From NCBI RefSeq assembly GCF_029850875.1, contig NZ_JAOVAM010000001.1, forward strand, positions 310,001 to 374,000: a stretch of DNA of 64,000 nucleotides, written 5' to 3'. A program made the translations under genes and the position numbers. How positions within the stretch are numbered: position 1 is the first letter of the stretch; each line of letters opens with the position of its first letter. The notes under the pieces are model-generated. The model did no database searches. It was given only the letters and a program-made list of their open reading frames with translations, and was not told the origin of the DNA. Of the stretch, positions 1 to 64,000 are shown in pieces. The DNA is from Rothia similimucilaginosa. Lineage in GTDB: Bacteria; Actinomycetota; Actinomycetes; Actinomycetales; Micrococcaceae.

Positions 1-1215
1 GTCCAGGCCTTCTGCTTCAGCCTGTGCACGGACCTTCTGCGAGCCGGGCACGACCATCATGCGCACGTTCTCGGCGATGGTGCGGCCACGCACGATGTCC
101 GCCGCGGCGCGCAGGTCCTCGATGCGGGAGTTGGTGCAGGAGCCCAGGAAGACGACATCCACAGGGATTTCCTTCATGGGGGTGCCCGCCTCCAGGCCCA
201 TATATTCGAGGGCGCGTTCTGCTGCGACCTTATCGTTCTCGTCCTCGAAGTCATCCGGGGAGGGAATGGCGTGGCTCAGCGGAATACCCTGACCGGGGTT
301 GGTGCCCCAGGTGACGAAGGGTTCGAGCTCGTCAGCGTTAATGAAGATTTCCTTGTCGAAGATGGCGCCTTCGTCGGTGGGCAGGCTCTTCCAGTACTCG
401 ACTGCTTTGTCCCACTCTTCGCCCTTGGGTGCGTGCTGGCGGCCCTTGACGTACTCGAAGGTGGTCTCATCGGGGGCGACCATACCGGCGCGGGCACCCG
501 CCTCAATGGACATATTGCACATGGTCATACGGCCCTCCATGGAGAGAGAGCGAATCGCGGAGCCACGGTATTCGAGCACGTAGCCCTGACCACCGCCGGT
601 GCCGATCTGGGCGATAACAGCAAGGATGATGTCCTTCGCGGTCACACCGGGCTTGAGGGTGCCTTCAACATTGATTGCCATGGTCTTGAAGCGTGCCAGG
701 GGCAGGGTCTGGGTTGCCATGACGTGCTCCACCTCGGAGGTGCCGATACCGAACGCGAGAGCGCCGAACGCACCGTGGGTGGAGGTGTGGGAGTCGCCGC
801 AGACCACGGTCATGCCGGGCATAGTCAGACCCAGCTGGGGGCCGACTACATGCACGATGCCCTGCTCCTCGTCGCCGAGGGAGTGGATGCGCACGCCGAA
901 CTCTGCAGCGTTACGGCGGAGGGTCTCAATCTGGGTGCGGCTGGTCAGGTCGGCAATGGTGCCGAAGATGTTGTCGGTGGGGGTGTTGTGGTCCTCGGTG
1001 GCGATCGTCAGGTCGAGGCGGCGCAGGGGGCGGTTCTCGATGCGCAGACCTTCAAATGCCTGGGGCGAGGTCACTTCGTGCAGTAGCTGCAGGTCGATGT
1101 AGAGCAGGTCGGGCTTGCCGTTTTCACCGGGGACGACGACGTGTGCGTCCCAGACTTTTTCTGCCAGGGTGCGCGGACGGGTGCCCGCGGTGGTTGCGTT
1201 CTGTTCGCTAGTCAT
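1..1215 (-). CDS. leuC: 3-isopropylmalate dehydratase large subunit, 3' part cut by window edge
   Basis: LeuC with LeuD isomerises 2-isopropylmalate to 3-isopropylmalate in leucine synthesis. It is a cytosolic aconitase-family enzyme with a 4Fe-4S cluster. Reading the minus strand gives the TEDHN motif near residue 70, GDSHTSTHG near residue 145, and [10 protein letters not shown] near residue 355, which carries the first cluster cysteine. The window supplies 405 codons. The later CxxC cluster pair and LeuD lie beyond the left edge. The ATG at 1215 is chosen because AGGAG lies 7 bases upstream. The gene diverges from an IclR-family regulator, the usual actinobacterial arrangement for leuCD, so control by that regulator is likely. 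Identity is secure. Confidence 0.96.
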
Positions 1216-1385
1216 GCTTTCTCCTGCTTGATGCGTTCCTACGGTGGATGCGTTCGGGGTGGTGCGTGCCGCCGGTTTTGGGGATTGAGAGGCGGATTAT
1301 GTACCCGATGGGACCCTCAAACCGGTATTTCCCTGCGGCGTGTCGCGTATTTTTTCACGGATTCTTAGCCTGTGAGACAGACCGG

Positions 1386-1410
1386 AATCACCCCGAGATA
1401 GCGGGTGATT
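1386..1410 (-). other. stem-loop in the presumed leuC 5' leader
   Basis: An exact 8-bp inverted repeat (AATCACCC / GGGTGATT) encloses a 9-base loop about 170 bases upstream of the leuC ATG. I found no Leu-rich leader peptide beside it, so a role in attenuation is not supported. Confidence 0.35.
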
Positions 1411-1513
1411 TATTGTGGGTTTACACTATGGCTCCGTAGTGATTTTGCGGGGTTGCACGCACTTTTCTGCGACTCTTTCACACATTTTCACCCATAAACC
1501 CACATAAACACTT

Positions 1514-1532
1514 ATTATGACAAATTCATAAT
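1514..1532. promoter_or_regulatory. candidate operator palindrome between leuC and the IclR-type regulator
   Basis: The sequence ATTATGA-CAAAT-TCATAAT is a perfect 7-bp inverted repeat with a 5-bp spacer. On the minus strand it overlaps TTGTCA, which could serve as a leuC -35 element. IclR-family proteins bind short palindromes, so this is a plausible site for the adjacent regulator. That assignment is inference. Confidence 0.45.
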
Positions 1533-1614
1533 TTATCCCGTAGGGGGTGATTCCATCTTCAGCTGTGCGCCCGGAAGAGTCCACAAAGTCCAGGGCATCT
1601 TTCATATTCTGAGA

Positions 1615-1629
1615 TAGAATATAAGAATG
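1615..1629 (+). promoter_or_regulatory. -10 element placing transcription start at the IclR gene's ATG
   Basis: TAGAAT at 1615-1620 is followed by six bases and then ATG at 1627, so a leaderless transcript is expected. No Shine-Dalgarno sequence precedes the ATG and no strong -35 is visible. Confidence 0.4.
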
Positions 1630-2514
1630 ACTCTTTCCGCCTCACGTTTTAACGCATACGGAATGCGTCACCCCAACGCATCCACACACCACAACGCACC
1701 GATTGTCGACCCCGTCAAGCCGCACGAACACATGGCCGCCGACGAGCAGATGGTAAAGGTAAACTCCCACGGCTCCTCCGGCGTTGGCGTACTCGACAAA
1801 GCGACCCTCATTCTTGATTGCCTCGAGGCAGGACCCGTATCTCTGGGCGACCTCGTCAAGGCAACCGGTCTGGCACGCCCCACCGCACACCGCCTCGCCG
1901 TGGCGTTGGCACACCACCGCCTCGTAGCCCGCGACGTGCAGGGACGCTTCATGCTCGGACCCCGTCTGGCCGAACTCGCATCCGCAACCATTGCTGACGA
2001 GCTCATCACCGTGGCAGACCCGATTCTGCAGAAGCTCAGCCTCGCAGCTGACGAATCCACCCAGCTGTACCGCCGCCAGGGTGACTGGCGCGTCTGCACG
2101 GCGACCGCGGCACGCCCCTCCGGCATGCATGAATCTATTCCGGTCGGCACCCAGCTGTCCATGCAGGCTGGCTCCGCCGCCCAGGTACTGCTGGCTTGGG
2201 AAGACCAGAACCGCATTGTTGAAGGCCTGCGCGATGCACACTTCAGCGCCGCCATGCTCGCCGCTGTACGCCGCATCGGCTGGGCACAGTCCGTGGGCGA
2301 GCGTGAGCGCGGTACCGCCTCGGTGTCTGCTCCGGTGTGTGCTCCCGGTGGCAAGGTGATTGCGGCAGTCTCTATCTCAGGTCCGGTGGATCGTATGACC
2401 CGCCAGCCGAACCGCAACTACCCCGAGCTGGTCGTCAAGGCTGCTCAGGCGATTACTGACGGTTTGCGTGAGCTTTCTGCTTCTCACTCGGCATCGAATG
2501 TTGAGGAAAGCTAA
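1627..2514 (+). CDS. IclR-family transcriptional regulator (NdgR/LtbR type)
   Basis: This 295-residue protein has an N-terminal winged helix-turn-helix. VGVLDKATLILDCLE is followed by the recognition region ATGLARPTAHRLAVAL near residues 75-90. An IclR effector-binding domain follows. The sequence style and the divergent position next to leuC match the actinobacterial NdgR/LtbR regulators of leucine synthesis. The first 40 residues are longer than in the homologues I remember, so a start at 1750 is possible. I keep 1627 because a -10 element sits exactly where a leaderless transcript would begin. A bidirectional terminator follows at 2540. Confidence 0.85.
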   Translation: MTLSASRFNAYGMRHPNASTHHNAPIVDPVKPHEHMAADEQMVKVNSHGSSGVGVLDKATLILDCLEAGPVSLGDLVKATGLARPTAHRLAVALAHHRLVARDVQGRFMLGPRLAELASATIADELITVADPILQKLSLAADESTQLYRRQGDWRVCTATAARPSGMHESIPVGTQLSMQAGSAAQVLLAWEDQNRIVEGLRDAHFSAAMLAAVRRIGWAQSVGERERGTASVSAPVCAPGGKVIAAVSISGPVDRMTRQPNRNYPELVVKAAQAITDGLRELSASHSASNVEES

Positions 2515-2539
2515 GGCTCTGTTCTGGATAGTTTTCATG

Positions 2540-2586
2540 AAAAGGATCCCTCTCCACCTCGATTTGAGGTGGGGAGGGATCCTTTT
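2540..2586. terminator. bidirectional terminator
   Basis: A long hairpin with arms AAAAGGATCCCTC and GAGGGATCCTTTT also has an inner CCACCTC/GAGGTGG stem. It sits between the convergent regulator and GTPase genes and has A-rich and T-rich flanks for both directions. Confidence 0.85.
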
Positions 2587-2627
2587 ATGCGCTCTTAGCC
2601 TGATACTGTTTTTCAGATAATACGCCG

Positions 2628-4514
2628 CTAAATATCCAGCGCCTTGCGGTAGGAGTTGAGGCGCTTAGCTTCCAGCTGCACCGGGGCAACCACGCAGGAC
2701 TGCACCGCCTTCTCAACACCGGTCTGCAGGCGACCTCGCAGCTTACGTCTGTAGTAGCGTGAGCCCATGGCGGTGAGCAATCTGCCCACCCCCGCCGAAG
2801 CGATGCCAAGGAGTATGCCCAGCAGCAGAAGCAGGGTCGGCAGGGGTACCGGGGAGCCTTCGGGGGTCGGGGCGGGCGGTAGCTGAATCTGCAGGTACGC
2901 CATGCTGGAGATGAGGGTCAGCCATCCGACGCCTACCAGGGCACTCAGTAGCGCGATCCACTGCAGCGCGTTGAAGAGGACCCAGGGGGCGCGGGTACGG
3001 CCCAGACCGTAGTCGATGCGCATCATGTCCCGTTCGAGCAGTTCGGGTAGCTCCACCTCGCGGGAGAGAGCGGCTTCCTTCATACTGCGCTTCCACGGGT
3101 CTTCGACGCGGTCCGCCATCTGATTGCTGTATTGGCGCACGGCGTTCGCCATGCCTGCCTTCTGGGCGGCGCTCAGCGGGGGTAGCGAGGATGCCACCAG
3201 CTCGGGTGCATTCTCACTATCGGAGCCAAGCATACCCGAGGATTTCTCCGCCTTAGACGCGCTCTTCGTTTCGTCCTGCTGCCCCAAGTGCAGGCGGCGC
3301 AGGGGGTCAGCTTTCAGACGGCTCATCCAGCGGGTGAGGATCCAGCCGGTGTGCTGACCTGCGGCGCGACGGTAGGAGGCGGTTGCCGCCTGCAAAACCT
3401 GCTCTGCCTGGCTGGAAGTGTAGCACGCCTTCGCGAGCTTCTGTTCCGCTTCGAGGGCGTAGGCTCCGGCGAGCACGGCTCCCTCTCCCCCGGCATAGGT
3501 GCGCAGCTGGGATGCAGTGGCGTGCAGCTGTGCGTCGGTTCGTTGGAGGGATAGGCTCTTGGCGGCAGCTACCTGCGCGAGCAGGTCGCGTAGCACGTCG
3601 ACGCCCTCACCGGTTCGTGCGGAAACGGCGATGGGTGCGGCGAGCAGGTGCGCTTCGGTGCCCTCAGCCTGAAGCAGGCGGGTGAAGGATGCGAGCACGG
3701 CGGGCACCTCGGCAGGTGCAAGCTTGTCTGCCTGGTTGAGCACGCAGAGTGCTTGCGCGCCGGAGGCGGCAAGCGGCACCATGAAGTCGCGGTGGATAAC
3801 GGCGTCGGCGTATTTTTGGGGGTCGACTACCCAGACGAGTACGTCCACATAGCGCATCATGCGGGCGGCGAGGTCGCGGTTCGTGGTGGTGACTGAGTCA
3901 AAGTCGGGCATGTCCAGCAGAATGAGGCCGCCGGTGCGGGTACGCATTTCGCCGCGTCCGCCTGCTGCGCGGCGTATGCGGTTGAAGAGTCCGGGTGCCG
4001 GTTCGGTGACGGCGTTGGGTGCCGCCGCTCCCCCGGCTGCTTTATTGTTTCCGCCTGCTTCATTCCCCTCGGATACGTCTCCTTCGGCCGCGAGCGCCTG
4101 AGTTTGCGGGTAGACGCGCTTGTCAATGCCTAGCCAATCGAGCAGTTCTTCGCTGCCTTCTGCCTCCCAGATTGCCGCCTGCACGGTGCAGGTGGTCGGG
4201 CGCGTGGGGGCAGAGAGGGCGATATTCTGCCCGGCGATAGCGTTAAATAGCGTGGATTTGCCGCTACCGGTTGCACCGAAGAAGCCGATGACGGTGTGTT
4301 CGGTGGAGAGTTCGCGGCGCTGGCTGAGGCGTTCGAGGGTTTCTGCGGCGTCGAACAGGACGGTTTCGGGGACTCGTCCTTCACCGTAGCTAATGGCATC
4401 CTTCAGGGATGCAACGGAGCGCGCGAAGGGCGAGGACGCCACGACAGAGGTGGCGCCTCGCTCCGCGTTGCGCTCAGCGGCTTTGTTCTCGAGTTTCTTC
4501 TCGGGGGTAGTCAT
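2628..4514 (-). CDS. dynamin-like / YfjP-type membrane GTPase, second of a tandem pair
   Basis: This 628-residue protein has a large GTPase domain. The P-loop GATGSGKSTLFNAIAG lies near residue 80, the G3 motif LLDMPDFDS near residue 205, and the G4-like LNQADKL near residue 265. A helical middle region follows, then two hydrophobic segments near residues 518-545 and 558-580, and a short basic tail. This layout fits bacterial dynamin-like proteins that bind or remodel membrane. The upstream gene (4602-6497) has the same plan and the two are 87 bases apart, so they probably share a transcript. Streptomyces has an adjacent DynA/DynB pair acting at the division septum. A similar role here is inference. 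GTPase identity is firm and the biological role is unknown. Confidence 0.8.
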   Translation of the reverse strand: MTTPEKKLENKAAERNAERGATSVVASSPFARSVASLKDAISYGEGRVPETVLFDAAETLERLSQRRELSTEHTVIGFFGATGSGKSTLFNAIAGQNIALSAPTRPTTCTVQAAIWEAEGSEELLDWLGIDKRVYPQTQALAAEGDVSEGNEAGGNNKAAGGAAAPNAVTEPAPGLFNRIRRAAGGRGEMRTRTGGLILLDMPDFDSVTTTNRDLAARMMRYVDVLVWVVDPQKYADAVIHRDFMVPLAASGAQALCVLNQADKLAPAEVPAVLASFTRLLQAEGTEAHLLAAPIAVSARTGEGVDVLRDLLAQVAAAKSLSLQRTDAQLHATASQLRTYAGGEGAVLAGAYALEAEQKLAKACYTSSQAEQVLQAATASYRRAAGQHTGWILTRWMSRLKADPLRRLHLGQQDETKSASKAEKSSGMLGSDSENAPELVASSLPPLSAAQKAGMANAVRQYSNQMADRVEDPWKRSMKEAALSREVELPELLERDMMRIDYGLGRTRAPWVLFNALQWIALLSALVGVGWLTLISSMAYLQIQLPPAPTPEGSPVPLPTLLLLLGILLGIASAGVGRLLTAMGSRYYRRKLRGRLQTGVEKAVQSCVVAPVQLEAKRLNSYRKALDI

Positions 4515-4601
4515 AGTGTATTTTTCTTCGTCTGTGGTGCGCGGTGAGGTGGTGCGCGGTGGAGATGATCTGGTGACAGGCGGTTGACCGCGCTACCCCG
4601 A

Positions 4602-6497
4602 CTATGCTGTAGCCGACCAGGGGGTCTGCACATCCTTTGCCTGGGCAGCTTGGCTCTGCGCGCTCATTTCTGCGGCGATTTTCTGCACCTGCTCGGCCGC
4701 ACGATGAATGTCCTCAGCCTCAGCCTGCGGGTCGGTTTCTTCGAGTACAGCAGTGAAGGGCTGAGCATGCTCGGTGAGCAGATCCACCATGCGTTCGAGC
4801 AGGTCGGTGCGGGCGCGGGTTGCCATGCGGCGCACCGCGTCTTCACCAAAGATGGACTCGAGCAGCTTGGTGCCGACCACGCCGCTACTGCCCGCAATAC
4901 CCGCTTCAATACCGGTAATGCCGCCTGTGAGGCTGAACGCGGCGACCATGAGTATCACGGCGGTGGCGTTCACACCCAGGGAGAGGAAGCGGGCGCGTTT
5001 GCGCTTGTCGGCGCCTTCTTTGCGGATCATTTCGAGGACGGAGCCCTGCCAAAGGCGAATCTGCTCGGCAACGGCTGCGGAGAAGATGTCGTCGGCGGAC
5101 TGCACCTCACCCTTAGCTTCTGCATTCTGTTTGGACGCGGCAGAGACAGTCTGTGGCACATCCAGGCGCGCAACTAGCGAGCGCCCGGCGCGGCTGGCAC
5201 GCCAGCGGGTGCGGGTGTTTTCGGAGGCGCGGGCGGCTGCATCCAGCACGACGGCGTGGATGCCACTTTCGAGGGCGTCTTCTACCTTCTGGGCAGCGGC
5301 GGGCTGACCGCGCAGGGCGGAGCCGACGCGATCGCGCAGGCGACCGATGGTACTGTCGAGGGATCGGAAGAAGTCGCCGGTTCCCACGAAGTCGTGCCAG
5401 CGTGAGAGTACTTCGCCGCGTAGCAAGGAGCCATCGGAGAGGGCACCGTCGATGGTCGTCAGCGCATCTTCGTATTCTTCGGCTGCGATGGCGGCAAGCG
5501 ACTGGTGTGCCACCTGCTGACGTGCCTGTTCGGCGGCGAGCACCTGCAGGTTACCGGCGAGGGTTTCGACGGCACCGGCGAGGGTCTGCCGGGCGATGGC
5601 GGCGCGGGCGGGCGCGTCGGCGCCGAGTTCGCGGATCCACAGGGTCAGCGGGGCAAGGCTGACGGGTGCGAGCATGCCGCTTTCATCGCGCGGCTGTTCG
5701 GTGACGGTGTGAATCAGTACGGCGTGGATTCCGGCCTCGTCGAGCATGCGTCGCAGGTCTTTTTCGATGGCTTCTTCATCACCTTCGGGCACGCGGTTGA
5801 GCACCACGACAATAGCGATGGAGCGTGCGGCTGCTTGGTGGAGTAGTTCCCAGGGCACGGCGTCGGCGTAGCGGTTGGCGGTGGTGACGAAGAGCCACAG
5901 GTCAGCGGCGGAGAGTAGCTCCTTGGCGAGGGTCCGGTTTTCCTCGGAGACGGAGTCGATATCGGGTGCGTCAATAAGCGCGATGCCCTGTGGTAGTGCC
6001 GAGGTGGTAATAGGAATGAGGGCGCGCGCAATCTTCGGGTCGAGGCCGGGTAGTGCCTGCACTCCTGCGTTCATGCCGGAGGTGCGGGTGCGCGGCAGGG
6101 TGGGTAGGAAGCGTTCGGGTGACAGAGCCTCCTCATCTTCTGCGCGGTGCAGGAGTACGGGGTGGCGGGTGGTGGGTCGAATCGCACCGGACTGGGTGAG
6201 CGGCTCGCCGAGCAGGGTATTGACGAGGGTGGATTTGCCGGCACCGGTGGAGCCTCCGACCACGATGGTGAGGGGGTTGTCGACGCTGGCGCTACGCGGC
6301 AGGATGTAGTCATCAAGTTGGCGTGCCATGGCGGCGAGCAGGGTGCGCGCGGTGGCGGTGCCGTGCTCGCCGGTGCCGTCGTGGGTGACGGTGTAGGGCG
6401 CGCCAGGGGTTTCGCTGGCTTCTACGTCGAGTGGGAGGGGGATTCGAGTGAGCAGTTCGCGAGCTGCTTTGAGCTGCGCATAGTCAGTGGTAGTCAC
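4602..6497 (-). CDS. dynamin-like / YfjP-type membrane GTPase, first of a tandem pair
   Basis: This 631-residue protein has the P-loop GGSTGAGKSTLVNTLLG near residue 86, the switch/G2 region IRPTTRHP, and the G3-like LIDAPDIDS. In place of the usual NKxD it has VVLNRVP, as is common in the YfjP group. A long helical region is followed by a hydrophobic stretch near residues 507-532 and an amphipathic C-terminal part. The start is a GTG at 6497, with GACAAT six bases upstream, so it may be leaderless. The downstream partner has 628 residues. Two unequal paralogues in tandem suggest a heteromeric machine at the membrane, perhaps in division or envelope maintenance. This is inferred from architecture only. 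Confidence 0.8.
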   Translation of the reverse strand: MTTTDYAQLKAARELLTRIPLPLDVEASETPGAPYTVTHDGTGEHGTATARTLLAAMARQLDDYILPRSASVDNPLTIVVGGSTGAGKSTLVNTLLGEPLTQSGAIRPTTRHPVLLHRAEDEEALSPERFLPTLPRTRTSGMNAGVQALPGLDPKIARALIPITTSALPQGIALIDAPDIDSVSEENRTLAKELLSAADLWLFVTTANRYADAVPWELLHQAAARSIAIVVVLNRVPEGDEEAIEKDLRRMLDEAGIHAVLIHTVTEQPRDESGMLAPVSLAPLTLWIRELGADAPARAAIARQTLAGAVETLAGNLQVLAAEQARQQVAHQSLAAIAAEEYEDALTTIDGALSDGSLLRGEVLSRWHDFVGTGDFFRSLDSTIGRLRDRVGSALRGQPAAAQKVEDALESGIHAVVLDAAARASENTRTRWRASRAGRSLVARLDVPQTVSAASKQNAEAKGEVQSADDIFSAAVAEQIRLWQGSVLEMIRKEGADKRKRARFLSLGVNATAVILMVAAFSLTGGITGIEAGIAGSSGVVGTKLLESIFGEDAVRRMATRARTDLLERMVDLLTEHAQPFTAVLEETDPQAEAEDIHRAAEQVQKIAAEMSAQSQAAQAKDVQTPWSATA

Positions 6498-7158
6498 AGC
6501 GCTATTGTCCCATAGGGCGCACCTGCTTCATGCCATGTTTGGGTGTTGGCGCGCCGCCATCTTCTTACTCTCACATCTGGTACAGCTTTGAGTGCGCCCG
6601 CAAGCGCGTGCAGCAACACTGCAGATTCTCATTCTCATTCAGTAGTAGAGCCTCCCCCCCCCATCTCAGCACCGCAAGGTTCTCAGGAGGTACGGTCAAA
6701 CTCCTAGCGTAGAGTCCCTAGCATTCGCCAGGTAGAGCCCCTGTCGGTATCGGCTTTGGATGGCTGGTTTCTACGAATAACCACCCCTGTGGCTAACTCT
6801 GAACCATCCACGAATACTCCGAGTGCACAGCCAACACCTCACATGAGTAGCCTCTCGAAGGCGACTCGTTACATTCGAGACTCAGCCTAAAGCTTCTTTC
6901 CATCCGTGCCTTGAAGAACCCTCCATATTGGGTGATATGAGGCACGGATGAGGGCTTTTATTTGTGTGCCACGCGCGAAATCTATAGGCTAGGGCTAGAT
7001 GAGGTCGGCCCATTTTCGTCTCAATCCGTGTCTACCCGCCCCGCGGGTGACTGCTTCGCACCCTCCTGTAGGGGCGTGATGTTAGGCTGAGGATTAGGAT
7101 GTGAGCCCTTCACTTATCACCGATATTTCCGCATCACAGCACGTTCAAGGGGATCACT
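6498..7158. other. 661-base intergenic region without a convincing gene
   Basis: The stretch separates the GTPase pair from the lipoprotein array. It contains a run of eight C residues near 6654-6661 and several short inverted repeats. A strong terminator-like hairpin at 6890-6959 has no gene in front of it. The only ORF worth checking (6530-6712) is low-complexity and lacks a ribosome binding site. A non-coding RNA ending at the hairpin is possible. Confidence 0.5.
6890..6959 (+). terminator. terminator-like hairpin with no upstream gene
   Basis: The arms CATCCGTGCC (6901-6910) and GGCACGGATG (6941-6950) pair exactly. They are extended by AAAGC/GCTTT and followed by TTTTATTTG. On the plus strand nothing annotated lies upstream until the divergent GTPase start. 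Confidence 0.55.
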
Positions 7159-8280
7159 ATGATTCACAGCCGCCGCCACTTTATTGCGCTCACGGGCACC
7201 GTTGCCATGGGTACTATGCTTGCCGCTTGCGGTTCCAAGAAGACTGCGGAGGCGACCGCCTCCCCCACTGCTTCCGCTTCGATTGCGGGTGCCTACGACA
7301 ACCTGTCGGGCGAGTTGAAGTGGACCAAGTACATTCCCGGTCATGGTGCAGCTCCGATGAGCAGTACCGATCCGGAAACCGGTCAGGTGTACACGATTGA
7401 GCCTACTGCCGGTCCTGCTAGCACAGATTCTAAGGCAAGTGCTGTGCCCATCCCGATTGAGGATGAGAGCATGTACGACAAGAACGCCCGCGGTTTGCGT
7501 GCCACTTTCGCGTATTTTGCGGCGGCGGTGAACTATGCCCGTATGACCGGTGAACCCGGTCCGGCTCTGCAGGTGGTGCATGAGCATAATTCTGTTCAGC
7601 GTGCTTCTTTAGAGAAGCTGCGTGCGTTCTATGCGCCCGGCACGAACTGGTTGGTTGATGGCGAGTGGACTTTCCGTCTGACCGAGAAGCAGCCGACTAT
7701 TCGCGGTACTAAGTATTCGTGGGCGTGTTCTGTTACTCAGGCGCACGGCTTGCAGGTTGAGAAGTCGACGAACGCTACCAAGCCCCTGGAAAATACTGAG
7801 GCTGCGGAGACCACTGTTCTGTACGCTGAGTACGATGAGGAGGCGAAGCGCTGGTTGGTGATTGCGCCTCAGCAGTATGATCCTGCGTTGACTCCGAAGC
7901 CTACTCAGACTCCGCGTGCTCAGCCTTCTTCGACCTATACCCCGACGGTGACTGATGACAGCACCGTGGCGGCTAATGGTGGCGCGAACGCCGGTGCGAA
8001 CACCTCGGGTAACGGTGCCGCGCAGGGTACCACAAATAATGGTGCTGCGCAGGCGCCTGCCATCCAAAACAGTGGTGGACAGAACGGCGGCGCACGACTG
8101 GACACCGGCTCCCAGAATGGTGCGGCGCAGAATAGTGGCGCGCAGAACGGTGGAGCACAGGATCCTCAGCCTGCCGTTGCGACGGCTCAGCCGAGTGTAG
8201 CTCCCGGCGCTCCTGAACCCGGTGTTGCTCAGCCCGGTGCCGCTGGTACAGATACTGCTCCCGCCGGGGGCGCCCAGTAG
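7159..8280 (+). CDS. Tat-exported lipoprotein, DUF6318-like, copy 1 of 4
   Basis: This 373-residue protein begins with a twin-arginine/lipobox signal (SRRHF, then MLAACGSKK with the lipid-modified Cys near residue 25). The conserved core carries FAYFAAAVNYARMTGEPG and a later WLVDGEWTF segment, which align with the other three copies. After about residue 255 it has a long tail rich in Gly, Ala, Gln and Asn, with repeated NGGAQ/NSGAQ-like units, absent from its paralogues. AAGGGG before the ATG supports the start. I recall this core as the actinobacterial DUF6318 family. Function is unknown. It is probably anchored to the outer face of the membrane. Confidence 0.75.
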   Translation: MIHSRRHFIALTGTVAMGTMLAACGSKKTAEATASPTASASIAGAYDNLSGELKWTKYIPGHGAAPMSSTDPETGQVYTIEPTAGPASTDSKASAVPIPIEDESMYDKNARGLRATFAYFAAAVNYARMTGEPGPALQVVHEHNSVQRASLEKLRAFYAPGTNWLVDGEWTFRLTEKQPTIRGTKYSWACSVTQAHGLQVEKSTNATKPLENTEAAETTVLYAEYDEEAKRWLVIAPQQYDPALTPKPTQTPRAQPSSTYTPTVTDDSTVAANGGANAGANTSGNGAAQGTTNNGAAQAPAIQNSGGQNGGARLDTGSQNGAAQNSGAQNGGAQDPQPAVATAQPSVAPGAPEPGVAQPGAAGTDTAPAGGAQ

Positions 8281-8442
8281 CCCCTCCGCTATAGACAATG
8301 AACGCGTCCTCTCCTTCACTATGCACTATGTCCTGTGCCCCTTCGCTGCCCTGCTGCCACTGGTTGCGGTAAGTTCGCTGATGGGCGGCATATCACGCTC
8401 AATCGAGCGGTGGTACACACGGGTGTGAAGGCGAGGGCGCGT

Positions 8443-8448
8443 TATACT
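8443..8448 (+). promoter_or_regulatory. -10 box of the second lipoprotein gene
   Basis: TATACT would start transcription near 8455, leaving about 90 bases of leader. The leader contains an inverted repeat GGATATC/GATATCC at 8466-8486. No good -35 is seen. Confidence 0.4.
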
Positions 8449-8546
8449 TAGGACTGTCTCTAGAGGGATATCCGCGTGTGATATCCGTTCGACGAGGCAC
8501 ACTCTCACTCGTCTCTCACCTGAGATTCTCACCTGAAAGGTACTCC

Positions 8547-9377
8547 GTGGCGCTTTTCCCTTTGACCTCTGGGCTTTCTGGTAGTTCCGCTACCGGCATC
8601 AGCCGCCGTTCTGCTCTGCGTTACGCCGGTGCGGGCGTTGCAGGCGTGTCATTGAGCGCTCTGCTGGTTGCCTGCGGTGGCTCTTCCCCCACCACCGAGG
8701 ACACTGACGTGAATACCCCTCAGATTTCCTCCTCTGCTTCTTCGCGCACTGACTTTAGCGGCGAGGTAACCTTCGATAACTATGAGAATAAGGGCATTTT
8801 CGTTCCGGCGACCGAGTCTACTCCCGCACAGAACGTGCCGGTCCCGAAGCGCCCGCCGAGCGCTTCGGAGAACTCGGTGCAGGGTCTGTACGATTCGATT
8901 GCGTTTGTGTATGCGGCGATTAACTACCTGGTGTTGACCGGTGATGCAGCTCCGCTACGTGAGTCGAAGGCTGATGAGAAGTTCGTTGCGTCGTTCTCAT
9001 CGTTCATGGATGAGTCGGATGAAAGCTCACAGGTGCGTAATTGGTTTGTGTCGCCGAAGGTGACGATGTCTGCATTCACTGCTGTTCCGACCTTGGTGAA
9101 GAAGAGCGTGCAGTGGACTTTCGATCTGGTGATTGATTTGGGTCCGACCGTTGTGGTTGAGGGCGCTCCTGCGGAGATGTCTGAGAAGGTTCGCCGCACT
9201 GAGCGTGGCCTGGTGGTTACAGGTGTACGCGACGATAATGATTGGACTTTGACTATTCAGGACGAGTATGAGGCTCAGGCTTCAGCTCAGCCTAAGAATG
9301 GTGGCGCTAACTTCGGTAATGCTGGCAATTCCGGTACCTCCGGTAATGGCGGAAATTCTAATGGTGACAACCTTTAA
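8547..9377 (+). CDS. Tat-exported lipoprotein, DUF6318-like, copy 2 of 4
   Basis: This 276-residue lipoprotein has SRRSALRYAG as its twin-arginine motif and LLVACGG as its lipobox. The core has VQGLYDSIAFVYAAINYL, TGDAAP and WFVSPKVTM, in the same order as in the neighbouring copies. I place the start at GTG 8547 because GAAAGG lies six bases upstream and the signal peptide then has a normal length. An in-frame GTG at 8478 would add 23 residues and lacks a ribosome site. The C-terminus is a short Gly/Asn-rich tail. Its own promoter and terminator suggest separate transcription. Function unknown. Confidence 0.75.
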   Translation: MALFPLTSGLSGSSATGISRRSALRYAGAGVAGVSLSALLVACGGSSPTTEDTDVNTPQISSSASSRTDFSGEVTFDNYENKGIFVPATESTPAQNVPVPKRPPSASENSVQGLYDSIAFVYAAINYLVLTGDAAPLRESKADEKFVASFSSFMDESDESSQVRNWFVSPKVTMSAFTAVPTLVKKSVQWTFDLVIDLGPTVVVEGAPAEMSEKVRRTERGLVVTGVRDDNDWTLTIQDEYEAQASAQPKNGGANFGNAGNSGTSGNGGNSNGDNL

Positions 9378-9397
9378 GCCCTCAGATGGATGAGGCA

Positions 9398-9438
9398 TCA
9401 TGCCCTAACTCGCACTCGGGTTAGGGCATGATCTGTTT
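9398..9438 (+). terminator. terminator after lipoprotein copy 2
   Basis: The 13-bp arms ATCATGCCCTAAC (9398-9410) and GTTAGGGCATGAT (9421-9433) enclose a 10-base loop and are followed by CTGTTTT. Confidence 0.75.
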
Positions 9439-9483
9439 TACTCTGGTAGTAACGAGCTTTCCTGGATTGAAGGTTTTTCTCTT

Positions 9484-10437
9484 ATGTCTTCTTTTTCTCA
9501 GTCTTCTCTCTCTCGCCGCTCCCTGCTGCGCCTGGGTCTGGGCGTTTCTGCTGTTGCTGGTTCTGCAGCACTGTTGAGCGCTTGCGGTTCGGGTGGATCT
9601 AGCCGCCAGTCTGGTTCTCAGGGCGGTAACCTGAACGGTTCGAAGTCGAGCACTAACCCGAATGGGTACAGTGATGATGGTCAGAACTATTCGGGTCTGG
9701 TGGAGTACACCCACTATGAGGGCACGCTGAGTTATGAGCAGGGCGCGGTGGAGCATCCGCCGCGTAATGCTCCGAAGCCGAAGGTGACTGATGCTCTGTC
9801 GGTAAATACGGTGACGGGTTTCCATGAAGCAATTGCTTATTTTGCGGCGGCCATGGATTATCTGGTGAAGACCGGTAGCACGGATGCGTTCTCGACCGGC
9901 ATTCTGCTGTCGTCAAAGACTCGCTCGGAGGTGGATGCCCTGTCGGCTTCTATTCTTGCGGGTGTGGAGAAGGGGTCCTGGTATGTGAATCCGTCGGCTT
10001 CCTATGCGCTTTCGAGTGCGCAGCCGTCCATTATGAGTGATGGCAATCTGCTGTTTAAAGCCAAGTACACTCTGGACTTCGGTACGGATGCGGTGGCTGA
10101 GGGCAAGATTCAGCCGGTGGTCACCTCCGCGAGTATTTCTGCTGAGCCTACTGAGTCTTCTGAGGATGCGCTGGTGGCTGATGCGCCGTCCCCCACTGCT
10201 TCTGCGACGGCGGCGGATCCGGTTTCTCAGGTGACGGTTCAGGAGTGCGATTTCCGCGGCCGCTACCATGCTGATTCTAAGATGTGGGAGCTGAGCGTAG
10301 CGTACGGTACGACACTCCAGGGAGGCGCTACTCAGGGCACCGCGAGCGCGGCGGTATCCGGCGCAGCATCTGCTTCCGAGTCTGTTTCGGGTTCTGCTGA
10401 AGCTTCTGTTGAGGCTTCCGCCACCTCCGCGGCGTGA
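9484..10437 (+). CDS. Tat-exported lipoprotein, DUF6318-like, copy 3 of 4
   Basis: This 317-residue protein has SRRSLLRLGLG and LLSACGSGG at its N-terminus. The mature part starts with a Gly/Ser/Asn linker. The conserved core follows: YSGLVEYTHYEGTLSYE, EHPPRNAPKP, VTGFHEAIAYFAAAMDYL, WYVNPSASY. Around residues 215-250 there is an inserted Ser/Pro/Ala-rich stretch, and the C-terminus is Ala/Ser/Glu-rich. GAAGG precedes the ATG. The EHPP(R/Q)N segment is shared with copy 4, so copies 3 and 4 look like the closest pair. Function unknown. Confidence 0.75.
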   Translation: MSSFSQSSLSRRSLLRLGLGVSAVAGSAALLSACGSGGSSRQSGSQGGNLNGSKSSTNPNGYSDDGQNYSGLVEYTHYEGTLSYEQGAVEHPPRNAPKPKVTDALSVNTVTGFHEAIAYFAAAMDYLVKTGSTDAFSTGILLSSKTRSEVDALSASILAGVEKGSWYVNPSASYALSSAQPSIMSDGNLLFKAKYTLDFGTDAVAEGKIQPVVTSASISAEPTESSEDALVADAPSPTASATAADPVSQVTVQECDFRGRYHADSKMWELSVAYGTTLQGGATQGTASAAVSGAASASESVSGSAEASVEASATSAA

Positions 10438-10505
10438 TAGTTCGTCATAACACTTTTATCTGCGAGGCGCTTCTCACGCTTCGCTTGACTCAACTCTGTA
10501 TCCTG

Positions 10506-10533
10506 TTGGGTTTGCGGCTAAACTGGTTACAAT
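10506..10533 (+). promoter_or_regulatory. promoter of the fourth lipoprotein gene
   Basis: TTGGGT (10506-10511), a 16-base spacer and TACAAT (10528-10533) form a sigma-70-type promoter. GAAAGG follows before the ATG at 10559. Confidence 0.5.
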
Positions 10534-10558
10534 CACCGACTGACTGAAAGGTATCACT

Positions 10559-11311
10559 ATGTCCGAGAACCTGACCCGCCGCGCGGCGCTGGGTGTGCTG
10601 GGTGTCAGCTCCATGGCTTTGCTGGCGGCTTGTGGCTCTAAGACTACTTCTGAGGCGTCTGCTTCCGCTTCTGGCTCTGAGAGTGCTTCTGCATCGGCTT
10701 CTGAGTCTGCCGCCACCTCGCCCTCTGCCTCTGCGTCTGCGTCTGCGTCGGCTACCGCAGCGAATTCTCCGCTGCCTAACGACAATAAGGATTACAGCGG
10801 CGTAGCGAAGCTGGAGAATATGGAGGAGCACGGCGAGTACCAGCCGGGTAACGCTGAGCACCCACCACAGAATGTTCCCTCCCCGATCATTCCGGAGACC
10901 ATGCACCAGAACTCGGTGGCTGGCTTCGCGGCGGCTCTGGCGTACTTCGGTGCGGCATTTGAGTACCTGCTGCGTACCGGCGATATGCGCTATATGAACG
11001 AGGTCAGCACCGACCAGGAGACCCTGACTGCGATGAAGAAGTACGCGGACTCCACCAAGGCAGGTATTGATGAGAAGAAGACTTGGTACGTGAACCCGAC
11101 CGCTACTTTGACCATTGGTACCAAGCAGCCGGTTCTGGCGCAGGGCGCGTACAACTGGACCGTGACTCTGAACGTGGATCTGGGTGAGAAGCTGTTCAAG
11201 GATGGTAAGGAGCAGACCGTGGCGGCTGATAAGCGTCACGTGAAGATGTTCGGTGAGTCTGTTGGCCGTTACTTGAACAACAAGTGGGATTTGCACATGG
11301 ACATCAACTAG
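10559..11311 (+). CDS. Tat-exported lipoprotein, DUF6318-like, copy 4 of 4
   Basis: This 250-residue protein is the shortest copy. It has TRRAALGVLG and LLAACGSKT, then an Ala/Ser-only linker near residues 35-65 encoded by GCxTCT repeats. The core follows: YSGVAKLENMEEHGEY, EHPPQNVPSP, VAGFAAALAYFGAAFEYL, TGDMRY, WYVNPTATLTIG. GAAAGG lies eight bases before the ATG. It lacks the C-terminal low-complexity tails of copies 1 to 3 and may represent the minimal form. Anchoring outside the membrane is expected. Function unknown. Confidence 0.78.
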   Translation: MSENLTRRAALGVLGVSSMALLAACGSKTTSEASASASGSESASASASESAATSPSASASASASATAANSPLPNDNKDYSGVAKLENMEEHGEYQPGNAEHPPQNVPSPIIPETMHQNSVAGFAAALAYFGAAFEYLLRTGDMRYMNEVSTDQETLTAMKKYADSTKAGIDEKKTWYVNPTATLTIGTKQPVLAQGAYNWTVTLNVDLGEKLFKDGKEQTVAADKRHVKMFGESVGRYLNNKWDLHMDIN

Positions 11312-11480
11312 TCCTCTGGACTGGTTTTCTCCTCCGCTTTTGCATCTTTTCCATCTCAGGATGCGGTTTTTCACTGTTTTTCCATTGATGGCAAAATTTA
11401 TGGCTCCAGATTGCGGTGAACAGAGTTCATCACTCCTCTTATACATTGAGGTTGTCTTTTGGGGTACATAATGTTTCTAG

Positions 11481-11535
11481 AGCGCCGCACATGCATCATC
11501 CTTTGTTGAGAAAGGGGTTGTGCGGCGCTTTTCTG
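11481..11535 (+). terminator. terminator after the lipoprotein array
   Basis: The exact 11-bp arms AGCGCCGCACA and TGTGCGGCGCT enclose a 27-base loop and are followed by TTTTCTGT. Confidence 0.75.
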
Positions 11536-11598
11536 TACCCTCTTCCCTGAACCTCGTTCCTTGAGGTTTTTCTTTGGCATTATTACGAACTGTGACTG

Positions 11599-11612
11599 CA
11601 GGTTTAAACCTG
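11599..11612. promoter_or_regulatory. 14-bp perfect palindrome upstream of cysK
   Basis: CAGGTTTAAACCTG lies about 100 bases before the cysK ATG, close to where a promoter would be. It is a candidate regulator site. The protein that might bind it is not known from this window. Confidence 0.4.
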
Positions 11613-11709
11613 TTGCTGGCGAGTAGTAGAGTTGCCACGTAACCGATTATTCATTATGGAGACCCCCGACGCGGCCGGCCTCCCCCAAGCTCACAAAGGA
11701 GAGCACCCC

Positions 11710-12645
11710 ATGGCAAAGATTCTCAACAGCATTGTTGAAGCAACCGGCCAGACCCCCCTGGTTAAGCTGAACCGACTGGACGAGGGTCTTCCCGGTAACG
11801 TAGCGGTCAAGCTTGAGTTCTACAACCCCGCAGGCTCGGTCAAGGACCGTATCGGTCGCGCCATCATTGACGCCGCTGAGAAGTCGGGCGCGCTGAAGCC
11901 CGGCGGCGCCATTGTTGAGGGTACTTCCGGTAATACCGGTATTGCATTGGCTATGGTTGGTGCTGCTCGCGGTTACCGCGTCATCCTGACCATGCCGGAG
12001 ACCATGTCTGCTGAGCGTCGCGTGCTGCTGCGTGCTTACGGTGCTCAGATTGTGCTGACCCCCGGTACCGAGGGTATGCGCGGTGCTGTGGAGAAGGCTA
12101 AGGAAATCGTTGCGACCACCGAGAACGCTATCCTGGCCTCCCAGTTCTCTAACGAGGCAAACCCCACTATTCACTACAACACCACCGGCCCGGAGATTTG
12201 GGAAGCAACCGACGGTAAGGTCGACATTTTCGTGGCGGGTATTGGCACCGGCGGCACCATCTCCGGTGCCGGCAAGTACCTGAAGGAGCAGAACCCGGAC
12301 GTGAAGGTTGTTGCGGTTGAGCCGAAGGACTCCCCGCTACTCTCCGAGGGTCGAGTTGGTCCCCACAAGATTCAGGGCCTGGGCGCTAACTTCGTTCCCG
12401 ACACCCTGAACCGCGGCATCTACGATTCAGTGACTCCGGTCAGCGCTGAGGACGCTATGCGCACCTCCCGTCTGCTGGCTACCCAGGAAGGTATTCTGGG
12501 CGGTATTTCTTCCGGCGCGGCTGTCTGGGCTGCTCTGGAGGAGGCTAAGAAGTCTGAGAACAAGGACAAGCTAATTGTGGCTATCGTTCCCGACTTCGGT
12601 GAGCGTTACATCTCTACCGCGCTGTACGAGGATATCCGCGGCTAA
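11710..12645 (+). CDS. cysK: cysteine synthase A (O-acetylserine sulfhydrylase)
   Basis: This PLP enzyme joins sulfide to O-acetylserine to make cysteine in the cytosol. The 311 residues are a normal length. The PLP lysine motif GSVKDR is near residue 42, the substrate loop TSGNTG near residue 72, and GTGGTISG near residue 178. I start at ATG 11710, preceded by AAAGGAG, rather than at an in-frame upstream ATG. cysE follows 266 bases downstream on the same strand, giving serine to cysteine in two adjacent genes. A hairpin pair lies between them, so they may be separately controlled. Confidence 0.96.
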
Positions 12646-12656
12646 TTGAGCTTCTG

Positions 12657-12722
12657 AGCCCCGGGAGGGGCTTATAGCACTACGGCCCCGTCTACCGGTT
12701 ACACCCGGCGGGCGGGGCATTT
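12657..12722 (+). terminator. double hairpin after cysK
   Basis: The first hairpin is AGCCCC-GGGA-GGGGCT at 12657-12672. The second pairs GCCCCG (12685-12690) with CGGGGC (12713-12718), has an inner CCGG/CCGG, and is followed by ATTTGTG. Confidence 0.6.
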
Positions 12723-12911
12723 GTGCATCCTTGCGGTGTTTCTTGTGACCGCTTACCTGAGAGGGTTTTACTCCCGCAGTGAACCGTCGCCCCGTATTCT
12801 TTGCCGTATCCCCGCTGAGGGTTGCGGCGGAAATAGCCGAAAGGGTCCCGTTGTTGGTACCTTTGGAAGGGTCGCATACACAGAACACGACCGATGAGGG
12901 AAAGGGAACCC

Positions 12912-13496
12912 ATGAGTTTTATTGCGCGTCTGCGTGAAGATATTGAGAACGTCCGCCAGCACGACCCTGCTGCGCGCGGCGCTGTCGAGATTGCGCTGAA
13001 CTATTCGGGCATGCACGCCATTTGGGTTCACCGTCTGACCCACAAACTCTGGCAGAAGGATGAGACGAAGGCTCTGGCTCGTACTCTCTCGCAGTTTGCT
13101 CGTTTTTTGACCGGTGTGGAGATTCACCCCGGCGCGACCATTGGCCGCCGTTTCTTCATCGATCACGGCATGGGCATTGTCATTGGTGAAACCGCTGAGG
13201 TCGGTGACGACGTGATGCTGTACCACGGCGTGACTCTGGGCGGTCGTTCCCTGAAGAAGGTGAAGCGTCACCCCACCATTGGTGACCGCGTGACCATTGG
13301 TGCCGGCGCTAAGGTGCTGGGTCCGGTGGTTATTGGTGCCGATAGCGCTATTGGTGCGAACGCCGTGGTGGTCAACGATCACCCCGCCGATTCGATTATT
13401 ACCGGTATTCCGGCGAAGCACCGCCCGCGTACCCCGGAGAAGAAGAAGCCCCTGGTGGATGCTGTGGAGTATATTGACCCCGCCATGTGGATTTAG
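12912..13496 (+). CDS. cysE: serine O-acetyltransferase
   Basis: This enzyme acetylates serine with acetyl-CoA, the first step of cysteine synthesis, and often complexes with CysK. The 194 residues are the short bacterial form. An N-terminal helical part is followed by a left-handed beta-helix of hexapeptide repeats ([50 protein letters not shown]). The catalytic FIDHG histidine is present. The start is ATG 12912 after AAAGGG. An in-frame ATG 18 bases earlier is weaker. It lies downstream of cysK in the same direction. Confidence 0.95.
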
Positions 13497-13639
13497 CGCT
13501 TGTTAGCGTTTTGAGGCGGTAGAGGCGCACCTGGAGGCTCCTAGCTAGGTTCTTACAGGTCTTCCCCCGCTATACCCTAAAGATGCCCCTGACCCATCTC
13601 GCCCTGACCCATCTCGGTGGCGTCCTATATCAAGACATA

Positions 13640-13685
13640 AAAGCCCGCCTTTGGTTGGATTCTCATCCAGCCGAAGGCGGGCTTT
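13640..13685. terminator. bidirectional terminator between cysE and gnd
   Basis: The 12-bp arms AAAGCCCGCCTT and AAGGCGGGCTTT enclose an inner TGGTTGGAT/ATCCAGCCG stem. The hairpin serves the two convergent genes. Confidence 0.85.
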
Positions 13686-13706
13686 GACGTATTCAGCTAC
13701 GGGAGC

Positions 13707-15179
13707 TTAGTGAACGTGAATGTCCGCTGCGTTCACCTCGGAGCGGTCAGCGCTCCACATAGTGTGGAAGGCGCCCTCTTCGTCAATACGACCGTAGGTG
13801 TGCGCGCCGAAGAAGTCACGCTGACCCTGAATCAGGGATGCGGGCAGGCGGTCGCGGCGCAGGCCGTCGTAGTAGGACAGTGCGGATGCGAACACCGGCA
13901 CGGGGATGCCCAGTGCGGTTGCCTTAGCCACCACGCGACGCCAGGAAGGAACGAGCTCCTCCATGAGGTTCTTGAACGCCGGTGCGAGCAGCATGTTCGC
14001 GGGAGCCTCATCAGCGTAAGCAGCCATGATGTCGCCCAGCAGCTCGGCGCGAATGATGCAGCCTGCACGCCACAGCGATGCAATGGTGTCCAGCTTCAGG
14101 TCCCAGCCGTATTCCTTACCTGCACGGGTGAGCAGGTCCATGCCCTGTGCGTACGCGACGAGCTTGGAGGCGAAGAGTGCGCGGCGCACATCCTCAACGA
14201 ACTCGGGGTCGCCTGCACCGATGCCGGTGGTTGCGATCAGGCCCGCGGGCAGTTCGCGCTGTGCCTGCTCGCGCTGCTCACGCTCGGAGGAGGAGAGGGC
14301 GCGTGCGAACACGGACTCTGCGATAGCTGAGACGGGGGAACCGAGGTCCAGGCCAGCCTTAGCGGTCCACAGACCGGTACCCTTCTGGCCCGCTGCGTCA
14401 ACAATAACGTCGACCAGGGGCTTGCCAGTCTTTGCGTCTACCTGTGCGAGCACCTCTGCGGTGATTTCAATCAGGTAGGAGCTCAGGTCGCCTTCGTTCC
14501 AGGTCTTGAAGATTTCTGCCTGCTGTGCCGGCTCAATGCCTGCGATGGAGCGCAGAATGTCGTAAGCTTCGCCGATGACCTGCATGTCAGCGTACTCGAT
14601 GCCGTTGTGGACCATCTTCACGAAGTGGCCCGCACCGTCGGTGGAGATCCATGCGCAGCAGGGTGCGCCGTCCTGAGGTGCCTTCGCTGCGATCTTTTCG
14701 AGCAGCGGGCCCAGGTGCTTGTAGGACTCTGCGGAGCCGCCGGGCATCATGGAGGGGCCCCAGAGAGCACCCTCTTCGCCACCGGAGACGCCAACGCCTA
14801 CGAAGTGCAGACCCTTTTCAGCCAGGGCGCGCTCGCGACGGATGGTGTCGGGGAAGTGGGAGTTACCGCCGTCGATAATAATGTCGCCTTCATCGAGCAT
14901 GGGGGTGAGCTGTTCGATCACTGCATCGACGGGTGCGCCCGCCTTGACCATAATCAGGATGCGGCGGGGAGACTCGAGGGAGTCAACAAGTTCCTGCAGG
15001 GACTCGGTACGGATGAAGTCGCCGTCTGCGCCGTGCTCAGCCAGCAGTGCGTCGGTCTTCTCTACGGAACGGTTGTGCAATGCCACGGTGTAGCCGTTAC
15101 GTGCCAGGTTGCGGGCGAGGTTTGCGCCCATGACAGCAAGGCCGGTGACACCAATCTGTGCCTTCTTGTTTTCAGTCAT
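13707..15179 (-). CDS. gnd: 6-phosphogluconate dehydrogenase, decarboxylating
   Basis: It oxidises 6-phosphogluconate to ribulose 5-phosphate and CO2 in the pentose phosphate pathway, making NADPH. The 490 residues match the long homodimeric form. Visible are the dinucleotide fold IGVTGLAVMGANLARN at residues 9-24, VGVSGGEEGA near residue 130, and the substrate motif KMVHNGIEYADMQVIGEAY near residue 187. The upstream minus-strand sequence has a TATATA-type -10 and no clear Shine-Dalgarno before the ATG. The rpe gene, whose product acts on the ribulose 5-phosphate formed here, is about 22 kb away. Confidence 0.96.
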   Translation of the reverse strand: MTENKKAQIGVTGLAVMGANLARNLARNGYTVALHNRSVEKTDALLAEHGADGDFIRTESLQELVDSLESPRRILIMVKAGAPVDAVIEQLTPMLDEGDIIIDGGNSHFPDTIRRERALAEKGLHFVGVGVSGGEEGALWGPSMMPGGSAESYKHLGPLLEKIAAKAPQDGAPCCAWISTDGAGHFVKMVHNGIEYADMQVIGEAYDILRSIAGIEPAQQAEIFKTWNEGDLSSYLIEITAEVLAQVDAKTGKPLVDVIVDAAGQKGTGLWTAKAGLDLGSPVSAIAESVFARALSSSEREQREQAQRELPAGLIATTGIGAGDPEFVEDVRRALFASKLVAYAQGMDLLTRAGKEYGWDLKLDTIASLWRAGCIIRAELLGDIMAAYADEAPANMLLAPAFKNLMEELVPSWRRVVAKATALGIPVPVFASALSYYDGLRRDRLPASLIQGQRDFFGAHTYGRIDEEGAFHTMWSADRSEVNAADIHVH

Positions 15180-15340
15180 GTATATAAGGATACGCGCTTA
15201 GGGCAGACTATATATAGGTGGAGTGCAGTTTTATACCCCGGGGGCTGGCGCTGCCGACCGGATTTTCTTCTGAACCCTTGAGTGAAGTGTTTTTAACCTC
15301 TGAGCGAAACATTCTGGGGGCCTGTACGAGGGTAAACAAA

Positions 15341-15368
15341 AACCCCGGTACCTTGCGGTACCGGGGTT
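15341..15368 (-). terminator. terminator of tRNA-Val(UAC)
   Basis: The 12-bp arms AACCCCGGTACC and GGTACCGGGGTT have a 4-base loop. In the minus direction they are followed by TTTGTTT. Confidence 0.85.
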
Positions 15369-15373
15369 AGCGG

Positions 15374-15446
15374 TGGGTCCTACCGGGATCGAACCGATGA
15401 CATCCACGGTGTAAACGTGGCGCTCTACCAGCTGAGCTAAAGACCC
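15374..15446 (-). tRNA. tRNA-Val (anticodon UAC)
   Basis: The cloverleaf reads cleanly on the minus strand. Acceptor GGGTCTT pairs with AGGACCC, and the D-loop segment is AGCTCAGCTGGTAGAGC. The anticodon stem CCACG/CGTGG encloses TTTACAC, and the T-arm contains GGTTCGATCCC. The 3' CCA is not encoded. A terminator lies six bases downstream. Confidence 0.95.
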
Positions 15447-15936
15447 ATAGTTCTCACTGTTTCGTTTCCGTTCCAGTGGCGAACACAAGAAAAGACTATA
15501 CGGACTTCTGGAGCAACATGCAAATCCTGAATACGTGTTCTATATCTCAGTATTTTTTTCATTTTCCCACGATACCCAACACTAAGCCACAGTAAGCCAT
15601 GGCAAGCCATGTTGGGCCACTACCTTTTAGGCAGGCCATACCCCTTCATTCCGCGCCATTCCGCCAAGCCCATCATTCCGCGCTATTTAGGTGCAAAAAT
15701 ACCTTAACCAGTACTTTTGATGCGCGTATTTTCCACCCAGATTGTCACAATGCGAAACCCACATCACAAAAACCTTCATTTGAGACCAAGAGGAGCACCT
15801 TTAGGTCTAAGATAGTAGAGATAAGAAGCGAAGCAGGTCTCTTTGATCTACATCGCTTAAACATAAAGATTGTTCGACATCGCAACAAGGCGGGGCGGGC
15901 AATCTCACAACCGCACAGAAGAGAGGTTGGATTAGT
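15447..15936. promoter_or_regulatory. 490-base aceE upstream region
   Basis: The region has no gene. It holds short degenerate direct repeats around AAGCCA/GGCCA at 15583-15622 and ATTCCGCGC at 15648-15685. A TAAGAT at 15809-15814 could be an aceE -10 about 125 bases before the start. A ribosome site (AGAGG at 15922-15926) precedes the TTG start. Confidence 0.45.
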
Positions 15937-18669
15937 TTGGCTAACGTACCGAACGAGCACTCCCTGAGCACCCTTCTTGATGGCCTCAAGGACATCGACG
16001 TAGAAGAGACCCAGGAATGGGCCGAGTCCCTCGAGGACCTTATCAAGACTCACGGCACCGAGCGTGCAGAGTACATCCTTCGCGCACTGCTCAAGGAAGC
16101 TGGTGAGAAGGGCGTAAAGGTTCCGACTCTGGTCAAGACCGACTACATCAACACCATCCCCGCAGACCAGCAGCCCGAGTACCCCGGTGATGAGGAACTC
16201 GAGCGCCAGTACCGCGCATGGATTCGTTGGAACGCAGCAATTATGGTTCAGCGTGCCCAGAAGAAGGGCATCGGCGTTGGTGGCCACATCTCCACCTTCG
16301 CAGGTGTTGCTGACCTCTACGAAATGGGCCAGAACCACTTCTTCCGCGGCCGTAACCACCCCGGTGGCGGTGACCAGGTCTTCTTCCAGGGTCACTCCTC
16401 CCCCGGTGTCTACTCCCGCGCATTCGTTGAAGGCGTCCTGACCGAAGAGCAGATGGACGGCTTCCGCCAGGAGAAGACCAAGGGCGCAAACGGTATTCCT
16501 TCGTACCCGCACCCCCGTTGCATGCCCGAGTTCTGGCAGTTCCCGACTGTGTCTATGGGTCTGGGCCCGCTGAACGCAATCCACCAGGCATCCTTCAACA
16601 AGTACCTGCACAACCACAAGATCAAGGACACCTCCGAGCAGCACGTCTGGGCCTTCCTGGGCGATGGCGAAATGGACGAGCCCGAGTCGCGTGGTGCACT
16701 GCAGCTGGCTGCAAACGAGCACCTGGACAACCTGACCTTCGTCGTCAACTGCAACCTGCAGCGTCTGGACGGCCCCGTTCGCGGTAACGGCAAGATTGTT
16801 CAGGAGCTTGAGGCATTCTTCCGCGGCGCAGGCTGGCACGTTATCAAGGTCCTGTGGGGCTCTGACTACGACGAGCTGCTCAAGAAGGACAAGAGCGGCA
16901 AGCTCATCCAGCTGATGAACGAAACCCTCGACGGTGACTACCAGACCTTCCGCGGCGAAGACGGCGGCTACATCCGCGAGCACTTCTTCGGCAAGTACCC
17001 CGAGACCAAGGAACTGGTTGCAGACCTGACCGACGAGCAGATCTTCAACCTGCGCCTGGGTGGCCACGACGACAAGAAGATCTACGCAGCCTACAAGGAA
17101 GCTATGGAGACCAAGGGCAAGCCCACCGTCATCCTGGCACAGTCCATTAAGGGTGCGGAGCTCGGCCCGTTCTTCGAGGCACGTAACTCCACCCACCAGA
17201 TTAAGAAGTTCACCATGGAAGCACTGAAGGGCTTCCGTGACCACCTGAACATCCCCATCTCCGACGAGGAGCTGGAGAAGGATCTGTACAACCCGCCGTA
17301 CTACCTGCCCGAGGCAAGCCACCCGGCACTGCAGTACATGCAGGCACGCCGTAAGGAGCTCGGCGGTTACATCCCCGGCCGTGCAAACGCACAGCCCGAG
17401 ATTATCCTGCCCGAGTCCAAGGTCTACGCACAGACCAAGAAGGGCTCCGGCAAGCAGACCGCTGCTACCACCATGGCGTTCGTCCGCCTGATGAAGGACC
17501 TCATGCGTGTGAAGGGCTTCGGTCACCGTATCGCTCCCATCACCCCCGATGAGGCACGTACCTTCGGTATGGACTCCTTCTTCCCCTCGGCTAAGCTGTA
17601 CAACCCCAACGGCCAGAACTACGTGCCCGTTGACCACCAGCTCATGCTCACCTACACCGAGTCCCCCGAGGGCCAGATTGTTCACGTGGGTATTAACGAG
17701 GCAGGCGCAACCGCTGCATTCATCGCTCTGGGTTCGTCCTACGACACCCACGGCGAGCCGATGATTCCGATTTACATCTTCTACTCGATGTTTGGCTTCC
17801 AGCGTACTGGCGACTCCTTCTGGGCTGCTGCCGACCAGCTGTGCCGCGGCTTCGTCATCGGTGCAACCGCAGGTCGTACCACCCTGTCCGGTGAGGGTCT
17901 GCAGCACGCTGACGGTCACTCCCCGATTCTGGCGTCCACCAACCCGGCGTTCAAGATTTACGACCCGGCATACGGCTACGAGATTGCGCACATCATGGAG
18001 CGCGGTATCGAGCAGATGTACGGCACCAAGGACGAAGACCACAACGTCATGTACTACCTGACCGTGTACAACGAGCCGATTCACCAGCCTGCTGAGCCGG
18101 CAAACGTTGACGTTGAGGGTATCGTCAAGGGTATCCACAAGATCAGCGAGTCCCCGCTGACCTCCGGCCCCAAGGCACAGCTGCTGGCATCCGGTGTTGC
18201 TGTTCCGTGGGCTGAGAAGGCTCAGCAGCTGCTGGCTGAGGACTGGGGCGTCTCCGCAGACGTCTGGTCTGTCACCTCGTGGACCGAGCTGCGCCGCGAC
18301 GGCATTGCCGCTGAGGAAGAGGCTCTGCTGAACCCGAACCAGCCCGCTCGCGTTCCTTACGTGACCCAGAAGCTGGCTGGCGCTGCTGGCCCGATCGTCG
18401 CGACCACCGACTTCTCCTCGGATGTTCCCGACCAGATCCGCCAGTTCGTTCCGAACGACTTCGCAACCCTGGGTGCTGACGGCTTCGGCTTCGCAGACAC
18501 TCGCCCGGGTGCACGTCGCTTCTTCCACATCGATGCAGAGTCGGTCGTTGTCCGCACCCTGCAGATGCTGGCAAAGCGCGGCGAGGTTGCAGCAGACGTT
18601 CCCGCGAAGGCATTCGCTAAGTACGACCTGCTCAACGTGAACGCTAACTCCGAGCTGGAGCAGCACTAA
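15937..18669 (+). CDS. aceE: pyruvate dehydrogenase E1 component, homodimeric type
   Basis: This thiamine-diphosphate enzyme decarboxylates pyruvate and passes the acetyl group to the E2 lipoyl domain in the cytosolic dehydrogenase complex. The 910 residues are full length for the AceE family. The ThDP/Mg motif begins at [10 protein letters not shown] near residue 241 and ends near [16 protein letters not shown] around residue 271. The early [20 protein letters not shown] region is typical. The start is TTG 15937, with AGAGG 10 bases upstream and no closer ATG or GTG alternative. The gene stands alone with its own terminator, as is common in Actinobacteria, where E2 and E3 are encoded elsewhere. 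Confidence 0.96.
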
Positions 18670-18712
18670 GCATTTAGCGACAGAACCCCGGTTCTGCGTT
18701 AGACGCTAAACG

Positions 18713-18747
18713 ATGCCCCCGGTTGATGAATCATCAACCGGGGGCAT
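18713..18747. terminator. aceE terminator, left copy of a duplicated hairpin
   Basis: A near-perfect palindrome has the 17-base arm ATGCCCCCGGTTGATGA, one central base and its complement. A copy with three differences over 37 bases lies at 20401-20437. The two bracket the island genes. Confidence 0.85.
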
Positions 18748-18752
18748 TCTAT

Positions 18753-19622
18753 TTATTGGTTTTTGAGAACCCACTCTTTATATCGGAGATAAACTTCTGA
18801 TAGCTGCTTTCGCTGTTCTTCTAGTTTTGTTTCATTATCCCGGATGAGCGGTTTTTGATACGAAGCTACAAGATTAGCAAGACCTTGAGCCATTCCTGTA
18901 TCTTTACTGCATTGTGCTTCGATGACGCTGAGTCGAATTTCTTCTTCCGATGCTGGGGAATTACTAACACCGTCACTGCGGGCTATATTTGATAGTTCTT
19001 TTGTACCCCATTCTTGGTCGCCTTTTCGTGGCGTTAGACCTTTATCCGATAGGCATTTCCACCATGCTTCACGGTATTTTTTCCATTCAGGATGATTCAT
19101 GGCAGCTGCATAGGATTCACCGTGGATTCGACGATAGGCTTCTGTGAGGCCACTTTGCTCTTCGAGGCTGATGCCCGCAATCTCTTTCAACGTGGCTAAG
19201 ATTTCAGGCATGCACTGTTCCATGATTTTTGTGTCATATCCCCCCGATGATGGTGCATTCCCGGGTCGCTTGTAGCTTCCATATTTGGCGGAGTATTCGG
19301 GGTTCCAGCGACCAAACTCGCGACCGGATGAAACGAATTTCCTATCTTCTACATCCGGGATATATATTTCATAGGACTGGCCGTGCTTTGCGAAACAGCG
19401 CTGCCTGAGAATTTCCAAGGCTCGACCGTAATACTGGGAATTTTCATCGAAAATGTCATTGTATTCTTCGAGTGGAGTAATGATTCGGTTGTTTTTATAG
19501 TCTAGAGTTGCTTGGGCCGTTTCATCACGTTCTAGTTGCGGGCCTGTAGAACAGGATGTGCAGGCTAGCGTGAATGCAAACGTTAAAGCCATTGCGGGCT
19601 GAAAGAATTTCTTGAGGTTCAT
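18753..19622 (-). CDS. secreted, probable lipoprotein with spaced cysteines, unknown function
   Basis: This 289-residue protein starts MNLKKFF and has a hydrophobic signal that ends in a lipobox-like region (ACTSCSTGP). The start at 19622 has AAAGGA upstream, and an earlier in-frame start is less good. The mature part carries single cysteines followed by short charged or Gly-containing stretches (RQRCFAKHG, EQCMPEI, WKCLSDKGLT, EAQCSKDTG). This recalls actinobacterial secreted proteins built from C-x(4)-G units. A helical C-terminus rich in Lys, Glu and Gln follows. Base composition is clearly more AT-rich than in neighbouring genes. With the next gene it forms a small foreign-looking island. 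Function not known. Confidence 0.65.
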   Translation of the reverse strand: MNLKKFFQPAMALTFAFTLACTSCSTGPQLERDETAQATLDYKNNRIITPLEEYNDIFDENSQYYGRALEILRQRCFAKHGQSYEIYIPDVEDRKFVSSGREFGRWNPEYSAKYGSYKRPGNAPSSGGYDTKIMEQCMPEILATLKEIAGISLEEQSGLTEAYRRIHGESYAAAMNHPEWKKYREAWWKCLSDKGLTPRKGDQEWGTKELSNIARSDGVSNSPASEEEIRLSVIEAQCSKDTGMAQGLANLVASYQKPLIRDNETKLEEQRKQLSEVYLRYKEWVLKNQ

Positions 19623-19690
19623 GATTTTTCCTTTCAAGAACAACAAGGGGATTATTTTTTGCGATTGGGCGGCATAATACTTATGTCATA

Positions 19691-20077
19691 TTATGCCGCC
19701 CAACCATTTATGCGGGGAAAATAGTCATTTCGGCGAAGGGAAGTGATCTTATCGTTCCAGTCTCCGTTCCACCAATTTCGACCTTCATAGAAACCTTCGA
19801 GGCTGTTGAAGTCGCGATAATTGATATCGAATGAGAATCCCTGATAGTCCTCATCCTGAAAAGCGACGTAATGTTCGCCATAGCTTCGGATGGAAGATAC
19901 GCGATCATTCATATCACGCAGGTGAGACACGTACCGGTCGCCGTGGGTATCGTAAATACCGCCTGCCTCGTTATAGTTACGCCAGTCGTAAAAGACTGCG
20001 GCGTTACCGGCGGGCATCGCTGCCATGGTAGCTGCCGTTGCAACCATCGCGGTTGCAAGAGCCTTGTAGAGCTTCAT
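19691..20077 (-). CDS. secreted beta/gamma-crystallin-like calcium-binding protein
   Basis: This 128-residue protein has a signal peptide (MKLYKALATAMVATAATMAA, cleavage near GNA-AV). Two Greek-key-like repeats follow. Each ends with the (N/D)(N/D)xx(S/T)S calcium clamp: NDRVSS near residue 57 and NDKITS near residue 108. The FQDEDYQGFSFDI segment is the typical YxDxxYxG-like hairpin of crystallins and of peptidase-inhibitor family I36. AGGAG before the ATG supports the start. It could be an extracellular protease inhibitor or a structural Ca-binding protein, and sequence alone does not decide. It lies upstream of and in the same direction as the Cys-motif protein. Confidence 0.7.
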   Translation of the reverse strand: MKLYKALATAMVATAATMAAMPAGNAAVFYDWRNYNEAGGIYDTHGDRYVSHLRDMNDRVSSIRSYGEHYVAFQDEDYQGFSFDINYRDFNSLEGFYEGRNWWNGDWNDKITSLRRNDYFPRINGWAA

Positions 20078-20400
20078 CGTAAACTCCTAGTGTTTTGAGA
20101 AGGATATCCTTCTGCGTGAGTGAAATACATTCTACGGCTTGGTGTATACCGAGTCGTTCTCTTAGATACAATCCCTATCCATGTAATCGGAATCATATTT
20201 AAGAGGTGGCTTCAATCTAGCACTCACCAAGGAGTCTTTTCAAGCAATGAGTGAGGTATGTGTCACAAAATTTAAGAGCATGTGTATATTAAAGGCTATA
20301 AAATTTGGTATTTTATACCATTTGCATACTAATAATTTTTTGCACGAATATTTTATATGACTAAAATTACCTAAAAGATACTCTTTGCGATAATAAAGCA
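20078..20400. other. AT-rich spacer inside the island
   Basis: About 320 bases, much more AT-rich than the rest of the window. It contains an inverted repeat TGGTAT-TTT-ATACCA at 20306-20320 and the likely promoter of the crystallin-like gene. A 61-codon minus-strand ORF runs into the flanking terminator, lacks a ribosome site, and is not called. Confidence 0.5.
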
Positions 20401-20437
20401 ATGCCCCCGGCTGGTGATTCATCAACCGGGGGCATTC
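20401..20437. terminator. right copy of the duplicated aceE-type terminator
   Basis: The hairpin starts ATGCCCCCGGCTGGTGA and matches the aceE terminator at 34 of 37 positions. It marks the other edge of the AT-rich island. Confidence 0.8.
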
Positions 20438-20470
20438 GTGTTTTAACTCAACCGCATGTTTTAACCGATG

Positions 20471-20504
20471 TAGCCCGGAGGTAACGACTATTACCTCCGG
20501 GCTA
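20471..20504. terminator. terminator at the 3' end of the siderophore NRPS gene
   Basis: The 14-bp arms TAGCCCGGAGGTAA and TTACCTCCGGGCTA enclose a 6-base loop, 29 bases past the NRPS stop. Confidence 0.75.
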
Positions 20505-20532
20505 ATTCAGTTACTTGTGGGCGTTGGCGAGT

Positions 20533-23500
20533 TTAGCCGGCGAAGTGGCCGGTCACCTCCGCCAAACGCGTCGGATTCACCAGGTCAGGGTGCGTACCCT
20601 CCAGCAGCACCGCACGGAAGGACGACGCATGCGCCGACCAACCCGCCGCCTCCAAATACGGCTGATCCTCATGCGGCACACCCACCAGCAACACATCACC
20701 ATCAAAGAACGCCTGCTCAGCACCACGCATCAACGCAGCCGAAGCACGCATACTACCCAGGCACACGCCCAACTTCTCCTCCGGCAAATAACCCATCGCC
20801 GAACCCGCCCTCTGCAGACGCTCCAACGTACCCGGCAAATCAAGCCGCTCATCAGCGGCTGGCTCCGGCAAACCGCCCATACGCAGCAGCGCACGGAAGC
20901 TCTCCTGTTCATCCGGCGCAGGCACACCCTGCCACTGCTCCGAAGGATACGCATCCAACAGAACCACACGCTCAACCTGCGCACCCGCAGCCTGCGCCAG
21001 AGCCGCCACCTGCACCGCGGCAGTACCGCCCACAGACCAGCCCATCAACGCAAAACGACGCGGCAACGAACGCTCCGCCAGGGTCTTCTCAATCAGCTTC
21101 AGGTAGCCCTCAGCCAACTCCTGCAGGCTCGACGCAAACCCAGCCTGCGGGTCAGAGAACGCCTCAGCCTGCACAGCATACACACCCTGCTGAACCGGAA
21201 GATGCGAGAGGTACCCCGCATAGCACCAGCCCAAACCACCCGCAGGCGGCAGGATAAACAGCGGCTGATGAGCTGGCTCAGTAGCATCATGCGCGGCAGG
21301 ATGCTCACGCTGAGTCACAATGTGCTCGCGCTGAGTCAAAATATGCTCACGTAGGGGCAGAACCGGCGCGAACTCCGCGCCCTCACCGCGCTCGCCCGCA
21401 ATGGACGCCGCCAAAGCCTGCACGGTCGGATGTGCAAACAGCGCACCAATGCTCACGCTCAGACCCAGCTGCTCCTCAACCGCGGCAATCACCTCAAGAG
21501 CCGCCAGTGAATGACCGCCCGAAGCGAAGAAATCCTCATCTACGCCGAAACGCTCACGACCCAGCACGCCGGCAATAATCGAGCACAGCTGCTGCTCCAG
21601 CAGACCGTGCGGGCCCTCAGTATCAGAAGTCTGCGGGGTCAGGTCCAGGGACGCCAACAGCTTGCGATCCGCCTTGCCGGAGGGGCTTACCGGCAGAGCA
21701 GACAGGGTATGCCACAGGGTCGGAACCATGTAGTCCGGCAGAACCTGCGCGCAATGCTCACGCGCCGCATCCACCAGCTGCTCGGCACGCTCAGCGGGCA
21801 CGTCGCCGGCCTCCAGCACCGCCGCCAGGGCAGGCTCACGCAGACCGCAGTACAGCAGAGCCACCGAAGCGCTCACGCCCTCAACCGCGGCAAGAGCCAT
21901 CTCAATATCGCCCAGCTCCAGGCGCTGACCGCCCACCTTAATCTGGTAGTCCGTGCGGCCGCGGTAGCCGATGACGGCACGACCATCAGGAAGAATCTCC
22001 CAGCACGCCAAATCGCCCGTACGGTACAGGCGCTGGCTCTCACCGTTCAGCAGCGCGAGCGCACCGGCAGGAGCCTGCTCCACGAAAGCCGCCGCGGTCG
22101 CCTGCGGGTTGTTCTTGTAGCCGCGCGCCAGTTGCACGCCCGACAGGTGCAGTTCACCCGTCACACCCACCGGCACGGGGTGGCCGGTCGGGTCAAGAAT
22201 CAGGGTGCCGGTGTTCCAGACCGGCTCGCCAATGGGCACGCTCTCACGCTGCGGGTCGGTGGAGGTCTCCCAGAAGGTCACGTCCACTGCCGCTTCGGTG
22301 GGGCCGTACAGGTTCAGGGGGTACACGCCCAGAACCTCGCCCGCAGCCTGCACCTGGTCCTTCTGCAGTGCCTCGCCCGAGCAGACCACGTAGCGCAGGG
22401 GCTGGGTGGAATTCTGACCGAAGCCGGCATCAGCCAGGATGCGGCGCGCCGCCGGCGAAGAGATCAGCGCCGAAAGCATAGTCGGCACAAAGTGCACCGC
22501 CGTGACGGACTGCTCGGCAATCACGCGCGCCAGGTAGGCGGGGTCGCGGTGCCCATCCGGGGCGGCAATGACCACGGCGGCACCCTCGGCAAGCGGCCAG
22601 TACAGCTCCCACACGTGCACATCGAAAGAGATGGGGGTCTTGTGCAGAACGCGGTCACCCTCCCCTACCGGAATCTGGTGCTGCTGCCAGCGCAGGCGGT
22701 TATCAATCGCGCGGTGGCTGATGGCAACGCCCTTAGGCCTACCCGTGGAGCCGGAAGTGAAGAGCACGTAAGCATCCTCGTCCAGGCCGGTTTTCATGCC
22801 CGGAAGCTCCTCAGCGGCGGGTGCTGAGGAGGGGGCCAGGGCGGGATCGTTAGTGCTCAGCAACGGCAGGGTTTGTTCAGACAGCACGTGCTGGGGCAGG
22901 TTCACATGACGCTGCGGTTCCTGCGGGTTCAGCTCCTGCGCGCTCAGCGGATGCAGACCGGGGCCGTGCAACAGCAGGGAACATTCGGCGTCCTCCATCA
23001 TCACGCCCACACGCTCGGCGGGTAGATCCGGAAGCACCGGAACATAGGTGGCACCAGCGTACAGCAGGGCGTACAGCGCCACGTACTGCTCCACACCGCG
23101 GTGCACACGCAGACCCACCGCATCGGAAGGGCGAACACCCCAGTCCAGCAGCTGCGAGGCAAGCGCACGGGCGCGCTCGTCCAGTTCCGCGTAGGTGAGG
23201 GCGCGGTCAAAAGCGTAGGCGCGCTCCGCCTCGGGGGTGAGCACCTCACCGGGCGCGGGGGCAGAATCCAGCACCGCGAGCGCCTGCGGATGCGCCGCCA
23301 CCGCGTCACGGAAGCGACCCAGCAGGGTCTTGTACTCCATCGGGTGCTCGGTCAGCGTCGGGGCAGTCAGCTCGCGCAGGGTCGCAAGCTCCGCCTCGGT
23401 CGCCAAACCCAGGTTGTTCAGGGAAGCACCCTCGCGCTGCGCCTCCGCGGCGTAGGCGGGCAGCCACTCACTCAAGCGGGCGGCGTGGCGTTCCAGCTCC

Positions 23501-24900
23501 TTGGCAGTGTAGAGCGCTGGGTTCATGTCAATCTCGCAGGAGATACTGTTGCCGCGGCCGGGCATACCGCGCAGGGTGAAGGTCGCATCAGCAACGGGAC
23601 CGGCAGAAATATTGTGAATGTGCGCGGTCGGTACCGGGGCTCCGGACTCATCCTTGGAGGGTACCGCCAGCGGCAACACTGCATCAAAGGGCACCACGTT
23701 AATCTGCGCACCAAACAGCCTGGACTGGGCATTACGTGCGGTACGTTCCAAATCTTCCTGACGAGCCAGCGGATGCTCAGCATTGCGGGCGTACTGCTCC
23801 TTCACCGAGTGCAGGGACTCCGCGATGGGACCGGTCGCCGCAACATGCACCGGCAGAACGTTCACCGCGGTACAGCCGGTCTGCGCGCTCGCCGCACCCA
23901 GGGCGCGGGTCGCCTCCGGCAGGGTGCGGGCGAACATGCGGTTCATCTGCGGCACACCGAACGAAGCCTGCGAGTAGCCGCCCACACGCGCCAGGTACGA
24001 GCCCACGGCAGCGGTCGCCAACACCGGCCAGGAGACGGCGTGCTGCTTTGCCGCATCCAGCAGAGCCTGCTGGGTGGGCACGTCAATGCTGAACGCCAGG
24101 CGCACAGACCGCGCCGACGGGGAGGCTGTACGACCCGCCAGGGAGGTATCTTCCTGCTCCAGGGCGCCGCTCGCCTCCCAGAAGGCGACGTCTTCGTCAC
24201 GGGAGGTTGAGGCAGCATCGTCGGCATCGAGTAGCTGTTGCAGGCTCATGCGGCGGGTTGCAGGAACCGGCTGGCCTGCGGACAGGGCACGGTATATCGC
24301 CGCCACGCGGGAGAGACCGTTGAACGCCGCGAACCCGTCAGCAACCACATGGGAGAAAGAATGGTACACCCAGAGGAACCCGTCGTAACGCACTGCAGCG
24401 CTGCGTACGGTCACGCCCTCATCGGTGGTAAGGGGCTGGGCGAGCAGACGCTGTGCCCAGGTGCGCACCGGCGCAGGCAAGTCAGAGTTAGGCAGGTCAG
24501 AGATGTTCTCCTCCCCCGCCTCCGCGGTGTCGTTCAGATCCCCCTCATCCACGAGCAGGTCAATGCCCGCGAGGAATGCCTCAAGCGACAGAATCTGCTG
24601 GGAGGCGGCACCATCGGCAATGCGGGTGCGCACGCGGAAGCCCTCGTTCTCGCGGTAGAGCTGCTCAAAAGCCTCACGCAGCAGAGCGAGGTCGGTGTCT
24701 GCGGGGCATTGCAGAACCTCCGCGGTGTTGTAGCAGGGATTCGTCGGGTCAATCGCGGCGGCAAAATAGATGCCGCGCGCGTTAGTGGTCAGCGGCAGCC
24801 AGGGACTGTCAGCACTATGCTGTGCGGAGGGGTTCGCGGCGGTGCGAAGGTAGGAAGCAGTCCCGAAGCTAGCGGCTGCGGTAGTATCAGCTACGCCCAT
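20533..24900 (-). CDS. entF: EntF-like nonribosomal peptide synthetase, serine module with thioesterase
   Basis: This 1455-residue synthetase has the domain order C-A-PCP-TE. The condensation motif near residue 183 reads SHVVADG, so the first His of HHxxxDG is Ser while the catalytic His is kept. In the adenylation domain I read the specificity residues D-V-W-H-V-S-L-V-D-K, differing at one place from the EntF serine code DVWHFSLVDK. The carrier serine is in GGHSL near residue 1128. The thioesterase has GWSVGG near residue 1285, LLDAYPSE and EGTHPDL, completing a Ser-Asp-His triad. Expected job: couple dihydroxybenzoate to Ser, trimerise and cyclise. GAGAGG supports the start. It is the last gene of the leftward siderophore locus. 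Confidence 0.9.
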   Translation of the reverse strand: MGVADTTAAASFGTASYLRTAANPSAQHSADSPWLPLTTNARGIYFAAAIDPTNPCYNTAEVLQCPADTDLALLREAFEQLYRENEGFRVRTRIADGAASQQILSLEAFLAGIDLLVDEGDLNDTAEAGEENISDLPNSDLPAPVRTWAQRLLAQPLTTDEGVTVRSAAVRYDGFLWVYHSFSHVVADGFAAFNGLSRVAAIYRALSAGQPVPATRRMSLQQLLDADDAASTSRDEDVAFWEASGALEQEDTSLAGRTASPSARSVRLAFSIDVPTQQALLDAAKQHAVSWPVLATAAVGSYLARVGGYSQASFGVPQMNRMFARTLPEATRALGAASAQTGCTAVNVLPVHVAATGPIAESLHSVKEQYARNAEHPLARQEDLERTARNAQSRLFGAQINVVPFDAVLPLAVPSKDESGAPVPTAHIHNISAGPVADATFTLRGMPGRGNSISCEIDMNPALYTAKELERHAARLSEWLPAYAAEAQREGASLNNLGLATEAELATLRELTAPTLTEHPMEYKTLLGRFRDAVAAHPQALAVLDSAPAPGEVLTPEAERAYAFDRALTYAELDERARALASQLLDWGVRPSDAVGLRVHRGVEQYVALYALLYAGATYVPVLPDLPAERVGVMMEDAECSLLLHGPGLHPLSAQELNPQEPQRHVNLPQHVLSEQTLPLLSTNDPALAPSSAPAAEELPGMKTGLDEDAYVLFTSGSTGRPKGVAISHRAIDNRLRWQQHQIPVGEGDRVLHKTPISFDVHVWELYWPLAEGAAVVIAAPDGHRDPAYLARVIAEQSVTAVHFVPTMLSALISSPAARRILADAGFGQNSTQPLRYVVCSGEALQKDQVQAAGEVLGVYPLNLYGPTEAAVDVTFWETSTDPQRESVPIGEPVWNTGTLILDPTGHPVPVGVTGELHLSGVQLARGYKNNPQATAAAFVEQAPAGALALLNGESQRLYRTGDLACWEILPDGRAVIGYRGRTDYQIKVGGQRLELGDIEMALAAVEGVSASVALLYCGLREPALAAVLEAGDVPAERAEQLVDAAREHCAQVLPDYMVPTLWHTLSALPVSPSGKADRKLLASLDLTPQTSDTEGPHGLLEQQLCSIIAGVLGRERFGVDEDFFASGGHSLAALEVIAAVEEQLGLSVSIGALFAHPTVQALAASIAGERGEGAEFAPVLPLREHILTQREHIVTQREHPAAHDATEPAHQPLFILPPAGGLGWCYAGYLSHLPVQQGVYAVQAEAFSDPQAGFASSLQELAEGYLKLIEKTLAERSLPRRFALMGWSVGGTAAVQVAALAQAAGAQVERVVLLDAYPSEQWQGVPAPDEQESFRALLRMGGLPEPAADERLDLPGTLERLQRAGSAMGYLPEEKLGVCLGSMRASAALMRGAEQAFFDGDVLLVGVPHEDQPYLEAAGWSAHASSFRAVLLEGTHPDLVNPTRLAEVTGHFAG

Positions 24901-25087
24901 GGTGGCCTCTCAAGGTCTGGATCAGGGGTCTGAGTCAAGGATGATATGCGGTGTGTAAAAGGTAGGCTACTGCCCCGCCAATTCACGCTGGCAGAAGTAA
25001 GCTGACAAGGGTAAACGAGGCGAGTAGCAAACACCCCGAGCACCCGTCTGCATTCGCGGCAGGTAGGCGCTCAGGGTACGATGAAAC

Positions 25088-25315
25088 TTAGCCCAGGCGG
25101 GAAGCGATGAACTCCACAGTCGGGTTCTCCACCAGCTCGGTAAACTCAATCGCGGCGCCCTCAGCGGCAAGGTCGTCGAGCAGGGCGAAGGAGCCCATCG
25201 AGTCCAGGCCCAGAGAAAACAGGTCGGTGGTCGGTTCGTCAAACGCGGTCTGCAGAGAGTCGGGCTCGACGATGTACTTCTCCATGATGGGGCGCAGGGT
25301 CTCAAGTGCGGACAT
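25088..25315 (-). CDS. stand-alone aryl carrier protein
   Basis: This 75-residue acyl/aryl carrier protein has the phosphopantetheine serine in LGLDSMGSF near residue 38. It lies between the DHB-AMP ligase and the serine NRPS, so it should carry dihydroxybenzoate from one to the other. In E. coli this domain is fused to the EntB isochorismatase, but here it is free. The ATG at 25315 follows GAGGAG. An in-frame TTG four codons earlier overlaps that ribosome site and is rejected. It needs a phosphopantetheinyl transferase, which is not in the window. Confidence 0.88.
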   Translation of the reverse strand: MSALETLRPIMEKYIVEPDSLQTAFDEPTTDLFSLGLDSMGSFALLDDLAAEGAAIEFTELVENPTVEFIASRLG

Positions 25316-25353
25316 TTTTCTCCTCAATAGGGGTAGGAATACGGGCTTAAGAT

Positions 25354-27054
25354 TTAGCCAAAAATTTCGGCAAGCTTGGCGCGCAGTTCGCGGCGAGAAA
25401 TCTTACCCACGTTCGTGGTGGGCAGCTCCTGCAGAACCTGCACGCGCTCGGGAATCTTGAAGTCAGCTAGCTTCTTCGAAGTGAAGAACTCATGCATCGT
25501 TCGGCGCGGGTTTTCACCCAGGTCGGCGCCTTCCTGCGGCACAATAACCAGGCCCACACGCTCGCCCACGGTCTCATCCGGGATGCCCAGAACCACGGCG
25601 TCAAAAACGTCGGGGTGGGTTAGCGCCAGCTCTTCAATTTCATCCACGGCAATCTTCTCGCCGTTGCGGTTAATCTGGTCCTTCGCGCGGCCGGTCACCT
25701 CAAGGTACTTACCGGCAACTAGGCGCACAATATCACCGGTGCGGTAGAAGCCTTCCTCGGTGAAGCCGTAGCGGTTCGCGTTCTCCTCCAGGTAGTAGCC
25801 GCGAATCGTGTACGGGCCGCGGGTGAGTAGGTGGCCGCTCTCGCCGCGCTTAACCGGCAGGTCCTGATCATCAACAATCAGAATTTCATCGTCGGGGCTA
25901 ATCGGGTAGCCCTGAGTCCTCAGGCGCATCTCAATCGGGTCGGTCGAACGGGTGTAGTTCACCAGGCCCTCAGCCATGCCGAACACCTGCTGAACGGTGC
26001 AGCCGAGCACCGACTCGATCTTGCCCGCAACCGCCGGAGCCAGCTTCGAGCCGCCCACCTGCAGGGTCTGCAGGGAGGGCAGGGACACTTCGCGCTTCTC
26101 CGCGGAGGCGACCCACGCCTGAGCCAGCGGCGGCACCAGCGCGGAGGTGGTCACACCTTCCATCTCAATGAGGTGGAACGCAGTCTGCGGGGACGGATCC
26201 GCCGCAAACACCAGCTTGCCGGAGGCGCACATGACGCCCAGAATACCGGGCGAGCTCATCGTGAAGTTATGAGCGGCGGGCAGCACCACGAGCATGGTCG
26301 TGTTGTTGTTCAGCTTGCAGATATCGACCGAACCGCGTACCGAGTACAGGTAGGCAGCGTGGGTGCGGGGAATCAGCTTCGAAATGCCGGTCGTACCGCC
26401 GGAAAGCTGCAGGAACGCCACCTGCTCGCTCGCACGCAGGTTCTCGGTGTTCTGAATGACGCCGGGCACGAACTCTTCAGCGAGCTCCTCTTCGGTCAGC
26501 GGGGTCAGCGGCTCCGCAACGTCAATAGCAACCGGCGGCTCTTGAGAGTTCTTGCGCAACTCGGCGGCAACATCCTCGTGCAGGGCGGAGAAATCTGCAC
26601 CCGGGGTTAGCGAAGAGAACACATGCGCCGCCGCGTCGGTGCGGGTCGCAAAGTGCACGAGCTCAGTGGTGCGGTGCTGCGGCAGGCAGAACACCGGCAG
26701 AGCAGCCGCCCAGAAAATACCGAGCAGGTACACCAGGTACTCGGCGGTGTTACCCAGCTGCAGCAGCACGCGGTCACCGGGCTGCACGCCAGCCTGAATG
26801 AGGCGCGCCGCAGCGGCACGACCTGCCGCTTCCAGCTCACCGTAGGAGAGGCGAATCTGCTGGGGCTTGCCGTCCTCATTAAGCTGCGCGTGCGAGATCG
26901 CCACCAGCGCAGGAAAGTGCGGCTTCGCTCGGCAGGCATCCAACAGGAACTCGGGGATGGTCTGGTCAATCCAGTAGCCGGCTTCGCGGTACTTCGCGGC
27001 AAAAGACTCGGGGATGAGCGGTGTGGGGGCCAGGGGGCTACGTTCTACGGTCAT
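25354..27054 (-). CDS. entE: 2,3-dihydroxybenzoate-AMP ligase
   Basis: This 566-residue stand-alone adenylation enzyme activates an aryl acid and loads it on the aryl carrier protein. PESFAAKYREAGYW at the N-terminus and the core SGGTTGISKLIPRTH near residue 221 are typical of EntE/DhbE. PAAHNFTMSSPG near residue 260 includes the Asn that contacts the hydroxyl of dihydroxybenzoate, which favours DHB over salicylate. The C-terminal catalytic Lys lies in NVGKISRRELR. The carrier gene begins 38 bases downstream. The DHB biosynthesis genes (entC, entB, entA) are not adjacent. Confidence 0.93.
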   Translation of the reverse strand: MTVERSPLAPTPLIPESFAAKYREAGYWIDQTIPEFLLDACRAKPHFPALVAISHAQLNEDGKPQQIRLSYGELEAAGRAAAARLIQAGVQPGDRVLLQLGNTAEYLVYLLGIFWAAALPVFCLPQHRTTELVHFATRTDAAAHVFSSLTPGADFSALHEDVAAELRKNSQEPPVAIDVAEPLTPLTEEELAEEFVPGVIQNTENLRASEQVAFLQLSGGTTGISKLIPRTHAAYLYSVRGSVDICKLNNNTTMLVVLPAAHNFTMSSPGILGVMCASGKLVFAADPSPQTAFHLIEMEGVTTSALVPPLAQAWVASAEKREVSLPSLQTLQVGGSKLAPAVAGKIESVLGCTVQQVFGMAEGLVNYTRSTDPIEMRLRTQGYPISPDDEILIVDDQDLPVKRGESGHLLTRGPYTIRGYYLEENANRYGFTEEGFYRTGDIVRLVAGKYLEVTGRAKDQINRNGEKIAVDEIEELALTHPDVFDAVVLGIPDETVGERVGLVIVPQEGADLGENPRRTMHEFFTSKKLADFKIPERVQVLQELPTTNVGKISRRELRAKLAEIFG

Positions 27055-27369
27055 CTTCTCTCGATTTCTGTGTCGTTTGCGGTTTCTATAGCGCTCACGT
27101 GCTGCGTGCGTTCGCAGCGTGATGCCATCTCGTCAATGAGGGCGGGTGCGCAGCCTACACCGGGTACCCTTCGGTACCCCTCGTGGCACGGTAGTGCTAC
27201 ATCTACCAAGAGACTACGCATCTCTTATGCTGTCCTTTTCTAGGATACGGGCGCGGCGGTGTTTACCCTAACGGGAACCCCGCATGCCCACCATGCGCCC
27301 CCAGCGGGCGGGGCAAACCTCAGCAGGCGAGGGGTCCGGGGCGCCCAATCATCGGCAGCGGTACAAGCT
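27055..27369. other. 315-base gap between esterase and entE genes
   Basis: It holds a hairpin GGGTACC-CTTC-GGTACCC near 27173-27190 and an imperfect CTGCG/CGCAG stem near 27103-27118. An entE promoter is likely, but I cannot point to a clear one. No gene is seen. Confidence 0.4.
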
Positions 27370-28806
27370 CTACGCTACTTTTTGTGCATCTTTCTCGTAG
27401 TTCTGCTCGCCACGCTCAATATTCCGCTGGTGAGCATCAATGATGCGTTCCAGGGTCGGCACAATCGCACCGCGCCAGCACGCATAATCGTGACCGCCGT
27501 TAAAGGTCGTGCAGCGCGCTCTCTCCAGACCAAGCTTTTCCAGGCGCACCTTCAGCTCACGGTGAGGAGGCACCAAAACCCACTCCTGCTCCCCCACCTC
27601 AATCTCAAGGTACAGGTGGCGCAGACGATCAATCTCTCCCGCCGCCTCCAGCTCGTCCAGGCGGTCCATGACCTGTGGCTGCCACAGCGACGATGACTGC
27701 GCGATCGCACCGCCAAAGGCCTCCGGGCGGCTCAGCACCGCCAACAGGGAGGACAGGCCACCCAGCGACTGACCGTTAATCACAATGTTCTGCGGCGCGG
27801 TCTTAATACCGTGCACCGCCTCCAGGTGCGGGAAGGCAATCTCCACCAGGTAGTCGGCAATCGGGTTGTCACCGTTCAGTTCCTTCCAGCGGTTCTCACG
27901 ACCGCCAGAGTGAAGGAAGAACACGTGCATCGCCGGAATACGGCCCACCTCATGGGCGCGATTGAGGATACGCTCCATGCCCTGGCTAAACCACATTTCG
28001 CCGTCGAACTGGATGAACAACGGCGCATCCGGGGCGGGATCGCCCACGCGACCGAGCACGTACTGGTGGCCGTCAGGGGTATGCATCCACTCGGGGGCGG
28101 GCAGTGCGTCAATCTCTTCCTGAGTCAGGATGAACTCCTGCACCGGCGCGTGCTCAAGCTGCACCACACCCATGCAACGACCGATGCGGTTGCACACGGT
28201 CTCGGGGTTCAGCGGGTCGCCCTCACCGGAGTCCAGCGCGGCGCGCAGGCGCACCTGGTCGTCATCACCCAGCCAGGCGGGGCGCTCGCCGGGCAGCACC
28301 GGCAAGAAGTTGTAGGAGGCACGCCAGGTAGTTTCCATCTGCATGCTCAGCTGCCACCATCCGGTGCCCTCGATGCGGGTCATGAGGGAACGGTCAAGAT
28401 TCTTCTCATCGGTCAGGCGGTTGATGAACATGAGCACCTGCTCCGCCTGCTCGTTGTGGTACAGGAAGGTAACGATGCGCTCGTTCTCACTGATGCTGCC
28501 GTCTTTACGGTGCACCGGCTCGATGATGGGGGTACCTTCGGAGACGACCTCAACGATGCGGGCGTTCAGCTCTTTGGAGCTGACTGCCTCGGCGATGAGG
28601 GCGCTGATGAGGGGGCTATCCACGCGCGGTGCCGGTACGGGGCGCGGGGTTTTGGGAGGACTCGGGCGCACAGCCGGCGCAACGGTACACGGCTGCGCAG
28701 AGGTAGCCTGTACAGAAGCAGGCTGTTCAGAAGTGCCCTGTACAGAAATGCCCTGTACAGAAATGCTCTGTGCGGGAACGGTCTCGGTGGGTTCGTGCTC
28801 GCCCAA
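27370..28806 (-). CDS. Fes-like enterochelin esterase
   Basis: This 478-residue alpha/beta hydrolase resembles cytosolic Fes/IroD enzymes, which cut the triserine ring of ferric enterobactin to release iron. The N-terminal beta domain includes WWQLSMQMETTWRASYNFLP. The hydrolase domain has the nucleophile motif NGQSLGGLSS near residue 347 and the terminal GGHDYACWR histidine near residue 437. A TTG at 28806 is the best start because AAGGAGGA lies four bases upstream. A GTG nine codons earlier reads through that ribosome site. The first 40 codons contain degenerate 15-bp repeats (SVQG-type). It sits between fepC and entE, as expected for iron release after uptake. Confidence 0.85.
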   Translation of the reverse strand: MGEHEPTETVPAQSISVQGISVQGTSEQPASVQATSAQPCTVAPAVRPSPPKTPRPVPAPRVDSPLISALIAEAVSSKELNARIVEVVSEGTPIIEPVHRKDGSISENERIVTFLYHNEQAEQVLMFINRLTDEKNLDRSLMTRIEGTGWWQLSMQMETTWRASYNFLPVLPGERPAWLGDDDQVRLRAALDSGEGDPLNPETVCNRIGRCMGVVQLEHAPVQEFILTQEEIDALPAPEWMHTPDGHQYVLGRVGDPAPDAPLFIQFDGEMWFSQGMERILNRAHEVGRIPAMHVFFLHSGGRENRWKELNGDNPIADYLVEIAFPHLEAVHGIKTAPQNIVINGQSLGGLSSLLAVLSRPEAFGGAIAQSSSLWQPQVMDRLDELEAAGEIDRLRHLYLEIEVGEQEWVLVPPHRELKVRLEKLGLERARCTTFNGGHDYACWRGAIVPTLERIIDAHQRNIERGEQNYEKDAQKVA

Positions 28807-29060
28807 CGGTTCCTCCTTGGTCTGTGGAAACACTCAATTGATGAGAATCGGTGAGGAGGCACATTATCGTTAGTTAGCCTCTACTACCTCACTCTATGGT
28901 ATCCCTTACCCAAACTCCAGCCAAAGGGAAAAACGAAAGAACCAAAAGATGACAATCATGACAGCCAGCACACACTACTAAAACCCAAGCACGAAGCCAC
29001 CACAACCCTGCCCAGCCCAGCCCCACCTAAAACCAGCCTGTCCACCCCAAAAGTTAAAAG

Positions 29061-29141
29061 AGATGAGGCACCGAGACCGTGCATCAAACCTCTCAAGTCG
29101 TAACTTTCAAAGCCTCATACGGCAGTCTCGGTGCCTCATCT
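29061..29141 (-). terminator. long hairpin downstream of fepC, terminator-like on the minus strand
   Basis: The exact 17-bp arms AGATGAGGCACCGAGAC and GTCTCGGTGCCTCATCT enclose a 47-base loop. In the minus direction they are followed by CTTTTAACTTTT. Confidence 0.6.
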
Positions 29142-29159
29142 ACGGGTTCCCAAAATGGA

Positions 29160-29330
29160 ACCTACCCAGTGCTCGGATCCGTTCATGCGTCAAAGACGGG
29201 CGAGCACCGGGTAGGCGCCCTACGCGCAGGGGATCCTGGGTCCCTCAGATCCTAACGTTCGCTACTCGGCGCAATGCCGAGCTTTTCCACCCGTACTGAG
29301 ACGATTGGCGCCAACTCCCACGCGGCTTAG
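29160..29330. other. cluster of hairpins between fepC and its terminator
   Basis: CCTACCC-A-GTGCTCG near 29161 pairs at 14 of 15 positions with CGAGCACCGGGTAGG near 29199-29213. CTCGGC-GCAAT-GCCGAG lies near 29264-29280. A palindrome TTGGCGCCAA lies near 29305. I know no named RNA family with this shape. Confidence 0.4.
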
Positions 29331-29339
29331 GGGCGAAAA

Positions 29340-30182
29340 CTATTCGCTTTCGCGGGCCGCCGAAATAGCATCAGCGGCAATATGAATTGATTGGTTCTCC
29401 TTCGGAATAACCAAAGGAGTACCAGTGCACGGATCAGGAATAATAACCGATTGCAGGTCAAAAACTTCCTGAATAAGTTCCGGTGTAATTATCGCACGCG
29501 GATCACCCTGAGCGATAATCCGACCCTGCTTCATTAAAACAACATGAGTAGCATACCTGAAAGCAAGGTTCAGGTCATGCAACACCACGGCTACAGTCCG
29601 GCCTTCGGAATGCAATTTCTTCGTCAGGTTCAGCACCTCAATCTGGTGTGTGATGTCCAGGTAGGTGGTCGGCTCATCGAGAAGAATCAGCGGGGTCTGC
29701 TGCGCCAGGGTCATGGCAATCCACACGCGCTGACGCTGACCGCCCGAGAGCGCCTCAATGGGACGCTCCGCAAGCTCCAGCACGTTCGCTGCCTGCATCG
29801 CCTCCACGCAGGCTCGCTCGTCCTCATCAGACCAGGAACGCAGTAGCGACTGGTGCGGGTAGCGGCCGCGCGCCACCACATCCGCCACGGTCACGCCACT
29901 CGGCGCCTCCGGGGTCTGCGGCAACATCGCCAGGATCTTAGCAATGGCGCGGGACTTCATCTGCGGCAGCGGGGTGCCGTCTAGGCGAACCTCGCCCTCT
30001 TTGAGCGGGTTCACGCGGGCAAGAGCCTTCAATGTGGTCGACTTACCACAGGCGTTGGGGCCCAGGATAACGGCCAGCTCCCCCTCCGGCACCTGAAAAT
30101 CTACCCCGTTGAGCACCGTATGCTCACCGTAGGCAACCACCATGTTCTCGCCTTCAAGGCGGGTCGTCACACTAGTGTTCAC
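29340..30182 (-). CDS. fepC: ferric siderophore ABC transporter ATPase (FepC type)
   Basis: This 280-residue ATPase powers siderophore import from the inner face of the membrane. It has Walker A GPNACGKSTTLKAL near residue 38, signature LSGGQRQRVWIAMTLAQ near residue 145, Walker B LILLDEPTTYLD near residue 165 and the switch His in VVLHDLNLAF. The Ala in the P-loop (GPNACGKS) is common in this subfamily. It starts with GTG, which overlaps the permease stop by one base (TAGTG), so translation is probably coupled. It is the last gene of fepD-fepG-fepC. Confidence 0.93.
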   Translation of the reverse strand: MNTSVTTRLEGENMVVAYGEHTVLNGVDFQVPEGELAVILGPNACGKSTTLKALARVNPLKEGEVRLDGTPLPQMKSRAIAKILAMLPQTPEAPSGVTVADVVARGRYPHQSLLRSWSDEDERACVEAMQAANVLELAERPIEALSGGQRQRVWIAMTLAQQTPLILLDEPTTYLDITHQIEVLNLTKKLHSEGRTVAVVLHDLNLAFRYATHVVLMKQGRIIAQGDPRAIITPELIQEVFDLQSVIIPDPCTGTPLVIPKENQSIHIAADAISAARESE

Positions 30183-31288
30183 TAGCTCTTCTTCCTTTCG
30201 AGGTAAATCAGGTAAATCAGGTACAGGCCACCAATCGCGCCGGTCACCACACCCACCTGAATGATGCGTCCGGAAACAGCGAATCGGCCAATCAGGTCGG
30301 AGCCGAGCACCATGAACGCACCCATGAGTGCCGCGGAGGTGAAGCCCACCCCACCACTACGGGAGAGAGTCTTCGCAATGTGCGGCGCAGCCAGGGCGAC
30401 GAAGGCAATCGGACCGGTCGTCGCGGTCGCCAGCGAAACCAGAAGCACACCGATGAACAGAGCCGCCACACGGTACGCATTCACGCTCACACCCAAACCG
30501 GATGCCACCTGGTCACCAAAACGAATCGCGCCCAGCGGGCGGACCAGCATCAGCAGCAGCGGAGTCACCACAAGCAGCAGACCCAGTAGCGCGTAGGTGC
30601 GCTCCCAGGTGATGTCATTGAGCGAACCGGCAAGCCAGGACGCCGCGGTCTGCGCCTGAGTCAGCGAAGCACGCACCACCAGCAGCGCGTTGAACGCCGC
30701 CAGAGTCGAACCCACACCAATACCGACCAGCACCAGACGGAAACCGTACAGGCCCGTGTGCCGCGTCAACAACCACACCAGCACCGAGGTCGCTAAGCCA
30801 CCAACCACAGCGCCCAGGGCAACCTCAACGGGGCCGGAATTGAACACAATAATCTGCAACAGCGCACCGGTTGCGGCACCATTTGTGAAGCCGATAATAT
30901 CCGGTGATCCTAGGGCGTTACCCGAAATCACCTGGAAAATCGCACCCGACAGACCAAGCGCCGCGCCCACCAGAAGCGCCGCCACAATACGCGCCGCACG
31001 CTGCTGAGCAAAAGTCACCGTAATCTGCTTACCCTCACCTAGCAGCGCCGGGATCAGCTTCTCCGGGGCAATCTTGTAGTCCCCCTGCAGCATGCCCCAA
31101 AACGCCAGCACCGCAATCAGCACCACCAACGCCACATTCAGAATCAGCACACGCCACGGCACCTGAGCACTCAGCGGACCGCGCACAGTCAACACCGGGC
31201 GGCCACCCAAATCGCGGCCACGACGACGCGCAGAACGATTAGTCGCAGTGGTGGCGGCCTCCGTCGATAGAGCGGAAGAATTCGACAT
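30182..31288 (-). CDS. fepG: ferric siderophore ABC transporter permease (FepG type)
   Basis: This 368-residue FecCD-family permease has about nine or ten membrane segments and forms the channel with FepD. Typical motifs are GAALGLSGAIFQVISGNALGSPDIIGFTNGA (shown here only as a region near residues 100-130) and GPIAFVALAAPHIAKTL near residue 290. The N-terminal 45 residues are cytoplasmic, Arg-rich and end in the first hydrophobic segment. Its ATG overlaps the fepD stop by one base (TAATG). Which of the two permeases corresponds to FepD or FepG is by order and similarity only. Confidence 0.9.
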   Translation of the reverse strand: MSNSSALSTEAATTATNRSARRRGRDLGGRPVLTVRGPLSAQVPWRVLILNVALVVLIAVLAFWGMLQGDYKIAPEKLIPALLGEGKQITVTFAQQRAARIVAALLVGAALGLSGAIFQVISGNALGSPDIIGFTNGAATGALLQIIVFNSGPVEVALGAVVGGLATSVLVWLLTRHTGLYGFRLVLVGIGVGSTLAAFNALLVVRASLTQAQTAASWLAGSLNDITWERTYALLGLLLVVTPLLLMLVRPLGAIRFGDQVASGLGVSVNAYRVAALFIGVLLVSLATATTGPIAFVALAAPHIAKTLSRSGGVGFTSAALMGAFMVLGSDLIGRFAVSGRIIQVGVVTGAIGGLYLIYLIYLERKKS

Positions 31289-32355
31289 TAGAGAGCCTCC
31301 ACCTTACGACGAGTCATCAGGAACAAGAACACCGGGGCACCGGCAAGAGTCGCCACAATACCCACCTGAGTCTCCTGCGGAGCCACCAGCACACGCGCCA
31401 ACACGTCAGCACACAGCAGCCACACCGGACCCAACAGCGCCGAACCATAATTCACCCAGCGCACATCATTACCGAGCAGAGCACGCACCACAAACGGCAC
31501 TGCCAAACCCACAAATCCAATCGGACCCACAGCAGCAGTCGCCGCACCAGCAAGCACCGTCACCGCCAGCAACGTCAAATTCTGCGTCGTACGCACACTC
31601 ACGCCGAGGCTGGTCGCCGCCTCCTCGCCCATACTCAGAGCATTAATCGCAGGAGCCACAAAAAATGCCACCAGCACACCCAGCACAATCACCGGGCCCA
31701 CCGTTGACGCGATATCCATACCGCGGCCCTCCAGCGAACCGGCAACCCACACACGGAACTCGTTATACGCATCCTGATCAGCCAAAATCAGGCCCTGCGC
31801 AATCGCCGACAACGCCGCAGAAATCGCCACACCCGCCAACGCAAGCTTCACAATCGACCCGTCACGGCCACGACCCAGCATGTACACCAGCACCGCAGCC
31901 AACGCACCACCAATCGTCGCAGCAACCATGTACTGCCAAATGCCCATCACACCAAAAACCACCACGGAAGCAATCACAGCCACCGCAGCACCGGCATTCA
32001 CACCCATCAGACCGGGCTCAGCCAGCGGGTTACGGGTCAACGACTGCATCAACGAACCGGCAACCGCCAACGCAGCACCCGCTGCAAGACCCACCAGGGT
32101 ACGCGGAATACGCTGCTCCGTCACAATCGTCTGCGTCTGCTCAGAAGCAGTGCCATTGAAAACAGCCAGAACCTGATCCGGCGGAAGATTATTCGACCCG
32201 AACAGCAAAGAAGCAGCCACAGCCCCCACCAAAAGCACCGCAAACAGGAACAGAAAAGCCAGGCGCTTACCCAACTTCTGCCCCTGAATCACAGAACCCT
32301 GACGGGACGTACTCTCCTGCTGAACATCTCGGGACAATGAGCTCGTGCGGGCCAC
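31288..32355 (-). CDS. fepD: ferric siderophore ABC transporter permease (FepD type)
   Basis: This 355-residue FecCD-family membrane protein is the partner of the next permease. Conserved segments include LVGLAAGAALAVAGSLMQ and TRNPLAEPGLMGVNAGA near residues 85-125 and GPIGFVGLAVPFVVRAL near residue 290. The start is placed at GTG 32355, four bases after AAGGAG. An upstream in-frame ATG at 32433 would add 26 basic residues without a ribosome site. It is the first gene of the coupled transporter operon. A hairpin at 32462-32486 separates it from the surface-protein gene upstream. Confidence 0.9.
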   Translation of the reverse strand: MARTSSLSRDVQQESTSRQGSVIQGQKLGKRLAFLFLFAVLLVGAVAASLLFGSNNLPPDQVLAVFNGTASEQTQTIVTEQRIPRTLVGLAAGAALAVAGSLMQSLTRNPLAEPGLMGVNAGAAVAVIASVVVFGVMGIWQYMVAATIGGALAAVLVYMLGRGRDGSIVKLALAGVAISAALSAIAQGLILADQDAYNEFRVWVAGSLEGRGMDIASTVGPVIVLGVLVAFFVAPAINALSMGEEAATSLGVSVRTTQNLTLLAVTVLAGAATAAVGPIGFVGLAVPFVVRALLGNDVRWVNYGSALLGPVWLLCADVLARVLVAPQETQVGIVATLAGAPVFLFLMTRRKVEAL

Positions 32356-32461
32356 TATGCTCCTTATGCTCGATACAAGAAAACTAAGGAGGCGCGCCCG
32401 GCGCACCCACACCACGCGAGGGGTACCCGGCACACCGGTAGATAATGAGAGAAACGCCGGA

Positions 32462-32486
32462 GCGGGTGGGTTACTCCCCCACCCGC
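32462..32486 (-). terminator. hairpin between the 296-residue surface protein gene and fepD
   Basis: The exact 9-bp arms GCGGGTGGG and CCCACCCGC have no good T-run on the minus strand. It may act as an mRNA-stabilising or partial termination structure. Confidence 0.5.
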
Positions 32487-32501
32487 ATCCGACGTTAAGT
32501 C

Positions 32502-33392
32502 TTAGCGCTTACGGGTCAGCAGCAACGCAGCGGCACCCACAACGCTTACGCCCAGAACCACCACGCCAATCCACGGGAACGCAGCACCGTAAGTCACGGT
32601 CTGAACGGTGGATGCGGTGTTAGCCGCGCCCGAAGCTGAAGCGCTCGGGTTCGACGCATTACCGCGCGCAACAGCCGAAGAAGATGCGCTCGCCGAAGCG
32701 GTAGCCTTCTTCTGGGCATTTGCAGAAGCCGAAGCAGCCGGCGCAGCGGAAGAGTCAGCTTCCACGTTCAGGCGGTCGTACTCCTCCTTGGTGATGGTGT
32801 TGCCGTCAGCGTCGGTGTACACAGTCTCAGCCTCAGCATTCGACTCATCACTCTGAGAGTTTGCGGAATCATCAGAACCCGAACGACGAGAGGAAGAGTT
32901 AGAAGATTCAGAACCGTTCTCGCCCACCACGGTGAACTCGGGGCTGCGGTTGCTGTACGCCTCGGTACCCAGGTACTTGCCGTCCTTGTCACGCTTCTCA
33001 CGGGAAGCGAGGAAACGCAGAGTGTGGGTGCCAGGGCCTACATCCGGCAGCACGAAGGAACCGGAGACGTTACCGTTGCCATCGGTCTTCTGCTGATGCA
33101 CCACGCAAGCGCCCTGAGCCGCATTGGAGGGGCACAGGTTGCCGTCGTCCACCTTCACGGACACCACAGCGTTCGCGGGGAAGCCGCTCACGCTAAAGGA
33201 AATCACGCCGTGCTCGCTCACAGAGGGGGAAACGGTTGAGGAGGTGTTATCGGTAGATGCCTTCGCACCACCCGGAGGCAGAGCGGATGCAGTGCCAACA
33301 CCCAGGCCCAGTGCCAGGGTTGCGGCGGCGCAGGCGGTCAGTGCCTTAGAGGTCAGGGATGCCTTCGGGGTTCCCGAAAAAGGTGCACGCAT
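32502..33392 (-). CDS. membrane-anchored surface protein in the siderophore locus (296 aa)
   Basis: An N-terminal signal peptide (ALTACAAATLALGLGVGTASA) is followed by one predicted beta-rich domain, about residues 45-150. It contains ISFSVSGFPANAVVSVKVDD and a likely disulfide pair (NLCPSN and GACVVH), and ends with THTLRFLASREKRDKDGKYLG. Next come a Ser/Asn/Asp-rich then Ala/Ser-rich stalk, a single membrane helix near residues 273-292, and a KR tail. There is no LPXTG. GAAAGGA precedes the ATG. It lies between the binding-protein and permease genes in the same direction as the transporter genes. I do not recognise the domain. Carrying ligand across the wall to FepB is an attractive idea but only inference. 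Confidence 0.6.
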   Translation of the reverse strand: MRAPFSGTPKASLTSKALTACAAATLALGLGVGTASALPPGGAKASTDNTSSTVSPSVSEHGVISFSVSGFPANAVVSVKVDDGNLCPSNAAQGACVVHQQKTDGNGNVSGSFVLPDVGPGTHTLRFLASREKRDKDGKYLGTEAYSNRSPEFTVVGENGSESSNSSSRRSGSDDSANSQSDESNAEAETVYTDADGNTITKEEYDRLNVEADSSAAPAASASANAQKKATASASASSSAVARGNASNPSASASGAANTASTVQTVTYGAAFPWIGVVVLGVSVVGAAALLLTRKR

Positions 33393-33563
33393 GGTTGTCC
33401 TTTCAAATCTTTGCCAGGTTCATCTCTGGATATTCCGGTCCGTAGCAGAAACAACGGAGCGACGCTGTATATCTGAACCCAAGTAGTCGGAGGGGCACCC
33501 GGTTTACGCACCCCTTCTCCAGGGGGGTGAGCCGGTGCCGGTGTGAGTGTGCAGTCAGAAAAT

Positions 33564-34994
33564 TTACTTCTTGGAGGTACGCAACACCAGAGCCGTAGTC
33601 AGAATCACCAAGCCAGCTGCCGAAAGCAGCAGGTTGTTGGCGTTATTGACTAGCCACTTGGTCATACCGGTTAGCTCAGTACCTTCAATGGTTGGCCCCT
33701 GCGCAGTCAGGGCCGTAGGGCTGGAGGTAGCACTTGCATTCGAACGCGGCGAGGCAGAAGCAGAAGGTGAGCTGATGGCTTTAACACTCGCATTAGCCTG
33801 GGGCGTCGAGGCAGCGCTTTGGGGAGCTGCTTCCTTCGCCTTAGCCTGCACTCGCTTCACAATAGGTTCGGCGGGAGTAACAACTGTGGCGAGTGACGGC
33901 TCCACATCGTAGGAGCCCTGGTCATCATTGGATACATCCTCGCGGGGTGCCACGACACGCTCGATAGTTATGTCAGCAAAACCAAGCACGGCATTCTCAG
34001 CATCCTGATTACCGTTGTGCACAACCACTCGGTAGGTGGTGGGAGACATAGTTCCGCTAGTCTCGTAGCTGAAACTGCGGTTGTTATCCAGGCGCTTCCA
34101 GCCGGAGCCGTAGAGGGTCTGCGGGGAGTTACCGAGATAGGTCGCGGCGTACACCCAGGTGCCCGGTTCAGCGTTCGGCACGGTCACGGTCACGGTGGAG
34201 CCGTCACGGCTCACCTGCACGCCATTACCAGCGGTCAGTTCGGAGGCGTTGACCGGCTCGGGTGCGTCACCGGGGGCGTACTCCGGAGCCTTGTCGCTGA
34301 GCTTAATCTTCTGTCGAATAGACACGCCGCGGTCGTAGTTTTTACCCTGCTCATCTGCTCCACCCAAGGAACCGGAGAGGATCTGCACGTTGTGCTCGGA
34401 ATTTTCGGTAGCCCAGCCTGCCTCCACCAGTTTTTCGGCACTCAAACCGGTGTTTTCGGTGGTGGGCAGAGGAACCTCAACCTCAAAGGTACCGTCTTCA
34501 TTGGCAATTGCCATGAAGTTTGCAGGCGAGTTGCCACCCTCCTTAGTCAGGGGATTAATGGCCTGGTGTGCTTTATCGGGGAGGGCATCCAGGAACTTGA
34601 CCGCAAATATGGCGCCGCGGTCGGGGGCATTACTCACGAAGCCTTCACCGCGCACCACAATCTTGCCTTCGCGCCACTTTTCGGTGGAGATGGTCACACG
34701 TGCCTTCACAGGGTTCGCTGTCTTGGAGCTGGCAGACTTAGTCGGCTGAATACTCGATGACGCGGACGGGGTAGGCTCAGCGGTCTTGCTCGGCTCATCA
34801 GAGGGAGCAGCATTAGGGGTAGCCGAGGCTGACGGGGTCGCCGCCGGGTCCGAGGCGATACCAATCGGCAGGTTGGAATCCGCGAATGCGAGAGTGGTGC
34901 CGGTCAGCGCTGCTCCAGGGGTGATGAGCGCGCCGGCGAGAGCCACGACGGCACCGTAGCGGGCTGCGGTGCGCACGGGTCGAGTTTCGGTCAT
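33564..34994 (-). CDS. membrane-anchored surface protein in the siderophore locus (476 aa)
   Basis: A signal peptide (about residues 1-38) and a Pro/Ser/Thr stalk come first. Two beta-rich regions follow: one starting VKARVTISTEKWREGKIVV with GEGFVSNAPDRGAIFAVKF (about residues 95-235), and one with VTVTVPNAEPGTWVYAATYL and TYRVVVHNGNQDAENAVLGF (about 250-345). An Ala/Ser/Pro stalk and one membrane helix near residues 450-470 with a SKK tail end the protein. The general plan matches the 296-residue neighbour: signal, beta domain, stalk, TM, basic tail. AAGGAG supports the start. The beta regions loosely recall Ig-like folds. No HtaA, NEAT or LPXTG motif is seen. Function unknown. Its position between fepB-like and fepD genes points to siderophore uptake. 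Confidence 0.6.
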   Translation of the reverse strand: MTETRPVRTAARYGAVVALAGALITPGAALTGTTLAFADSNLPIGIASDPAATPSASATPNAAPSDEPSKTAEPTPSASSSIQPTKSASSKTANPVKARVTISTEKWREGKIVVRGEGFVSNAPDRGAIFAVKFLDALPDKAHQAINPLTKEGGNSPANFMAIANEDGTFEVEVPLPTTENTGLSAEKLVEAGWATENSEHNVQILSGSLGGADEQGKNYDRGVSIRQKIKLSDKAPEYAPGDAPEPVNASELTAGNGVQVSRDGSTVTVTVPNAEPGTWVYAATYLGNSPQTLYGSGWKRLDNNRSFSYETSGTMSPTTYRVVVHNGNQDAENAVLGFADITIERVVAPREDVSNDDQGSYDVEPSLATVVTPAEPIVKRVQAKAKEAAPQSAASTPQANASVKAISSPSASASPRSNASATSSPTALTAQGPTIEGTELTGMTKWLVNNANNLLLSAAGLVILTTALVLRTSKK

Positions 34995-35029
34995 TGTGCT
35001 CCTTGAGGATGGTGTGGTGGGTCGTGCAT

Positions 35030-35069
35030 CCCCTTCCCGCCGCGGTTTTCAGGTCGCGGTGGGAAGGGG
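35030..35069 (-). terminator. hairpin downstream of the siderophore-binding protein gene
   Basis: The arms CCCCTTCCC and GGGAAGGGG continue into CCGCG/CGCGG across one mismatch. There is no strong T-run. Confidence 0.55.
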
Positions 35070-35123
35070 TGTGGCGGAAGCTTCAGCGTGTGATTGCTTC
35101 ACCGAGTGTTCAGAACGGGATGT

Positions 35124-36197
35124 TTAGAGCGGAAGCGCCTTCTTGACGTCTTCGATAATGCCCTCGAGCAGCAGCGGACCGCCGGTGGAGGTCCACTTGG
35201 AGCCGTCCACGAGAATCACGTGGTCGTCCTTGACGGCCTTCAGGTTGGTGAAGCCGGAGGTTTCCTTCGCCTTATTCAGTGCTTCTTCGGCGCCCTGCAG
35301 ACCTGCGGAGCCCTGCGCGTTCGGGTTCTGCTGGCTTGCGCCGCCGAGGGTGCCCAGGAACATGTAGTCCGCGTCGATGGTTGCCAGGTTCTCCAGGGAG
35401 ACGGGCTCGGAGTGACCCTGGCCGTTACGGTCCTGCGCCTCGGGGCGCTTAAGACCCAGGTCGTTGAGCACCTGGCCGGCGGGCAGTTCCTTGAGAATCA
35501 GGGCGGGGCCGTTGCCTGCCCAACGGACGATAGAGAAGGTCTTGTCGCCGTACTTGGGGGCGAGCTGACCCTTCAGCGCCGCGGCATTTGCCTCGTATGC
35601 CTTGATGACTTCTTCGCCCTTGTCGACCATGTTCATGGCGTTGGCGACGTTGCGGAAGTTGATTCGCCAGTCGCCACCCGCGTAGCCGCAGTAGACCACG
35701 GGGGCAATCTTCTTGAGGGTTTCGTAGGCATCGGAGCGCTTGTCCACGCCAGTGGAGTCGACGAGAATCAGGTCGGGTTCGAGGTTGCCGATCTGCTCGT
35801 AGTTGACCTGGGCGACGGTGCCGATGATCTGCACGTCCTTGGCGCGGTCGGCGAGGTAGTTGGGTACGCCGGACTGGCCGCGGCCAGAGACCGAACCGGC
35901 GGGGGTCACGCCGAGGGCGAGCAGGCCGTCGAGGGTGGGTTCGGAGAGGACGATAACCTTCTTCGGGCTGGCGGGAACTTCTACGTTCTCGTCGTCGATA
36001 TCCTTGATGGTTCGGGTGCCGCCGTTGCCGCCCGAGGTGGAACCGCCGGAAGTGGTGGTCGTGGTGGTCTCGCTGCTGCATGCCGCGAGGGCGAGAGCAG
36101 CCGAGGAGGCAAGCGCCAAGCCGAAGAAGGCGCGGCGGTTAACGCCCGATGCGCCGTGGTTTTCGGTGTCGGTCAGATCGGTTTGGTTGAAAGGCAT
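35124..36197 (-). CDS. iron-siderophore substrate-binding lipoprotein (FepB type)
   Basis: This 357-residue binding protein has a twin-arginine motif (NRRAFFGLAL near residue 20), lipobox LAACSS near residue 40 and a Thr/Gly/Ser linker. The class III periplasmic-binding fold follows: VIVLSEPTLDGLLALGVTPAG and YEQIGNLEPDLILVDSTG in the first lobe, VILVDGSKWTSTGGPLLLEGII near the end. It should capture the ferric siderophore outside the membrane and deliver it to the FepD/G/C importer encoded about 3 kb downstream. A DtxR/IdeR-like box overlaps its promoter, so iron repression is likely. Confidence 0.9.
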   Translation of the reverse strand: MPFNQTDLTDTENHGASGVNRRAFFGLALASSAALALAACSSETTTTTTSGGSTSGGNGGTRTIKDIDDENVEVPASPKKVIVLSEPTLDGLLALGVTPAGSVSGRGQSGVPNYLADRAKDVQIIGTVAQVNYEQIGNLEPDLILVDSTGVDKRSDAYETLKKIAPVVYCGYAGGDWRINFRNVANAMNMVDKGEEVIKAYEANAAALKGQLAPKYGDKTFSIVRWAGNGPALILKELPAGQVLNDLGLKRPEAQDRNGQGHSEPVSLENLATIDADYMFLGTLGGASQQNPNAQGSAGLQGAEEALNKAKETSGFTNLKAVKDDHVILVDGSKWTSTGGPLLLEGIIEDVKKALPL

Positions 36198-36216
36198 AGT
36201 TCCCCCTAGATATAAC

Positions 36217-36235
36217 TAAACTATACCTAACCTTA
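36217..36235 (-). promoter_or_regulatory. DtxR/IdeR-like iron box over the fepB-type promoter
   Basis: The minus strand reads TAAGGTTAGGTATAGTTTA, matching about 14 of 19 positions of the DtxR consensus TTAGGTTAGGCTAACCTAA if A or T is allowed at positions 2 and 18. It overlaps TATAGT, a likely -10. Binding by an iron repressor would block transcription when iron is plentiful. Confidence 0.65.
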
Positions 36236-36563
36236 CAGATATCTGAGTGTTACATCAAGACGTATTCAGTTTGCATTCTCCGACCGTCAGGATGCCCAGG
36301 TTTGCCGCGGAATTCGGCGGGTTAACATATTTCACTCTTTGTCACTGTCTTGCTGACACTATGTCGCTTAAATGAGTGTCTCTCCCTCACCGTTATCTCG
36401 TTATAAAACCACGGTGGGCAAAAAGCAAGACATGCAAAACGCCCCGTTGCAAAGAACCGCGACGGGGTGCAGTCTTCGCAACGGGGCGTTGAGGTTTTAT
36501 AGGTGCGGGGTTTTATAGATGCCGGGCGCCATTACTGGCGTACACCGTTATCGGCGAGTACCG
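36236..36563. other. gap between the siderophore locus and rpe
   Basis: It holds the upstream part of the fepB-type promoter region and the rpe terminator at 36439-36491. No gene is seen. Confidence 0.5.
36439..36491 (-). terminator. terminator after rpe
   Basis: The 13-bp arms AACGCCCCGTTGC and GCAACGGGGCGTT enclose a 27-base loop that can fold further. Confidence 0.7.
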
Positions 36564-37259
36564 CTAGCAGCCACAACCGGTGCCAGAGCGCTTGACCGAT
36601 GCGGCCGCCGCACGCAGGGAGGCGATGGCCGCCTCCGGACCGCCGAGCGCCTCGTCCACACCGTAGACCGAGCTGCCGGCAACGAAGCAGGTTGCGCCCG
36701 CCTCCGCAGCACGCAGAATGGTCTCTTCGGTGATGCCGCCGTCCACCTGTACGGTCACCGGCAGGTTCGCGCCCTCAATCGCCTTGGCAGCACGGGCAAT
36801 CTTCGGCAGGGTTACGTCCAGGAACGCCTGGCCGCCGAAGCCCGGTTCCACGGTCATAATCAGCAGCATGTCCAGTTCGCTGAGCATGTCCAAGTAGGGT
36901 TCCACGGCGGTTGCCGGGCGTAGCGCCATACCTGCCTTCGCACCCTCAGCACGCAGGGTTCGCGCCAGCTTGATGGGTGCGATAGCCGCCTCCGCGTGGA
37001 AGGTCACCGATTCGCAGCCCATGCTGGCGTATTCGGGTGCCCAGCGGTCGGCCTCGTCAATCATCAGGTGCACATCGAACGGCACCGGGGAGATTTCGCG
37101 CAGACGCTTGACCACCGGTGGGCCCCAGGTGAGGTTGGGGACGAAGTGGTTGTCCATCACGTCAATATGCGCGGCGTCTGCGGTGGAAATGCGCTCCAGC
37201 TCGCGTTGCAGGTTCGCGAAATCCGCCGAGAGAATCGACGGGTTAATGGCAATACCCAT
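36564..37259 (-). CDS. rpe: ribulose-phosphate 3-epimerase
   Basis: It interconverts ribulose 5-phosphate and xylulose 5-phosphate. The 231-residue TIM barrel shows [13 protein letters not shown] at the N-terminus, [17 protein letters not shown] near residue 35, VHLMI near residue 70, [10 protein letters not shown] near residue 145 and VDGGI near residue 178. GAAAGGA precedes the ATG. It is last in the leftward run def-fmt-rsmB-rpe, 54 bases after rsmB. The Cys/Gly-rich C-terminus (KRSGTGCGC) is unusual and not part of the fold. Confidence 0.95.
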
Positions 37260-37313
37260 GGGGTTCCTTTCAAATCCGTGCCGTATGGCGAATGATGCTA
37301 GGCGGTGAAGCGG

Positions 37314-39296
37314 CTAGTTCTTGCGCAGCAGGGCGAGGAACATTGCGTCGGTTCCATGCACATGCGGCCACAGCTGTGCCGTGGTCGGGTTCTGAGAAGC
37401 CTTCACGTCCGGGGCACCCTTCTTGACCTTGATCTCGGGGGTGTGGCCGGGGTCCTTCTCCCCCACTAGTACGCTCACGGGTTCGCCTTTCGCGCCTTCA
37501 GTGTGCTGGGCAACTTCACGCAGTGCGGCGGCGGAGTCGAGCAGGCTGACCGCGCCGCTTTCGAGCACCTCAGCCACAATGTTCTGAGTTTCTGCCGCGT
37601 GCGGGGAACAGGTCACGTACGCGATGACGCCGCCGGGGCGGGTCGTCTCAATCGCTGCATCCAAGAGCTGACGCTGCAGGGGCAGCAGCTCTGCAATATC
37701 GCGCGGGGACTTGCGCCAACGTGCTTCGGGGCGGCGGCGCAGGGCACCCAGGCCGGAGCAGGGCACATCCACCATGACGCGGTCGAACAGCTGACCGGGT
37801 TCAATGGAGCCGGGCAGGTCGGAGGTGTTCCTGCGCAGGGTCTCACGGATCTGGCGGCCGTCGCCGGTAAGTACCGTGTAGCTGTCCTCGGGAAGAGGGC
37901 GCATAGAGGATTCCACAAGCTGAGCGCGGTGCGGTGCCGCCTCGTTGGCGACCAGGGATGCGCCGCGCTGAATACCGAGCGCGCCGAGCAGCGCCGCTTT
38001 ACCGCCGGGGCCTGCGCACAGGTCGAGCCAGGCGGTGTCGGCGCCGTCCAGGGGTGCTGCGGCGAGCGCGCGTGCTACCAGCTGGGAACCGGCATCCTGG
38101 GCGCGGACGGTGCCTTCACGTACGGATTCCAGGCGCGCTAAGTCGCCGGAGGCGTACAGTGCCGACCCGTCAACCAGTTCGCCGTCGACGGCGCCCTGGT
38201 CGCGTGCCTCGTCGAGGGTACCCAGACCGGGCAGTGCAACCAGGTTGACCACGGGGGCGAGGTTGTCCGCTTCGAGCAGCTGCTCAATTTCGGAGGCGGG
38301 GCGGCCATGCGCGACGAGTGCCTGGCGCATGGAACGCACAATCCAGCCGGGGTGCGAGGCGAGCAGTGCCATGCGCTCGGTGTCGTCTTTCGCGTCCTCA
38401 ATGATGAGTTCGTACCACTCTTCAGGGGTGCGTTCAGAGACTCGGCGCAGCACCGCGTTGATGAAGCTTGCCGGGCCCGCACCAATCTTTTCGCGTGCCA
38501 GGGACACACTCTGGTTCAGTGCCGCGTGGGCGGGAACGCGCATGTTCAGCAACTGGTGCACGCCCATGCGCAGCACGATAAGGGTGGTGGTGCCGACCTT
38601 CTCGATGGAGCGATCTACACAGCGGCTGAGGATTGCGTCGTAGGTGCCTTGGTGGCGTAGCGTGCCGTAGGTTAGTTCGGTTGCGAAGCCTGCGTCTCGG
38701 TGGTCTAGACGGTAGCTACGAATCGTCTTGGGTAGCACGAGGTTCGCGTAGGCGTCAGATTCCGCCACGGAGCGCAGTACGTCGAAGACGGTTGCGCGTG
38801 CGATGTCTGCGGTACGCGCGCGTGCAGAGGGTGCCGCAGCGGAGAATTCGCGGGCAGACATGGAGCGGCGGTTGCGTTCGTGGCCGCTCTTATTGCGCTG
38901 GGAGGTGCCGCCGCCACCGCGTTTGGTGTCGTCGTGCTCGGTCTTGGCGCGGCGTGCGGCGCGTTCGACGCTGGTCAGGCCGTCAAAGCGGCGACCGGTG
39001 CGCGATTCGGGGCGGGAGTTGTCATCCCACTTCTGCGGGCGGCTCTGAGAGCGGTGATTCTGCGAGCGCTGATTCTGCGAACGCTCGGAGTTCTGAGACT
39101 GCTGGCGGTTCTGCTCACTCACACCAGAGCCGGTACCTGCACCGGAGCGGCGGCGACGCTTACGCTTCGCACCGCCCTCACCCTGGCCGTAACCCTGGCC
39201 GCCACCCTGATTGGGCTTGCCCTGGTTGAACTTGCCGTTACCGGAGTGACCGGACTTGCCGTGTCCACCCTTGTAGGGGCGCTTTTCGTTGCTCAT
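37314..39296 (-). CDS. rsmB: 16S rRNA (cytosine-967-C5) methyltransferase
   Basis: This Fmu/Sun-family RNA methyltransferase uses S-adenosylmethionine. The 660-residue protein has a basic, Gly/Asn/Gln/Arg-rich extension of about 130 residues that looks disordered. A NusB-like RNA-binding domain follows (about 140-290), then the methyltransferase domain with LDLCAGPGGKAALLG near residue 435, DVPCSGLGALRRRPE near residue 520 and catalytic VTCSPHAAETQN near residue 570. The start at 39296 overlaps the fmt stop as ATGA, so translation is coupled. A start 17 codons earlier would lie inside fmt. The N-terminal extension is longer than in E. coli RsmB. Confidence 0.92.
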   Translation of the reverse strand: MSNEKRPYKGGHGKSGHSGNGKFNQGKPNQGGGQGYGQGEGGAKRKRRRRSGAGTGSGVSEQNRQQSQNSERSQNQRSQNHRSQSRPQKWDDNSRPESRTGRRFDGLTSVERAARRAKTEHDDTKRGGGGTSQRNKSGHERNRRSMSAREFSAAAPSARARTADIARATVFDVLRSVAESDAYANLVLPKTIRSYRLDHRDAGFATELTYGTLRHQGTYDAILSRCVDRSIEKVGTTTLIVLRMGVHQLLNMRVPAHAALNQSVSLAREKIGAGPASFINAVLRRVSERTPEEWYELIIEDAKDDTERMALLASHPGWIVRSMRQALVAHGRPASEIEQLLEADNLAPVVNLVALPGLGTLDEARDQGAVDGELVDGSALYASGDLARLESVREGTVRAQDAGSQLVARALAAAPLDGADTAWLDLCAGPGGKAALLGALGIQRGASLVANEAAPHRAQLVESSMRPLPEDSYTVLTGDGRQIRETLRRNTSDLPGSIEPGQLFDRVMVDVPCSGLGALRRRPEARWRKSPRDIAELLPLQRQLLDAAIETTRPGGVIAYVTCSPHAAETQNIVAEVLESGAVSLLDSAAALREVAQHTEGAKGEPVSVLVGEKDPGHTPEIKVKKGAPDVKASQNPTTAQLWPHVHGTDAMFLALLRKN

Positions 39297-40261
39297 GCGA
39301 GTACCACCAGGCCTTCCGCCATGTCCTTGCCAGCGCCGCGAGCCCACGCGGGCGCATCCATCATTTTCTTACCGGCAGGCTGAACCTGCAGCAGCATCAG
39401 CGGTTCGGTACCGGTGCCGACCAGTACCTTCTTCGCGTGCAGACGCACCGCACCGGGTGCGAGGGGGCCGCTGTTCGCCTCGGTCAGGGACTGTACCAGG
39501 CGCTCGTCGGCAACCGCCAGACCACCGATCTTGAAGCGGTTTTCTCCCAGTTCGCACCATGCGCCGGGCTCGGGGGTCACGCCGCGGAAGCGTGCCAGGA
39601 TCTGCTCGGCGGGTTCGGTCCAGGTGAGGCGGCCGTCGGCAATGCTCATCTTGGAGGCGTAGCTGACCGACTCGTCCTCGACCTGCACGGTGCCGCTCTC
39701 GCCCGCTTCGAGGCGTTCGAAGGTGCGTTCAAGCAGTGCGCCACCGCTGGTGGCGAGGCGCATCAGCACGGTGCCTGCGGTGTCGTCGGCGGCTACGGGT
39801 GTGGATTCCTGTTCGAAGGTGGGGCCGGTGTCCAGGCCTTCTTCAAGCAGGAAGGTGGTGGAGAAAATTTCCTGCTCACCGGCGATGAGAGCGCGCTGTA
39901 CGGGGGCTGCACCGCGCCATGCGGGTAGCTTGGAGAAGTGCAGGTTGACCCAACCGTAGCGCAGGGATTCAAGCGCGGGCAGCGGCAGCAGGGCACCGTA
40001 GGCAACCACGGCGGCTGCGTCAGCGTTCAGTTCGGCAATGGCCGCGGCGGCTTCGTCGTTCCAACGATTTGCTTTCACGATGGGCAGACCGAGCTCTTCG
40101 GCACGCTGTGCCACCGGGGAGGGGGTGAGCACGCGCTTGCGGCCCACGGGGGCGTCTTCGCGGGTGAGCACGCCGACCACGCGCACCTTATCGGAGTTCG
40201 CCAGGTAGTCGAGCGGGGGCACGGCAACATCTGGAGTGCCTGCGTAAATAATGTTGAGCAT
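39293..40261 (-). CDS. fmt: methionyl-tRNA formyltransferase
   Basis: It formylates initiator Met-tRNA with 10-formyl-tetrahydrofolate. The 322 residues are full length. NIIYAGTPDVAVPPLDYL is at the N-terminus. The catalytic Asn/His/Asp region reads VNLHFSKLPAWRGAAPVQRAL near residues 105-125, with TTFLLEEGLDTGP near residue 135. Six bases separate it from def upstream and four bases overlap rsmB downstream, so the three form one unit. Confidence 0.95.
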   Translation of the reverse strand: MLNIIYAGTPDVAVPPLDYLANSDKVRVVGVLTREDAPVGRKRVLTPSPVAQRAEELGLPIVKANRWNDEAAAAIAELNADAAAVVAYGALLPLPALESLRYGWVNLHFSKLPAWRGAAPVQRALIAGEQEIFSTTFLLEEGLDTGPTFEQESTPVAADDTAGTVLMRLATSGGALLERTFERLEAGESGTVQVEDESVSYASKMSIADGRLTWTEPAEQILARFRGVTPEPGAWCELGENRFKIGGLAVADERLVQSLTEANSGPLAPGAVRLHAKKVLVGTGTEPLMLLQVQPAGKKMMDAPAWARGAGKDMAEGLVVLA

Positions 40262-40267
40262 GTGAGC

Positions 40268-40864
40268 CTACTTTCCGAAGCTACCGAGGGAGGAACCGGC
40301 ACCGAAGGCGCCACCACCACCGAAGGCACCGCCCACGCGGGTTGCACGCTCGGTCACGGTCTTAGCTGCGACCGTGTTGTAGTCTGCGGCGCGCAGGGCA
40401 CGCATCACGCGCTGCCGGTCTTCACCCACGAGACGGTCGATGAAGAGCTTGCCATGCAGGTGGTCAGTCTCGTGCTGCAGCATGCGCGCGAACAGGCCCT
40501 CCCCCTCCAGCACGAGGGGTTCACCGTGTCGGTCCACGCCGGTCACGCGCGCCCAGTTCTTGCGTGGGGTCGCGGATTTCTGACCGGGCACGGACAGACA
40601 ACCTTCGCCACCTTCCTGATTTTCTTCGCCGACCTCAAGCACGGGGTTGATGATGTAGCCCTCGCGGTCGTCAATGCCTCCGAAGGTGAAAATCTGCTTG
40701 GAGATGCCAACCTGCGGGCCAGCAAGGCCCACGCCACCCACGTCGTACATGGTTTCTAGCATGTCGTCGATGAGTCGTGCCAGGTCGTCGTCGAAGACGG
40801 TGATGGGGTCGCAGACGCTGCGTAGCACAGGGTCGCCTACGGTGCGGATGCTCAGGATGGTCAT
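40268..40864 (-). CDS. def: peptide deformylase
   Basis: This metalloenzyme removes the formyl group from new proteins. The 198 residues contain all three motifs: GVGLAGPQVGIS near residue 46 (Gly in place of the more usual Ala), EGCLSVPG near residue 92, and the metal-binding QHETDHLHG near residue 136. The C-terminus has a Gly/Phe-rich tail (GGAFGGGGAFG) beyond the fold. AAGGAG precedes the ATG. It is the first gene of the def-fmt-rsmB-rpe run. Confidence 0.95.
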   Translation of the reverse strand: MTILSIRTVGDPVLRSVCDPITVFDDDLARLIDDMLETMYDVGGVGLAGPQVGISKQIFTFGGIDDREGYIINPVLEVGEENQEGGEGCLSVPGQKSATPRKNWARVTGVDRHGEPLVLEGEGLFARMLQHETDHLHGKLFIDRLVGEDRQRVMRALRAADYNTVAAKTVTERATRVGGAFGGGGAFGAGSSLGSFGK

Positions 40865-41098
40865 GATTCTCCTTTGCCGGCGGGTGCCGGGAATGTGCTT
40901 ACGGATTTCAAAATGGTGGCAGAACTGCGCTGACGGTTTTCCCAGCAGGTTTTTCCCAGTGGGAGCGTGCCGTTCTGCCTATTGTTCTATTGTCGCCGAT
41001 TCAGTAGCGCGAATCTAGAACGAATCGAGGCATTGGAGTGAGGACTGAGCCTCACCTCCCGGGGGTTACAGCCTCTCCCCTATACCGCGGGCGGGGGT
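40865..41098. other. def upstream region
   Basis: It probably contains the def promoter. Short repeats of TTTTCCCAG occur at 40937-40960. No gene is seen. Confidence 0.4.
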
Positions 41099-41148
41099 AC
41101 TGATCTATGCCGCGGGCGGAGGTACTGATCTATGCCGCGGGCGGAGGT
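41099..41148. repeat. two exact 25-bp tandem repeats at the end of the nuclease-like gene
   Basis: The unit starts ACTGATCTATGCCGCGGGCG. A partial third copy precedes it. The stop and last codons of the minus-strand gene lie within the second copy, so the duplication appears to be built from the gene's own 3' end. Confidence 0.75.
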
Positions 41149-41978
41149 ACTACGGGCATGAGCACGGGGTCTTCAAATTCTTGGACCTGGCGATCGAATT
41201 CCCAGACCCGGCGCAGGGCGCAGAACTTGTACCAGTTGCGTTCGAGTACGGCGGGGTTTGCCTGCTGCGGCAACACCTGCGTTTCGCCGAGTGCCACGCC
41301 CATGAGGACGGGTGCGTCGCCGTATTTCCAGGGTTCCCAGGTGCCTTCGTCGGGGTCGAGGAGGGATTCTTCGGCTTTGAGTCCGGCGACGAGTTGCATA
41401 ACGACTTTTTCGTCAAGTGCTTTGACGCGACCGCGTTTGTCGGTGCCCTTGGTTTTGTAGTCGATAATGCAGGTTCGACCTGCGATCTCTGCGACGAGGT
41501 CGAGGGTGCCCGCGTAGCCGACGGTTTCGTTCCAGATGGTAACTTCGGCGGCGAGGGGTCGGGGCTTGAAGGCTTCCCACCATTCGTCGAAGCGGTCAGC
41601 GTAGGCTTGTTCCCCGTTGATGATGAGTTGTTCACGGCTTTCATCGAGGTTGTGTTCGCGTCCCATGGTGCGTAGGGCGACTGCTTCGGCGTAGTTGTGG
41701 ACGCGGTCGCCTCGGGCAGCAGCTACGTCGCGGTATCGTTCGGAGGCGCTGGCTGCGTCGCGGATGATGGCGAATTTGAGGCCGTGAGATCCGGTGGCGC
41801 GGTATGCGCGCTGGTCTTCGAGGGCGGCTTTGGCTGCCATATACCCGTGCCAGCCACTGAGATCACTGGTGTGCTGCCCGATGACAGTGGTGATGGAGGG
41901 GACGAGGGGTTCTCCTCCGCGGACGCGTGCGTACATGCGTCCGTAGTCGGTGGCTGCGGCGAGTTCGGGTGTTGTCAC
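41130..41978 (-). CDS. PD-(D/E)XK nuclease-like conserved protein
   Basis: This 282-residue protein carries a RecB/Cas4-like core: AEVTIWNETVGYAGTLDLV followed by CIIDYKTKG (about residues 150-180), matching the E-GxxDxx-DxK layout of PD-(D/E)XK nucleases. The N-terminal ATDYGRMYARVR and PSITTVIG are typical of an actinobacterial conserved family I recall near def. The GTG at 41978 is chosen because GAGG lies six bases upstream and the protein then begins VTTPEL. An ATG 12 bases earlier is possible. No phage or CRISPR genes are near. Nuclease activity is inferred. Confidence 0.7.
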   Translation of the reverse strand: MTTPELAAATDYGRMYARVRGGEPLVPSITTVIGQHTSDLSGWHGYMAAKAALEDQRAYRATGSHGLKFAIIRDAASASERYRDVAAARGDRVHNYAEAVALRTMGREHNLDESREQLIINGEQAYADRFDEWWEAFKPRPLAAEVTIWNETVGYAGTLDLVAEIAGRTCIIDYKTKGTDKRGRVKALDEKVVMQLVAGLKAEESLLDPDEGTWEPWKYGDAPVLMGVALGETQVLPQQANPAVLERNWYKFCALRRVWEFDRQVQEFEDPVLMPVVPPPAA

Positions 41979-42058
41979 GGGGTACCTCATTCTCGGGTGG
42001 TTGTGTCCGCGGCTGAGTTTGTACTGTCTGTGGGCACAAATACCGGTGGGCATAATAA

Positions 42059-42084
42059 AACCCCCGTTCCTTGAAACGGGGGTT
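42059..42084 (-). terminator. terminator after tRNA-Val(CAC)
   Basis: The arms AACCCCCGTT and AACGGGGGTT have a short loop. In the minus direction they are followed by TTATTATG. Confidence 0.75.
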
Positions 42085-42086
42085 AT

Positions 42087-42161
42087 TGGTGCGTGATACT
42101 GGGTTCGAACCAGTGACCTCTTCGGTGTGAACGAAGCGCGCTACCACTGCGCCAATCACGC
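42087..42161 (-). tRNA. tRNA-Val (anticodon CAC)
   Basis: The minus strand begins GCGTGATTGGCGCAGTGGTA. The anticodon stem CTTCG/CGAAG encloses TTCACAC, and the T-arm contains GGTTCGAACCC. The 3' ACCA is encoded. Confidence 0.95.
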
Positions 42162-42316
42162 TTACGGATAAGACTATACCGGGGCTTGGCATGAAGGTCA
42201 AATTTTGCGCGCCACCCCCTTTTTATTCCTGTGTTGCTCCCCGCCGAGAAGCCCCTTGAGTTTCGATGAGTACACGGCGACACCATAGAATCTAAAACCA
42301 GTTTCGCCGAATAAAT

Positions 42317-42352
42317 AAATAAGCCCTCAGTCAGAAGACTGAGGGCTTATTT
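42317..42352 (-). terminator. terminator after the tRNA-Gln/tRNA-Glu pair
   Basis: The 16-bp perfect stem AAATAAGCCCTCAGTC/GACTGAGGGCTTATTT has a 4-base loop. Confidence 0.9.
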
Positions 42353-42357
42353 CCTAG

Positions 42358-42433
42358 TGGTGACCCCAACCGGATTTGAACCGGTGTTGCCGCCGTGAGA
42401 GGGCGGAGTACTAGGCCGCTATACGATGGGGCC
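42358..42433 (-). tRNA. tRNA-Glu (anticodon CUC)
   Basis: The minus strand begins GGCCCCATCGTATAGCGG. The anticodon stem CCGCC/GGCGG encloses CTCTCAC, and the T-arm contains GGTTCAAATCC. The 3' ACCA is encoded. It follows tRNA-Gln on the same transcript. Confidence 0.95.
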
Positions 42434-42435
42434 GC

Positions 42436-42453
42436 AACCTCCAACAGGAGGTT
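42436..42453 (-). other. hairpin between tRNA-Gln and tRNA-Glu
   Basis: AACCTCC-AACA-GGAGGTT sits in the short spacer and may guide processing of the two-tRNA transcript. Confidence 0.5.
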
Positions 42454-42455
42454 AG

Positions 42456-42527
42456 CTGGGATACCAGGACTCGAACCTAGAACAAAGGAACCAGAAACCT
42501 TCGTGTTGCCAATTACACCATATCCCA
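42456..42527 (-). tRNA. tRNA-Gln (anticodon CUG)
   Basis: The minus strand begins TGGGATATGGTGTAATTGG. The loop TTCTGGT gives anticodon CUG, with one U-U mismatch next to the loop. The T-arm contains GGTTCGAGTCC. CCA is not encoded. Confidence 0.92.
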
Positions 42528-43016
42528 TTACTCTATTGAGTTACCGTTCCGCTTCTTGCCTTTCGGCTTTTCACCGGAACGAGTAATAACTATACGGGTC
42601 TTTCTGGAGGCGTGCAAGCCGAAACCTGGAGAGACGCCTCACATTCACAGTTTTACGCCCGCCAATTCCGCGTATTTCCGGGGTTTTTAGGGCTAAAAAG
42701 TTTTTTAAATTTCTTCAAAAAGAAGGTTTTGGGGCCACTTTTCACCCCTCAAAGCAGCTTCAAGGGAGCTCAGAGAGCAGCTTTAGTCTCTCCCCCGCAC
42801 ATTTTGCATCTCAAATTTTTTGAAGATTTTTTCTTTCTGCACCACCTCCCGACAGCCGGGTATTCGAACAGTCAGTCAGGCAGAAAATCAGATAGCCAGA
42901 CAGTCAGCTCACCCAAGCAGTCACCTCGAGAAGATCACAAGACCTCTATCTCACTCCCAACCCACGCCTTCAAAAGCTAAAACTTCTGCAGACAACAAAA
43001 CCCAGAGACAACGAAA
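42528..43016. other. about 490-base gap upstream of the tRNA-Gln/Glu pair
   Basis: No gene is recognised. It contains T/C-rich stretches, a TTCTTCAAAAAGAAGG hairpin near 42710-42726, and short CAGTCAG/CAGACAG repeats at 42870-42907. The tRNA promoter for the minus strand should lie at the low end. A 122-codon plus-strand ORF has no ribosome site and unusual composition. Confidence 0.4.
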
Positions 43017-43042
43017 AAGCCCCGAGGCGAACCTCGGGGCTT
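43017..43042 (-). terminator. terminator after tRNA-Gly
   Basis: The 11-bp arms AAGCCCCGAGG and CCTCGGGGCTT have a CGAA loop. On the minus strand a TTTTCG run follows. Confidence 0.85.
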
Positions 43043-43045
43043 CAG

Positions 43046-43121
<76 letters not shown>

Positions 43122-43506
43122 ATGTTTTCGCTTTGAACTTTTCAGTTCGTCGCAACAACAGGTACTACTATACGAGTCTTTACTGGGGTACGCAAACCAA
43201 ATTCTTGCCGCACTCCCCCAGATAGAACCAGATTAACCCCCATAAAATATACTGACTAGCAGTCTTGCAGGAAATACCCATCACAAAAAATATTCTCAAA
43301 TTTATAAAAAATCCCCTTATCCACCGGGTTTCTTCAGACTTTTCGGTCCTCTGATTCCCGCTGGATAAGGGGATTCTCTTGAAACGTGGGTTCTCGCCGG
43401 ACTCTCACAGTACGCGCCACAGACACCTGAGGTGCCTGCGAGCGCGCCATGAGTAACTACGCCATGTAGCTACGCAGAGAGTAGCTGCATCAAGAGTAGC
43501 TAGAGC
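43122..43506. other. 385-base gap between tRNA-Gly and the acidic membrane protein gene
   Basis: It holds a terminator at 43310-43375. A stretch at 43453-43505 has three spaced GTAGCTA/GTAGCTG-type repeats. An imperfect GC-rich palindrome centred on CACCTGAGGTG lies near 43425-43435. No gene is seen. Confidence 0.45.
43310..43375 (-). terminator. terminator of the gltX transcript
   Basis: The 14-bp arms AATCCCCTTATCCA and TGGATAAGGGGATT are followed by TTTTTT in the minus direction. Confidence 0.8.
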
Positions 43507-43887
43507 TTAGTCGCTGCCTCCACCGGAGTCGCCTCCGCCAGAGTAGTCGGAGCTACTGGAGCTTCCAGCGTCGAAGTCGCCCGCCTCCGGGTCGGGGCCC
43601 GGGTCCACGAAGTCGTCGTTCTCTTCCTCTTCTTCGTCCGAAGGGTCCGAAGAATCAACAACAGACGAGGAGGTGCTTACGTCGCCGCCGTGAACCGCGT
43701 TCTGCATGGCGCGTGCCTCCAGGAATGCGGTCACGTAGGCGAGCGCCGCAGCGGCAATAATGATGACGACCATCCACACGGAGCGGTCTAAGCCAGCAAT
43801 ATAGGCGAACAGCCAGATAATGCAGGCGTTGGTGAGCGCCATGATGGAGCCCTTCAGCAGCGCCCTCCCCATGATCGACTGTTTCAT
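43507..43887 (-). CDS. small two-helix membrane protein with acidic tail, coupled to gltX
   Basis: This 126-residue protein has two hydrophobic segments (about residues 13-30 and 36-55). A strongly acidic, Ser/Gly-rich tail follows, with DEEEEENDDFVDPGPDPEAG near residues 84-103, ending in GGGDSGGGSD. The ATG lies two bases after the gltX stop, so translation is probably coupled. I know no function. The tail could contact cationic partners or calcium. It is likely real because of the tight spacing and the terminator that follows. Confidence 0.6.
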   Translation of the reverse strand: MKQSIMGRALLKGSIMALTNACIIWLFAYIAGLDRSVWMVVIIIAAAALAYVTAFLEARAMQNAVHGGDVSTSSSVVDSSDPSDEEEEENDDFVDPGPDPEAGDFDAGSSSSSDYSGGGDSGGGSD

Positions 43888-43889
43888 GG

Positions 43890-45401
43890 TTAGCTCAGTT
43901 CAGCGGCAAGCTTGCGCAGGCGTGCGAGGGAGGATTCCTTGCCCAGGATTTCCATGGATTCGAACAAAGGCGGGGAGATGCGCTCACCGGACACTGCGAT
44001 ACGCACGGGGCCGAATGCGAGGCGTGGCTTGATTGCCAGGCCGTCGACGATTGCGGCGCGCAGGGCTCCCTCAATGTTGGCTGCGGTGAAGTCCTCGAGG
44101 GGCTCCAGAGCCTCGATAGCGGCGGCAAGAACCTGCGGTGCGGATTCCTTGAGCTGCTTGCGTGCATCGTCTGCGGTGCTGATTTCTTCGTCAGCTTTAA
44201 AGAGGAATGCGAGCAGGCCGGGTGCTTCGCCAAGCAGCTGCATACGCTCCTGAACGAGGGGGGCAGCTTCGGTGAGGACCTGCTCTTCACGCTCAGTGAG
44301 GGTTTCGCCGAGTACGCCTGCGGCCTGCAGATACGGGATGAGTCGGTCGCGGAAGTCCTTGGGATCGAGCGCACGGATGTGATCGCCGTTGATAGACTCT
44401 GCCTTCTTCACATCGAAGCGTGCGGGGTTGGCAACAACGTCGTGCACGTCGAAGTGCTCGACGAGCTCGTCGATGCTGAAGACGTCCTGGTCTGCGGAGA
44501 GGGACCAGCCCAGCAGCGACAGGTAGTTCAGCAGGCCTTCCTTGATGAAGCCGGAGTCGCGCAGCAGGAAGAGGTTCGACTCGGGGTCACGCTTGGAGAG
44601 CTTCTTGTTACCCTGGCCCATGACGTAGGGTAGGTGGCCGAATTCGGGGATGAAGCTGGTCACGCCGGTGTCGATGAGCGCGCGGTATAGCGCGATCTGG
44701 CGCGGGGTAGAGGAGAGCAGGTCTTCGCCACGCAGCACGTGGGTGATGCCCATGAGTGCGTCGTCGACGGGGTTCACGAAGGTGTACAGCGGGTCGCCGT
44801 TGGAGCGGACGACCACGTAGTCGGGTACGGTGCCTGCCTTGAAGGTGATTTCGCCGCGAACGAGGTCCTTGAAGGTGATGTCCTCATCGGGCATGCGCAG
44901 ACGCCACACGGGCTTGCGGCCTTCTGCGCGGTAGGCTTCCTTCTGCTCTTCGGTGAGGTTGCGGTCGTAGTTGTCGTAGCCGAGCTGCGGGTCCTGACCG
45001 GCTGCCTTGCGGCGTTCCTTCACCTCGTCGGGGGTGGAGAAGTCTTCGTACACGTAGCCGCCTTCAACGAGCTTTGCGAAGATCTCGTTGTAGATGCTTG
45101 CGGTCTTACGCTCGGACTGGCGGTAGGGCTCGTGGGGACCACCGACGCCAACGCCTTCATCCCAGTTGATGCCGAGCCAGTGCAGGGATTCGAGCACCTG
45201 GTTGAACGACTCTTCGGAGTCACGTGCCGCGTCGGTGTCTTCGATGCGGAAGATTAGCTTGCCGCCGGTGTGGCGCGCGTACGCCCAGTTGAAGAGGGCG
45301 GTACGGACCATGCCCACGTGCGGGGTGCCGGTGGGCGAGGGGCAGAAGCGGACGCGGGTGTCTGCGGGGCTGTTGAGTACGGGACCGTGGTATTCGGTCA
45401 T
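43890..45401 (-). CDS. gltX: glutamyl-tRNA synthetase
   Basis: This class I synthetase charges tRNA-Glu. The 503 residues are full length. The HIGH-type motif reads [17 protein letters not shown] near residue 25, and the KMSKS-type motif [11 protein letters not shown] is near residue 267. RIEDTD near residue 50 is typical. AAGGAG precedes the ATG. Many Actinobacteria use a non-discriminating GltX that also charges tRNA-Gln, and no glnS is in the window. A tRNA-Glu gene is only 1.5 kb away. Confidence 0.96.
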
Positions 45402-45458
45402 GATGTCTCCTTAACGGTGTGTTTCAGGATGTACGTTACGTTTTTGGGCGCGGTCAGC

Positions 45459-46211
45459 TTAGTCGCGCACGCGGGTGACGAGAGAGCCGATGCCTTCGAC
45501 TTCGACCTCTACTTCGTTGCCGTCGCGCAGTACGCTGATGCCGGCGGGGGTGCCGGTGAGCAGTACGTCGCCGGGCAGCAGGGTGAAGATTTCGGAGGCT
45601 GCGGCAACCTGTTCGGCTACAGAGTAGTGCATTTCGGAGGTGTTGCCTTCCTGCACGACGTCGCCGTCAACCCAGGTGGTAATATTCAGCGAGTCGGTGT
45701 CCAGGTCGGTTTCGATCCAGGGGCCGAGCGGGGTGGAGCCGTCGAAGCCCTTGGCGCGGGTCCACTGGCGGTCTTCGAGCAGGTCTCGGGCGGTGAGGTC
45801 GTTGGCTACGGTGTAGCCGAAGATGACTTCGTGCACGCGCTCAAGAGGCACAGACTTGGCGATACGACCGATAATGACGGCGAGTTCACCTTCTGCGCTG
45901 ACAGCTTCGGAATACTCGGGCAGGGTCACGGGGTCACCGGGACCAATGACGGTGGTGTTGGGCTTGAGAAAGAACTGCGGGGAGGCAGGTGCTTCGGTTC
46001 CTGCCCAGTTTGCGATCGCTCCAATCACCTTGGATCGGGGGATGATCGGGGCGAGCAGGCGCACCTGGTCGATGCGGTAGGTGGTGCCGGTCGGTTCGAT
46101 ACCCGAGTAGAAGGGGTCTCCGGCGAGCACGCGCAGGGTTTCTTCGCCTGCATCGCCTTCTACCAGCCCGAAGTGGAGCTCATTATTTACGGTAAATCGT
46201 GCAATACGCAT
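45459..46211 (-). CDS. fumarylacetoacetate hydrolase-family protein
   Basis: This 250-residue FAH-family enzyme has a C-C bond hydrolase, isomerase or decarboxylase fold. MRIARFTVNNELHFGLVEGD opens the protein. The metal site is in AEGELAVIIGRIAKSV near residue 120, with GYTVANDLTARDLL and KGFDGSTPLGPW near residues 145-175 and LLTGTPAGI near residue 225. The start at 46211 gives the usual family length. An in-frame start 45 codons earlier is rejected. Substrate is not predictable, and oxaloacetate or acylpyruvate are common for this subgroup. It lies just upstream of gltX. Confidence 0.82.
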   Translation of the reverse strand: MRIARFTVNNELHFGLVEGDAGEETLRVLAGDPFYSGIEPTGTTYRIDQVRLLAPIIPRSKVIGAIANWAGTEAPASPQFFLKPNTTVIGPGDPVTLPEYSEAVSAEGELAVIIGRIAKSVPLERVHEVIFGYTVANDLTARDLLEDRQWTRAKGFDGSTPLGPWIETDLDTDSLNITTWVDGDVVQEGNTSEMHYSVAEQVAAASEIFTLLPGDVLLTGTPAGISVLRDGNEVEVEVEGIGSLVTRVRD

Positions 46212-46446
46212 ACCTTCTAGGGTACCAGCCTTCGAGGGCGGGGCGGCGGGTGGGGTCTGAGCGAGGCGGGGCGGCGGTGGGGTTCGCCTCCCCTCCCCTA
46301 TCTTCGGGGTAGCAACGCCGCACGCACTATTGACCGGGCACAGCATTTACCGGGTACAGCGAATCCCCGCGGGCTACTCGCCGCGCGACGTGCGGGGTCG
46401 GGCGGGGCATCCTGCGGGGATTTCGCGGGTTACGTTTGTTGAACGT
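46212..46446. other. gap between ilvE and the FAH-family gene
   Basis: GC-rich, with repeated GGGGCGG-type strings. No gene and no clear terminator. Confidence 0.35.
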
Positions 46447-47544
46447 TTAGATGAGGCGGGTCATCCAGCCGTGGCGGTCCTCAACGGTGCCCAGCTGAAT
46501 ACCGACGAGCTCTTCGCGCAGGCTCTTGGAGATTTCGCCGAAGTGCTCGGTGGGTGCCGGGATTTCGAAGTCTTCAGCCTTGAGCTTGCCGATGGGGGCG
46601 ACCACTGCCGCTGTGCCGCAGGCGAAGATTTCGGTGATGTCGCCGTTTGCCACGCCTTCACGCCATTCGGTGAGGGTGATGGCGCGCTCTTCGACGGTCA
46701 TGCCGCGGTCCTTGGCGAGCTGAATCAGCGAGGAGCGGGTCACGCCTTCGAGGATGGTGCCGGTCAGTTCGGGGGTGACGATCTTGTTTTCCTTGCCGAA
46801 GACGAAGAAGACGTTCATGCCGCCGAGCTCTTCGATGGCGTCGCCGCGGTGTGGGTCCTTGAAGATGACCTGCTTGCAGCCGTGTTTTTCGCCTTCGGTC
46901 TGGGCAATCATGGATGCTGCGTAGTTACCGCCGCATTTTGCCGCACCGGTGCCGCCTTCGCCTGCGCGGGCGTAAGTGGTGGAGAGCCAGATGTCTACGG
47001 GTTCGGGGGTGCCAAAGTAGTTACCTGCGGGCGAGCCGATGACGTGGTACTGCACGTGCTTTGCAGGGCGCACGCCGAGGTACGCTTCGGTTGCGATCAT
47101 GAAGGGTCGGAAGTAGAAGGCTTCACCGTCGCCGGTGGGTACCCAGTTTTCGTCGACCTTCACGAGTTCACGCAGGGATTTGATGAACAGTTCTTCGGGC
47201 AGTTCGGGCAGGGAGAGGCGGCGTGCGGAGTTCGCGAAACGTGCCGCATTCTTCTCGGGACGGAAGGTCCATACGGAGCCGTCAGCGTGGCGGTAGCCCT
47301 TAATGCCTTCGAAGATTTCCTGACCGTAGTGGAAGACGGATGCTGCGGGGTCAAGGACGAGCGGGCCGTAGGGATGAACTCGTGCGTCGTACCAGGTGCC
47401 GCCGGTCTTGTAGTCGCCTTCCCAGTCGATGGTGACCATGTGGTCGCTGAAGTAGTCGCCGAAGCCGGGGTTTGCAAGGATTTCAGTGCGGCGTTCGGCG
47501 GTGGCGGGTGACTGGTTTGCTTCGTGGCTGAATTCGATGGCCAT
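46447..47544 (-). CDS. ilvE: branched-chain amino acid aminotransferase
   Basis: This PLP enzyme transaminates the keto acids of Ile, Leu and Val. The 365 residues match the class IV long form. FHYGQEIFEGIKGYR lies near residue 72, the PLP lysine in GTGAAKCGGNYAAS near residue 200, and EELGGMNVFFVF and ACGTAAVVAPIG near the end. It belongs with leuB 360 bases upstream and with the ilv and leu genes elsewhere in the window. The ribosome site GAGGA is about 10 bases from the ATG. Confidence 0.95.
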   Translation of the reverse strand: MAIEFSHEANQSPATAERRTEILANPGFGDYFSDHMVTIDWEGDYKTGGTWYDARVHPYGPLVLDPAASVFHYGQEIFEGIKGYRHADGSVWTFRPEKNAARFANSARRLSLPELPEELFIKSLRELVKVDENWVPTGDGEAFYFRPFMIATEAYLGVRPAKHVQYHVIGSPAGNYFGTPEPVDIWLSTTYARAGEGGTGAAKCGGNYAASMIAQTEGEKHGCKQVIFKDPHRGDAIEELGGMNVFFVFGKENKIVTPELTGTILEGVTRSSLIQLAKDRGMTVEERAITLTEWREGVANGDITEIFACGTAAVVAPIGKLKAEDFEIPAPTEHFGEISKSLREELVGIQLGTVEDRHGWMTRLI

Positions 47545-47818
47545 CGTTCTGCGTTCCTCTTCGTCTAGTTGCCTCTGTGGGCGTTCTTTGAGTGGCGGTT
47601 CTCGCGGCGGGGCGAGGGACCAGTGTGTGCCGCCGGGCGCGTTGTCGTACGGGGCAGATGGTGCATCTAGCGGTCTGTGCTAGTCGGATGCATCAAAGCT
47701 AGTGGTGGATGGTGTCCACCGCCGAGGTGCCGGGCGGGTGTGCCTGACCTGTTTTAGAGTACCGGAAAGATGCGTTTGCCGCATGTGCGCCTTTTCTCCC
47801 ATTCAGGATATGAACAGG
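47545..47818. promoter_or_regulatory. ilvE upstream region
   Basis: It likely holds the ilvE promoter. No gene or leader peptide was found. Confidence 0.35.
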
Positions 47819-47852
47819 TGAAGCCCGGAAGGTATGTTCCTTCCGGGCTTCA
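47819..47852 (-). terminator. terminator after leuB
   Basis: The 14-bp arms TGAAGCCCGGAAGG and CCTTCCGGGCTTCA have a 6-base loop. Confidence 0.75.
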
Positions 47853-47904
47853 CGGGTGTTTCGCATTCAGCTGCTACGGCTGATAAGTTTTAGCCGCGTG
47901 GATT

Positions 47905-48960
47905 TTAACCGAGGCGTGCGAGCACGTCTGCACCGACCTGATCGGTTCCGCGCATGCTCGCGCCGTTTTCGCGCATATCTGCTTCGACAGCGTCCTCAAT
48001 GCGGGCTGCGGCAGCATCGTGACCAAGGTGACGCAGCAGCATCGCGCCGGCGAGGATTGCGGCGGTGGGGTTTGCTTTGTTCTGGCGGGCGATATCCGGT
48101 GCGGAGCCGTGTACGGGCTCGAACATGGAGGGAAACTCGCCGACGGCGTTAATATTGCCGCTTGCCGCGTAGCCGATACCACCGGTCACTGCACCGGCGA
48201 GGTCAGTTATGATGTCGCCGAAGAGGTTATCGGTGACAATCACGTCGAATCGGGCAGGGTCGGTGACCATGAAGATGGTGGTGGCGTCAATATGCAGGTA
48301 GTCGGTCTCAACCTCGGGGAATTCAGCCGCGATTTCGGTGAAGTAGCGGTTGTAGAGGCGGCCTGCGTGGGTGAGCACGTTGGTCTTGTGCACGAGGGTG
48401 ACCTTCTTGCGGCGGGTGGAAGCCAGCTCGAAGGCGTAGCGCACTAGGCGCTCCACACCGTGTGCGGTGTTAAGGGAGACTTCGGTGGCGATTTCATGGG
48501 GGGTGCCGCCGCGGATAACGCCGCCGTTGCCGATGTAGGGCCCTTCAGTGCCTTCACGCACGACGACGAAGTCGATGTTTCCGGGGTTGGCAAGCGGAGA
48601 AACTGCACCGGGGTACAGGCGGGAGGGGCGCAGGTTGATGTAGTGGTCAAAGGCGAAGCGCAGCTTCAGGAGCATTTCGCGTTCGATGAGACCGGAGGGA
48701 ATCTTGCCGCTGCGCGGGTCTGCACCGATGGCACCAAAGAGGATCGCGTCGTGCTGCTTGAGGGCGTCCATGGTGGAGTCGGGCAGAGTTTCACCAGTTT
48801 CCAGCCAGTGCTCAGCACCGAGCTTGTAGTGGGTGGGGGTCACGGTGATATTTTCGAGCTCGCAGGCGCGGGCGAGGATGCGCTGGGCTTCGGTAATGAT
48901 TTCGGGGCCGATGCCGTCACCGGGGATAACGGCGAGGTCGATGCTACGTGCTTCAGTCAT
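47905..48960 (-). CDS. leuB: 3-isopropylmalate dehydrogenase
   Basis: This NAD-dependent oxidative decarboxylase of leucine synthesis acts after LeuCD. The 351 residues contain [11 protein letters not shown] at the N-terminus, the substrate loop [11 protein letters not shown] near residue 110, and [16 protein letters not shown] near residue 285. AGAGGC precedes the ATG. It is transcribed ahead of ilvE but a terminator lies between them. Confidence 0.96.
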
Positions 48961-49105
48961 GCCTCTACCGTAATACGCGCCGCGGGTGGGCGGTAGAGTG
49001 TACGGGCGGGGTCTCAGACTCTGGGCTAATCCCTATCCCTGCCCGGCAACACCTCCTGAATTCTGGGGGTTCTGGATTTTGTGGCGTTCAGATCCCACCG
49101 GTTAA

Positions 49106-49147
49106 AACGATATTCCTCGACTGAATAATCAGCCGGGGAATATCGTT
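49106..49147 (-). terminator. hairpin downstream of the decayed glycine-rich gene
   Basis: The 11-bp arms AACGATATTCC and GGAATATCGTT have an inner CTGA/TCAG stem. It lies just past the pseudogene's stop on the minus strand. Confidence 0.65.
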
Positions 49148-49189
49148 ATGATTTCTCACTCAGTGTGAGAGCCCTAAGGGTCTATGCAA

Positions 49190-49562
49190 TTACGCGGTGC
49201 GCTTGCAGAGGGAGACCTTGACGTAGCCGTTACCACGTGCGCCACGAGCGGTCGGAGCGTTGCCTGCGGACTCGATAGTACCGCCGGAAAACACCGGGAG
49301 CCACGTAGGAGCCACCAGCACCACCGAACTGTGCGAAGCCGGAGCCACCCTTATCGCCAGCGGTGGAGGAGCTGAAGGGCTCCTGCTTGTTCTGCTGGTA
49401 AAGCTCAGAACACCGTAGATGTTAGCCCTTGCTGTACAGCAGGGGCTGCTCGCCACCGACGCCGCCGTTGCCGTAGTCCATACCGCCGGTTGCGGGGCGA
49501 GTCTGCCAAATCGCTGTGCTATCAATGCAGGGCTCGGACGCCAGGTAAGCTACACCACCTCG
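49190..49562 (-). pseudogene. decayed glycine-rich surface or tail-like protein gene
   Basis: Three minus-strand reading frames give pieces of one Gly-rich protein. The 5' piece includes AIWQTRPATGGMDYGNGGVG, then a stop at 49422. A middle piece includes FSSSTAGDKGGSGFAQFGGA. The C-terminal piece includes AGNAPTARGARGNGYVKVSL and ends at 49190. A frame change in a TTTT run near 49287 separates the last two. The GxGNGYVKV ending is typical of glycine-rich surface or phage-tail-like proteins. No intact start is seen. Broken state could also reflect a sequencing error at the TTTT run, but the upstream stop makes decay more likely. Confidence 0.6.
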
Positions 49563-49563
49563 A

Positions 49564-49578
49564 TACACTGGAAATATG
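49564..49578 (+). promoter_or_regulatory. -10 element adjoining the histidine kinase ATG
   Basis: TACACT at 49564-49569 ends six bases before ATG 49576, which fits a leaderless transcript. There is no good -35 and no ribosome site. Confidence 0.35.
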
Positions 49579-50976
49579 CCCCTCAAGTACACCGAATCCC
49601 AGCAGAACCCACAACACAGCACAGCAACAGCCGAACCCGGCTACGCCGTAACGAATACCCGCGGCAGCTCAGAAAACAGCGACCTACCCGCCGACGCCAT
49701 CACCGCCTCCAGCCGCGTGCAAACCTACCTCAGAGACAAACGCGGCTGGATGAACTTCATCGTCGTCGCGCACATGCAGTTCTTCTGCTGCGTGCTCTCC
49801 GTTGCCTTCATCAACGGCTACGGCTGGATCCCGCTCATCTCCGCGCTCTGCAGCACCACCGCGCTCTACTTCCGCTACCGCTTCCCCTACGGCAGCATCT
49901 ACGTGGTCATCGCGGCGCTCTGCCTCACCCTCGTGACCCCCTTCCCCGATTCACTCGTCATCACCTGCTACCCGCCGGTCAGCCTCGCCGCCTACCACAC
50001 CGGCAGGCACTGGACCCGCCGCGCCCGCTTCCGCGCCCTCATTCTCGGCTGGGTCGGCGCACTCGCCGTTACCGTGCAGGCCTCGCTCTCGTTCCTCTAC
50101 CACTGGGACGACATGCCCGCCCGCATCTTCATCTCCCTGATGCTCGGCGTGCTCTGCGGATCCATCTTCACCGTCTTCTGGTTCCTCGGCGACTCCCGCC
50201 GCATGCGCGAACTGCGCAGCGAAGAGTTCAAAGAACGCGCCCGCCGCCTCGAATACGAGCAGGAGCAGGAACGCCGCCTCGCCGCGCAGGACGAACGCAC
50301 CCGCATCGCCCGTGAAATGCACGATATTGTGGCGCACTCGCTCTCCAGCATTATTTCCCAGGCGGACGGGGCATGCTACGCCGCGGCGAGCGCCCGCACC
50401 GCACGCGCCCAGCAGGCAGAGCAGCCGGGTCAGGCTCAGCAGAGCGAACCGGATATTGCAGAGCAGACCCTTGAACTCATTGCAGACACGGCGCGCGACT
50501 CCCTCACTCAGATGCGCTCCCTACTCGGGCTACTGCGCACAGACGAGGCAACCGCCTACGCACCCGTGCCCACCCTCAGCGATGTGCCTTCCCTCGTGGA
50601 GCAGAGCCGCCGAGCCGGGCTACCCGTCACCTTCACCGGAATCACCGGCACCATGGCGCGCACCCTACCGCAGGGCGCAGAACTCGCGGCGTACCGCACC
50701 GTGCAGGAGGCGCTCACCAACGCGCTCAAGCACTCCCCCGGCGCGGCAACCACCGTCACCATTCACTGGGGTAAGGACGGTCTGCAGTTGCAGGTGCAGA
50801 ACGACCCGGTTTCCTCTGCCGCGGCTCAGCACATTGCCCGCCCGGTACCCGGCAGCGGCAACGGTCTGCGCGGCATGAGCGAGCGCATCGCCCTCTACCA
50901 CGGCACCCTCACCTACGGTCTGCAGCCTGACGGCGGCTGGCTCGTTGAGGCGGCGCTGCCCTACCGCGATCTCTAA
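49576..50976 (+). CDS. NarL/DesK-type sensor histidine kinase
   Basis: This 466-residue membrane sensor has a cytoplasmic N-terminus of about 55 residues. Four or five membrane segments follow (about 60-205), then a coiled region and the HisKA_3 motif ERTRIAREMHDIVAHSLSSI, with the phospho-acceptor His near residue 250. The HATPase part includes QEALTNALKHSP near residue 378 and GSGNGLRGMSERI near residue 428. An Ala/Gln-rich insertion (about residues 275-295) follows the His helix. The response regulator begins 41 bases downstream. No sensory domain outside the membrane is visible, so it may sense envelope state. Confidence 0.9.
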   Translation: MPLKYTESQQNPQHSTATAEPGYAVTNTRGSSENSDLPADAITASSRVQTYLRDKRGWMNFIVVAHMQFFCCVLSVAFINGYGWIPLISALCSTTALYFRYRFPYGSIYVVIAALCLTLVTPFPDSLVITCYPPVSLAAYHTGRHWTRRARFRALILGWVGALAVTVQASLSFLYHWDDMPARIFISLMLGVLCGSIFTVFWFLGDSRRMRELRSEEFKERARRLEYEQEQERRLAAQDERTRIAREMHDIVAHSLSSIISQADGACYAAASARTARAQQAEQPGQAQQSEPDIAEQTLELIADTARDSLTQMRSLLGLLRTDEATAYAPVPTLSDVPSLVEQSRRAGLPVTFTGITGTMARTLPQGAELAAYRTVQEALTNALKHSPGAATTVTIHWGKDGLQLQVQNDPVSSAAAQHIARPVPGSGNGLRGMSERIALYHGTLTYGLQPDGGWLVEAALPYRDL

Positions 50977-51017
50977 TACCCGTGCCCTCTACTACCTCGT
51001 GATCTAGGATTGAAACT

Positions 51018-51857
51018 ATGTACTCTTCTGCACCACAGACTTCTGCACCACAGACCACCCAGCCAATCCGCGTGATGCTCGTTGACGACCAGCGCCTAGT
51101 GCGTGGCGGCTTGAGCATGCTCGTCAACTCCCAGCCGGACCTGCAGGTCGTCATGGAAGCTGATGACGGCCTGGCGGCGATTGACGTTTTTGACCGCATG
51201 GTGTCTGAGGGGCAGGCGCCGCAGGTCATCCTCATGGATGTGCGCATGCCGCACTGCGACGGCCTGGAGGCGGCGCGCCGCATCCTGGAGCGTGACGGCG
51301 AGCGTGAAGTTTCCGAGGATGAGCGGGTGCGCATTATTATGCTCACGACCTTCGATATTGATGAGTACGTGTATTCGGCGGTGCGTGCGGGTGCGAGCGG
51401 TTTCTTGTTGAAGGACACCCCGCCGGAGCAGCTGCTGGAGGCGATTCGTACGGTGCACCGCGGCGATGCGGTGATTGCGCCGTCTGCGACTCGCCGCCTG
51501 TTGGAGCAGATGATTCCGGTGCTGGATTCTCCCGATCCTGCCGCCGAGTCTGTGCAGGCTACTCCCCCGGCTGCTGGTCCTGAGATTCCTAAGGCGACGT
51601 TTATTCCGGCTGATTCTGCGCGCTTTGAGCCTGTTGCGGATTATCCGCATCGCGAGTTGATTGAACAGTTGTCACCGCGTGAGTTTGAAGTGCTGGGTCT
51701 GATTGCGCGCGGCTTATCGAATGCGGAGATTACGCGGGAGTTGGTACTTTCGGAAGCGACGGTGAAGACGCATGTGTCGCATGTATTGGCGAAGCTGGGT
51801 GCGCGTGATCGTGTGCAGACGGTCATTATGGCGTATGAGGCGGGTATTGCCCAGTAG
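51018..51857 (+). CDS. NarL/LuxR-family response regulator
   Basis: This 279-residue DNA-binding regulator is the partner of the upstream kinase. The receiver domain has VDDQ near residue 23, phospho-Asp in ILMDVRMP near residue 73, and the Lys in FLLKDTPP near residue 133. The LuxR-type helix-turn-helix is LSPREFEVLGLIARGLSNAEI to VKTHVSHVLAKL (about 215-260), quoted in part. The linker is about 45 residues longer than usual. The N-terminus begins with a tandem QTSAP/QTTQP-like repeat. Targets are unknown. The divergent ABC transporter about 4.5 kb away could be one but nothing shows it. Confidence 0.92.
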   Translation: MYSSAPQTSAPQTTQPIRVMLVDDQRLVRGGLSMLVNSQPDLQVVMEADDGLAAIDVFDRMVSEGQAPQVILMDVRMPHCDGLEAARRILERDGEREVSEDERVRIIMLTTFDIDEYVYSAVRAGASGFLLKDTPPEQLLEAIRTVHRGDAVIAPSATRRLLEQMIPVLDSPDPAAESVQATPPAAGPEIPKATFIPADSARFEPVADYPHRELIEQLSPREFEVLGLIARGLSNAEITRELVLSEATVKTHVSHVLAKLGARDRVQTVIMAYEAGIAQ

Positions 51858-51890
51858 CCGTTCCCTAATATATAGGAATACGGCAAGCTA

Positions 51891-51948
51891 GAGGACACAG
51901 CAAAGCCCCGGCGGGCGCCTCCTAATCGAGGCTCCCTCCGGGGCTCTA
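51891..51948. terminator. left copy of a duplicated terminator, after the response regulator
   Basis: The stem AAAGCCCCGG/CCGGGGCT has an inner GAGG-type stem. The 58-base block matches 52676-52733 at 52 positions and together they bracket the HEPN-MNT genes. Confidence 0.8.
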
Positions 51949-51952
51949 TTAG

Positions 51953-52312
51953 TTAGGTGATTTCTTGTATCGCGTCGATGATTCGTTCAAAGTCGCTCAT
52001 CAGATCAGGCAACTTATTCCGGGCGACGTCCCATAGGACAGCAAAATCAACACTCACATAGCTGTGAGAAATGATGTTACGAATAGCAATGAGGTACTGC
52101 CACTCAGCCCGTTCATACCGTTCATAATCTTCTGGGTATTTTGAACGAATTCTATTGAGGGTTTCGCCAATGACCTGAAAGCGCATGCAGAGCGCGTCCT
52201 GGACCACCCCGTTTGAGCCGTCTATCAGGTCTTCATATCGCTCGGGCGTAAAAGCGTAGATACGCTGAGCTGACTCAAGAATCAGAGAGAAGTCATCAAG
52301 CGAGCTTTTCAT
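51953..52312 (-). CDS. HEPN-domain toxin of a HEPN-MNT module
   Basis: This 119-residue all-helical DUF86-type protein carries RNIISHSY near residue 79, matching the RX4HXY catalytic motif of HEPN ribonuclease toxins. Its ATG overlaps the upstream nucleotidyltransferase stop as ATGA. In known HEPN-MNT systems the nucleotidyltransferase adenylylates the Tyr of this motif to silence the toxin. The RNA target is unknown. Base composition is less GC-rich than the flanks. Confidence 0.85.
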   Translation of the reverse strand: MKSSLDDFSLILESAQRIYAFTPERYEDLIDGSNGVVQDALCMRFQVIGETLNRIRSKYPEDYERYERAEWQYLIAIRNIISHSYVSVDFAVLWDVARNKLPDLMSDFERIIDAIQEIT

Positions 52313-52626
52313 AGCGGCAGCTCCACCATGTCCGGTTCTGCTTCCGCATAGATGCCGGGGCGCAATTGGGTAGCCATATCAACGCTACGGCCGGTCAGTT
52401 GTTCAATGCGGTGCTGAGCATCCACCATCTGCATGAACTCATCAAAAGGGGCTACACCCGGCATCTGCACCAGAAAATCCAGGTCGCTGGTTTCGGTCAG
52501 CTCACCGCGGGCAGCGCTGCCGAAGAGTCGGGCACGGCGCACACCGGCATCACGGAGGATCTGAAGAACCTCCGCTTCATGGGGTAGCGTGTACCCGCGA
52601 CGCAGATTGGGGTGGCTAGTGCTCAT
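52309..52626 (-). CDS. MNT nucleotidyltransferase antitoxin of a HEPN-MNT module
   Basis: This 105-residue minimal nucleotidyltransferase has the motif LFGSAARGELTETSDLDFLV near residues 32-51 (GSxxRG then DxD). It is expected to neutralise the adjacent HEPN toxin by AMP transfer to its active-site tyrosine. I place the start at ATG 52626. TATGAT ends six bases before it, which fits a leaderless transcript, and the in-frame upstream extension looks non-coding. A third metal-binding Asp is likely in SVDMAT. Together with the toxin gene it forms a two-gene operon. Confidence 0.83.
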   Translation of the reverse strand: MSTSHPNLRRGYTLPHEAEVLQILRDAGVRRARLFGSAARGELTETSDLDFLVQMPGVAPFDEFMQMVDAQHRIEQLTGRSVDMATQLRPGIYAEAEPDMVELPL

Positions 52627-52675
52627 ACACCCATCATACGCGCAAAGCCAGGCTACAGGTCTGCTCCAAGCGCCT

Positions 52676-52733
52676 GAGAGCACAGTAAAGCCCCGGCGGG
52701 CGCCTCCTAATCGAGGTACCCTCCGGGGCTTTA
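52676..52733. terminator. right copy of the duplicated terminator, after the ABC permease gene
   Basis: The hairpin TAAAGCCCCGG...CCGGGGCTTTA ends the leftward ABC transporter operon. It is a 52/58 match to the block at 51891-51948. Confidence 0.8.
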
Positions 52734-52783
52734 CTATCTCACGCTGAGTATCCGGGTTTGCCGGGTACTGTGACTATGCCGGG

Positions 52784-55540
52784 TTAGCCGCGCATACCCT
52801 CAACCGGGGACATGCGAGCCGAACGAGCCGCAGGCAGCGCCGAAGCGAGCATCGCGGCGAGTACACCCACAATGAGGATGACCACGTACCAGATGTACGG
52901 CAGGTCAAGCACGAGCGGGGCGCTGGAGCTTACGGCAGCCATCACAATCTTCGCGGAGACCGCACCGATGACCGTACCGGCAATCATGCCGAGCACCACT
53001 GCGGCGAGCGTAATCAGAATCGCCTCAATGGAGATCATGCGGCGCAGCTGCTTGCGGGACAGACCCAGCGAGCGGAGCATCGCATTCTCACGGCGGCGTT
53101 CGTTGACCGACAGGGTCATCGTGTTCGCCACACCAATGATGGAGATAACCACTGCGAGCATGAGCATCACCAGGGTGAAGGTCAGCATGACGGTCAGCAG
53201 CTGGTCAAACGTCTGGCGTTCCTGCAAGCCACCGGTGAAGGAGCTGTCAGGGCTGGCACGGTTCAGTTCAGTCTGCAGGGTCACGTTCTCGCTACTGGTC
53301 AGCGGGGATACCGCACGCACCAGAATGACGGTGTCGTTACCGCGTGCCTGGCTGGTGACGGTCAGATGTGATGCCTTTGTCTGAGCTTCCTGATCGCCGC
53401 TCGCGATTGCTTCTTCCAGTCGCTTCTGAGCTTCCTCAGCGGCGGGGTTGGCAACTGCCTGCGGGGTCTTGGCGTCCTGCAGCTTGGCAGCGGTGGCAGG
53501 GTTGACAATCAGCAGGTGCTGCTTGGTTTCGGACTTGACGGGCTTGAGTTCCAGTTCGCCGAGCGGGCCGCGCGCCTTCAGACGGCTGGACTCATTCAAT
53601 CCAGCGGACTTCCAGAGTCCCTGAGGTACGAGCACGGTGTCGTCAGCAAGGTTCGAGTTTTCGTTCGGCAGGATTGCCTTCAGATCGGAGGAGCTCAACG
53701 CCACCAGGTCAGCGTTCTGGTTGACACTCTGGCCTTCGTACTCGACGGTGTAGTCAACCACGCCAGCGGCGTAACCAACAGCGGATGCCTGAACGTTCTT
53801 AATGCCCTTGACCTTGGAGGCAATTCCCTCCGCCTTGGTCACGGTAGAAGCCGCCTCAGACTGGTCATACGAGCTGTACTTCGCCTGCGCAGAAATCGGG
53901 TACTGCTGATCCAGCGCCTTGACGAACGATGCGCTCAGAACCGTGTAGCCGGTCAGCACAATCGACACGACCAGGGTGCCGACAAGCACAGCACGGCCGG
54001 TGGAGACGGTGCGCTTGGGCGAACGCAGAGCGTTGGCGAGCGCAAGCTTACCGGTCTGGGTGCGGGTGACCATGCCGAGGGCGCGTACCAGCGGAGGTAG
54101 CATCAGCGGGGTGATGAGGAAGATCGCAATACCGAGCAGCAGTGCTGCGATCATACCGAGGAAGATTGCGGAGTTACCGTCACGGTTCGTGCTGGTTGCC
54201 TTATCGAGAGCAGTCACAACAGCGACCACGCCACCGATGGCGAAGAGTACACCGATGATCGGGCCGACCTTACCGGGCTTGCTGACTTCGCGGTTGGTGT
54301 GTTCGCTCATTGCGCTAATGGGCGAGATGCGCAGGGCACTTCGTGCCGGGGAGAGCGACGCCAGCACCGTCACAATGGTGCACAGCAGGGTACTAATAAT
54401 CACCGGGGTGATCGAGTACGAAATCATGATGGTCGGAACCATGCTTCCCACCAGCATGCCGACCGGGAAGGTCAGCAGAGCACCGATGAGGGAGAACACC
54501 ACGCCCACGGTAATGGATTCGACGAGCAGCATCCGTACGAGGGAGCCGCCGCGGGCACCGAGGGTGCGCAGCAGGGCGAGCTCGCGGATGCGCTGGCCGA
54601 CCAGCACCGCAAAGGTGTTGGAGATGACGAAGGAGGAAACCAGCAGCGCCAGGGCCGCGAAGGCACCCAGGATCACGCTAATGGAGGTGAAAACCTCAGA
54701 GATGCTCTTCTGGAAGTCTTCCAGCAGCTTCTGACCGGTCATAACGCGCGGGTCGTTCTTAGTGTCGCCGCTGCTGAGGGAGTCCTGCAGGCTCTTGAGT
54801 TTGGCGTCGGTTATGCCGTCCTTGAACTTGAGGTAGATGAGGTTCGCGCCAGCCATGCTACGGTAGCCTGCCGCCGAGCTACTGTTTTCTGTCTCGGCTG
54901 CTTTCAGGGTGGCTTCGCCGAGGCTGGTGCCGCCCACGAAGACAGCCCGGTTAGTGGTGGAGCCTTCAAATCCGGTGTCGAAGATACCGACGATGGTGTA
55001 TTCGGCGGTCTTGTCAGTACCGGGAGCACTAACGGATTCTACAACGTCGGTGCCGGTGACCTTGCCGTTCAGCGAAAGGTTGTGCTCCTTCGCGAAGTAG
55101 GTAGAGACCATGATTTCACGGTCGCTGCTGGGGATTTTGCCCTGCACTTTGTACGGGAAGAGGCTAGAATCGGAGGGCAGCTGGTTGTACTGCATCTGGG
55201 TTTTCTGGTCACCAGTGCCGAGCGTACCGGTAACGGCATACTGTACCCAGTAGCCGGAGAGCAAGTCGCTCTGCTCCACCTTCATAATCTGCTCACGGGT
55301 CAGGAAGATGGCGTTGCTGTCTTTACCGTCGCTGGTTGTAGCGGCGGAGGCGACGACCGCCTCGGCGCGGGAGAGCACGTCACCAATGGAGGAGTTGACG
55401 GTCGCCTGCAGCGAGTTGGTGAGCATCATAATGGCGGCGATGAAGAAGGATGAGATCGCGATGCCTATGCCCGTGAGGACGTATTTTCCTTTGGAAGCGC
55501 GCAGGTTGGAGCGCGCCACCGTGTTCAATGTGGTTGCCAC
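52784..55540 (-). CDS. ABC transporter permease with two FtsX-like domains
   Basis: This 918-residue membrane protein starts with a TM helix (YVLTGIGIAISSFFIAAIMML), then a large extracellular MacB-like domain (about 50-265). Three FtsX segments follow (about 280-400), then more TM helices with a second extracellular region (about 525-770). A final FtsX-like four-helix set ends the protein. TVARSNLRASKGKYVLTGIG opens it. Such permeases move lipids, peptides or drugs, or act mechanically on the envelope. They work with the ATPase encoded 3 bases upstream. No substrate can be read from the sequence. Confidence 0.9.
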   Translation of the reverse strand: MATTLNTVARSNLRASKGKYVLTGIGIAISSFFIAAIMMLTNSLQATVNSSIGDVLSRAEAVVASAATTSDGKDSNAIFLTREQIMKVEQSDLLSGYWVQYAVTGTLGTGDQKTQMQYNQLPSDSSLFPYKVQGKIPSSDREIMVSTYFAKEHNLSLNGKVTGTDVVESVSAPGTDKTAEYTIVGIFDTGFEGSTTNRAVFVGGTSLGEATLKAAETENSSSAAGYRSMAGANLIYLKFKDGITDAKLKSLQDSLSSGDTKNDPRVMTGQKLLEDFQKSISEVFTSISVILGAFAALALLVSSFVISNTFAVLVGQRIRELALLRTLGARGGSLVRMLLVESITVGVVFSLIGALLTFPVGMLVGSMVPTIMISYSITPVIISTLLCTIVTVLASLSPARSALRISPISAMSEHTNREVSKPGKVGPIIGVLFAIGGVVAVVTALDKATSTNRDGNSAIFLGMIAALLLGIAIFLITPLMLPPLVRALGMVTRTQTGKLALANALRSPKRTVSTGRAVLVGTLVVSIVLTGYTVLSASFVKALDQQYPISAQAKYSSYDQSEAASTVTKAEGIASKVKGIKNVQASAVGYAAGVVDYTVEYEGQSVNQNADLVALSSSDLKAILPNENSNLADDTVLVPQGLWKSAGLNESSRLKARGPLGELELKPVKSETKQHLLIVNPATAAKLQDAKTPQAVANPAAEEAQKRLEEAIASGDQEAQTKASHLTVTSQARGNDTVILVRAVSPLTSSENVTLQTELNRASPDSSFTGGLQERQTFDQLLTVMLTFTLVMLMLAVVISIIGVANTMTLSVNERRRENAMLRSLGLSRKQLRRMISIEAILITLAAVVLGMIAGTVIGAVSAKIVMAAVSSSAPLVLDLPYIWYVVILIVGVLAAMLASALPAARSARMSPVEGMRG

Positions 55541-55543
55541 GGC

Positions 55544-56311
55544 TTATCGACCTTCCAGCTGTGCCATTGCGCCAAGGACGGCGTCGTAGGTGGGTTCGAT
55601 CATTTCACCGGCGACCATGCCGTCCTTGATGAAGACCACGCGGTCTGCGTAGGAGGCGGCGTTTGCGTCGTGGGTAACCATGAGGATGGTCTGTGCGTGG
55701 TCGGTTGCGGCGGCACGCAACAGGCGTAGCACCTCGGCACCGGAGTTGGAGTCGAGGTTACCGGTTGGTTCGTCGGCGAAGACCACTTCGGGGCGTGCAA
55801 GCAGGGCACGCACGATGGCGACACGCTGCTGCTGACCGCCGGAGAGCTGTTCGGGGCGGTGGTCGAGTCGGGTTTCCAGGCCGAGGGTCTTGACCAGGTA
55901 GTCGCGCCACTGCGGGTCCGGCTTCTTACCGGCAAGGCCCAGAGGCAGATCAATGTTCTGGCCCGCGGTGAGGGTGGGGACCAGGTTGAACGCCTGGAAG
56001 ATGAAACCGATGTGTTCGCGGCGGAATTCGGTGAGGGCGTTGTCCTTCAGGCCGAAGAGCTCGGTACCGCCGATACGAATCGAGGTTGCCGGGTTCGGGT
56101 CGGGGGTATCCAGGGTTGCGATGGTCTGCATCAGCGTGGACTTACCCGAGCCGGAGGGACCCATAATGGCGGTGAACTTGCCCTGCTCAAAGTCGACGGA
56201 GACGTTGTTGAGGGCATGGACAGTGGCTTCACCGATGCCGTAAGTTTTGGAAAGGTTTCGTGCGGAGACGGCAGGCTGTGCCGTCTGTGCGTGATGAGTT
56301 GTCGTAGTCAT
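55544..56311 (-). CDS. ABC transporter ATPase (MacB/LolD type)
   Basis: This 255-residue ATPase has Walker A GPSGSGKSTLMQTIATLD near residue 51, signature LSGGQQQRVAIVRALLARP near residue 158, Walker B VVFADEPTGNLDS near residue 180 and switch MVTHDANAA. The DEPTGNLDS ending is diagnostic of the MacB/LolD/FtsE group. It starts the two-gene operon with the FtsX-type permease. Confidence 0.95.
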   Translation of the reverse strand: MTTTTHHAQTAQPAVSARNLSKTYGIGEATVHALNNVSVDFEQGKFTAIMGPSGSGKSTLMQTIATLDTPDPNPATSIRIGGTELFGLKDNALTEFRREHIGFIFQAFNLVPTLTAGQNIDLPLGLAGKKPDPQWRDYLVKTLGLETRLDHRPEQLSGGQQQRVAIVRALLARPEVVFADEPTGNLDSNSGAEVLRLLRAAATDHAQTILMVTHDANAASYADRVVFIKDGMVAGEMIEPTYDAVLGAMAQLEGR

Positions 56312-56591
56312 AGTTCAATTATTTCACGTAGCGTGGCGCTGACTACAGGGTTTTTCTCATCCTCCAGGTTGATTTTGGCGGGTGTTCACCGGGTCTTGAC
56401 CTGCGGATGCGAAGGTTCCCCACTCATTCCACGGGCTGAAATGAGCTTGAGGAGGGCTGGGCGGGGTACTGGCCTCATCCTTAAGGATGAGTGGCGGCGC
56501 AATCTGCGTTCTCGCCCCGCATCCCTTACCCCGCATCATTGCCCTGCTTCTCTGCCTCCCATCTCTGCCCGCGCCTACACCTATATATGCG
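56312..56591. other. gap upstream of the ABC transporter operon
   Basis: It should hold the operon promoter. A short inverted repeat CTCATCC-TTAA-GGATGAG lies at 56473-56490. No gene is seen. Confidence 0.45.
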
Positions 56592-56595
56592 AAAA

Positions 56596-56637
56596 CCCCC
56601 GGCTCCTCCCCCGTCTGGGGCGGGGAAGCCGGAGGCT
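56596..56637 (-). terminator. terminator after metG
   Basis: A GC-rich imperfect stem (CCTCCGGCT.CCCC against GGGG.AGGAGCCGG) is followed in the minus direction by GGGTTTTCG. Confidence 0.7.
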
Positions 56638-56711
56638 TTCATAGACTATCCGTTATAGCGCTATCATTGCAGCGCTATCTCAGGCGCTGTCCACTAGTGT
56701 TCAGGCAGTTG

Positions 56712-58256
56712 TTATGCCTTGGGCGCTTCGTAGCGGGGGAACACCGGTGCGGGTGCGGGCAGTTCCGTGCCGGGCACGAGCGCGGTACCGATGGCTGCGA
56801 ACTGGCGTGCGTCGCCTTCGGGTACGCCGAGCAGGGTCAGCAGCTTGGCGGTTGCGTCGGGCATGACGGGCTGCAGCAGCAGGGCGACCTTGCGTACGAC
56901 TTCGAGGGTTACGTACAGTACGGTGTTCATGCGGTCGAGTTCGCCGTTCTTGCGCAAGGTCCAGGGTTCCTGCTCTGCGAAGTAGGCGTTGGTGTCTGCG
57001 AGCACAGTCCAGATGCGTTCCAAAGCGCGGTGGAATGCCTGCTCGTCGAAGTCTGCACGGACCGGCTCGTAGAGGGCTGCCGCCTCGTCGAGGATCTTGC
57101 GGTCGGCTTCGGTGAATTCGCCGTGGGTGGGCACCGCTCCGCCGCAGTTCTTGGCGACCATGGACAGGGAACGCTGGGCGAGGTTGCCGAGGTTGTTTGC
57201 CAGGTCGGAGTTGATGCGGTTGATGATGGACTCTTCGGAGTAGGAGCCATCCTGGCCGAAGGATACCTCGCGCATGAGGAAGAAACGTACGGCGTCCAGG
57301 CCGAATGCGTCGACGAGGTTTGCGGGGTCGACGACGTTGCCGACGGACTTGGACATCTTTTCGCCGTTCACGAGCAGGAAGCCGTGGCCGAAGACGCGCT
57401 TGGGTAGCTCCAGGCCGGCAGACCACAGGAATGCAGGCCAGTAGATGGAGTGGAATCGGGTGATGTCCTTACCGATGAGGTGCAGGTCGGCCGGCCAGTA
57501 CTTGGTGAACAGTTCGTTGTCGGTATCGGGGTAGCCGAGGCCGGTGAGGTAGTTGGTGAGGGCGTCAACCCACACGTACATGACGTGCTTGTCGTTGCCG
57601 GGTACGGGTACGCCCCAGTCGAAGGTGGTGCGGGAGATGGACAGGTCGTTGAGGCCGCCCTTGACGAAGGAGATCAGCTCGTTACGGCGCGATTCGGGGT
57701 AGACGTAGCCTTCGTTAGCGTAGAGTTCAAGGAGCTTGTCACCGTACTTGGAGAGGCGGAAGAAGTAGGACTCTTCTTCGGTCCATTCGACTTCGGTGCC
57801 GGTGGTGATGGCGTAGCGCTGGCCGTCGCGCACTTCAGTTTCATCTTCTGCGTAGTAGGCTTCGTCGCGTACGGAGTACCAGCCGGCGTACTTGTCAAGG
57901 TAGATGTCGCCGTTTTCTTCCATGCGCTTCCAGATGGCCTGGGATGCGGTGTAGTGGTCGGGGTCGGTGGTGCGGATGAAGCGGTCATAGCTAATGTTCA
58001 ACGCATCGTTCATTGCTTTGAAGCGTGCGGAGTTCTCGTCGGCAAGTTCCTTAGCGGTCTTACCGAGCTTCTCTGCGGTGGTCTGCATCTTCTGGCCGTG
58101 CTCGTCGGTGCCGGTCATGAAGCGCACGTCGAAGCCGTCGAGGCGCTTGAAGCGGGCTAGCACGTCGGCTGCGATGGTTTCGTAGGCGTGGCCGATGTGC
58201 GGGTTGCCATTAGGGTAGGAGATGGCGGTGGTGATGTAGAACGGAGTTGCAGTCAT
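56712..58256 (-). CDS. metG: methionyl-tRNA synthetase, short form
   Basis: This class I synthetase charges tRNA-Met. The 514 residues contain the HIGH-type [16 protein letters not shown] near residue 20 and [14 protein letters not shown] near residue 299. The zinc-finger cysteines of the MetG1 form are absent, and the C-terminal EMAP/tRNA-binding domain is missing, as in mycobacterial MetG. The ATG at 58256 has only a weak GAAAG close upstream. It lies downstream of tRNA-Lys in the same direction. Confidence 0.95.
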
Positions 58257-58326
58257 AACTTTCAGTTTACCGCAGTCTTAGGCTAGGCTCTCACCCTGGT
58301 TATGTATAGTCTGAAATGCGACGGCC

Positions 58327-58533
58327 CAAACACCAAGCCGCCAAGCAACAGACCAAACCGTGACAACCCTCCCCACCCGGTTCGCTAGGCACGGGGTGCA
58401 CACGAAACTACCGTGCACCCCAACAAACCGGCGGGATAACGCGCCCCTGCCCAACCTGCAGAAACCACCTGAGGAATCGGTGTCGTCCGTAGTGACATCA
58501 GGGTGTCCGAGCTCTGCGAGGACAGGTCCCCCT
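58327..58533. repeat. first copy of the tRNA-Lys-associated intergenic repeat
   Basis: Blocks shared with 63591-63859 include CAAGCCGCCA, ACCAAACCG/ACTAAACCA-type strings, GCTAGGCACGGGG, and a 38-base exact match at 58494-58531 that contains a TGTCC/GGACA hairpin. A second hairpin with GGGGTGCAC/GTGCACCCC arms, 58393-58420, is unique to this copy. No gene is called here. Confidence 0.65.
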
Positions 58534-58553
58534 GTAGGAACAAGGAGAACGCA

Positions 58554-58589
58554 AAAATCCCGCCAATTCCGAAGAATCAGCGGGATTTT
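58554..58589 (-). terminator. terminator after tRNA-Lys, first copy
   Basis: AAAATCCCGC pairs with GCGGGATTTT over a 16-base loop. The same hairpin, with one change, is at 63923-63958. Confidence 0.85.
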
Positions 58590-58597
58590 CTTTGATG

Positions 58598-58670
58598 TGC
58601 GCCCCCTGGGACTCGAACCCAGAACCCATTGATTAAGAGTCAATTGCTCTGCCAATTGAGCTAGAGGCGC
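58598..58670 (-). tRNA. tRNA-Lys (anticodon CUU), first copy
   Basis: The minus strand begins GCGCCTCTAGCTCAATTGG. The anticodon loop CTCTTAA lies in a TTGA/TCAA stem, and the T-arm contains GGGTTCGAGTCCC. CCA is not encoded. Confidence 0.95.
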
Positions 58671-58799
58671 TTATTTATTTTTCAAGGTCTCCCTTGCAAC
58701 GATTAAATACTATACGGCATTTTATGAATGCCTGCAACTCAATTAATAATGAACTGCATCACACATTTGCCAGGTGGTGCTTTTCAGCTTGAAATAGCA
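58671..58799. other. gap between tRNA-Lys and the ilvC terminator
   Basis: It contains the tRNA-Lys promoter for the minus strand. No gene is seen. Confidence 0.35.
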
Positions 58800-58858
58800 A
58801 AGAATCCGGCGCTCCACCCCTCCTCTATGTGGGGCGAGAGGTGAAACGCCGGATTCTT
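58800..58858 (-). terminator. terminator after ilvC
   Basis: The 12-bp arms AAGAATCCGGCG and CGCCGGATTCTT enclose an inner ACCCC/GGGGC-type stem. Confidence 0.8.
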
Positions 58859-58882
58859 AGAAAGCTATTGCTGAGCTACCGT

Positions 58883-60195
<1,313 letters not shown>

Positions 60196-60696
60196 CTAGA
60201 TACGTTCGCTCATGGCGCGCGGGCCGCGTGCCAGGGCGATGGTGCCTGCGCGAACAATTTCGCGAACACCATAGGGTTCCAGAACGTCCAGCAGTGCGTT
60301 GAGCTTCTCCGCAGAACCGGTTGCCTCGATCACAACAGACTCGGGGGAAACGTCAATCACAGATGCACGGAACAGGTCTGCCGCCTGGACGATCTGCAGA
60401 CGTGCCACTGCATCCGCCTTAACCTTAATCAGGATGTGGCCGCGCTGGGTGGAGGATTCGGCGGGAAGCTCGACAACCTTCAGCACGTGAACGAGCTTGT
60501 TCAGCTGCTTGGTAATCTGCTCGATGGTATGGGCGTCACCCTCGGTCACGACGGTGATACGGGAAACACCGGGGTTTTCGGTGGGGCCCACAGCCAGGGA
60601 GAGGATGTTGAACAGACGGCGGGAGAACAGACCGGAGACGCGGGTGAGAACGCCCGGCTTATCTTCTACCAGAACGGACAGAGTGTGCAGAGCCAT
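60196..60696 (-). CDS. ilvN: acetolactate synthase small (regulatory) subunit
   Basis: This 166-residue ACT-domain subunit confers valine feedback on the large subunit. HTLSVLVEDKPGVLTRVSGLFSRR opens the ACT domain (quoted in part), NILSLAVG follows, and a second ACT-like region covers about residues 80-160. The ATG overlaps the ilvB stop by one base (TAATG), so it is coupled. Confidence 0.95.
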   Translation of the reverse strand: MALHTLSVLVEDKPGVLTRVSGLFSRRLFNILSLAVGPTENPGVSRITVVTEGDAHTIEQITKQLNKLVHVLKVVELPAESSTQRGHILIKVKADAVARLQIVQAADLFRASVIDVSPESVVIEATGSAEKLNALLDVLEPYGVREIVRAGTIALARGPRAMSERI

Positions 60697-62498
60697 TAGT
60701 TCTCTCCCTCACGATCGAACTCGGGCGAAGTGTTCTTCGCAATCCAAATCTTGTCATTAGATACGCCTGCCGGGACCATGGGCCAGACGAGGGCGTGGGG
60801 GCTGACAGTGAAGTCAATGACGACAGGGCGGTCGTTGATTTCCAGGGCAGCCTTAATGGTGGCATCCACATCCTCGTCGCGCTCGCAACGGAAAGTTGCA
60901 CAGCCATATGCTTCACCAAGCTTGACGAAGTCGGGGATACGTACGGTGCCGTGACCGTCCTTCAGGTCGGTGTTGGAATAGCGCTCGTTGTAGAACAGAG
61001 TCTGCCACTGACGCACCATACCGAGGGAGGAGTTGTTGATGATGGCAACCTTCACGGGAATGTTGTTATGTGCGCAAGTGACCAGTTCCTGGTTGGTCAT
61101 CTGGAAGCAACCGTCACCGTCAATAATCCACACGGTGGATTCGGGGTGCGCAACCTTAGCACCCATACCTGCAGGAACGCCGTAGCCCATGGTGCCCAGA
61201 CCAGCGGAGCTAATGAAGTGGCGGGGGTTCTCCTGCTGAATGTAGTGTGCACCCCACATCTGGTGCTGACCAACGCCGGTGACGTAGTATGCGTCAGGAC
61301 CGGTCAGAGCGCTAATACGCTCGAGGACGTATTCGGGCGAGCCGAGACCGTCGGTGGGCTTCTGGTAGCCGAGCGGGTAATCCTTGCGGATAACATTCAG
61401 CTCGTTCCACCACTCGGTGAGGTTCGGCAGCTGGTCTGCGAATTCGGTGGAGAGCAGGTCGGTCAGCTCAGGCAGGACATACTTGAGGTCGCCGACAATC
61501 GGAACATCCGCGAAGCGAATCTTCGAGATTTCTGCCGGGTCAACGTCAATGTGGATGACCTTAGCCTCGGGAGCGAAAGAGTCAAGCTTACCGGTAACGC
61601 GGTCATCGAAGCGTGCACCGAGGGTAATCAGCAGGTCAGACTTCTGCATTGCTGCGACGGCGGGGACGGTACCGTGCATACCGGGCATACCGAGATTCTG
61701 GGGGTCCGAGTCGGGGAACACGCCAATAGCGTTCAGGGTAGTGACGACGGGTGCACCGATGAGCTTAGCCAGCTTGTGGAACTCTTCGGAAGCACCTGCA
61801 CGGACCAGGCCACCGCCAACGTAGAAGACGGGGTGCTTGGACTCGGTAATGTACTTTGCGGCTTCGTGGATCTGCTTGGAGTGGCCGCGAGTGACGGGGG
61901 TGTAGCCGCGCAATTCGAGGTCCTCAGGAATACCGCGGTATTCCATCATGCCAACCTGTGCATCCTTGGTGACGTCCACGAGCACGGGGCCGGGGCGGCC
62001 GGTAGATGCGATATGGAATGCTGCTGCGAGCGCACGGGGGATGTCTTGCGGGTCGGTAATCATGAAGGAGTGCTTGGAGATGGGCATTGCCATGCCGACA
62101 ATGTCAGCTTCCTGGAATGCGTCGGAGCCAAGCAACGCGGTGGACACCTGGCCGGTGATTGCGACCAGCGGGATGGAGTCCATGTTTGCGTCGGCGATTG
62201 CGGTCAGCAGGTTGGTTGCACCGGGGCCGGAGGTTGCGATGCACACGCCGGTCTTGCCGCTGGACACCGCGTAGCCCTGAGCTGCGTGGCCTGCACCCTG
62301 CTCATGGCGGACCAGGATGTGGCGAACCTTCTTAGAGTCATACAGTGGGTCATAGGTCGGCAGAATAGCTCCACCAGGCAGGCCGAATACGTCAGTCACA
62401 CCCAAATCTTCGAGGGTGCGGACGATTGCCTGAGAACCGGTCATGCGTTCTGCGGGAGCGTTTACCGCGTCATCAGAAGTGGAAAATCCCATGGTCAT
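60696..62498 (-). CDS. ilvB: acetolactate synthase large (catalytic) subunit
   Basis: This ThDP- and FAD-dependent enzyme makes acetolactate and acetohydroxybutyrate. The 600 residues show [16 protein letters not shown] near residue 39, the catalytic Glu in [14 protein letters not shown] near residue 65, and the ThDP motif [16 protein letters not shown] near residue 457 followed by [13 protein letters not shown]. The ATG at 62498 has GAGGC upstream. A leader peptide and terminator lie 100-210 bases upstream and should control entry into ilvB-ilvN. Confidence 0.96.
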
Positions 62499-62597
62499 GG
62501 AAATGCCTCGTGTCTTAATGGTTCTTCGTTATATTCAATGTTCTGCAGGAGGATTGTGTGGTCCTCACGCATCCTATGCCCGGGGGTACCAAGCTAT

Positions 62598-62637
62598 AAA
62601 AAATGCCCCTCGCTGTTGGTGGTAGCGGTAGGGGCGC
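62598..62637 (-). terminator. attenuator terminator in the ilvB leader
   Basis: On the minus strand GCCCCTACCGCT folds with AGCGAGGGGC and is followed by ATTTTTTAT, a clear intrinsic terminator about 100 bases before the ilvB ATG. Confidence 0.88.
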
Positions 62638-62655
62638 TCAGTCGCAGTGAATAGA

Positions 62656-62665
62656 CCCTGCCACT
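62656..62665 (-). promoter_or_regulatory. candidate antiterminator segment of the ilvB leader
   Basis: The minus strand reads AGTGGCAGGG, which can pair at 9 of 10 positions (one G-U) with the 5' arm of the terminator. It starts four bases after the leader peptide stop, where a ribosome finishing the peptide would cover it. Confidence 0.6.
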
Positions 62666-62669
62666 CGCC

Positions 62670-62708
62670 CTAGGAGACGAATACAAGGTTGATAATTCGC
62701 TGGTGCAT
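62670..62708 (-). CDS. ilvB leader peptide MHQRIINLVFVS
   Basis: This 12-codon ORF has five branched-chain codons (Ile, Ile, Leu, Val, Val) near its end and a TAG stop. GAAGGG lies about 10 bases before its ATG. Position, codon content and the terminator downstream fit classic transcription attenuation. When charged Ile/Leu/Val tRNA is short, the ribosome stalls and the antiterminator at 62656-62665 can form. The peptide itself has no other role. Short leader peptides of this type are known for ilvBNC in corynebacteria. Confidence 0.8.
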   Translation of the reverse strand: MHQRIINLVFVS

Positions 62709-62807
62709 TGCTGTCTTCACCCTTCCATGATGAAGCCCTGGGCGGGGGTGAGTCAAATCTCTATGGGGTATCGTGGCGGTTTCTGCACGGAAACCCCCAA
62801 GTCAACC

Positions 62808-62860
62808 TTCTTCTTTCATGATGTGGACACTTTCTTCTTCTTTCATGATGTGGACACTTT
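62808..62860. repeat. 27-bp tandem repeat upstream of the ilvB leader
   Basis: Two copies beginning TTCTTCTTTCATGATGTGG lie at 62808-62834 and 62835-62860. They are between the divergent ilvB leader and the orphan gene at 62989 and could be a double regulator site. Confidence 0.7.
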
Positions 62861-62952
62861 GCGTGTGTACGTGGATTTTAGCGCAGGTTTTTGAACAGGT
62901 GAGAAAAACTCGCTTTTTTGGATGTCATGGCGCGTAATATGTGCGAATACTC

Positions 62953-62981
62953 GTGACCTTCTTCCTTTGCCCCGGTAGACT
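62953..62981 (+). promoter_or_regulatory. promoter of the 179-residue orphan gene
   Basis: GTGACC (62953-62958), 17 bases, TAGACT (62976-62981), then seven bases to ATG 62989. The geometry fits a leaderless transcript. Confidence 0.5.
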
Positions 62982-62988
62982 GATTTCT

Positions 62989-63528
62989 ATGACCGAACCG
63001 ATTATCACGGTCGCTGATGAGCTGACCGAAGCAAGTAAGTACGCAGAGGTTATCGACCCCCGTAACTCTATTGAGAGTAGCGAGTTTTTGACGGGCGAGG
63101 AACTCATTCGGGTTCTGCACCCGGTTTTTGACGAGCAGATTATTAACTACGGTGCATACAATTTGGTGTATGCATCTGGCCGCGCGGTGTACCGTAATCC
63201 TGATTTGGCGTTGCATCAGCATCCTGATCAGGAGCATTTTATTGTGGGGTATCAGGATGCGCCTGATGAGGTGATTATTGCTCCGGTGAATTTGCCGGCG
63301 TTGACGCCTGCGGGTACTGCTACGACGATTGATAATACGAATGCGCTGCATGCGTATCGTGTGGGTGACGATGCGGTGACAATCGAGTCGGTGAATGGTA
63401 GCTCATTCTTCTTGTCTTTTGAGGATAATGCTGAGCTTTCGACTCGCTTTGGCACTGGACTTTTGGAGCAGGGTCGCGATGTTGAGGATTTCCGTGAGTT
63501 TGTGACGCGGATTTGGCCGGTCCTGTAG
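62989..63528 (+). CDS. conserved-looking cytosolic protein of unknown function (179 aa)
   Basis: The protein begins MTEPIITVADELTEASKYAE. It has no signal, membrane segment or recognised motif, and is acidic with mixed alpha/beta composition. Segments such as GEELIRVLHPVFDEQIINYG and EHFIVGYQDAPDEVIIAPVN look well structured. I start at 62989 because a promoter places transcription start there. An upstream in-frame ATG at 62941 would overlap that promoter. A terminator follows at 63545. I do not recognise the family. Confidence 0.6.
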   Translation: MTEPIITVADELTEASKYAEVIDPRNSIESSEFLTGEELIRVLHPVFDEQIINYGAYNLVYASGRAVYRNPDLALHQHPDQEHFIVGYQDAPDEVIIAPVNLPALTPAGTATTIDNTNALHAYRVGDDAVTIESVNGSSFFLSFEDNAELSTRFGTGLLEQGRDVEDFREFVTRIWPVL

Positions 63529-63544
63529 TCAAGACTTTTCGTAT

Positions 63545-63586
63545 GGAAAGCCCACCGCACCCCTCTGGGTTTGCGGCGGGCTTTCC
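63545..63586 (+). terminator. terminator after the orphan gene
   Basis: GGAAAGCCC.CCGC pairs with GCGG.GGGCTTTCC across one mismatch and is followed by TATA. Confidence 0.8.
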
Positions 63587-63590
63587 TATA

Positions 63591-63859
63591 CCCAAACGCC
63601 AAGCCGCCAGGCAGCACACTAAACCACGACAGCCTTCCCCCGCCCCGCATGCAAAACTCCCAACCGCCACGCAACACGCCAAACCGCGACAGCCCTCCCC
63701 CTCCCAAGTTTGCTAGGCACGGGGCGCACATGGTGAACCACCGCGTACCTGCCGCAACCCCGGCGGGACCGAGCGTACCTCAAATACCGATACACGCGGA
63801 GGTGCATATATCCTCTGTCGCGACATCAGGGTGTCCGAGCTCTGCGAGGACAGGTCCCC
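63591..63859. repeat. second copy of the tRNA-Lys-associated intergenic repeat
   Basis: Related to 58327-58533. Here the front part is present as two tandem degenerate sub-copies (about 63592-63655 and 63656-63727). The 38-base exact block is at 63822-63859. It lies inside a larger hairpin with 11-bp arms GAGGTGCATAT (63799-63809) and ATATGCACCTC (63879-63889). Confidence 0.65.
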
Positions 63860-63922
63860 TGCAGGAGCAAAGAAGATAATATGCACCTCAAGCCATGAAG
63901 ACTGTATTTCAAGGGGAACGCA

Positions 63923-63958
63923 AAAATCCCGCCGATTCCGAAGAATCAGCGGGATTTT
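63923..63958 (-). terminator. terminator after tRNA-Lys, second copy
   Basis: AAAATCCCGC/GCGGGATTTT, the same hairpin as at 58554-58589 with one base change in the loop. Confidence 0.85.
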
Positions 63959-63966
63959 CTTTGATG

Positions 63967-64000
63967 TGCGCCCCCTGGGACTCGAACCCAGAACCCATTG
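63967..64000 (-). tRNA. tRNA-Lys (CUU), second copy, 5' half beyond the window
   Basis: The last 34 bases of the window equal the 3' part of tRNA-Lys at 58598-58631, including the T-arm and acceptor strand. The anticodon lies outside, so Lys(CUU) is by identity with the first copy. Confidence 0.85.

Follow-up and report, generated by a model that had tools for sequence, protein, structure and literature searches.

In the portions of the published reports cited here, control of ilvB by a short leader ORF is described for several actinobacteria. In Corynebacterium glutamicum, the transcription start of ilvBNC and the start codon of the leader are one nucleotide apart, and three hairpins are drawn, an antiantiterminator, an antiterminator and a terminator (PMC11857589); an ilvB-II motif is given for Corynebacterium in PMC10272879. 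The IlvL leader that precedes ilvBHC in Streptomyces lividans is reported to be leaderless (PMC8079986). For ilvB1NC of Mycobacterium tuberculosis, LVVI are the regulatory codons of an upstream ORF, a ribosome at the stop codon masks the antiterminator, and a terminated transcript of about 120 nt has been mapped (PMC13236596). An ilvB leader with a terminator was predicted in Corynebacterium, Mycobacterium and Streptomyces by Seliverstov 2005, whose authors considered it unclear how exactly the genes are regulated (PMC1262725).

The locus considered here lies near one end of a 64,000-nucleotide stretch of Rothia similimucilaginosa DNA, referred to as the window. The original prediction placed an attenuator ahead of ilvBN, and its outline is borne out: an Ile/Leu/Val leader ORF, a stop codon, a U-tailed terminator and then ilvB(N) are present in that order (Table 1), and conservation across genus and family supports attenuation at this place. 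The strand from 62708 to 62598 has a minimum free energy of -37.9 kcal/mol, as compared with a shuffle mean of -28.7 (z -2.7), and none of 200 shuffles folds as low. Three features of an attenuator are found together: a short ORF rich in Ile, Leu and Val (codons 9, 10, 12, 13 and 15 of MKTAMHQRIINLVFVS, 5 of 16 residues), an intrinsic terminator before the first structural gene, and an antiterminator that shares an arm of that terminator. We conclude that the switch is real, conserved and ordinary in kind, with a corrected start and a corrected pairing. The reading that we favour, with a probability of about 0.84, is ribosome-mediated attenuation of ilvBNC transcription, with a leader ORF that is leaderless.

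Table 1. Features of the ilvB leader and the downstream genes; positions are those of the window.
Feature	Positions	Strand	Sequence or product	Remarks
Predicted -35 element	62751..62756	-	TTGACT	TTGAC 36 nt upstream of GTG 62720; 35-37 nt are the predominant offsets in genus and family
Predicted -10 element	62727..62732	-	CATCAT	Weak (A at position 2, T at position 6; 18 nt spacer)
Leader ORF, GTG start	62670..62720	-	MKTAMHQRIINLVFVS	GTG 62720, also the predicted transcription start; stop TAG 62672-62670
Leader ORF, short form	ATG 62708 to TAG 62672-62670	-	MHQRIINLVFVS	
Segment 1	62675..62689	-	Last leader codons	Partner of segment 2 in ribosome-free RNA (1:2 hairpin); folding
Segment 2	62655..62670	-	GGGCGAGTGGCAGGGT	First base is the G of the TAG stop codon; folding, swap test, alignment
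Antiterminator hairpin	62632..62670	-	GGGCG(62670-62666):CGCCC(62636-62632) plus AGU:ACU and inner pairs	-19.3 kcal/mol
Intrinsic terminator hairpin (segments 3:4)	62605..62635	-	GCCCCTACCGCT-ACCACCAAC-AGCGAGGGGC	
Terminator U tract	62598..62603	-	TTTTTT	Preceded by A
ilvB	60696..62498	-	Acetolactate synthase large subunit	NF005860, 1013 bits, cut-off 881
ilvN	60196..60696	-	Acetolactate synthase small subunit	NF008864
ilvC	58883..59911	-	Ketol-acid reductoisomerase	NF004017

The leader stands out within the window by the combination of its parts. There are 118 TTGAC boxes in the 64 kb, seven of which have a short ORF with an Ile/Leu/Val run 34-38 nt away, and one of those seven, the ilvB leader, is also followed by a terminator. 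A simple promoter scan was uninformative on its own (one found, 0.9 expected), and a simple terminator scan did not list the hairpin at 62635-62605, whose 9-base loop is outside the scanned range of 3-8. Structure in the 5' leader of an amino-acid operon could also point to a ligand-binding riboswitch or a T-box. Against this, a search of 62550-62800 returned no Rfam family, T-box and ppGpp riboswitch included, even at E up to 10, and none of the six Rfam hits within 58000-64000 falls at the leader site; the conserved element is an ORF; and in-line probing in Corynebacterium is described as showing no ppGpp response (in the part of PMC10272879 cited here). We regard an element of this type before ilvB as so improbable that it hardly needs to be considered.

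Several other features were seen around the locus. Directly upstream of the leader promoter, at 62807-62860, there are two tandem copies of a perfect 27-bp unit, of which the sisters L083 and L084 have one copy (by eye). A 195-residue ORF on the plus strand (62941-63528), divergent from the ilv operon, has no NCBIfam match at E 0.001. The minus-strand ORF at 63713-64000, open at the right edge of the window, begins with the peptide QWVLGSSPRGRTSKKIPLILRN, which is also encoded by the 3' part of the tRNA-Lys at 58597-58670 and its downstream flank (ORF 58278-58655, minus strand); the shared peptide suggests that the tRNA, together with a stretch downstream of it, recurs as a second copy at the window edge.

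Relatives of the locus were taken from three sets. IlvB was found in all 35 genomes searched of the genus, among which G015, G014 and G013 carry the close sisters of the window locus. A family search found IlvB in 157 of 158 genomes, 10 of them from the window's genus; upstream DNA was collected for 60 of the 147 from other genera, a sample hand-picked, not random, across 28 of the 30 other genus labels. The third set consists of 80 named loci (L001-L080), three of which (L010, L021 and L028) have less than 500 nt of upstream DNA.

The distance between the promoter and the start of the leader is fixed. TTGAC is found 34-38 nt ahead of an ORF with an Ile/Leu/Val run in 33/35 genus genomes, 55/60 of the family sample and 37/80 named loci. 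Offsets of 35, 36 and 37 nt occur 3, 19 and 11 times in the genus, 22, 25 and 7 times in the family and 8, 23 and 5 times among the named loci, while every other TTGAC-to-start distance between 15 and 70 nt has at most 8 counts; these counts accept GTG, TTG and ATG, allow one ORF to contribute more than one start, include near-identical genomes and a few peptides that are not leader-like by eye (e.g. L165), and have the other distances, not shuffles, as their only reference. Upstream of the start, the family sample (55 sequences) has A at -11 in 82% and T at -7 in 80%; among the 33 genus sequences neither of these reaches 60%, and T at -8 is found in 61%. TTGAC is absent from the expected place in two of the 35 genus genomes, L115 and L116. 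The former has TTGAT instead (by eye) and no good U tract, and the latter has leader and terminator without TTGAC. Among the named loci, 43/80 are without a TTGAC-anchored ORF of this kind; about 32 of these 43 are presumably Microbacteriaceae, judging by titles and taxonomy, and in these the switch may have been lost or changed.

Measured against this distance, the start codon of the original prediction is displaced. The leader ATG follows TTGAC by 35-37 nt in most relatives, but the spacing is 47-48 nt for the window and the three sisters and 50 nt for G001. Four codons upstream of ATG 62708 there is an in-frame GTG (GTG AAG ACA GCA ATG) at the expected distance, with the last T of CATCAT 7 nt before it. 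The codon at the TTGAC anchor is likewise GTG throughout the window's clade (four genomes) and in G006, G001 and G033; G006, whose IlvB is 84% identical to that of the window, has GTG in the equivalent leader frame and, by eye, no internal ATG. Since GTG 62720 fits the 34-38 nt distance and ATG 62708 does not, a leaderless start at 62720 is predicted. From the TTGAC offsets, the GTG at the anchor and the -10-like CATCAT, we infer that the RNA has its 5' end at its own start codon and encodes the 16-residue MKTAMHQRIINLVFVS. The 12-residue ORF MHQRIINLVFVS of the original prediction does exist, and its ATG is kept in G015, G014 and G013, but the leader most likely starts at GTG 62720.

The pairing also requires revision. 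The antiterminator was first drawn between AGTGGCAGGG, which starts four bases past the leader stop, and CCCTACCGCT, and 9/10 of these bases do pair. In the window this register is worth -11.1 kcal/mol alone and -16.8 with all extra pairs, as compared with -19.3 for a hairpin that overlaps the stop codon; in the sister G013 the corresponding values are -7.3 (-11.8 with extra pairs) and -21.1. In more distant relatives the part found is not the AGTGGCAGGG:CCCTACCGCT register; counterparts of the stop-overlapping hairpin are seen in G006 (-17.2), G001 (-20.0), G033 (-11.7), G034 (-15.7) and G003 (-15.3 kcal/mol), and in G027, where GGGCG:CGCCC is replaced by GGGUG:CACCC (-13.1). The antiterminator register thus probably starts inside the UAG stop codon and not at AGTGGCAGGG; its CGCCC at 62636-62632 has four bases in common with the terminator stem. 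Attenuation exactly as first drawn would have a 5' untranslated region, a 12-residue peptide from ATG 62708 and an antiterminator lying entirely past the stop codon. Both the ATG and the 9/10 pairing are there to be seen, but with the ATG off the 35-37 nt promoter distance and the GTG on it, and with six further genomes pairing at the stop codon, we think this version unlikely.

Evidence for the antiterminator that we prefer, the one overlapping the stop codon, comes from comparison between genomes. When arms were exchanged among 18 genomes chosen to represent the 32 that have a terminator, matched duplexes had a mean of -13.75 as compared with -11.41 (sd 0.53) for permuted ones, and 1/20,000 permutations was as good, a figure that is not a clean probability because the sequences are related. 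It thus seems that segment 2 and the terminator arm changed in step within the genus. Taken one by one, sequences often have a better partner than their matched arm (those of the window rank 4/18 and 12/18), and no good antiterminator pairing was found in G002 and G029 in this analysis. Watson-Crick runs of at least 7 occur in 14/32 genus genomes. In the window taken alone, the pairing does not go beyond chance: 60/100 spacer shuffles pair the terminator arm at least as well, and its longest Watson-Crick run (GGGCG, 5 bases) is equalled by 43/100. As judged by these comparisons, then, the support for the putative antiterminator is comparative.

An alignment of nine close sequences gives a mixed picture. 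In helix 2-8:46-52, 82.5% of cells are paired as compared with 25-65% in slid versions, with 5/500 shuffles as high; there is one double change only, and the covariation score is 0.056 as against 0.079-0.099 for versions slid by +1 to +3. The terminator helix has 94.4% of cells paired, which is not above column shuffles (93/500 as high). The expectation that the leader would be conserved in relatives is well founded for the ORF, which is at a fixed place in 33/35 genus genomes, but covariation among the nine close sequences is thin.

The terminator itself is widely kept: among genomes with an anchored leader, one of -8 kcal/mol or lower is found within 170 nt of the leader stop in 32/33 of the genus and 47/55 of the family. 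In L105 (G032, an incomplete genome, 87%) the leader frame continues past the usual stop and no terminator is found under the -8 kcal/mol and 170 nt rule, owing either to decay or to a faulty assembly. The stretch that pairs with the terminator arm varies. Elsewhere in the genus it is formed by the last leader codons (GUGCGCA:UGCGCAC) or by a mid-leader stretch (GGGUCGCGCGG and its partner). In the rest of the family, 34/47 genomes have a complementary run of at least 7 bases between the leader end and the stretch before the terminator, and in 28/47 at most 5/100 shuffles have a run as long. A Watson-Crick run of at least 7 that does not overlap the terminator stem is found in 27/47, and in 19/47 the run stops precisely at the first base of the stem; five g5 loci (among L117-L122) whose runs overlap the stem are counted in the 47. 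The non-overlapping runs (L126-L176, other genera) join the last leader codons GCGCGUG, in some cases GCGCAUG or GCGCCUG, to exact complements adjoining the terminator, with L126, L128 and L149 among the few of the 27 that use another leader stretch. We tentatively suggest, as a possibility that we would not yet back, that in the window's clade the antiterminator opens with the leader's stop codon, and a ribosome arriving at UAG would thereby be the off signal; that across the genus the antiterminator element has varied in place (stop, last codons, mid-leader) while always being coverable late in translation; and that in other genera of the family a GCGCGUG-type helix abuts the terminator instead of taking one of its arms.

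Folding of the window RNA supplies a further element. In the minimum-energy structure, 62670-62655 is paired with the final codons of the leader (62689-62675), which gives segments 1:2, 2:3 and 3:4; the original prediction had missed the competing 1:2 hairpin. The effect of a ribosome was modelled by folding only the ribosome-free RNA of a transcript ending before segment 4. With the ribosome absent, P12 was 0.89 and P23 0.03 (0.02-0.03; 0.10 by an alternative arm definition). With the A site at ATT, ATC, CTT or GTA (codons 9, 10, 12 and 13 from GTG; 5, 6, 8 and 9 from ATG), P23 rose to 0.64, 0.66, 0.73 and 0.72, and at the Val codon GTC (codon 15) it was 0.53. Stalls at the non-control codons CGA (Arg 8) and AAC (Asn 11) gave 0.63 and 0.73; such a model can indicate where a ribosome stands, not why. 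With the ribosome at the stop, the remaining fold had -5.8 kcal/mol, yet P23 was 0.50, and 0.67 with half of segment 4. The anticipated difference between folding states is seen in the model between stalled and ribosome-free RNA, but pairing at the stop is still 0.44-0.50, and in the full-length transcript the terminator was favoured in every ribosome state (P34 0.87-0.98). The switch must therefore be kinetic, decided during RNA synthesis.

The same model was run on those 32 of the 35 genus genomes that have both a terminator and an anchored leader. Upstream pairing of the terminator arm had means of 0.52 for Ile/Leu/Val stalls, 0.18 at the stop and 0.15 with no ribosome; it was higher in the stall than at the stop in 31/32 (the exception being G029) and higher than with no ribosome in 28/32. 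The window itself gave 0.59 for the stall and 0.44 for the stop in this run, with 60/100 shuffles as good. Shuffled spacers had a mean of 0.44 as against 0.70 at the best stall codon, a codon chosen after the fact. Pairing with no ribosome was below 0.3 in 26/32 genomes and high in G006 (0.69) and G013 (0.58); as the arm is already captured there, a 'default off' state is not general.

We propose the following mechanism. Transcription would begin at GTG 62720 or no more than one or two bases from it, and a ribosome would load straight onto the 5' end and translate MKTAMHQRIINLVFVS. When charged Ile, Leu and Val tRNAs are ample, it would reach UAG and cover segment 2, whereupon the 3:4 terminator would form and transcription would end some 100 nt ahead of ilvB. 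A shortage of Ile or Leu tRNA (codons 9, 10 and 12) would make the ribosome wait upstream, covering segment 1 and leaving segment 2 free to capture the 5' arm of the terminator (GGGCG:CGCCC), so that RNA polymerase would read on. A stall at Val 13 acts likewise in the model, and one at Val 15 less so. With no ribosome, 1:2 would form and then the terminator (default off).

A constitutive terminator before ilvB, behind a leader that is translated but non-regulatory and with ilv control residing elsewhere (a repressor, ppGpp, growth rate), would accord with the strong terminator in each simulated full-length state and with leader-codon changes in Streptomyces coelicolor reported to be without effect (as cited in PMC1262725). 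Under it, however, neither the Ile/Leu/Val leaders at their fixed place nor the joint change of segment 2 and the terminator arm would have any reason to persist, and in C. glutamicum Val-to-Ala changes are described as abolishing valine-dependent control (PMC11857589, in the part cited). We judge this alternative very unlikely. Attenuation remains our reading of the locus, and we infer from the arrangement described above that translation of the leader and stalling within it regulate ilvB.

Leaderless ilvB attenuators are already known, and the window locus adds an example to that kind. Among the matches listed by literature searches by genus name (titles and abstract starts, with incomplete coverage), there was no title on ilv attenuation in Rothia or Kocuria, and none for Arthrobacter. 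Besides correcting the pairing and the likely start codon, the analysis predicts the 5' end to the exact base (62720), and it suggests that leaderless Ile/Leu/Val leaders precede ilvB in 55 of the 60 genomes sampled from the other genera of an actinobacterial family. The leaders of this family form a natural series for how attenuators alter their pairing yet keep their logic.

By analogy, the proposed ilvB mechanism matches the published actinobacterial systems, as far as these are set out in the portions cited. The set of Seliverstov 2005 shares the leader and the terminator before ilvB, and its Results do not name the window's genus or family. With respect to the Corynebacterium ilvB-II motif, no Rfam match was found at the leader site, and Rfam 15 may not include ilvB-II. 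The leader of S. lividans IlvL (MRTRILVLGKRVG) resembles that of the window in having a leaderless ORF (predicted in the window), Ile/Leu/Val codons, hairpins and a U-rich region; the KRVG with which it ends is similar to the terminal KRVA of many other leaders of the family, not to the end of the window's leader. M. tuberculosis ilvB1NC, likened here by its description, has an upstream ORF with regulatory codons and a ribosome positioned at the stop that masks the antiterminator, which in the window is a model. C. glutamicum IlvL (MTIIRLVVVTARRLP; ilvB-II motif) likewise has a short leader rich in Ile, Leu and Val, a near-leaderless start and three hairpins before ilvB. The window locus differs from it in its peptide, its GTG start and a segment 2 that begins in the stop codon; the C. 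glutamicum leader has been tested by mutation, and the window locus is a prediction of the same kind of switch.
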